Part shown: piece after piece, positions 1 through 23,425 of the stretch
Layout: every line of letters begins with the position of its first letter
Position numbering within the stretch: position 1 is the first letter of the stretch
Virus record (IMG/VR): IMGVR_UViG_3300036859_000185
Location: 1-23,425 of that record
Strand: one strand, 5' to 3'
From: a virus
Length of the DNA stretch: 23,425 nt
The notes under the pieces: model-generated
Told to the model about the DNA's origin: nothing
Seen by the model: the letters and a program-made list of their open reading frames with translations, nothing else
The model's database searches: none
Translations under genes and position numbers: made by a program

Positions 1-1203
1 CTGCTCCTGCGACCATTCTGGGTGTTCGCTGCGGACTTTCTGGTACGCTTCTTTCTTGCCGATCTTGCCGATATTTTTCGTCTCAACCTTCTGCCCGATC
101 GACTCCAGGTGTAACACCGCGTCCGTCAGGTCATCAACCTCCTTGCTTGAGCCCTCAAAATCTCCACCACCCATCATGGCAGTGTCGCGCTTCAATCGGG
201 CCGCCGTCAGCTTAAGACGCAGCAACGTTGCGTTCTCGGCAGACGACCGACCATTCTCGGACATGGCTTTGGTGATCACCGAGGCCATGGGCTGCTTGTT
301 AACAGCCAAATCGATCAGGGCCGGGAGGTATTTGTCCGGCACCAGACCACTGTACGCCTGTTGAACCTCGGCCGCTCGGGCCGCCCTCTGATCTTGAGTG
401 TACGGCATCCCAGCTCTTGGCCTGCCAATAGCGGCGATATCGTCGTACGCCTGGGCCGGATCGCCACCGGTCGCCTCCATCAGGCTGATCCTCTGCTCAA
501 CCAGACCCATATCCTCGGGGCCGAGCTTGCGCAGCTTGGCCATCTCACGCATGGGACCGGCGGCGGCTTTGGAGTTGGCTAAATCCTCTTGCCGTTTGGC
601 CATAGTCACTCGCGCCTGTGGGTAAGCTATCCGCCGCTGGTGCGGTGGCATATTCAGGAGCGAGGTCTTCATGAACGGCGTCATGTCTGGGTCGGCTTGG
701 ATTGACTGCTCCAGGTTGGCGTCCTCATCCAGTTGCCGCTGCTGCTGTTGCCGCTGCTGGATCTCGTTGGTGACGAACTGCATCGACTGCGGGGATTCGC
801 GGCCGGTGAACCGGATGTCGCCGGGCTGATAAGGCTGGGCGAAGAAGTCGGACTCGGTGCCGGTGGGAGCCGGAACCAACCTGGGAGTCTGTCCGGTCTG
901 GAGCTGAGCAAGTTGGGAGAGTAAACCGGTGCTGTCTTGCCGGCTGCCGTATTCAAGATCGTGGCCACGGCGTTGTTCATCCAGTTGCTGCTGCCGGAAC
1001 TGCACATCCTGAGATCGCTCGGCGGCTCGCTCTTGGCGGTCTCGGCTGCGGTTAATGCCACCGCCAACGGCTTGGCCGGCCGCCAATATACCCTGAGATA
1101 ACAGCTCGGCGTTCCTGGCCCTTCGCTCGGCGCGGGCACGATCGCTGGCCGCCTGGCGGATCATGCCGATCATGTCCAGCGTGGATCTATCGATGATGCC
1201 CAT
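1..1203 (-). CDS. Glutamine/arginine-rich internal virion-type protein (3' end outside window)
   Basis: A reading frame stays open for 401 codons from an ATG at 1203 to the window edge, so the C-terminus is missing. The start overlaps the stop of the upstream gene (TAATG). The N-terminal 150 residues are very rich in Gln, Arg and Glu (runs such as QQRQQQQRQLDEDANLE) and look helical or coiled-coil. The rest is Ala/Leu/Lys-rich helical sequence. I recognise no catalytic motif. Its place at the end of the tail module, just after another Gln-rich protein with a hydrophobic tail, fits the internal virion or DNA-ejection proteins of short-tailed phages. That role is inferred from position and composition only. 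Confidence 0.8.
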   Translation of the reverse strand, partial: MGIIDRSTLDMIGMIRQAASDRARAERRARNAELLSQGILAAGQAVGGGINRSRDRQERAAERSQDVQFRQQQLDEQRRGHDLEYGSRQDSTGLLSQLAQLQTGQTPRLVPAPTGTESDFFAQPYQPGDIRFTGRESPQSMQFVTNEIQQRQQQQRQLDEDANLEQSIQADPDMTPFMKTSLLNMPPHQRRIAYPQARVTMAKRQEDLANSKAAAGPMREMAKLRKLGPEDMGLVEQRISLMEATGGDPAQAYDDIAAIGRPRAGMPYTQDQRAARAAEVQQAYSGLVPDKYLPALIDLAVNKQPMASVITKAMSENGRSSAENATLLRLKLTAARLKRDTAMMGGGDFEGSSKEVDDLTDAVLHLESIGQKVETKNIGKIGKKEAYQKVRSEHPEWSQEQ

Positions 1204-2108
1204 TAGATGAGCGCCGCTCCAATCAAACCGCCCGCCCCGATCAAGCTGCTCAGGATGGCACTGTTATTGCCACCGCCACCGCCTCCACCAGCAAGCGCAG
1301 CCGCCTGTAGTTGTGCCAGAAGATTCCTGTCCCTGGCCTCAACCCGGCTTCGCGTAAACTCACCATGCTGTCCCAACAAACCAGTCTCCAGCCCGGTCCG
1401 GTAGCGCATGAAATCGCCCATCTGCTGACCACCAGCAAAGCGGGCCTGCCCGGTCCGCTCAGCCAGCCCGCTCCTTAGACCAGCCAAGGACTCATTGAGC
1501 CCTTGGTACGACCGCTCGGTATCACCAGCCACGCCACGTTGGGCGTTCTGGAGGATGCTGGTGTTGCCAAGACCGCGTGCCTGCAAACCCTGCATCACAC
1601 TGGCCTGTTGCTGTGCCCCGCGCCGGCCGATGTCGCTGCGGGCTTGGCGGCCGACGCCCTCGATCTCGCCACGGGCACGGGCGTAGTCGCCTAACACAGC
1701 TTGGTTGTTGCCCTGGAGGTACTCACCGGCCTGATTGAGCTGCCCCTGGGCCAATCGCTGCTGGTCCAGCATGTTCTGGTAGATGCCGGAAATCTGCCGT
1801 CCCTGCTGCATCCCCTCCCATTCACTGGAAAGGCGATGAGACTGCTCGGGGGAGAGACGGTTAACTGCCTGCTGGTATGGCCCATATCCCTGTTCGGGAT
1901 TGGTCTCGCCGCTACGGAAGCGCTGTTGAAGGATGTCGAAAAGATTCTGGAACTGCTCGCCACCGCCTACGGCCGGATCAAGAGAACCTGGGTATTGCAG
2001 CCTGGAACCCGATGGCCTGCGGACGAAACGCTCCCAGAAATCAGTGTTGGGACGGAAGCCACGCGGCACGTCGCCGCCCATGGCTGGATCGTAAAACTGG
2101 ATGGGCAT
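1203..2108 (-). CDS. Internal virion-like protein with Gly-rich linker and hydrophobic C-terminus
   Basis: 301 residues starting MPIQFYDPAMGGDVPRG. I chose the ATG at 2108 because it follows the stop of the preceding small gene by one base (TAA-A-ATG). A longer frame up to 2210 exists but would overlap that gene. Residues about 60-260 are helical and Gln/Arg/Gly-rich, with a segment RGLGNTSILQNAQRGV of a kind I associate with uncharacterised phage virion proteins. The C-terminus has seven glycines followed by a hydrophobic stretch ending LIGAGGLIGAALI, which could insert in a membrane or pack in the virion. An ejection or internal virion role is inference; no enzyme motif is visible. Confidence 0.85.
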   Translation of the reverse strand: MPIQFYDPAMGGDVPRGFRPNTDFWERFVRRPSGSRLQYPGSLDPAVGGGEQFQNLFDILQQRFRSGETNPEQGYGPYQQAVNRLSPEQSHRLSSEWEGMQQGRQISGIYQNMLDQQRLAQGQLNQAGEYLQGNNQAVLGDYARARGEIEGVGRQARSDIGRRGAQQQASVMQGLQARGLGNTSILQNAQRGVAGDTERSYQGLNESLAGLRSGLAERTGQARFAGGQQMGDFMRYRTGLETGLLGQHGEFTRSRVEARDRNLLAQLQAAALAGGGGGGGNNSAILSSLIGAGGLIGAALI

Positions 2109-2109
2109 T

Positions 2110-2250
2110 TTATGACTCGCTCTGGAGAATTTGGGCAAAGAACCGAACCCGCTCATCCGCCGATCGCGAGGCCGCCCGCAGCGTATTGTGCGCCGTGGGC
2201 GTTCTGGCATCCGTCAATCTGCTGTCGGTGTCTATGACGTGGGTAGGCAT
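2110..2250 (-). CDS. 46-residue gene with a tail-fibre-like N-terminal motif
   Basis: A short frame, MPTHVIDTDSRLTDARTPTA onward, exactly fills the gap between two clear genes. Its ATG lies 2 bases after the stop of the fibre-like gene upstream, and its TAA lies 1 base before the ATG of the 301-residue gene. The segment SRLTDARTPTAH resembles a motif common in phage tail-fibre and collar proteins. The remainder is Arg/Ala/Ser-rich, ending FFAQILQSES. There is no strong ribosome binding site, so translation may be coupled. It could be a small fibre cap, an assembly factor or the remnant of a longer fibre. Support comes from tight packing and the motif. Confidence 0.55.
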   Translation of the reverse strand: MPTHVIDTDSRLTDARTPTAHNTLRAASRSADERVRFFAQILQSES

Positions 2251-2252
2251 GG

Positions 2253-2621
2253 TTACGGCTTGGTGGTTCCAAGATCAGTGGTGGCCAGAACACCCAAAAC
2301 AGACAGGCTGAGCCGCCAGTAGTGCCCGCTGCTGTCCTTGAGAATAAGGCCCTTACTGCTGCTATCTACGATCAGATCATCAGTAGAGTCTACGCCCTTA
2401 GTGATCCTGGAGGAGGCATTGAGCCCGGCATAGCCGCTGGCAGCATCCTTCTCGCTGGTGATCTGCTTGGCGGCCAAGGATGAGTCCAAGCCAGTGACAT
2501 CGGCGGTCACGTGTGCATGACCGGTGGCACTCTTGGCGTCTAGGGCGGCTTGCAAGCCAGTGATCGCACTGATGCCGCTGGATGCTGCTGCCATCTTGGC
2601 TTTGGCAAAGCCCTGGGCCAC
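2253..2621 (-). CDS. Tail or head fibre-like protein
   Basis: 122 residues. The GTG at 2621 is chosen because it overlaps the upstream stop (TAGTG) and is preceded by GGAGGTGGGA, an excellent ribosome binding site. An internal ATG at 2594 is weaker. The N-terminal half, with segments such as ISAITGLQAALDAKSATGHA and DVTGLDSSLAAKQ, is the repetitive pattern of trimeric phage fibre shafts. The end, with VDSSSKGLILKDSSGHYWRL and DLGTTKP, is a small beta module typical of fibre tips. It probably forms a thin host-contact fibre with the adjacent 108-residue protein. The specific receptor is unknown. Confidence 0.85.
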   Translation of the reverse strand: MAQGFAKAKMAAASSGISAITGLQAALDAKSATGHAHVTADVTGLDSSLAAKQITSEKDAASGYAGLNASSRITKGVDSTDDLIVDSSSKGLILKDSSGHYWRLSLSVLGVLATTDLGTTKP

Positions 2622-2947
2622 TATCCCACCTCCACGCCAAAAACACTGGCCGAACAGTTGGCACTGGTACCGTACACCCTGAGAACATCTCCGGTATCCA
2701 TGGTGATGCCGATAGTAGCGGCGAAGGTGTCGTTGGCCGCGATGGCGGTGTCGTAGTACAAGTACTGCTTGTTGGTGTCCGCCAGGCCGGCCTTGGCTAC
2801 AGATATTCGGAAACTGGTAGCCACTCCCCGGTTGCACACCACCACACTGGAGATGGTTGCTGACTTAGTAGCCGGCACCGTGTACACGTCGGTGAGCGTG
2901 GTCGCCGCCAAGGCCGCCTGTCCTAGGATGCGCAGATGGTCGGGCAT
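2621..2947 (-). CDS. Small all-beta tail/fibre-associated protein
   Basis: 108 residues starting MPDHLRILGQAALAATTLTD. The ATG at 2947 overlaps the upstream stop (TGATG) and has GGGAG just upstream; an in-frame TTG one codon earlier is less likely. The sequence alternates short beta strands (VYTVPATKSATISSVVVCNR, YLYYDTAIAANDTFAATIGI) and ends VFGVEVG. This is a pattern seen in small phage proteins encoded beside fibres. It has no membrane segment or enzyme motif. It directly precedes, and is coupled to, the fibre-like gene, so a fibre-base or attachment role is plausible. It is a true gene: the longer frame crossing it in another register lacks beta character over this part. Confidence 0.85.
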   Translation of the reverse strand: MPDHLRILGQAALAATTLTDVYTVPATKSATISSVVVCNRGVATSFRISVAKAGLADTNKQYLYYDTAIAANDTFAATIGITMDTGDVLRVYGTSANCSASVFGVEVG

Positions 2948-3219
2948 CAACTCCCCATGAACAAGAACTGCCGGACAAAGAACGAGGTGGTGTCGAAGCG
3001 AAGCTCGCCGTTCTGGACGTACAAAGGCTTCAGCACTGCGTCAGGATCGAGGCTGACCTTACCGTCGATGATCTTGATGGGTAGATCGGTATACAAGCCG
3101 TCGATCAGGAATCCGCCACGACGGTTGCGCGGGTCTTGGCCTCCCAGGGCTTCAGAGAGTCTGGACTGGCCGCCTATCACCTTTCCACCTCCGCCCTGGC
3201 CTTGATCGAAAATGGCCAC
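2947..3219 (-). CDS. Unknown 90-residue tail-region protein
   Basis: Starts GTG at 3219 (MAIFDQGQGGGGKVIGGQSR), overlapping the end of the upstream gene by 43 bases. No internal start gives a reasonable protein. A Gly-rich N-terminus is followed by LSEALGGQDPRNRRGG, then an apparently beta-rich part (LPIKIIDGKVSLDPDAVLKP) and ends FFVRQFLFMGS. Its stop overlaps the next ATG. I do not recognise the family. Context, between the tail-nozzle-like gene and the fibre genes, suggests a small tail or fibre adaptor. Confidence 0.75.
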   Translation of the reverse strand: MAIFDQGQGGGGKVIGGQSRLSEALGGQDPRNRRGGFLIDGLYTDLPIKIIDGKVSLDPDAVLKPLYVQNGELRFDTTSFFVRQFLFMGS

Positions 3220-3416
3220 GTCTCGTCGTCGATGTACACGCCCACCCGCAGGCTTCTTCTACGCCTGGCGTACTCCACCAGCACCAAGGCTACCCACTCC
3301 GGCATCACCACCACCACGCTCTGATCGTCATCGCTGGCCCTACGCCGTTGCAGGCATTCCTTGATAGCCTCGTAGAAGACCTTGGGGTCGATGGTCTTTA
3401 GTTCATGTTCGTTCAT
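3177..3416 (-). CDS. Unknown 79-residue protein coupled to the tail-nozzle gene
   Basis: Starts MNEHELKTIDPKVFYEAIKE; its ATG overlaps the stop of the 876-residue gene (ATGA), which fixes the start. A longer in-frame extension into that gene is a shadow. The product is charged, with LQRRRASDDDQ and ARRRRSLRVGVYIDDE, around one hydrophobic helix-like segment (VVVVMPEWVALVLVEYA). No membrane span is convincing because charged and aromatic residues interrupt it. Family unknown. It may be a small tail assembly protein, judging only by position. Confidence 0.75.
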   Translation of the reverse strand: MNEHELKTIDPKVFYEAIKECLQRRRASDDDQSVVVVMPEWVALVLVEYARRRRSLRVGVYIDDETWPFSIKARAEVER

Positions 3417-6043
3417 CGGTTGCGCGCCCTCCCAGCCGGCCATGCCTCGGCCGTCAACTCCTCCAGCACCCATCGGTTGGCTGTGGCGTTGCTGGAGAGC
3501 TTGAGGTAGACCGCCCGGCCTCGCGCTCGTTCCCACGAGGCGTTGTTGCGCCCGGCCGCCAGCGTCACGGTGAACGCAGCGCTGGGCAGGATGTTGTAGT
3601 CGGCCGATTCCTGGCCGTACCCGGTCAGGGTGGCCGCGTCCGAACCGTTGGCCAACACCGCCCGGTAGTTGGTCATCTTGATCTCGGTGCCGCGATCGAC
3701 CTGGAACGGTCCCAGAAAGACAAAGGAGTTGATGGCGGTGGCGTCGTCGTCTTCGCTGGTGAAATTCCACTTGCGGACAAAACCATCCCGGCAGCCGAGC
3801 AGGAGCACCCGGTCACCCGGCGCATCACCGTCGGCCACCAGGATGGCGGTCGGATCGAAGTTAGTGTTGCCGAACTGATCAGGCCACCAAGCATTGTTGC
3901 GGGCATCCCAGAAGTAGTGCGTGGTGGTAGCGGGCGTAAATGGTGTCAGGAAAACGTGCACGCCCTTTTCGACATCGTTCCAGGCCAGTTGGATCTTGAA
4001 AGTGCCGACATTGAGTTGGCTGAACCTGAACGAGAGCGGGATAACCGACAGCTCGCTGGCCTGCTCTCCAGGGTACATGCGGTAAAAACCGCCCTGCTGC
4101 CCAACGAAGTACACATTCCCCATGGGGTCTTTGCACCAGGCTGTTCCAAAGGCCATGCCGGTGATGTCTGTCACCAAGTCGATCCGCCCATCCACAGCCG
4201 GGTCGCCGGTCATGCGGTAGATCGAGTGATCACCACCAAAGATAAAGAGGTCGTCTGAGTACGGTATCAGCGCGGCGATGATGTCGGGGCACTGCCCAGC
4301 CTGGGAGTTGTTGCCGATCACGGCCTGTGTGGCGGTGGGGTTGACGGGGAAGAAGTCCCAGTTGTCCATATCCCCGGACTCGCTCATAGCCCAGTTGTGC
4401 GGCTGGTCCTCGAAGCCCGCCACTACCGCCCTCCCGTTCCAGACGCACACCAACCTGCCGCGCGGCGGGATCTGCCCACCACTGGTGGCCTCCCACGCAG
4501 TCACCAGACCAGTGAGGGCGCTGTAGCTCTTGTAGTTCAGCCCATCCACGAACAATGCCCGGTTGAAGGCGCTGGTAGCCATGACGTACCGGGCGGTAGT
4601 GGAGAGCGACCCCAAGGACGCACCCACTGTGCTGCCGTTGTCGAAGGTACGAATCTCTCCGTTCGATACCGCCAGCGTGGTCAGCACGCGCGGAGTCGCG
4701 TCTGCGCTTGTGATGGTCAGAAGGGTGAGCTTGTGCAGGGCATAGTTGGTGGTCACCAGCGGATCGGTAATGATGTAGCAGTATTCGGCTTGGGTGTTAT
4801 TGTTGACATGGGCTGGATCTACAATCACACCAAATCCCTCGGCGGCGAGTCCGGTGTAGGACCACTCCACAGCCGCCGCAGTGGCGGTGGTCTGCTGGAT
4901 GCGGACCAACATAGTGGTGGAACCGGCGTAGATGGCTTGGTAAATCCTGGGGTTGGTTTCCAAGATATCCACCGCCAGCGTGGCCGAGCCCTCAAAGGCC
5001 GATTCCACCGTCTGCACCTGCCAGTCGTATGCGGGGGCGGTAGGGCCGTCTGTGAGCTTGCTGACATGCAGTGTGGCTGCCGCGCTGGTGCCGTGCGTGT
5101 AGATTGCTCCGGCCGTCGTGACGATCACAGCGCCGCCGGTGCCTTTGCCGGCCTTGATCCAGATGCTGGTGCCGTTGGGTCCGACCTTGCGGATCGAGCC
5201 AAGGTCGCCCGCAGCTACACCTGGGTCGGCCACAAAAGCGCTGCCGTCAGGGCCGATGGCCACGGCGGTAGGATCGGCGGTGGTTCCGGTGTAACTCCAT
5301 ACTCTGGTTGGATTGGCCGTGTACACCTCGTCGTACTTGTGCAGGTAGTAGTTGCCGCCGCCGATATTTTCCAAGACATAGGCGGTGCCATTGGATACGG
5401 CGATGTCAGGGCAGAGACCACCATTGAGCGAGGTCAGGTCGATCTGCCACTGCAAACTGAGCCCTTCGTCGTCTGGCAATAGTTCAAAGCGGTACACCTT
5501 GCCGTTGCTGCCGCTGCCGGCTGTGCCAGTGTACAGCCCGCCGATCCCATCCAACTTGATGAACTTGAGTATGTGTGTGGTGGACGGCAGCGCAATGGCA
5601 GCGGTCCATAACCTGGTGCCGGCCGGGTTGTACTTGCTGATGTAGTTGACGCCCGTGGTCAACGCACCAGCCGAGACGTTGGCCCCGACGACATAGATAT
5701 TTCCGCCATCATCAGATACTAGTGCGATTCCGGTAGCATTGTTGGGCAGGGCCTTCTGCCACGCCAAAACTGTGGGAGGGGATGGGATCGCGTAGGCCAC
5801 CTGGTTGTCGTGCTTGACGACGCTGACCATCTCGCGGATAGGGTTGGCACCCGAGATGGTGGCGGTGTTGTACTTGCTGATGCCGGTCCGCATGCAACCA
5901 CGGTTTCGTCCTGTGGCCACGTCGTATCCACGCACATTGAGGCAGTCCACGGTGTAGCCATCCGGCATGTCCGCGTACGCCGTGCCCTCAAAGAGACCGC
6001 GTGTGGGGAAGTTGATGGGGATGGTGCGGGCGCTGGAGTTCAT
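3413..6043 (-). CDS. Tail nozzle / tubular protein B-like protein with beta-propeller region
   Basis: 876 residues, the largest product here. The N-terminus contains the segment CLNVRGYDVATGRNRGCMRT, resembling the Asn-Val-Arg-x-x-Asp start of tail-nozzle proteins in many environmental short-tailed phages. Residues about 90-430 carry repeated blade-like units (GPDGSAFVADPG, GGLYTGTAGSGSNGKVYR) typical of beta-propellers. Residues about 520-720 return to nozzle-type sequence: LIPYSDDLFIFGGDHSIYRM, then GMAFGTAWCKDPMGNVYF. The start overlaps the upstream stop (ATGA). In such phages this protein forms the lower tail tube through which DNA passes. The role is inferred from sequence character and from its place after the adaptor and decoration genes. 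Confidence 0.85.
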   Translation of the reverse strand: MNSSARTIPINFPTRGLFEGTAYADMPDGYTVDCLNVRGYDVATGRNRGCMRTGISKYNTATISGANPIREMVSVVKHDNQVAYAIPSPPTVLAWQKALPNNATGIALVSDDGGNIYVVGANVSAGALTTGVNYISKYNPAGTRLWTAAIALPSTTHILKFIKLDGIGGLYTGTAGSGSNGKVYRFELLPDDEGLSLQWQIDLTSLNGGLCPDIAVSNGTAYVLENIGGGNYYLHKYDEVYTANPTRVWSYTGTTADPTAVAIGPDGSAFVADPGVAAGDLGSIRKVGPNGTSIWIKAGKGTGGAVIVTTAGAIYTHGTSAAATLHVSKLTDGPTAPAYDWQVQTVESAFEGSATLAVDILETNPRIYQAIYAGSTTMLVRIQQTTATAAAVEWSYTGLAAEGFGVIVDPAHVNNNTQAEYCYIITDPLVTTNYALHKLTLLTITSADATPRVLTTLAVSNGEIRTFDNGSTVGASLGSLSTTARYVMATSAFNRALFVDGLNYKSYSALTGLVTAWEATSGGQIPPRGRLVCVWNGRAVVAGFEDQPHNWAMSESGDMDNWDFFPVNPTATQAVIGNNSQAGQCPDIIAALIPYSDDLFIFGGDHSIYRMTGDPAVDGRIDLVTDITGMAFGTAWCKDPMGNVYFVGQQGGFYRMYPGEQASELSVIPLSFRFSQLNVGTFKIQLAWNDVEKGVHVFLTPFTPATTTHYFWDARNNAWWPDQFGNTNFDPTAILVADGDAPGDRVLLLGCRDGFVRKWNFTSEDDDATAINSFVFLGPFQVDRGTEIKMTNYRAVLANGSDAATLTGYGQESADYNILPSAAFTVTLAAGRNNASWERARGRAVYLKLSSNATANRWVLEELTAEAWPAGRARNR

Positions 6044-6528
6044 GAGGTTTTGGTTCCGAACCCGTTGATGCCATCAAAGGCTACCAACTTGCGGATATGT
6101 GTGCTGGGGGTGGTAGCAGCCTCGAAGGCGATGGCGGTCCACCGCTCCCCGGCCGCATCGGTGCCGTCCAGATCGCTGCTGGCGTTGATGGCCACCAGCC
6201 GGTCTCCGACCGCGATAGATCCAGCAGATTTTATAACGAACGCCTCTATGACATCGCGCAGAACCACGTAGCCCCTCTGGTTCTGGGAGATGTCCTGGGT
6301 GCACACCGCCAGGATGCCGGACTGTACACCGGAGGTTGTGGGAGTAATGACGTTGACCAGCCCGCTGGCATCGCTGCCGACCAGGTTGTTAGTGGTAGCA
6401 GAGTTGGTTTGGGCCAGATCAAACTGCACAACGTCACCGCGATTAAACGAGGCTCCCCGCGCAATGACCCGCGCCCGGATGGGATGGTTGCCTAAACCCA
6501 AGGAGTTGGCGGTGGCTGGAGTAAACAT
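6040..6528 (-). CDS. Small beta-barrel decoration-like protein (copy 2)
   Basis: 162 residues beginning MFTPATANSLGLGNHPIRAR. The ATG overlaps the upstream stop (TAATG) and the stop overlaps the next ATG (ATGA). The sequence is all-beta: GDVVQFDLAQ, SGVQSGILAVCTQDISQNQR, GYVVLRDVIEAFVI, SIAVGDRLVAINASSD, then HIRKLVAFDGINGFGT. This layout (a bound-property barrel with a late VGDRL turn) resembles small capsid decoration or cement proteins. The upstream neighbour has the same order of elements, so the two look like diverged duplicates. Assignment to a named family is not possible by eye. Confidence 0.85.
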   Translation of the reverse strand: MFTPATANSLGLGNHPIRARVIARGASFNRGDVVQFDLAQTNSATTNNLVGSDASGLVNVITPTTSGVQSGILAVCTQDISQNQRGYVVLRDVIEAFVIKSAGSIAVGDRLVAINASSDLDGTDAAGERWTAIAFEAATTPSTHIRKLVAFDGINGFGTKTS

Positions 6529-7124
6529 TACTCGCCGTATCCTGTTACCACCGACCCGGCTGGGGCGTCGGGTGGCGGATCTACGTCAGGGTCATCGGCC
6601 CCGCCTGGGGTAGGGACGGGGAGCACGATCGTTGCGTCTGGGATAGTTGGCTCTCCAGGTATGCCGGTGATGATCTGACCAAACCCGCACACGCCGTCCC
6701 ATAAGCACAAGGGGCGGCCATTGGTTGCAGAGTCCTCCAAGATATACCCCCAAATCCTCTTGTTGTCGTTGCTGGCGCTACCGAGGATAGCCCTGTCCCC
6801 GGCGTCTACTGCTGATCCCACCGCGATCGGTACAATGCCCTGGATCACCGCCCGGAAGGGCCGGTTACGCTTGGATGTAACCCTGGACACCACCAGCACT
6901 CGACCTCCATAGAGGGCCTCGGTGCCGTTGAGCGTGGCGGGCTCGGCCTTGACCAGCCCAGAGGTAGTGGCACCCACCGCCATGTCGGTGCCGTAATCCA
7001 GATCCAGGTCCACCTCCATGACCTGGCCCGAGATCACATCCGCACCGGAAGCTACGAAGATACCCTCTACCGCCGGGAACGTCGCCCCCAGTTCGCTGGC
7101 GACGTGGCCCATCGTGTAGTCCAT
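6528..7124 (-). CDS. Small beta-barrel decoration-like protein (copy 1)
   Basis: 198 residues, MDYTMGHVASELGATFPAVE onward. It has the same order of elements as the next gene: a MEVDLDLDYG strand, LYGGRVLVVSRVTSKRNRPF, RAVIQGIVPIAVGSAVDAGD, RAILGSASNDNKRIWGYILE, then LCLWDGVCGFGQ. The C-terminal 50 residues form a Pro/Asp-rich tail (VDPPPDAPAGS) missing from the other copy. It is likely a capsid-surface or head-to-tail decoration protein. The tail could be an exposed linker. Start ATG at 7124; an in-frame ATG four codons later is an alternative. Confidence 0.85.
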   Translation of the reverse strand: MDYTMGHVASELGATFPAVEGIFVASGADVISGQVMEVDLDLDYGTDMAVGATTSGLVKAEPATLNGTEALYGGRVLVVSRVTSKRNRPFRAVIQGIVPIAVGSAVDAGDRAILGSASNDNKRIWGYILEDSATNGRPLCLWDGVCGFGQIITGIPGEPTIPDATIVLPVPTPGGADDPDVDPPPDAPAGSVVTGYGE

Positions 7125-7133
7125 GTTTTAACT

Positions 7134-7838
7134 CTAGTACAAGCTCGCGATCGGACCCAGATCGGCGGTGAACGTGGTAGTGACGGTGATGGTGGCAAAG
7201 GTAGAGTCGGTGGCGTAGGTATTTCCGGCGTCCGTACCGGTAGCGAACGAGCCTAAGACATGCCCACGCAGGTCATGGGTGGTGGTGTCGTAGATCGCCC
7301 CAATGAAGTACGTGGCCGGTCCGACTACTGCGATCGGGGCACCAGTGAACGGAATCAACTGGTAGGCGGTGGTGCCGGACATCGCGGTGGAGGCCGAGAT
7401 GGCCAACCTGGTCCCGGCCGAGTCATAGAGCATGACCTTGCCGTTACCGGCCACGGCAGTGCCGTTGAATATGGCCACGCCGGTGACAGAGACGTTGGCT
7501 GGGACGAACACCTCGGCGAAGTACACCATCCCGGCGGTGTTGTCGGTGGTATTGGTGCCGGAGGTGGTGAGAATGGCCGGCACGCCGCCGGTGTGGCAGT
7601 TGCGAGGCCGCGCCGCAAACCCGCCGGCGGCCGCCACTCCTCCGGTTGGAGTTATGGCACCGGTAACAGCTAGAGTCGAAGTCGCCGCCAACGCAGCGCT
7701 GAAGGTCTTGGCACCAGTGACTGTTTGGGTGCCGCCAATGGTGACGGCCGAAGTGCTGGCCGAGCCAGATCCAGTGACGCCAGTACCATTGGTGATGGCG
7801 TCGTTGATCATGGCCATGGTTTTACTCTGTCCAGGCAT
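7134..7838 (-). CDS. Beta-rich virion surface protein
   Basis: 234 residues. The ATG at 7838 is preceded by GAGGA at good spacing; ATGs at 7817 and 7811 are possible alternatives. The N-terminal 80 residues are low-complexity Thr/Ala/Gly/Ser (TVTGAKTFSAALAATSTLAV), like fibre or decoration shafts. The C-terminal 150 residues form a jelly-roll-like beta domain: MVYFAEVFVPANVSVTGVAI, GNGKVMLYDSAGTRLAISAS, and PATYFIGAIYDTTTHDLRGH. That domain type occurs in phage fibre and head-fibre proteins. The function is probably structural or host contact; no enzyme residues are recognised. Confidence 0.85.
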   Translation of the reverse strand: MPGQSKTMAMINDAITNGTGVTGSGSASTSAVTIGGTQTVTGAKTFSAALAATSTLAVTGAITPTGGVAAAGGFAARPRNCHTGGVPAILTTSGTNTTDNTAGMVYFAEVFVPANVSVTGVAIFNGTAVAGNGKVMLYDSAGTRLAISASTAMSGTTAYQLIPFTGAPIAVVGPATYFIGAIYDTTTHDLRGHVLGSFATGTDAGNTYATDSTFATITVTTTFTADLGPIASLY

Positions 7839-7885
7839 GTACTAAATCCTCACTGGTGTGATAACCGACCCAGTCGCGGTCACCG

Positions 7886-8626
7886 TCAACTTGGAGCCCC
7901 GACGGTGCTATAGGGGAAGCGATACTCTGCGGTGGTGAAACCGCGTTGCATGTTCAGTTGTCCGTAATCTGGCTGGATCAGCCCATCCCGGTCCTTGGCC
8001 ATCTGGAAAACCGGTCCACCGGCAACCTCGGACACAAGCTCCTCCAGCCGGTCCTCCTCGTACCCCCTCGCAAAAGCCCTGATCAGCGTGATCAGGAGCG
8101 TCTCGGCCCAGGTCGGGATGTTGGCAATGACCGTGGTGGCACCGCCGCCGGCGAACTCAGTCCATCCGGCTCTGTACCAGACGTTCAACGCGGCGGTAAT
8201 AGTCGAGGCTGGTGTCGGGTACAACTCCAGCCTGGCGATAGGCGGCGCGGTGGTGGTGTTAACCTGGGTCGGTTGCACGATGCAGCCGTAGTAGACGGCG
8301 GTGGCGTTGAGGTTGGCGGCCCGCAACATAGCCAAGCTCTGGAAGGTGGTGAGCTGGAAGGCGCTGGTCAGAGCCGAGGAGTATGAGTACGCGATCAGCT
8401 CCATGAAGTCGGACGGCAGCGGCACGTACGCGGTCGCGGCCGTGAAATCCAGCGAGGTCGGGGGTCGCTCCAGGAACTTCCACTGGTGCATGGTGCACAG
8501 AAACCGGCCAGCCTCGTTGACGATCTGGTCCTTGGTGGTAGTAACGTCGGTGACTATGACGGCAGGATCGCCGCCACCCAATGCATGGGTGATGACGGTT
8601 CTTAGACCTGCCAGTGTCAGAGCCAT
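7886..8626 (-). CDS. Head-tail adaptor protein
   Basis: 246 residues starting MALTLAGLRTVITHALGGGD. The ATG at 8626 has GGGAG three bases upstream, inside a hairpin described separately. The pattern IVNEAGRFLCTMHQWKFLER near the N-terminus, then a core with ARLELYPTPAS and LNVWYRAGWTEF, followed by a helical part (TWAETLLITLIRAFARGYEE) resembles adaptor proteins that ring the portal in short-tailed phages (T7 gp11 / P22 gp4 type role). It joins the portal to the nozzle protein encoded downstream. The C-terminal 40 residues are likely an extended arm. Confidence 0.8.
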   Translation of the reverse strand: MALTLAGLRTVITHALGGGDPAVIVTDVTTTKDQIVNEAGRFLCTMHQWKFLERPPTSLDFTAATAYVPLPSDFMELIAYSYSSALTSAFQLTTFQSLAMLRAANLNATAVYYGCIVQPTQVNTTTAPPIARLELYPTPASTITAALNVWYRAGWTEFAGGGATTVIANIPTWAETLLITLIRAFARGYEEDRLEELVSEVAGGPVFQMAKDRDGLIQPDYGQLNMQRGFTTAEYRFPYSTVGAPS

Positions 8627-8629
8627 GAA

Positions 8630-8663
8630 CTCCCGGCCAGAACTTGGGGGCTGTGGCCGGGAG
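8630..8663 (-). promoter_or_regulatory. 9-bp hairpin covering the adaptor gene's ribosome binding site
   Basis: Between the lectin-like gene and the adaptor gene a perfect 9-bp inverted repeat (CTCCCGGCC / GGCCGGGAG) surrounds a 16-base loop. In the minus-strand transcript the 3' arm contains the GGGAG ribosome binding site that lies three bases before the adaptor ATG. It could lower adaptor translation relative to capsid genes or protect a processed mRNA end. There is no U tract, so a classic terminator is unlikely. Confidence 0.6.
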
Positions 8664-8672
8664 GAAAGGAGA

Positions 8673-9482
8673 TTATCGCATCTGCGAGCAGAAGATGTAG
8701 TCTATGAAGCCGTTGTTAGCAGCGGAGCCTTGGGTCTTCTGCGTGTAGGACGGCGTCAGGCCGATCGGGGTAGTGGCGTGTGCCCCCAGCGGCAGGGCGG
8801 CCGTCTGGCTGGTGTGCTGGGCAACCTTGACCCCGTCTACATAGAAGTTGACCCGGTGGTTGGTAGCGTCTGTCGGCAGCACCTCAAACCGCAGCACGCT
8901 CCATGTGTTGTTCACCAAGGCCGGAGCGCCGGTCACGGTCGGGAGTGTCTCGCCGGTAGCTGAGTCTACTGTGCCGGCACCCTTGACAATCGGCAGGATC
9001 AGCCCGGAGGTGCCACGGATGGTAAATCCAATGGCATCTGTCACTCCGAGAGTCTGCCCACCGGCCGGCAAGAGCGTGGTGTCGGTGTCAGCGAGCCCGA
9101 CAAAGAGCAGGGTTCCTGCGATGGCCGAAGTGGCCAGCCTGACCTCGAAGTAGAGAGGTTTTTCTCGGACTATGACAAACGGCTCGCCGTTGAGCTGCAT
9201 CGATACCGAGTCGTTGTTGGTGCCAGCGTTGACGATGCGGATAACGCCACCAGCCCCAAAGGGCTGCACAGCCTTGAAGTTGGCGTTGTCTTCCACCAGA
9301 GGTATGGCCGAAGTGACGAGCGTGGTCAGCCACTGGGCCGCGTCGGCGGTGGAAGAGAACTTGGGACCGGTGGCGGTGGCACTGCCGCCGACTACGAAGT
9401 CTTCGAAGTACGTCGCCGGCATCGGGATGGACTCGCCAGCACCGAGGATGGGAGTGTAGAGAAATGCGCCTGGGATATTCAT
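8673..9482 (-). CDS. Lectin-fold-like virion surface protein
   Basis: 269 residues starting MNIPGAFLYTPILGAGESIP, with GGAG ten bases before the ATG. The pattern is of a concanavalin-like beta sandwich: FEDFVVGG, KPLYFEVRLATSAIAGTLLF, VGLADTDTTLLPAGG, then NNTWSVLRFEVLPTD, followed by VNFYVDGVKVAQHTSQT and a final FIDYIFCSQMR. The combination of a variable-angle strand, an FYVDG turn and a closing strand is usual for LamG-type or glucan-binding domains on phage capsids. It lies directly after the major capsid gene, so it is probably a capsid decoration protein with sugar-binding potential. Ligand and enzymatic activity are unknown. Confidence 0.8.
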   Translation of the reverse strand: MNIPGAFLYTPILGAGESIPMPATYFEDFVVGGSATATGPKFSSTADAAQWLTTLVTSAIPLVEDNANFKAVQPFGAGGVIRIVNAGTNNDSVSMQLNGEPFVIVREKPLYFEVRLATSAIAGTLLFVGLADTDTTLLPAGGQTLGVTDAIGFTIRGTSGLILPIVKGAGTVDSATGETLPTVTGAPALVNNTWSVLRFEVLPTDATNHRVNFYVDGVKVAQHTSQTAALPLGAHATTPIGLTPSYTQKTQGSAANNGFIDYIFCSQMR

Positions 9483-9497
9483 GGGTTGTGGCTCCTA

Positions 9498-10751
9498 TTA
9501 GGCGTTCGGGTACACAACGCCCTGGCGCTTGCGGGAGTTGCAGAACATGTTCCACCAGCAGTCCACAGGCACCACGGTGGTGTATGGCTGGTTGGGGTGC
9601 GGCATGATGTCCTTCTTGTAGAAGTACCGACGGCTGTGGAAGACCGGCGTGAGGTAGTTGCCGTTGATCCAGTAATAGCGGGGACCATCCGCCCAGTCGG
9701 CCGCGTACGGCTGGGCCGCTTCCGCGCCGGTAGTACCGCCCAACAGTGACGAGTCCTCGGCCACGTACTGGGTAGCACCCTCCTCCCAGTACAGCGCCGC
9801 GGTATCCAGGGCAGCGATGTACAAGAGTTCAATGCCGCCGTAGTTGGGACGCAGGAAGGCAGGATCTTGCCCGCCCGCAGCCGCGAAGCGGTCCTGGGAC
9901 TCCCGGCACATCTTCTCAAAGAGCACGATGCCCTTGAGTGAGCAGCAGATCATGAACCGCTTCATGTCCGCGTTCTCGAAATACTCGTCCTTGCTGCCGG
10001 GTGGTTTGAAGTCAACCTTGCGGTACATCCTGGCGAAGGCGTCGAACAGGCCGGTGTTGTTCCCGCCGGTGTCATCGGGATCGGCGAAGCTATAGGAAGA
10101 GACCTGGTTGCGCCAGCCGGATTCGGTGCTGGGATTGACGCCCATCAAGGTGGTCCATTGACCAGAGCCGGCATCCCCGGTAGCACGACCGGGCAGGAAG
10201 TTGTTGGCCGCATCGGTACCCTGGGCCTCGGTGAGAAAGGCTGGGATCGAGAACGGCAGGGAGCCGGTGGCCGACTCCATGTCCGTGGATCGCCCGTGTG
10301 CCGACTTCCAGATGTCGGCTTCGATGCCCTTGAGCATCGAGGTCCACATCCGCTGTTCCTTGATCCGCTTGAGCTTCTTGTAGACGACCTTCTGGGCATC
10401 GGTAGACAGGCCGTCGGGGACGTTGAGTTCGATTTCCTGGTCGGTCCAGGCCATGTGGTCGATCGAGAATCGCCAGTCAATCGACAGCTCGGTGGTCACT
10501 TGGGGGTTAGACCAGGTGAACGTCTGGTTGGGGAGATAGTGGTCGTAGGTGGACGACTCGTCGAACATCACGATGTCGCGGATCTCGCGCCCGCCTTGGA
10601 TCACCTTGTCCAGGCCCCGGCCTTTTAGGAGCCGGCCGAGCACGTAGGTCTGTGCCACCGCTTCGTTGATCACCTGCTCCGGGCCAGTGAGAAAGGCCGG
10701 GCCGGTGTTGAGAACAAAGTCATTGAAGTTCGAGAGGGCTGTGCCGGCCAT
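9498..10751 (-). CDS. Major capsid protein
   Basis: 417 residues starting MAGTALSNFNDFVLNTGPAF, with GGAGGG upstream. It follows the scaffold gene by 31 bases, the usual order. Features include the N-terminal segment AVAQTYVLGRLLKGRGLDKV, RDIVMFDESSTYDHYLPNQT (a long beta hairpin region expected for the E-loop of an HK97-type fold), a charged helix EIELNVPDGLSTDAQKVVYK, and the C-terminal strand YTTVVPVDCWWNMFCNSRKR ending GVVYPNA. The length is normal for major capsid proteins of short-tailed phages. The identity rests on order, size and overall pattern rather than a single motif. Confidence 0.9.
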   Translation of the reverse strand: MAGTALSNFNDFVLNTGPAFLTGPEQVINEAVAQTYVLGRLLKGRGLDKVIQGGREIRDIVMFDESSTYDHYLPNQTFTWSNPQVTTELSIDWRFSIDHMAWTDQEIELNVPDGLSTDAQKVVYKKLKRIKEQRMWTSMLKGIEADIWKSAHGRSTDMESATGSLPFSIPAFLTEAQGTDAANNFLPGRATGDAGSGQWTTLMGVNPSTESGWRNQVSSYSFADPDDTGGNNTGLFDAFARMYRKVDFKPPGSKDEYFENADMKRFMICCSLKGIVLFEKMCRESQDRFAAAGGQDPAFLRPNYGGIELLYIAALDTAALYWEEGATQYVAEDSSLLGGTTGAEAAQPYAADWADGPRYYWINGNYLTPVFHSRRYFYKKDIMPHPNQPYTTVVPVDCWWNMFCNSRKRQGVVYPNA

Positions 10752-10782
10752 GCCGGTTACCCTCCGCTAGTGCCCTTTTGGC

Positions 10783-11877
10783 CTAAAGCCCTGCCGAGAT
10801 CCTTCTGATCTCGGATTTGTCTTTGCCGGACAGGATCGCATCCAAGATGGCATCCTCCTTTTGGTCCGCCGTCATAGCCTTGGGCGAGACCTGCGCCTTG
10901 CCTGGCTGGGTGGGTTGGCCCTTGCTCTTGGCCTTGGAGTTGTCCGTGATGCGCTTCTGCCGCTGCACGGTGGTCTCTTCGGCCAGTTCGATGCGGGCCG
11001 AGTCCTCGATCAAGGGGATCAGGGTGTCGTAGTCCCCGGTCTTGATCAACGACGCGGCTCGCTTCTGGACCTTCTCCCACACCTCGTCGTCGGAGATGGA
11101 GGGGAACTTGTCCTTGAGACCGGCCCGCGCCTCGCGCATTTGGATGGTCTCAAGCTGGTTCATCGCGAACCTGATGGCGGGTTCGAGCCTGCTGACGGCC
11201 TCGTCGGCCATGGCTTGTGCGCGGGCGTACACGCCCTTGACAAACTTTTCGGCAGGCTCACGGGCGGCATCGCCCAAGAGGTCCACAAAGGGTTGGGTCG
11301 CCTCCCTGATCTCGCTCTCTGGGACAGGTTCAGCAGGTTTTCTGCCTTCTGTCTGGCGAGTGGTGACAACCTCCTTGGCGGCCTTCTCGGCCTTATCCAG
11401 CTTGGTCTTGTAGGAATCTATATCGCGTTGATTGGTGGCCCGCTTGAGCCCCCAATCCTTGACCCTTTTGGGGTCTTCTTTGATCAGCTTGTCCAAAGTA
11501 TCGCGGGGGATGCCGTCCCGTATCAGGGCCGCCACCGCCCTCCGCATAGTGTCATCATCAGCCTCCAGATCCTCGTCATCTGGGACAGCAGCCACCTCTT
11601 CCCGGTCGTCTTCCTCGTCCTCGATATCTCGCTCTTTGCTGGTCGGCTTGGCTTTTTCTGGCTCGACCCCCAGCAACCTGTCCAGCACGTTGTCGGCGTC
11701 TTTATCTATAGCCGCCGCCCTGTTGGTAGCGTTCTGTACTGCCTCTAGGGCTTCGGTCTCTTTGGTCGAGACCTTGGCCGCATCGGTGGAGGTGTACTGC
11801 GGCGTGGAGGGTGGTACGCCGGTGGCCTCGATAGTGCCGTTGCTGGTGCTGTCGGTCTTGGTTTGTCCGTCGCCCAT
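10783..11877 (-). CDS. Capsid scaffolding protein
   Basis: 364 residues, highly charged and almost wholly helical. It has an acidic N-terminal third (ERDIEDEEDDREEVAAVPDD and DEDLEADDDTMRRAVAALIR), a central coiled-coil (DSYKTKLDKAEKAAKEVVTT), and a basic C-terminus (QRQKRITDNSKAKSKGQPTQ) ending in DQKEDAILDAILSGKDKSEI. This acidic-helical design with a basic C-terminal capsid-binding end is characteristic of phage scaffolding proteins, which template procapsid assembly and leave before DNA packaging. It sits immediately upstream of the capsid gene. I see no protease Ser/His motif, so a protease fusion is unlikely. Confidence 0.85.
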   Translation of the reverse strand: MGDGQTKTDSTSNGTIEATGVPPSTPQYTSTDAAKVSTKETEALEAVQNATNRAAAIDKDADNVLDRLLGVEPEKAKPTSKERDIEDEEDDREEVAAVPDDEDLEADDDTMRRAVAALIRDGIPRDTLDKLIKEDPKRVKDWGLKRATNQRDIDSYKTKLDKAEKAAKEVVTTRQTEGRKPAEPVPESEIREATQPFVDLLGDAAREPAEKFVKGVYARAQAMADEAVSRLEPAIRFAMNQLETIQMREARAGLKDKFPSISDDEVWEKVQKRAASLIKTGDYDTLIPLIEDSARIELAEETTVQRQKRITDNSKAKSKGQPTQPGKAQVSPKAMTADQKEDAILDAILSGKDKSEIRRISAGL

Positions 11878-11905
11878 ATAGGTGTCTCGCTTTCAGGATA
11901 TGCCA

Positions 11906-13249
11906 TCAGCCGCCAGACGGCCACCAGCCCGCGTTAAACAAGTGCGGCTTGCGGATAATGCCGCCGCCACGGTATGTTCGGAAGGTCGTCCCAGATAGGA
12001 TCACGGTACCGCCGGTCAGGAGATTGTCTACGTCGAAAGACTCTAAGGTGTGCGTCTCGGCGTGGATATTGCAGTTATCCAGTCTCGCTACCCCGGCCGT
12101 GCCAGTCACGAGCAACTGTACGCCGTAGTTGCCGTTGCCGGTGGTGGTACCATTGGAGCCGGAAGCTCGGATGGTACAGTTACGCAGGGTAACGCGCGGA
12201 CTGCCAGTTTGCAGGTTGACTCCGCAGGCACGATTGGTGGAGCTGGGTCCGACCGCCTCGATGAAGCACCGCTCGGCGTACACGTCATGTGCATCCCCGC
12301 CGACCGCAAAGGCGTCGTACAGGCAGTTGATGTCGCAGTCGTACAAGCGCGCCCGCATCACGTTGGACGCTGCGCCGGTGTTGATGAGGAATCCATCGGT
12401 CCGGCCGCGCAGCCGCAGCCTGCGGCACTCGATGTACATCCCAGCAGTGAGCGTGTCGGTCCCGGCGTTACTGGCTCCGGCCGCGACAGTGTTGCCGCTG
12501 GCCGAGCCGTCGATGGTCATATCCTGGGCCAGACCTCGCCCAAGGAAAGCCAGGATCGGACCCATGGTTAGCCCGCTCTGTGTGCCCGTGATGACCGTGG
12601 CATCCATGCCGGCCCCAAAGACCGAGACGCCATCGGGTATGGTGAGCCTGGTGTTGTCGGTGCTGAGGGTGGCGAAGGTGCCTGGACCCACAATGACTGC
12701 ATCGCCAGCCGCACTTAAGTCAAGAGCGGCCCGGGCGGTCAGCTTAGGAGCCGCAGGGTCCAAGCCGGTGTTGCCGTCGTTACCGTTGGTGGCGACGTAG
12801 CGGTACGTGTTGAAGTAGCCCTTGTACATCCGCCCCAGCGTCAGGAGGGCCGTCTCGCTGATCCCGTTGATGTCGAGCCAGTTCACGGTGAACGAGACGG
12901 TGGCCGATTCGCTGGTGGCGTTCAGCGCGTGGCATTTCAGGATTTCACCAGTCGCACAGTACATCATCTGGTTCGAACCAAGTGTGTTGCCGAACACTGT
13001 TGATGTGGTGCCGTCTGGGTTCCCCTTGGCGAAGGACGATATTGCTCCTTTGCTGATTAACGTCGTCCCGTCGCTGGCGTAGCGGAGCAACCGAAGAACG
13101 ATGGAGTCGTTGTCATTTTGCAGCGCGGTCAGGCGGATGTCCGCGGTGTACAACCCCGATCGCGGAACAGTGAACGACCCGAATACGCCACCCGCCGTGG
13201 AGCTGCTGAGATCGACCGTGCCGGTATCAGTTTCGATGAGGATGGCCAT
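11906..13249 (-). CDS. Right-handed beta-helix protein (spike or capsid decoration)
   Basis: 447 residues. The ATG at 13249 is preceded by GAGGA and follows the upstream stop at once. Residues 1-130 form a beta-sandwich (GVFGSFTVPRSGLYTADIRL, TVSFTVNWLDINGI). At residue 151 a beta-helix starts with YVATNGNDGNTGLDPAAPKL, the usual entry of pectate-lyase-like or DUF1565-type helices, followed by AGDAVIVGPGTF. Rungs continue to about residue 420 (MRARLYDCDINCLYDAFAVG, VTLRNCTIRASGSNG, ARLDNCNIHAETHTLES). Such folds bind or cut polysaccharides. No catalytic residues can be assigned. It lies between portal-side genes and the scaffold, not in the fibre region, so a capsid-mounted spike is possible. 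Confidence 0.85.
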   Translation of the reverse strand: MAILIETDTGTVDLSSSTAGGVFGSFTVPRSGLYTADIRLTALQNDNDSIVLRLLRYASDGTTLISKGAISSFAKGNPDGTTSTVFGNTLGSNQMMYCATGEILKCHALNATSESATVSFTVNWLDINGISETALLTLGRMYKGYFNTYRYVATNGNDGNTGLDPAAPKLTARAALDLSAAGDAVIVGPGTFATLSTDNTRLTIPDGVSVFGAGMDATVITGTQSGLTMGPILAFLGRGLAQDMTIDGSASGNTVAAGASNAGTDTLTAGMYIECRRLRLRGRTDGFLINTGAASNVMRARLYDCDINCLYDAFAVGGDAHDVYAERCFIEAVGPSSTNRACGVNLQTGSPRVTLRNCTIRASGSNGTTTGNGNYGVQLLVTGTAGVARLDNCNIHAETHTLESFDVDNLLTGGTVILSGTTFRTYRGGGIIRKPHLFNAGWWPSGG

Positions 13250-13252
13250 GCG

Positions 13253-13660
13253 TTATTTCCTCGGGAGGTTGTCGGTCTTACCAGTGGCCAGAGTCTCGCG
13301 TGGCACCTGCGCCCAACCCTTGTAATCGGCGATGGCCTTGGCGTGCTTGGCGTTCTTGACCATGGGTCGTCCGATGGAATCATGCTGCTCGCCGGGAAGA
13401 TAGCGCGGTAAGGTGTTAGAGTAGAAGGGATAGCCTTGGTGGTCGGAGGGCTCGGCACATATCTGCGGCACAGCGAAGATGCGGTGCCAGACATTCCTGA
13501 CCCTCCATCCCTCAGCCGGTCCCCATAGGTACTCCAGGTCGCCGTCGTTCTTGGCCAGGTGCTCGTGGAAAACGATCCGCTCGGGCGGTGGGTGCCGCAT
13601 GGTGGCAAAGACGGTGCGCTTCTCGCCGGTGGCATAGTTGATGAACTCGTACTGCGGCAT
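13253..13660 (-). CDS. Head-region protein with FmdB-like N-terminus lacking cysteines
   Basis: 135 residues. The ATG at 13660 follows the upstream TAG with no gap. The N-terminus, MPQYEFINYATGEKRTVFAT then MRHPPPERI, has the spacing of the small FmdB-type zinc ribbon (Met-Pro-x-Tyr-Glu-Tyr... Met-x-x-Pro-Pro) but all the usual Cys pairs are absent. The remainder includes VWHRIFAVPQICAEP, LPRYLPGEQHDSIGRPMVKN and AKHAKAIADYKGWAQVP. This combination of a ribbon-like start and a basic middle segment is one I associate with phage head modules downstream of the portal. The function is unknown. Confidence 0.8.
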   Translation of the reverse strand: MPQYEFINYATGEKRTVFATMRHPPPERIVFHEHLAKNDGDLEYLWGPAEGWRVRNVWHRIFAVPQICAEPSDHQGYPFYSNTLPRYLPGEQHDSIGRPMVKNAKHAKAIADYKGWAQVPRETLATGKTDNLPRK

Positions 13661-13957
13661 CTACTTGCCCTTGCTGTCGGGGATAAAAGTCATGCCCTCG
13701 GCCCGGCAGACGTTGTTGCCACGGTCCTGCCATAAGAGCAGTGATCGGACCAGCCTACCACCGTTGATATGCATGATCTGGATCTTCTCATGCACATTCT
13801 TGCCATCGGTCCACTCGGCGATGGTCTCCCACCATCCTTCCGGCGGTACAGGACGCCCGGTAGACGGCCCGAGGTTCTTGATCGCCTCAGGGTCGTGGAT
13901 GGGATTAGTAACCCGAACGGGATGGGGCTTGGGTGGCTGGTCGAGTTCGATTGGCAT
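13661..13957 (-). CDS. Unknown 98-residue head-region protein
   Basis: Starts MPIELDQPPKPHPVRVTNPI when the ATG at 13957 is used, which has AAGGA eight bases upstream. In-frame ATGs at 13981 and 13990 give 8-11 extra residues but a longer overlap with the portal gene (53 bases already overlap). A Pro-rich N-terminal 50 residues (GPSTGRPVPPEGWWETIAEW) precede a mixed part (IQIMHINGGRLVRSLLLWQD) ending FIPDSKGK. No known family is recognised. Position, between the portal and the FmdB-like gene, suggests a minor head protein. Confidence 0.75.
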   Translation of the reverse strand: MPIELDQPPKPHPVRVTNPIHDPEAIKNLGPSTGRPVPPEGWWETIAEWTDGKNVHEKIQIMHINGGRLVRSLLLWQDRGNNVCRAEGMTFIPDSKGK

Positions 13958-15749
13958 TCTGGGTTCCTTGTGTCTGGCCATTAGATCCACGGTTGGCTAC
14001 CCCACCACCTTGGGCAAGTCTATTGACGGTGGGACGGCCGGCGTCAACCTGGTACTGCCCGGCCTGCGAGGCCAGCTTGCCTTCTGGCTGCTGCATCATA
14101 CCAGCTCCTGGGATGCCCATCATCATGCTGGCCAACTGGTAGTTGATGACGTTCTCCAGGGTCGGATCGTTGATGGAGTCCCCGACCCGCTTGATGAGCG
14201 CCCGCCAATCCACCCACGGCATCTGCGGGACCATAGGGGCGAGCTGGGCGATCAGCTCGGTGGTCTGCAAGGCCCTGGCTTGCCGGGTGGCCTCGCTGGT
14301 CCGCTCCATCGAGTACGGTTCGATCTCTAGTTCCAGATCCTCAAAGGCCGCTCCGGTGCCCGGTTCGAACAATCCGCCGTGGAACCACGGCTCGACCATA
14401 CCAGTGTCTACCGCCGCCTCGTCGCCCAGCGGGAAAACCACACGGTCGTCGTGGTACATATACCAGGCCGCCGTCATGAGGACGTTGGTAGTGGCCTCGG
14501 TGAACTGCTGCTTGATGAACGCCAACCGCAGCGAGCTGGCCTCCTCGGCAATCGATTCGGCGGTGGCGGTAGAACCACGCGTGTTGCCGCGCATGGCCTC
14601 GGAGATGCCGGAGTTGCGATCCAGCCGCTGCCGCAGCAAAGCCAGGTACTCGACGTGCTGTTGGGTAACTCCACCAATCTCGGTCTGCTGCACCTGGCTC
14701 TTATCTAGACCACCCTTGACCGGCACGATGTCGCCGTCGTTCCTGTTGACCTTCTGCTGAATCTGCGGGTCTGCGCCATCCACAAAGGCCAGGTTGCGGT
14801 AGCGGTTGAACGACTTCTGGGCCGTTCTAGCTACGTCGTTTAACTCCCGCGCTTGTCCCTCGGTCGCCGAGATCGGTGAGAGCGGGTAGGGGGAATCGGG
14901 GACTGGATAGACTCCGAACATCGTGTACGGACCCCAGCTCGGACCATAGAAGTCCCGTGGCTGGCGCGCCCAGTCGCCTTTGCCTTGCAGCTTACCGAAG
15001 CCCTGCCCAGCGAGGATCGTGTACAGCGCGCCGTGGAAGCCCTGATCGGGACCACCGGCGATAGACACCTCGGGACACCAGATGTCATAACCCACAATCT
15101 CCCGCCGATCCGGCACGTCAACGTCTCTAGACATCCGCCGGAGTTTATCCAGGTCGCCGCCAGCCGACGAGTCCTTGAGCATCTCGACGTTCCATCCCGA
15201 CATCGGGTCGGCTTCGGCTTCGGCGACGAGGTCATCTTTATCCCTGATCCACTGGTGGAAGACATAGCGTGCCTGTCCCATCTCCAGGGCCGCCGGGTCC
15301 ATCCCGAAACGCCGGGGGCTGAGCCGGCAGGTGGATGGCCAGTGCGGCACGGTATCCGAGTCCCATTGCCCAGGCTGCGGCACGTTGATGGTCAGGATCA
15401 CGCCGTAGGCAAACCCCATGTCGTAGGCGACCCTGACCAGGCGGGAGCGGAGCTTGGTGTCCCTGGCCCAGCGGTTGACGCCGTGCCGGATAGCGTCAGC
15501 CGCCAGCATGACGCTCCCGGTGCGGCGGGAGCGGACCAGCACGCGCGGGTTATCGAAGATGATCCGGGGGACCGTGAGCGAGAGATACTCGTAGGCGTGA
15601 TTCTCCGGGCTGTACTCGCCCTTGGAGCCGTCGTAGCCTGGTCCGACGTACGCCTTAACTTGGTCGGCGAGACAGTTGATCCGCGTGTCGCGGAGCTTCT
15701 CGGCCGACTCAATCTCCTGCATCAGGCAGGCCGGTTCACACTTGAGCAC
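13905..15749 (-). CDS. Portal protein
   Basis: 614 residues from a GTG at 15749, chosen because GGAG sits five bases upstream; a TTG at 15800 is possible but has no such site. The N-terminal segment AEKLRDTRINCLADQVKAYV, followed by NHAYEYLSLTVPRIIFDNPR and then VRVAYDMGFAYGVILTINVP, is typical of portals of short-tailed environmental phages. A helical clip/stem part follows (ELNDVARTAQKSFNRYRNLA; ALLRQRLDRNSGISEAMRGN) and a Gln/Asn/Gly-rich C-terminus (NRGSNGQTQGTQNANRTRP). The portal forms the twelve-part DNA channel that the terminase docks on. It lies downstream of the large terminase as usual, separated by two small genes. Confidence 0.9.
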   Translation of the reverse strand: MLKCEPACLMQEIESAEKLRDTRINCLADQVKAYVGPGYDGSKGEYSPENHAYEYLSLTVPRIIFDNPRVLVRSRRTGSVMLAADAIRHGVNRWARDTKLRSRLVRVAYDMGFAYGVILTINVPQPGQWDSDTVPHWPSTCRLSPRRFGMDPAALEMGQARYVFHQWIRDKDDLVAEAEADPMSGWNVEMLKDSSAGGDLDKLRRMSRDVDVPDRREIVGYDIWCPEVSIAGGPDQGFHGALYTILAGQGFGKLQGKGDWARQPRDFYGPSWGPYTMFGVYPVPDSPYPLSPISATEGQARELNDVARTAQKSFNRYRNLAFVDGADPQIQQKVNRNDGDIVPVKGGLDKSQVQQTEIGGVTQQHVEYLALLRQRLDRNSGISEAMRGNTRGSTATAESIAEEASSLRLAFIKQQFTEATTNVLMTAAWYMYHDDRVVFPLGDEAAVDTGMVEPWFHGGLFEPGTGAAFEDLELEIEPYSMERTSEATRQARALQTTELIAQLAPMVPQMPWVDWRALIKRVGDSINDPTLENVINYQLASMMMGIPGAGMMQQPEGKLASQAGQYQVDAGRPTVNRLAQGGGVANRGSNGQTQGTQNANRTRPATQAPSRSGY

Positions 15750-15819
15750 TTGTTCTCCATCGGTGTCATCACCGTGCCGATCAATCTCACATTCGAGCAA
15801 TCCAGGTGTGGCGGGAAGT

Positions 15820-16149
15820 TCACACGCTGCTCGTCAACCCGAGGAACCCTGGTGGTCTTTGCTCTTGTTCTTTTTTGGTTGCGTGTGCGCTCCTGATCAT
15901 CGAGTTCATAGCAGCCTCGTCCCATCGCTGGTTCTCCCTGGCAAGCGTGCTCTTTGGCTGTACACCCCTGGGCTGATAGACCATCCGCCGCCATTCCTCC
16001 AAGGTCGCGCCGTCAGAAAGCTTCTCCACCCGCATCCCCTGCGGCACCTCGATGACGAAGTGCATGTACCCGCCCCTGGCGACCGCCGCGATCACGGCAT
16101 CACCGACCCGGATAGGTCGATCGATCTCGGCTTTCATGACATATGGCAT
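15820..16149 (-). CDS. Unknown 109-residue packaging-region protein
   Basis: Starts MPYVMKAEIDRPIRVGDAVI. The ATG at 16149 has GGAG five bases upstream and is preferred to the ATG at 16137, which overlaps the upstream stop. The first half is beta-like (AAVARGGYMHFVIEVPQGMR) and the second half helical and basic (RRMVYQPRGVQPKSTLAREN; MIRSAHATKKEQEQRPPGFL). It is encoded between the large terminase and portal. No named family is recognised; a packaging accessory role is possible only by position. Confidence 0.8.
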   Translation of the reverse strand: MPYVMKAEIDRPIRVGDAVIAAVARGGYMHFVIEVPQGMRVEKLSDGATLEEWRRMVYQPRGVQPKSTLARENQRWDEAAMNSMIRSAHATKKEQEQRPPGFLGLTSSV

Positions 16150-16355
16150 GATCTCTCCATCTTTTCGATCTCTTCTTGCAGGAACCCGGCCAAAGTCTTA
16201 ATCGAGTTTAGCTTACACCCCAGCAGTTTACAGTTCCGTCCATGGATGCCAGCCGGATCGGCGATGGTATGACATTCCAGCTCCGGGCCTGCGTGGTCGT
16301 CCAGGGATTTGACGGTCTCTATCAGGAGCCTCAAGGTGTTCAGCGGAGTGTCCAT
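16134..16355 (-). CDS. Small Cys/His-containing protein between terminase and portal
   Basis: 73 residues. The ATG at 16355 overlaps the terminase stop (TGATG), which sets the start. A helical N-terminus (MDTPLNTLRLLIETVKSLDD) is followed by a cluster ECHTIADPAGIHGRNCKLLG with another Cys two residues on, which might bind a metal, and a helix LNSIKTLAGFLQEEIEKMER ending SCHMS. Family unknown. It overlaps the next gene by 16 bases. Confidence 0.75.
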   Translation of the reverse strand: MDTPLNTLRLLIETVKSLDDHAGPELECHTIADPAGIHGRNCKLLGCKLNSIKTLAGFLQEEIEKMERSCHMS

Positions 16356-17764
16356 CAGTTCAACCTCATCAGCCAGTCCCGGCCGTAGGTGGCCTCGTGC
16401 TCCTTCGACCACTCCCACACATCCTCGTGCTTCATGATGTCGCCCATGGTGCCTTTGCGGTACTGCTGGTCTTCGTCATCATCGGCATAGCCGTACCGAT
16501 CCAAGTACATAGCAGCATAGCGCGCACAATCGCAGGCGTGCTGGGCGACGTTGGGATCAGGCTCCTCTTTGCCGTACTTGTCGGCCTCGACTTTCTTCCA
16601 GACATATCCGGGGATTTCTTCCAGCAGGCCAACCGGTCGCTGGAGTTCTCTTAGTCTTTCATCAAGAGGTCGAGTACATCCACGAAGCACAGCCAGCGCT
16701 GGTCGTCCGTCTGGTTGTAGGTCCAGTCGGTTGCGGACCGTGTCAAGTCCAACCAGCACGTCGTTGTTGGCCTCGCGTGTCGGCAGCCCGGCCTGGCGGA
16801 ACTGGTGGATGAACCCCGGCTCGGCCGGGTCACAGACAAAGACCCGGAGCTGGTGGCGTCGGAATAGCTCGCGGGCTTTTTGCACCCACCAGTCGATGGT
16901 CTTTTCGACAAAGTACACCTCCTCCAGCAGGTACATGCGGTTGTCGTTGTCTACACCCCAGACTTGGATGCAGCCCGGATTGCGAAAGCCCCAGTCCACA
17001 CTGGCGATCTTCCACATGATCACCGATCGGCCGCCCGTCAGCAGCGGTACTTTATCGATCAGATGCGGCGGTCCGTGATTGAAGTTCTCCCAAATCTGCC
17101 CCTCGGCCGCCACCCAGCGTCCCTCGTACAACCGAGCCCTGCGTGTCCCGGTCAGGCGGCTGAGGCGGGTGAGGTATTCGGGGGTCAGGCTGGGGTTGTC
17201 CTTGTGCAGGACCACGTATTCCTTGGTCCGGCCCTCGTTCATACGCCTGCGCATCCAGTGCGTAGGGGCGTCGGGGTTCATGTCCCCAATCAGCCGCTGG
17301 AACGGCATCTTGTTGTTGCGAAGCGCTCGATGGAGCGATTCCCACTCGCCCTCGGTAAGTTCGTTGCACTCGTTGACGTAGGCGATGTCGTACTCGGTGC
17401 TGAACAACCGGGTCGGCTGGTCCATCCCGCCCAGCACCAGCTCGCTGCCGTTCTTGAACTTGTAGCTGGGGCGGCCCTCTTTCTGCCGGGCCTCCAAGAG
17501 AGGTACTTCCAAGTAGGTCGCGTCCACGTCGGCCGCCAGCACCTTATCTTCCCAGGTCACCAGCCAGGACTGGCTCATGGAAACACGGGTCTTGCGCATA
17601 GCCAAGGCGCGCGAGCCTGGGAACTCCAAGAGCGCCCAGAGCAAGAACTCGCCGATGCCCCGGCTTTTGCCAGTCCCGGCCGGACCAACCAGGCAGCACT
17701 CAGCCGGGTGCTCGTACCAGAGCATCTCCACGTCGCCGTAGGGCTTGTAGGTTTTGCCGGTCAC
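16355..17764 (-). CDS. terL: Terminase large subunit
   Basis: 469 residues. It is the ATP-driven DNA packaging motor with C-terminal nuclease that docks on the portal and cuts concatemers. The Walker A motif GPAGTGKS is at residues 27-34. The Walker B-like strand DIAYVNE at 126-132 carries the catalytic Glu, and GDMNPDAPTHW at about 160-170 is the coupling region. The RNase H-like nuclease starts at IASVDWGFRNPG (Asp 257), with a second acid in FVCDPAEPGF (Asp 312) and a late HACDCARYAAMYLDRYG. The start is GTG at 17764, overlapping the previous stop (GTGA). Length and motif order are normal and all key residues are present. Confidence 0.96.
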   Translation of the reverse strand: MTGKTYKPYGDVEMLWYEHPAECCLVGPAGTGKSRGIGEFLLWALLEFPGSRALAMRKTRVSMSQSWLVTWEDKVLAADVDATYLEVPLLEARQKEGRPSYKFKNGSELVLGGMDQPTRLFSTEYDIAYVNECNELTEGEWESLHRALRNNKMPFQRLIGDMNPDAPTHWMRRRMNEGRTKEYVVLHKDNPSLTPEYLTRLSRLTGTRRARLYEGRWVAAEGQIWENFNHGPPHLIDKVPLLTGGRSVIMWKIASVDWGFRNPGCIQVWGVDNDNRMYLLEEVYFVEKTIDWWVQKARELFRRHQLRVFVCDPAEPGFIHQFRQAGLPTREANNDVLVGLDTVRNRLDLQPDGRPALAVLRGCTRPLDERLRELQRPVGLLEEIPGYVWKKVEADKYGKEEPDPNVAQHACDCARYAAMYLDRYGYADDDEDQQYRKGTMGDIMKHEDVWEWSKEHEATYGRDWLMRLN

Positions 17765-18006
17765 TTGCCGTCGGGCCGCTTGTCCAAGCCCTTCTCCTTA
17801 AGCAGCGCCGCCACGTCATCAAGGTGTAAGCAGTCACACATGCACGCGCCGGTGTTTGAGCCGTGGATGGGTGCGATGTACCCGTTGCAGTATTCGTTAC
17901 CTGGAGCCGCCGAGTGCAGAACGCCGAACGCGTTGATCTGACCATCGCTGCCGATCTGCACGATCTTGTCGCCGTTCCTGGCATCTCGTCCGTTCCGGTA
18001 ATGCAT
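17761..18006 (-). CDS. Small Cys-rich protein upstream of the large terminase
   Basis: 81 residues starting MHYRNGRDARNGDKIVQIGS. The ATG at 18006 is preceded by AAAAAAGGAG at ideal spacing, one of the best ribosome binding sites on this strand. The N-terminal part is beta-like (small barrel?), followed by YCNGYIAPIHGSNTGACMCD and CLHLDDVAALLKEKG. The CMCDC cluster plus an earlier Cys could bind a metal ion. Its stop overlaps the terminase start, so the two are translationally coupled. The family is not recognised. Confidence 0.8.
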   Translation of the reverse strand: MHYRNGRDARNGDKIVQIGSDGQINAFGVLHSAAPGNEYCNGYIAPIHGSNTGACMCDCLHLDDVAALLKEKGLDKRPDGK

Positions 18007-18021
18007 TTCAATACTCCTTTT

Positions 18022-18747
18022 TTATCTGCTCAACTGCCATAACCGATCATCCCATGCCGCCGGCACGAGCACGGCGTCAGAGTTCAGCATAGCGGCTGAG
18101 CCGTCAAACCTGCCGGTGCCGGCCGAGCGAGCAAAGTGTCTTTTCCAGCCCAGCCTCGCGCCGGTCAAGTGCTCGGTTGCCCACACGTCGTAGAACTGCC
18201 CGATGCCGGCGTCCCCCCAGCTTCGCCAGTTGTCGATCTGTTCGAGCAAAGTCCCGTCCAGATCATCGCCAAAGTCGCTGTCGTAGATGAGGGTGGAGGG
18301 GAACTGGATCGATGCCAGGCTCACCGGTCCGCGCCGGAACCTGGAGGCACCAGAACCACGGGCGTCTACGCCAGCACGGGAAAATGGGAAGCCGTTGACG
18401 ACGTAGTTGACCAAGTGGGCGTCTCTCGCGCGGGCTGGGTCGTGGTAGCCAATAGCGAACTCGAAGGCATCATCTCTGGTTTCATCCCCCAGATACGGCC
18501 GCAGCACTACGCACCACACCGGCCAGTTGTCGCCCTCGCCGACATGCCCTTCGCGCGGCACCAGGTCGTGGTAATCCCTGGCATAGGCATGGCTGGCGGT
18601 GATGATCTGCCGCTGGTTAGACAAGCAGACCGCCGCGCGGGCATTCTCCCTGGCGTGTTTGAGGGCTGGCAGCAGCAGCGACAGCAACACCGCGATCAGG
18701 AGGATCACCACCAAAAGTTCGATCATGGTGAAGGATCTTTCACACAC
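18022..18747 (-). CDS. Prepilin-like protein with N-terminal cleavage/methylation motif
   Basis: 241 residues. The GTG at 18747 is chosen because it keeps a short leader (MCERS) before the mature motif FTMIELLVV, with the conserved Phe at mature position 1 and Glu at 5. The ATG at 18726 would remove the leader. A hydrophobic helix follows (VILLIAVLLSLLLPALK), then HARENARAAVCLSNQRQIIT, typical of type II secretion or DUF1559 prepilin-like proteins. His204 with Asp215-Gly216 resembles the H-X9-DG motif of PVC proteins, with one extra residue. The usual Gly at -1 is Ser. It overlaps the terminase small subunit by 25 bases and lies between the two terminase genes, so it is an accessory cargo gene acquired by the phage. 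Confidence 0.88.
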   Translation of the reverse strand: MCERSFTMIELLVVILLIAVLLSLLLPALKHARENARAAVCLSNQRQIITASHAYARDYHDLVPREGHVGEGDNWPVWCVVLRPYLGDETRDDAFEFAIGYHDPARARDAHLVNYVVNGFPFSRAGVDARGSGASRFRRGPVSLASIQFPSTLIYDSDFGDDLDGTLLEQIDNWRSWGDAGIGQFYDVWATEHLTGARLGWKRHFARSAGTGRFDGSAAMLNSDAVLVPAAWDDRLWQLSR

Positions 18748-19232
18748 GGCTGGTCGATGACCTCTGGCTTGGGCTGGTCAGGCTCGGGGTTGAACACGAT
18801 CTCACCCTCCAGGACCTGTGAGGGTACGGGCGGCTCAGGGATATTGGGCTTGCCGTCTATAAGGCCAGCCGCCTCGATCGCCCTTTCCGGGCTGGTGAGT
18901 TCGACCTTGGCTACGGCGGTGTTGATGGTGAGGTTCATAGAGTTTCTCTTGGCGGTGATCTGGATGTGCTCGTCCTTCTGGTTCTGGGCCTCGATCATGG
19001 CCAGGATCTTCATGGCCTCCCGGCGTGGCTTGGGCGGCAAAAGCTCGTTGTTGACCATGGCCCACAGGATGTGCGGCATCCGCTCCCGCATCTCCTGTGT
19101 GACCCCCCACCGCAGCGCCCGCTTGGTCAAGGCCAGGCTCTCGGTGAGGTTCTTGTTGTCCACGTATGAGTGCAGGGGATCGCCAGAGATCGACTCTAAT
19201 GCCTGCTGCATCGTGTTGATCAGGTCGCTCAT
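18723..19232 (-). CDS. Terminase small subunit-like protein
   Basis: 169 residues from the ATG at 19232 (MSDLINTMQQALESISGDPL). An upstream in-frame start at 19253 adds seven unlikely residues. The helical core LTKRALRWGVTQEMRERMPH, followed by EAMKILAMIEAQNQKDEHIQ, resembles small-terminase candidates of environmental phages: short helices, then an AQNQKDEH stretch. It ends in a Pro/Glu-rich tail. The small subunit recognises the packaging site and stimulates the large terminase. It is the first gene of the long minus-strand module, which supports the call, but no helix-turn-helix is unmistakable. The prepilin-like gene starts within its last codons. Confidence 0.7.
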   Translation of the reverse strand: MSDLINTMQQALESISGDPLHSYVDNKNLTESLALTKRALRWGVTQEMRERMPHILWAMVNNELLPPKPRREAMKILAMIEAQNQKDEHIQITAKRNSMNLTINTAVAKVELTSPERAIEAAGLIDGKPNIPEPPVPSQVLEGEIVFNPEPDQPKPEVIDQPCVKDPSP

Positions 19233-19261
19233 TTGACTTCTTCCCGTCAGCATGGTAGCCT
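19233..19261 (+). promoter_or_regulatory. Candidate sigma-70-type promoter in the divergent gap
   Basis: TTGACT at 19233-19238 is followed, after exactly 17 bases, by TAGCCT at 19256-19261, matching the bacterial consensus at 5/6 and 3/6 positions. It would start a transcript only a few bases before the ATG at 19275, giving an almost leaderless message, which would explain the missing ribosome binding site. It lies between divergent genes. Chance occurrence is quite possible. Confidence 0.3.
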
Positions 19262-19274
19262 AGTGTCAGCTCCC

Positions 19275-19475
19275 ATGACCGACCAAGCTCCCAAAATCTG
19301 GTCCCCAGCCGAGAAGGCCGCCATGACGACCGGGAGAATAGCCGGCCGCATCACCGCCAGGCAACTGCGGTTTCTCGAACAACTTGGGGTCGATCCCAAG
19401 GAGGCCATGACCTGGACCAAGCACCGGGCCTCCAAAGAGATCAGCAAGCACCTCAAGCACTGGGCGAGAGTCTGA
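19275..19475 (+). CDS. Small helical protein with QLRFLxxLG motif
   Basis: 66 residues from the ATG at 19275; earlier in-frame starts (19233, GTG 19263) are possible. The sequence MTDQAPKIWSPAEKAAMTTG then ITARQLRFLEQLGVDPKEAM and HRASKEISKHLKHW matches the widespread small module in which T-x-x-Q-x-x-(F/Y)-L-x-x-L-G is followed by a Thr-Lys-x-x-Ala-Ser helix, found in phage and bacterial proteins of DNA metabolism. No ribosome binding site is visible. The gene diverges from the late module 42 bases away. A 187-residue frame on the other strand covers it but looks like a shadow over this part. Confidence 0.6.
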   Translation: MTDQAPKIWSPAEKAAMTTGRIAGRITARQLRFLEQLGVDPKEAMTWTKHRASKEISKHLKHWARV

Positions 19476-20095
19476 CATCCGAACACGCTATTCAGTATTG
19501 CTGCTTCGGGGAAGTAACGGCACCACGCCGGAGAGGGTCTAGAGAACCCGAGCCCCCAGGAGCGCCGAGACCCCAGTCCCTTGTAGCCAGGGCGGGTGTT
19601 GGAAGTATCCGGCTGTGCAAGACCAGCGGTAAAACCAGCGGCAGCTACCAGCAATACTGCAAAAACAGCGTGTTTGGAACCAAAAAAGCCACCCCCATCT
19701 GGGACAGGTTTCCAAAGCACCACAATGGAGATCCTAAAACCAAAGAGGGACTCCTTCTCTGTCGTCCCAAAGAAAGGCTTCCCCATAACCCCTTGTTTCG
19801 GGGTAGGCATATGGAGATCCTAGACCTTGTGGATGTTGCGCATGTTGGACACCGGACCCAACCGCGTCGTGGATCGTTCCATCGGTTTAGGGGGGTCCGG
19901 CTGCCCCATCATCTGTATTGGTGCCGCGCCATTGCCCTACCGTTGCCATTAGACCCCTCCAGACGCGTCCGAGGTCCGGGGGTGTCCCGATGCCCACCCG
20001 ACCCGCTCGGACGGTTTGTCGGGGTATCGTTAGTGCCGATTGCTGGGCATTAGAGGCGTGGAGAGAGGGAGAGGGGAGAGAGGGGAACGCACACC

Positions 20096-20125
20096 ACACG
20101 CGCCATACTTACTGACACGCGCCAT
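20096..20125. repeat. Two direct copies of ACACGCGCCAT, 19 bases apart
   Basis: The 11-bp word occurs at 20096-20106 and 20115-20125, a start-to-start distance of 19 bases, close to two helical turns. It lies in the non-coding control stretch after a purine-only tract. Such spacing suits a pair of operator half-sites or iterons on one DNA face. With only two copies, an origin is not supported. Confidence 0.5.
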
Positions 20126-20373
20126 CCAATGCGGTTTGGGGCAATGGGCAAGCATATCCCCTAAGTGTGCAAGTTAGTAAAGTGCGTGCTAACCTTGCGC
20201 GAAACACGATAAGATCCCTTGCATCCGGTCGATGGGTCTGTTAGACTGCTTGTCGGGCGGGAGGCGCGGACCTGCTATGCGCGGTTCGCGGGTCGGCTCT
20301 TTGACATCACTGGGGTTTGGTTGGTCCGTTCACCCCCAAGTCTTGGGTGCGCCTGTCTGCCCGCGTTGCGGAC

Positions 20374-20421
20374 GGGGGCGCGCCCGGTCTAGACGCCCCC
20401 ATTGATCCGGGGGCAGGAAGG
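20374..20421 (+). promoter_or_regulatory. Leader with mutually exclusive hairpins before a ribosome binding site
   Basis: GGGGGCG (20374-20380) can pair with CGCCCCC (20394-20400). The same CGCCCCC arm can instead pair with GGGGGC (20409-20414), which abuts the ribosome binding site GGAAGG (20416-20421). Only one hairpin can form at a time. Upstream, GTCTGC/GCGGAC and CACCC/GGGTG pairs add further stems. The layout is that of an attenuator or translational switch for the gene at 20431. It is seen by base pairing only; no known riboswitch consensus was recognised. Confidence 0.4.
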
Positions 20422-20430
20422 CGGCCTCAT

Positions 20431-20892
20431 ATGGCACCCATTGATACCGTGAACGGACCCGCGCAGAAGATCGACCCAACCGAGCAGCGCAAGTCTCCCC
20501 CCAAGGGTGAGCAGGTCAAGCGCACCAGCGCCGAGCTGCTGGCGCTGTGGGACGGGCCGGACGGGGCCAAGGCGACTTGGAACAAGATCACCAAGCGGCC
20601 GGCCGCCACGTGCAACGAGACCATGCAGCGAGACGGGTCAGACGCCGACTTGTTCTCGGCGCTCGATCATGACGCTCGCGAAGCCGTCTCATGGCGCACC
20701 ACTGTCGTAGAGCGGCGGCGCAGACTGACCGGCTTGCCGATCGACGGGGTGTCGTCGTACGCCGATCGTCTGGCCGATTTCAAGGGCATCAACCTCGTGA
20801 TTGACGGGGAAATGTTCGATGGCGTCGCGCTCGCCAGCGCGCTGCGCAACCGGCGCAAGGCCATCCTGCACGGGACAGCTACGACCGGTTGA
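20431..20892 (+). CDS. Unknown 153-residue basic protein
   Basis: The ATG at 20431 is preceded by GGAAGG nine bases upstream; a longer in-frame start at 20317 would translate the structured leader and is rejected. The N-terminal 35 residues are Pro/Lys-rich and probably disordered (DPTEQRKSPPKGEQVKRTSA). A middle part LLALWDGPDGAKATWNKITK and a Cys-containing ATCNETMQRDGSD follow. The rest is helical (FSALDHDAREAVSWRTTVVE then RRRRLTGLPIDGVSSYADRL) and ends RNRRKAILHG. No family is recognised. It is isolated between two non-coding stretches with its own terminator, as expected for a separately expressed phage protein, possibly nucleic-acid binding given its basic nature. Confidence 0.8.
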   Translation: MAPIDTVNGPAQKIDPTEQRKSPPKGEQVKRTSAELLALWDGPDGAKATWNKITKRPAATCNETMQRDGSDADLFSALDHDAREAVSWRTTVVERRRRLTGLPIDGVSSYADRLADFKGINLVIDGEMFDGVALASALRNRRKAILHGTATTG

Positions 20893-20910
20893 TCCTGGTT
20901 GATCCTGGTT
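20887..20910 (+). repeat. Tandem repeat of GGTTGATCCT at the gene end
   Basis: Two full copies and four bases of a third copy of the 10-mer GGTTGATCCT run from 20887 to 20910. The TGA stop of the 153-residue gene lies inside the first copy. It is probably a slippage duplication; the repeat lies just upstream of the terminator. Confidence 0.8.
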
Positions 20911-20925
20911 ACCAAACCCCTAACA

Positions 20926-20960
20926 GACCCGCTCGTGCCAAAGCGCGGGCGGGTCATTTT
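20926..20960 (+). terminator. Rho-independent terminator after the 153-residue gene
   Basis: GACCCGC (20926-20932) pairs with GCGGGTC (20949-20955). The stem extends inward by five further pairs, two of them G-T, to a 6-base loop, followed by ATTTT. It lies 34 bases after the stop codon on the coding strand. Confidence 0.75.
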
Positions 20961-21118
20961 ACGCGACCGATCGAACGGGCGCACCATTGGTCCAAGTGAT
21001 GGACCGGGCGCTACTAGGTCGGCTGGCACCCCCGTACTTCACGGGGAGTACCGTACCGCTCGCTTGACAACCGAACCCCGATCAGACTTCCCAGCGCGGA
21101 CTAGACTCGCGCGTGCGG

Positions 21119-21148
21119 CACACACGCCCGTACATTGGGTAGTATACT
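21119..21148 (+). promoter_or_regulatory. Weak candidate promoter for the structured RNA
   Basis: TATACT at 21143-21148 is a good -10 match. The only -35 candidate is a poor CACACA at 21119-21124 with an 18-base spacer. If used, it would start an RNA near 21155 that ends at the terminator at 21940, about 785 bases. A TTGACA at 21064-21069 has no matching -10. Confidence 0.2.
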
Positions 21149-21154
21149 AGCAAA

Positions 21155-21940
21155 CACTGGACTAACACGCCAGAGTGCAGCGCGGTATCCTTGCCCGTAC
21201 GGATACAGGGTGCTATGGCGCGCGGGCGCTAGTTGACTGCCACGACGGAGTAAGACGAGCGCCATCTTTACCCCCACTATCGGGGCCATGGATGCGAGCT
21301 GGGACATACCGGCCAATCCCCACCGAAGGTGATCCGCATAAGCGAGCAAGCGCACAGCGCTCGACAGGCGTAGTGCGCGCCCCCGACGGGGCAGCGCGAA
21401 AGCGCCAGACCTCTTGCCGATAGCGGCCTTAACTTAGAGTAGGTGGGACGGTGCAGCAAGAGCAACGGTACGGCGACGGTGCAGATGATCGGGGCGGCGC
21501 GCTTTGCGTTTTAGAGCGCAGGTAAACCGTTCTTTCCCGCTATACGCGAGCGGACACACACCTTGCAGGCCAGCGATACGCCGACGGGCGCGATAAATGG
21601 CCAGCGTACACAACCACTAGCAATGGACGACGACACGGCTTGACGCAGGCATCCTGGTTGTCAGGGATGCACGCCAATCGTGGTGGGAGCCCTCAAAGCG
21701 TTCCCTAGATACCACCGTGTTGTCTCACACACGCACAGCCACGAGTGTACCTACATTCGTGCCTAGATATCCCTCGCGCTGGCTGAAACACGCCGGCGCG
21801 GGGCTTTATCGCCGTGCGCTTTAACGACAGGGCGCACAGCCGGCTGATGTGAGCCGAAAGGCCACGAATAAAGCCTAGGAGACGGTCTGTCTCCTGGTTG
21901 GGCTGCCGCCCCGGGCTTGTAGCTCTGGGCGGCGGTTTTT
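21155..21940 (+). ncRNA. Candidate large structured non-coding RNA
   Basis: No plausible gene lies between 20893 and 22087, yet the plus strand is dense with hairpins. They include GTATCC/GGATAC (21185-21206), ATGGCGC/GCGCCAT (21215-21265), GCCCC/GGGGC (21379-21392), GCGC-GAAA-GCGC with a GNRA loop (21394-21405), CCGCT/AGCGG (about 21539-21555), and GCATCCTG with a bulged CAGGGATGC (21649-21670). Further 3' are GGTG+GGGA with TCCC+CACC (21682-21715), CACGAGTG/CATTCGTG (21740-21761), a 12-bp stem (21772-21803), GTGCGC/GCGCAC (21814-21837), GCC-GAAA-GGC (21853-21862) and AGGAGAC/GTCTCCT (21877-21895). A strong terminator closes it. Size and ornateness recall the phage RNAs GOLLD and ROOL, but I cannot match either. 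The 5' end is uncertain; structure may begin at 21030 (CCCCGT/ACGGGG). Confidence 0.5.
21903..21940 (+). terminator. Strong Rho-independent terminator of the RNA region
   Basis: CTGCCGCCC (21903-21911) pairs with GGGCGGCGG (21927-21935). After one mismatch, the inner GGGCT/AGCTC (21913-21925) continues the stem to a 3-base loop, giving about 14 pairs. Five T residues follow (21936-21940). It reads on the plus strand and has no gene within 1 kb upstream, which is the best single argument that the upstream stretch is transcribed as an RNA. Confidence 0.88.
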
Positions 21941-22087
21941 ATGCTAAACAAACCACCATCACGACGACGGCCCGGACAGAATAAGTGGTCGTACTACTGC
22001 GACTTGCCGACGACCACGTGCTGCGCCCGCTTCTGCACAAACCCCGAGCATCCCAGCAGTTGGTATCCTGATGAAAAGGAGCAACCC

Positions 22088-22357
22088 ATGACACTAAAGG
22101 AGATCTGTGACGAACGCGCCAAAGAGCGAGCGCACGAGGAAGCCATGCACAGGCTAGAGCTGGAGCACAGCCGCAGATGGCAAGAAATAATCCGGCTCGC
22201 CATTGACACAATCCACAAAAACCTCCCTCAGGTTGTGCTGACACTCACTATCGCCGCCACTATCTGCTGGATAACCCTCCAGATCCGTATCGCCGACACG
22301 TCGAAGCCCAAACCAACACCAACCGCCGAGCAGATGTTCGGCATGGGGGGGAGGTAG
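22088..22357 (+). CDS. Small single-span membrane protein
   Basis: 89 residues from the ATG at 22088, with AAGGAG six bases upstream. The frame is open back to an ATG at 21941, but that start directly abuts the terminator T tract and has no binding site. A charged helix (MTLKEICDERAKERAHEEAM, then RLELEHSRRWQEIIRLAIDT) precedes one transmembrane segment VVLTLTIAATICWITLQIRI, and a Pro/Thr-rich tail ends EQMFGMGGR. Helix-then-span designs occur in phage holin-like or spanin-like proteins and in superinfection-exclusion proteins. The lysis role is only a possibility, since no endolysin is nearby. Confidence 0.8.
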   Translation: MTLKEICDERAKERAHEEAMHRLELEHSRRWQEIIRLAIDTIHKNLPQVVLTLTIAATICWITLQIRIADTSKPKPTPTAEQMFGMGGR

Positions 22358-22372
22358 CACAAGGAGACAGTT

Positions 22373-22588
22373 ATGGCTGTTATGGTATCTGTACGCGCCT
22401 TGCCAAATCGGTTTAACGCCTCGCTGCGGCCCCCGAGCCCCAAGGTGGGCCGTATTGGGGTTTGGGTGTGCTTGGAGTCTGGGACGCCGGTAATGGGCAC
22501 TATCGTGGCATTGGAGCGCGGAGCCGACATGCTCAAGGCCACGATCTTGACTCCCAACGGCAAGACCCACCAGATCAGGGTGGTGTGA
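22373..22588 (+). CDS. Unknown 71-residue small beta-barrel-like protein
   Basis: The ATG at 22373 is preceded by AAGGAG at good spacing, 15 bases after the membrane protein's stop. MAVMVSVRALPNRFNASLRP then GRIGVWVCLESGTPVMGTIV and LKATILTPNGKTHQIRVV alternate short strands and turns like a small SH3- or Sm-type barrel. It has no recognised family. It belongs to the plus-strand cluster of small genes. Confidence 0.75.
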   Translation: MAVMVSVRALPNRFNASLRPPSPKVGRIGVWVCLESGTPVMGTIVALERGADMLKATILTPNGKTHQIRVV

Positions 22589-22589
22589 C

Positions 22590-22874
22590 ATGGCAAAAGA
22601 AGCCGAGTTCAACCACAAGGCAGCCAAGTTCAGCCGCGAGCTGGCTTTGCTGACAGATCACAGCGTGGTCATCCCCTTGGACTTGGCCACCTTGATGGTA
22701 ACGGCCACAATCATGGCGATCGAACAGATCGACAGGCTCAAGCCTGGTGACAGCACTCCTGCCGCTTTATTGGCCATGCACGCGCTGCTTGGCCGCGAGG
22801 ACCAGTTCAAGGCTTTGGCCGAGATGGTGGTCGAGCAAGGGCAAGAGTGCCTTAAAAAAGCAGGTAGGTTGTGA
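22590..22874 (+). CDS. Unknown 94-residue helical protein
   Basis: The ATG at 22590 follows the preceding stop by one base; AGGGTGG upstream may serve as ribosome binding site. The protein is helical: MAKEAEFNHKAAKFSRELAL, IPLDLATLMVTATIMAIEQI, STPAALLAMHALLGREDQFK, and MVVEQGQECLKKAGRL. The hydrophobic middle is more likely a buried helix than a membrane span because charged residues flank it closely. No family is recognised. Confidence 0.78.
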   Translation: MAKEAEFNHKAAKFSRELALLTDHSVVIPLDLATLMVTATIMAIEQIDRLKPGDSTPAALLAMHALLGREDQFKALAEMVVEQGQECLKKAGRL

Positions 22875-22909
22875 TTGGTTTGGCATATTTCGCACGAAAG
22901 GAGAATCTT

Positions 22910-23206
22910 GTGAGCACCCAGAAAGAAGTTTGGACCGCACAGAAGCAGACCGTTGACACCGCTACGGTCGGCATACCAGCCAGGGTCGGCCAGAACGTCT
23001 TGGTCATTACCGGCACGTACTTCTACTTCGGCCGGCTGGTGACGGCCAACTGCGACTTCATCGAGATCGCCGACCCCTACATCGTCTACGAGACCGGCGA
23101 GTGGTCGGCCACGAAGTTCAAGGACGCCCAGCGCGTCTCCAAGAACACCCTCTTGATCTCGGTAGGGCACATCGAGTCGATCCATGTGACCGAGAAAGTG
23201 GTGTAG
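22910..23206 (+). CDS. DUF6948-like small phage protein
   Basis: 98 residues from a GTG at 22910 (MSTQKEVWTAQKQTVDTATV). This start is preferred over the upstream GTG at 22871 because AAAGGAG lies six bases before it. The segment NVLVITGTYFYFGRLVTANC, then DFIEIADPYIVYETGEWSAT and LLISVGHIESIHV, follows the pattern of a small phage beta-barrel family I recall as DUF6948 (R-T-Y-S-A-G-V-H-x-G-x-L ... A-R-R-V-W-Y-W ...). Here the aromatic and turn positions are similar but diverged. Function is unknown. It is immediately followed by the hexamer repeat gene, and the same frame remains open past its TAG. Confidence 0.7.
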   Translation: MSTQKEVWTAQKQTVDTATVGIPARVGQNVLVITGTYFYFGRLVTANCDFIEIADPYIVYETGEWSATKFKDAQRVSKNTLLISVGHIESIHVTEKVV

Positions 23207-23207
23207 C

Positions 23208-23423
23208 ATGGTGAAGCCAAGAAGATCACCAAAGTCGTGGTCGGGATCGTGGTCGTGGTCGGGGTCGTGGTCGGGGTCGGGGTCGTGGTCGGGGTCGTGG
23301 TCGTGGTCGGGGTCGTGGTCGTGGTCGCGGTCGCGGTCGTGGTCGCGGTCGCGGTCGTGGTCGTGGTCGGGGTCGGGGTCGTGGTCGGGGTCGTGGTCGG
23401 GGTCGGGGTCGGGGTCGGCATGA
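23208..23423 (+). CDS. Ser-Trp/Gly/Arg dipeptide-repeat protein
   Basis: 71 residues. The ATG at 23208 lies one base after the stop of the DUF6948-like gene, and the TGA at 23421-23423 overlaps an ATG (ATGA), as in coupled genes. After MVKPRRSPK comes thirty Ser-X dipeptides (X = Trp 14, Gly 12, Arg 4) and a final Ser-Ala. It has no known domain. All six frames are open here, so this frame is only the one with a start and stop in conventional places. The alternatives are an Arg-Gly frame and a Val/Gly frame on this strand and Thr/Pro, Pro-Arg and Asp-X frames on the other. Confidence 0.5.
   Translation: MVKPRRSPKSWSGSWSWSGSWSGSGSWSGSWSWSGSWSWSRSRSWSRSRSWSWSGSGSWSGSWSGSGSGSA
23235..23418 (+). 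repeat. Thirty-copy TCGNGG hexanucleotide array
   Basis: Thirty uninterrupted hexamers TCGNGG run from 23235 to 23414, then TCGG. N is T in 14 copies, G in 12 and C in 4, never A. The only other change is one GGG to GGA in the second unit. Variation sits at one position, which is a four-fold degenerate third base for Arg (CGN) in one plus frame and for Pro (CCN) in one minus frame. No stop occurs in any frame. Confidence 0.97.
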
Positions 23424-23425
23424 GC

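Follow-up and report, generated by a model that had tools for sequence, protein, structure and literature searches.

What occupies a 980-nt stretch of apparently gene-free sequence in an otherwise densely coding environmental phage genome? The question is raised by positions 20961-21940 (+ strand) of IMGVR_UViG_3300036859_000185, a whole IMG/VR virus record; the window analyzed here spans all 23,425 bases of it. Only very few noncoding RNAs of large size and elaborate structure have been described from phages, and what they do is an open question.

Relatives reach 38-45 kb, and the record thus probably represents only part of a genome. Genes for the terminase, portal, and major head protein lie on the - strand, and small + strand genes with unassigned products fill the right end; genes point leftward up to ~19810 and rightward from 20317. 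The terminase is at best ~36% identical to those of deposited phages, and the major capsid protein has no relative among them, indicating a poorly sampled phage lineage. A search of 84,980 genomes returned no relative of the major capsid protein, so that evidence for a prophage is absent. The source phage is probably lytic. Beside the terminase gene, 18022-18747 (- strand) encodes a pseudopilin-like DUF1559 protein (domain score 32.9 bits against a Pfam cut-off of 23.3; N-terminal methylation motif just under its cut-off). This domain is very common in Planctomycetota, and the phage host may therefore belong there. A simple GGTCGT/GGTCGG repeat of ~190 bases (23237-23423) closes the contig, and the assembly may have stopped at this point.

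Absence of coding signal

A first-pass annotation had described 20961-21940 as free of genes, and this description holds. With codon usage learned from the long frames of the contig itself, an independent scan gives 20869-22069 (1.2 kb) as the longest stretch of the window that lacks coding signal; the genome is otherwise dense. Each of the three + frames of 20961-21940 contains 8-12 stops, and the longest six-frame ORFs in the region, at 82-84 aa, are without support. The next plausible rightward gene start, near 22089, is an ATG accompanied by an AGGAG-like site and lies ~150 bases past the terminator at the end of the region, a distance that makes the region look unlike an attenuated mRNA leader. 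ARAGORN detected no tRNA genes in the window, which belongs to a record that is probably a fragment, and a tRNA array was rejected on this basis.

Terminators and predicted fold

Two intrinsic terminators bracket the region on the + strand. The upstream terminator (20926-20960) comprises a 13-bp stem (20926-20938 paired with 20943-20955), a CAAA loop, and a trailing AUUUU, and from its sequence appears to close the preceding rightward gene or transcription unit. The downstream terminator (21902-21940; pair probability 0.98) has a stem of 15 pairs, G-U included (21902-21917 paired with 21921-21936), with one C-U mismatch, a UGU loop, and five T residues (21936-21940). It had previously been described as a perfect 14-pair terminator followed by five T; the strength and the T run stand, but "perfect" overstates the pairing. 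With a 13-bp terminator just before it and a 15-pair, U5 terminator at its end, the region has the appearance of its own rightward transcription unit. The final part of the upstream gene, directly ahead of the first terminator, contains a tandem repeat, GGTTGATCCT (20889-20911), that may serve as an operator or promoter.

Folding of the + strand gives a minimum free energy of -435 kcal/mol, compared with -391 ± 9 kcal/mol for 60 dinucleotide shuffles (z -4.77). A repeat with 20 dinucleotide shuffles gave -394 ± 10 kcal/mol (z -4.26), and 12 shuffles gave z -3.65; the complementary strand reaches only z ~-1.5. Eleven other 980-nt segments of the window, folded on both strands (22 combinations), range from z +2.3 to -2.9, and none of these samples from the genome thus matches the energy excess of the + strand of 20961-21940. 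The earlier impression of a hairpin-dense sequence is likewise confirmed: when perfect stems of 6 bp or more that do not overlap are counted (loops of 3-10, G-U pairs permitted), the + strand contains 14, totaling 106 bp, whereas shuffles average 7.5 stems and 51 bp and none of 100 exceeds 81 bp. On the - strand, the hairpin count is within the range of its own shuffles. High-confidence base pairs (189 on the + strand, 106 on the - strand) are not above shuffles (129 ± 46).

The proposed structured noncoding RNA unit (20961-21940, + strand, with an inferred 5' end; z -4.3 to -4.8, no coding signal) is predicted to fold into two domains. The 5' domain opens with hairpins at 20967-21052 (a three-segment hairpin, 20967-21022, and a second, 21025-21052; pair probabilities 0.93-0.98), followed across 21053-21555 by two long-range helices, 21053-21063 paired with 21546-21555 (p 0.92) and 21076-21084 paired with 21486-21494 (p 0.99). 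These helices enclose several hairpins, one of which, GCGC-GAAA-GCGC (21394-21405), carries a GNRA tetraloop. Nested long-range 8-bp helices of this kind are not unusual, occurring in 532 of 2000 shuffles (27%). The 3' domain (21611-21900) is closed by CAACC/GGUUG (21611-21615 paired with 21896-21900; p 0.91) and contains a 13-bp arm with two hairpins (21624-21637 paired with 21716-21729; p 0.92). Its most structured part, 21731-21899, consists of five hairpins: 21737-21764, 21766-21810 (12-bp core), 21811-21840, 21842-21875, and 21877-21895. The fourth of these is capped by the second GNRA loop, GCC-GAAA-GGC (21853-21862), so that both GNRA-capped hairpins noted in the first-pass annotation are present.

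A candidate pseudoknot, found by inspection, would join the two domains. The entire eight-base loop GGUUGUCA (21656-21663; stem 21649-21654 paired with 21665-21670) is the exact complement of the linker UGACAACC (21065-21072), which lies between the two long-range helices of the 5' domain, and the two could form 8 Watson-Crick pairs. A loop-to-unpaired match of 8 was observed in 0 of 100 shuffles.

Within the 3' domain, 21802-21875 shares with type III hammerhead ribozymes the succession of CUGAUG, a stem, and CGAA, together with a hairpin enclosed by the helix GGCUUUA/UAAAGCC. However, the conserved hammerhead core CUGANGA...GAAA with A15.1-U16.1 is not found at 21844-21869, where U replaces A9, the 15.1-16.1 pair has the opposite orientation, and stem I stops short of the core. 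A loose descriptor of the hammerhead shape has 45 matches in 3 Mb, a frequency consistent with chance, and Rfam gives no match; the assignment was therefore rejected.

Having no reading frame and beyond-chance structure on one strand, the region conforms in kind to a large structured phage noncoding RNA. Strand-specific energy, flanking terminators, absence of a frame, and the candidate pseudoknot together lend good support to the original proposal that the + strand encodes a structured noncoding RNA, and a functional structured RNA, whatever its length, quite likely lies within 20961-21940. In the model favored here, a rightward noncoding RNA gene of ~0.9-1 kb, independently terminated, would produce a transcript with two domains, one 5' (~20961-21607) and one 3' (~21611-21900), the latter very stable; the two would be docked by the 8-bp loop-linker pseudoknot, and the transcript would end at the terminator at 21902-21940. 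During infection the RNA would most likely act in trans, serving by itself or together with protein as a structural or scaffold RNA, much like GOLLD and ROOL, and not as an mRNA leader. We infer its transcription, 5' end, three-dimensional docking, and trans-acting role from the features above; the scaffold-type role is suggested by analogy.

Extent of the RNA and alternative readings

The structure signal is uneven, with the excess concentrated in 21731-21940. Folded separately, 21731-21899 scores z -6.34 on the + strand, with 0 of 200 shuffles as good; its - strand also folds well (z -4.9), as strong hairpins do. The larger segment 21600-21899 (+ strand) scores z -4.75. This excess toward the 3' end (z -4.75 to -6.3 within 21600-21940) is what would be expected if only the 3' part (~21611-21940, 330 nt) were functional, as a compact terminated small RNA preceded by 600 nt of promoter, leader, or filler. 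Two segments of the upstream part, 21281-21590 and 21391-21590, indeed fold no better than shuffles when taken alone (z -0.5 and +1.5). Such a restricted RNA is conceivable, but we consider it doubtful: the 5' 630 nt as a whole (20961-21590) beat 60 of 60 shuffles on the + strand (z -2.6), which the - strand does not, the candidate pseudoknot links 21065-21072 to a loop of the 3' domain, and the upstream terminator finishes right at 20960, just before the proposed longer unit. The full two-domain, terminated noncoding RNA is accepted here with moderate confidence. Counted against it are the modest z of the 5' 630 nt, the folding of the 3' segment on the - strand, the unremarkable number of confident pairs, and the lack of a homologue in the searches described below; the fact that no sigma-70-like promoter was found also weighs against it.

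The region lies near the switch in gene direction and contains palindromes, for example TAGTATACTA at 21140, as might a replication origin, a packaging or recombination site, or a regulatory region whose hairpins function at the DNA level or as protein-binding sites. A DNA element of this sort is nevertheless very unlikely. That the excess structure is specific to one strand is explained by G-U pairing in RNA but not by hairpins in DNA; RNA terminators bracket the region on the same strand, and no iteron-like repeats were found.

Relatives and comparison with GOLLD and ROOL

Searches of all Rfam 15 families with cmscan, on both strands, gave no match at the gathering score, nor did searches at E ≤10 with lax filters match any family, including GOLLD, ROOL, and OLE. 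No homologue was identified by blastn against phages and plasmids. Protein queries located related loci for the terminase (2) and the major capsid protein (21), and none for either of two early proteins (0 and 0); a terminase alignment search added 80 distant loci. The capsid relatives are 21 viral contigs with 44-61% identity in the best segment. Capsid and terminase relatives were fetched, the longer records being covered in large part, and contained no counterpart of the region by blastn or nhmmer. A single-sequence covariance model of 21732-21942 (the 3' domain) likewise found no counterpart. Energy scans of the relatives' early regions, one of them with 8 shuffles each and used only for picking candidates, yielded coding sequence or repeats among the candidates inspected, and these regions, where scanned, are mostly coding. 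Searches for exact motifs in viral contigs and in genomes gave either nothing or matches at the level expected by chance. Phages related by capsid and portal are thus without a recognizable counterpart, and the element is an orphan at present sampling depth, in viral, phage, plasmid, and genome collections from which records very close to the window may have been omitted. Phage early regions turn over quickly, and the missing conserved relatives would suit a remnant of early genes, decayed or fast-evolving, in which GC-rich sequence happens to fold, but this is the least probable reading of all, given dense stops in all + frames, no coding signal, and energies, hairpin counts, and a pseudoknot match that all lie above dinucleotide shuffles.

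The closest known RNAs for comparison are GOLLD and ROOL, long, pseudoknotted, phage-borne RNAs that assemble into RNA-only cages (PMC12286853). GOLLD, found in phages and prophages and often >800 nt long, has a loop-linker pseudoknot and a GAAA loop (PMC12286853). The region described here resembles it in size class, phage location, GAAA loop, and loop-linker pseudoknot, the last a candidate in this case. GOLLD is also divided into separate domains, its 3' region being conserved and its 5' region variable (PMC12286853); here too the 3' part is the more stable and the 5' part the looser, although in GOLLD the contrast is one of conservation. ROOL, a large RNA of phages and prophages with many stems and pseudoknots (PMC12286853), shares with the region its large size, phage origin, numerous stems, and, if the candidate is correct, a pseudoknot. 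In contrast to both, the region has no Rfam match. The tRNA association that is common, but not universal, in GOLLD is absent from the window, as is the tRNA island of ROOL. The suggestion that it might be a new member of the GOLLD or ROOL family is therefore not borne out, there being no Rfam match even at E 10 and no tRNA nearby, and neither name is assigned.

A bolder proposal is that the region is the first representative of a giant phage RNA class that is new and separate from GOLLD and ROOL, built of two pseudoknot-linked domains and forming an RNA-only or RNA-protein assembly while the phage grows lytically. We regard this as unlikely on present evidence. A further large structured RNA unrelated to the known ones, in a phage that is probably lytic, would point to repeated origins of giant phage RNAs and offer an independent system for testing what they do.

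Three gene-free segments were encountered in the relatives during these scans. In a distant terminase relative, ~500 nt (L121:14709-15215) fold strongly (z -3.95, 100 shuffles) and match neither Rfam nor, by blastn, any phage; this is possibly another orphan structured phage RNA. A capsid/terminase relative carries repeated inverted units of the GCGTAGGAAAAAGTCCTACGAACAAG type with a high folding excess (L041:3671-4254). Finally, L100:1160-1800 contains many palindromes of the TTACCTACAGTAAC type upstream of a phage terminase, which are possibly repressor operators.

Follow-up and report, generated by a model that had tools for sequence, protein, structure and literature searches.

A conserved phage gene pair encoding a predicted Sm-like protein and a Ser-[Trp/Gly/Arg] dipeptide-repeat protein

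The hexamer array that closes the window (the whole linear IMG/VR record of 23,425 bases analysed here) is almost certainly translated and, together with the gene directly upstream, makes up a protein-coding two-gene phage module. The array forms the body of a short gene for a Ser-X dipeptide polymer, in which X is Trp, Gly or Arg. The upstream gene, hereafter the companion (window 22910-23206 and its relatives), encodes a small protein with a predicted Sm/LSm fold.

Results

The hexamer array is the body of a short Ser-X gene

The array occupies positions 23235-23414 on the plus strand and lies at a contig end, since the window is a complete linear fragment. Tandem Repeats Finder assigned it a period of 6, 30.7 copies and a score of 249, in agreement with an earlier note on this DNA that had called the locus repetitive and non-random. 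That note described thirty TCGNGG units differing only at N; there are indeed 30 units, 29 of which are exact, and the second hexamer (23241-23246) is TCGGGA. The base N is T in 14 units, G in 12 and C in 4. It is never A, as had been pointed out, which is unremarkable: 28 of the 44 TCG-type arrays with at least 15 units also have no A.

The interior of the array contains no stop codon in any frame. The six frames described as open are thus open within the array, but they are not equal. The Ser-X gene (23208-23423, plus strand; 71 codons and TGA) starts with ATG at 23208, contains a basic nine-codon leader read in the sequence as MVKPRRSPK (23208-23234) and a body of 30 Ser-X dipeptides, and stops with TGA at 23421-23423. 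Its product, MVKPRRSPK-SWSGSWSW...SGSA, has a net charge of +8. This is the frame with a start in which, as correctly noted before, the variable base swaps Trp, Gly and Arg. The Gly-Arg frame, which had been thought to read Gly-Arg in every copy, does not do so throughout, as it reads Asp at the TCGGGA unit; nor is it open from a start codon, since it has a TGA at 23210-23212 and lacks a start.

The companion gene (22910-23206, plus strand; 98 aa) begins with GTG at 22910, 6 nt behind a Shine-Dalgarno-like AAAGGAG (22897-22903), and its stop codon (TAG) is separated from the ATG of the Ser-X gene by 1 nt. At the other end of the Ser-X gene, the plus-strand sequence ATGAGC (23420-23425) contains an ATGA that overlaps the stop codon and is truncated by the contig end. 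The ATG at 23420 may be the start of a next gene, perhaps a second Ser-X gene, because at related loci Ser-X genes that share a leader follow one another in tandem.

Elsewhere in the window, the minus strand encodes a large terminase (16355-17764), which has no close cultured relative and matches Streptomyces phage Dagobah best (36% identity). Adjoining the terminase region is a gene for a pseudopilin-like DUF1559 protein (18025-18747, minus strand; PF07596, E 8.9e-8). DUF1559 is associated with planctomycete hosts. A contig of 39.5 kb from a Phycisphaeraceae MAG carries a related companion.

The companion and the Ser-X gene are a conserved pair

A single-sequence query of viral contigs with the window companion returned no relatives. 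Among phage records, tblastn gave a distant match in MW202825.1, in which Ser-X ORFs likewise follow the companion, the first opening at the companion stop. A profile built from these two companions matched ORFs at many TCGNGG loci and was then iterated. Six perfect TCGNGG units used as a DNA query recovered at least 120 viral loci. Among the matches listed, 72 of 124 arrays have a companion no more than 500 nt upstream in the same orientation, and none has one on the opposite strand; for another 30 listed arrays the locus ends less than 500 nt away and shows no companion. A Ser-X start is found at or near the companion stop at all 71 listed companion-bearing TCG-array loci (64 ATG, 7 GTG or TTG), and an ATG is present in the Gly-Arg frame at 17 of these loci and in the Val frame at 11. 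The earlier proposal of a low-complexity GR-type protein therefore holds as to low complexity, the encoded polymer being Ser-X instead of Gly-Arg.

In an unbiased test, viral contigs were searched with the companion alone, using two subfamilies. This search gave 159 loci, 141 of which contain a Ser-X ORF (at least 6 Ser-x-Ser steps) directly behind the companion. The remaining 18 are mostly short arrays or contig-edge ends, and companions without an array come down to about five distinct loci. Ser-X runs of at least 8 units number 159 within 300 nt downstream of the companion on the plus strand, against 7 on the entire minus strand. Start and stop overlap as ATGA at 80 of 136 loci. More than one Ser-X gene is present at 16 loci, with 2-8 copies in tandem that often share the leader and differ in X order. 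The leader tracks the companion subfamily, being basic in 52 of 62 cases in one and xAxxxRxG[YF]-like in 42 of 62 in the other; relatives within the subfamily of the window companion have basic leaders such as MRxxKQKYRS. The window pair belongs to this module: a relative by companion HMM lies directly upstream in the same orientation, and the Ser-[WGR] ORF begins where that gene stops.

The array had been regarded as unexplained by the neighbouring genes, a view that no longer holds now that it proves to be consistently paired with the gene immediately upstream. Related phages lacking the array, named in the earlier note as a refutation, were looked for, and the relatives do have it. Assembly error, the other refutation proposed there, is rejected, because other homologous contigs span arrays completely. 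Arrays lie in the interior of long contigs, and annotated genomes of several sources contain them too, among these the Pectobacterium, Vibrio and Iodobacter phages with the Gly-X version described below. Many viral contigs, the window included, end inside or just behind such arrays, which suggests that the arrays interrupt assembly and that the gene is under-reported.

Within the phage collection searched, the Ser-X version occurs in metagenomic phages only. MW202573.1 encodes MNAAIIRAGLDASWSWS... A survey of 84,980 species genomes yielded four contigs of 8-40 kb. No conserved neighbour besides the pair itself offered a clue to function, the next most common neighbour family being present at only 7 of 117 loci. 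As neighbouring genes are not shared, the pair looks like a small cassette moving between unrelated phages.

The companion is predicted to adopt an Sm/LSm fold

Searches of Pfam, PHROGs and NCBIfam returned no family match for the companion family; none of 49 companions reached the DUF6948 model of Pfam at E 0.01 and no other Pfam match was obtained. A PDB sequence search found no relative, and the full companion alignment is too divergent for pattern search. Rfam had no match within window positions 20000-23425.

The AlphaFold2 model of the window companion has a mean pLDDT of 88.8, with residues 21-90 at about 95-98. Sm/LSm/SmAP chains took rank 1 in Foldseek (E 9.5e-4), structural comparison with Sm/LSm by VIA gave a Z of 10.7 and an rmsd of 2.5 across 67 residues, and the best 50 PDB structural matches were all Sm/LSm. 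The second companion subfamily, modelled separately (pLDDT 95.1), matched Sm/LSm with a Z of 9.8 and an rmsd of 1.9 across 68 residues. From these models the companion is confidently predicted to have the Sm/LSm fold, a small bent five-stranded barrel. In an hhalign comparison with four approximate Sm/Hfq sequences, the Sm1 region fell in register at a probability of 3.9% (P 0.011). The RNA-binding residues of the Sm family are not evident in the companion alignments. The top viral structure matches of the companion include DUF6948 proteins.

DUF6948 and Gly-X arrays form a sister module

Gly-[Tyr/Asp/Ser] arrays were also sought, and at least 120 viral loci have them. At 90 of the 120 listed loci the array is close to a member of one shared gene family, which nearly always sits just upstream; one scanned member of this family is DUF6948 (PF22253, E 5.2e-33). 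The companion profile aligned with DUF6948 at an hhalign probability of 72% (E 3.5e-5), and the companion HMM found no matches upstream of Gly-X arrays. Among 4170 Gly-X units, X is Tyr in 1850, Asp in 1014 and Ser in 988; glycine is encoded by GGC, GGT, GGG or GGA, and the two variable positions of the hexamer are precisely those separating the Tyr, Asp and Ser codons. Both modules consist of a small companion followed by a dipeptide gene in which a small residue alternates with aromatic, charged or small residues. They differ in charge, the Gly-[Y/D/S] polymer being acidic and the Ser-X polymer basic. Among cultured phages, the Gly-X version was identified in three: Pectobacterium phage Abuela, Vibrio phage IKEMa6-1 and Iodobacter phage PhiPLPE. 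At a locus of Chlorobiaceae phage CV-1-33 (1843-2088), a protein annotated as MAMAMALAMA... is encoded behind a DUF6948-like gene; it looks like a misannotated alternative frame of a Gly-X array.

The pair may form a ring-and-polymer assembly

A ring working with a polymer appears the likeliest function, because the gene of the Sm-like partner is directly upstream on the same strand. In this reading, the companion would form a ring. The Ser-X polymer would be a disordered, multivalent sticker-spacer chain in which aromatic, charged and small residues alternate with a small residue. During infection this chain would be held by the ring, or act alongside it, to give a multivalent scaffold or condensate, and nucleic acid may be part of the assembly. 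Gene linkage suggests that the two products may interact physically. Since the sister polymer is acidic and Ser-X is basic, charge-based nucleic-acid binding cannot be the common denominator of the two modules; the property they would share is that of a multivalent, disordered sticker-spacer chain. As a statement of biochemical function, a scaffold or condensate built from ring and polymer is a plausible suggestion that we hold with somewhat less than even confidence.

The pair could also be an accessory host-takeover or counter-defence cassette, in which the Trp/Arg-rich Ser-X protein, carried or regulated by its Sm-like partner, would act by binding a target in the host or a membrane. The unconserved neighbours are as expected of a mobile cassette in unrelated phages. 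Favouring it further, as many as 8 Ser-X genes occur in tandem, several of which share a leader but differ in the order of X, and the product is basic and Trp-rich (Ser-X proteins have a median length of 65 aa and a median net charge of +9). However, matches to known families are lacking altogether, and a membrane-active cationic peptide cannot be the general answer given the acidic, Tyr-rich polymer of the sister class. We consider a takeover or counter-defence role unlikely, though worth keeping in mind beside the ring-and-polymer assembly.

Selection acts on the composition of the Ser-X protein

Serine is encoded by TCG in 59 of 119 arrays, by TCT in 30, by TCA in 16, by AGC in 13 and by AGT in 1, and the codon is nearly uniform inside each array and different from array to array. 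The X codons are mostly NGG, with GG at X positions 2-3 in 116 of the 119 arrays, a companion-based sample that was scored for Ser-X and covers GG spacing with non-serine spacers only in part. Trp, Gly and Arg occur at about 0.31:0.38:0.31; this ratio is homogeneous over the serine-codon classes (chi2 8.6, p 0.20) and the choice of Arg codon differs by class (CGG vs AGG, chi2 234, p 2e-50). Both p values are rough indications, because units of one array are not independent. TCG arrays write 80% of their Arg codons as CGG, whereas TCT and AGC arrays use AGG for 80%. All three residues are present in 117 of the 119 arrays. The composition thus stays constant while the DNA is rewritten, which indicates selection on the protein and argues strongly against DNA-only and alternative-frame readings. 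A single base varies per hexamer because Trp, Gly and Arg are all NGG, and no special mutator is needed. The combination of a uniform serine codon and a mixed X suggests concerted evolution together with selection for the mixture.

The Gly-Arg, Pro-Arg and Val frames were considered as coding frames and rejected. They are abolished where serine is TCT, TCA or AGC, and Ser-[W/G/R] is kept; as read from the sequences, the alternative frames of the array are not conserved.

The earlier note had offered a diversifying element. Such an element would direct mutation at a single base in each hexamer, as by a diversity-generating retroelement or at a contingency locus. Departures from the array consensus at the six hexamer positions are 2.1, 2.8, 3.7, 53.9, 8.6 and 5.2%, so the first base of X is off consensus in 54% of units, compared with 2-9% elsewhere, and close relatives differ by whole-hexamer indels and X changes. 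A single variable base on a constant background does resemble such a retroelement. The variation is, however, not confined to A positions: A-directed mutagenesis would strike the A of the TCA and AGC serine codons, which stays fixed or nearly so. The amino-acid ratio is also constant over the codon classes, and the sister class varies at two positions, exactly those that Tyr, Asp and Ser require. Together, the constant ratio, the fixed serine A and the sister pattern indicate that the residue alphabet accounts for the variation, and targeted mutation is very improbable.

Neutral slippage, which would make the array an expanding in-frame microsatellite without function, deserves hardly any credence. 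The number of units does vary (8-47 per array, median 25) and the hexamer is homogeneous within an array, but the arrays have a fixed position behind one gene family and keep one alphabet with four serine codons, and Trp, Gly and Arg are nearly always all present. The order of X is near random with a slight avoidance of identical neighbours (0.262 vs 0.297 expected), whereas fresh slippage would leave the reverse. Least probable is that the reading frame is accidental and the array a structural element of DNA or RNA, in which a GG every 6 nt could form a two-tier G-quadruplex or a recombination site: NGG spacing is retained across the serine-codon classes, but the remaining bases vary as serine codons, AGC included, in the one frame that opens at the companion stop, and the sister class uses glycine codons with Tyr, Asp and Ser codons instead.

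Discussion

The individual parts of the module are of known kinds, namely a described fold, low-complexity repeats and, in the sister version, a named domain of unknown function (DUF6948). A search of the open-licence literature found no description of the companion with Ser-X or of DUF6948 with Gly-X, and within that literature we found no described system that joins an Sm-like fold and a dipeptide repeat. The companion resembles Sm, LSm and SmAP proteins in its predicted small five-stranded barrel and differs from them in that no membership is detectable by sequence. In sticker-spacer low-complexity domains, such as those of FUS-type, RGG and SR proteins, small residues alternate with aromatic residues and Arg. 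Ser-X shares this alternation of a small residue with aromatic residues and Arg. Unlike those domains, it keeps a strict dipeptide register and is encoded by phages as a stand-alone short gene coupled to an Sm-like gene. More broadly, and only tentatively, phages might encode undescribed two-part assemblies in which an Sm-like ring is combined with a dedicated dipeptide polymer, in at least two chemistries, to make a condensate or scaffold; we regard this wider claim as rather doubtful at present.

It is easy to write off low-complexity repeat ORFs of phages as sequencing noise or slippage, whereas Ser-X is a conserved gene with a fixed partner. Assemblies and gene callers mishandle the array loci, as seen in contig breaks and in one apparently wrong annotated frame. 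With its DNA rewritten and its composition constant, the Ser-X gene is a natural experiment that cleanly tests whether selection acts on what a disordered protein is composed of. The presence of the sister version in cultured phages makes the proposed function testable. If partner and polymer do act together, the pair would be a minimal system of ring and polymer in phages, with a parallel in cellular RNPs, which have Sm cores and low-complexity tails.
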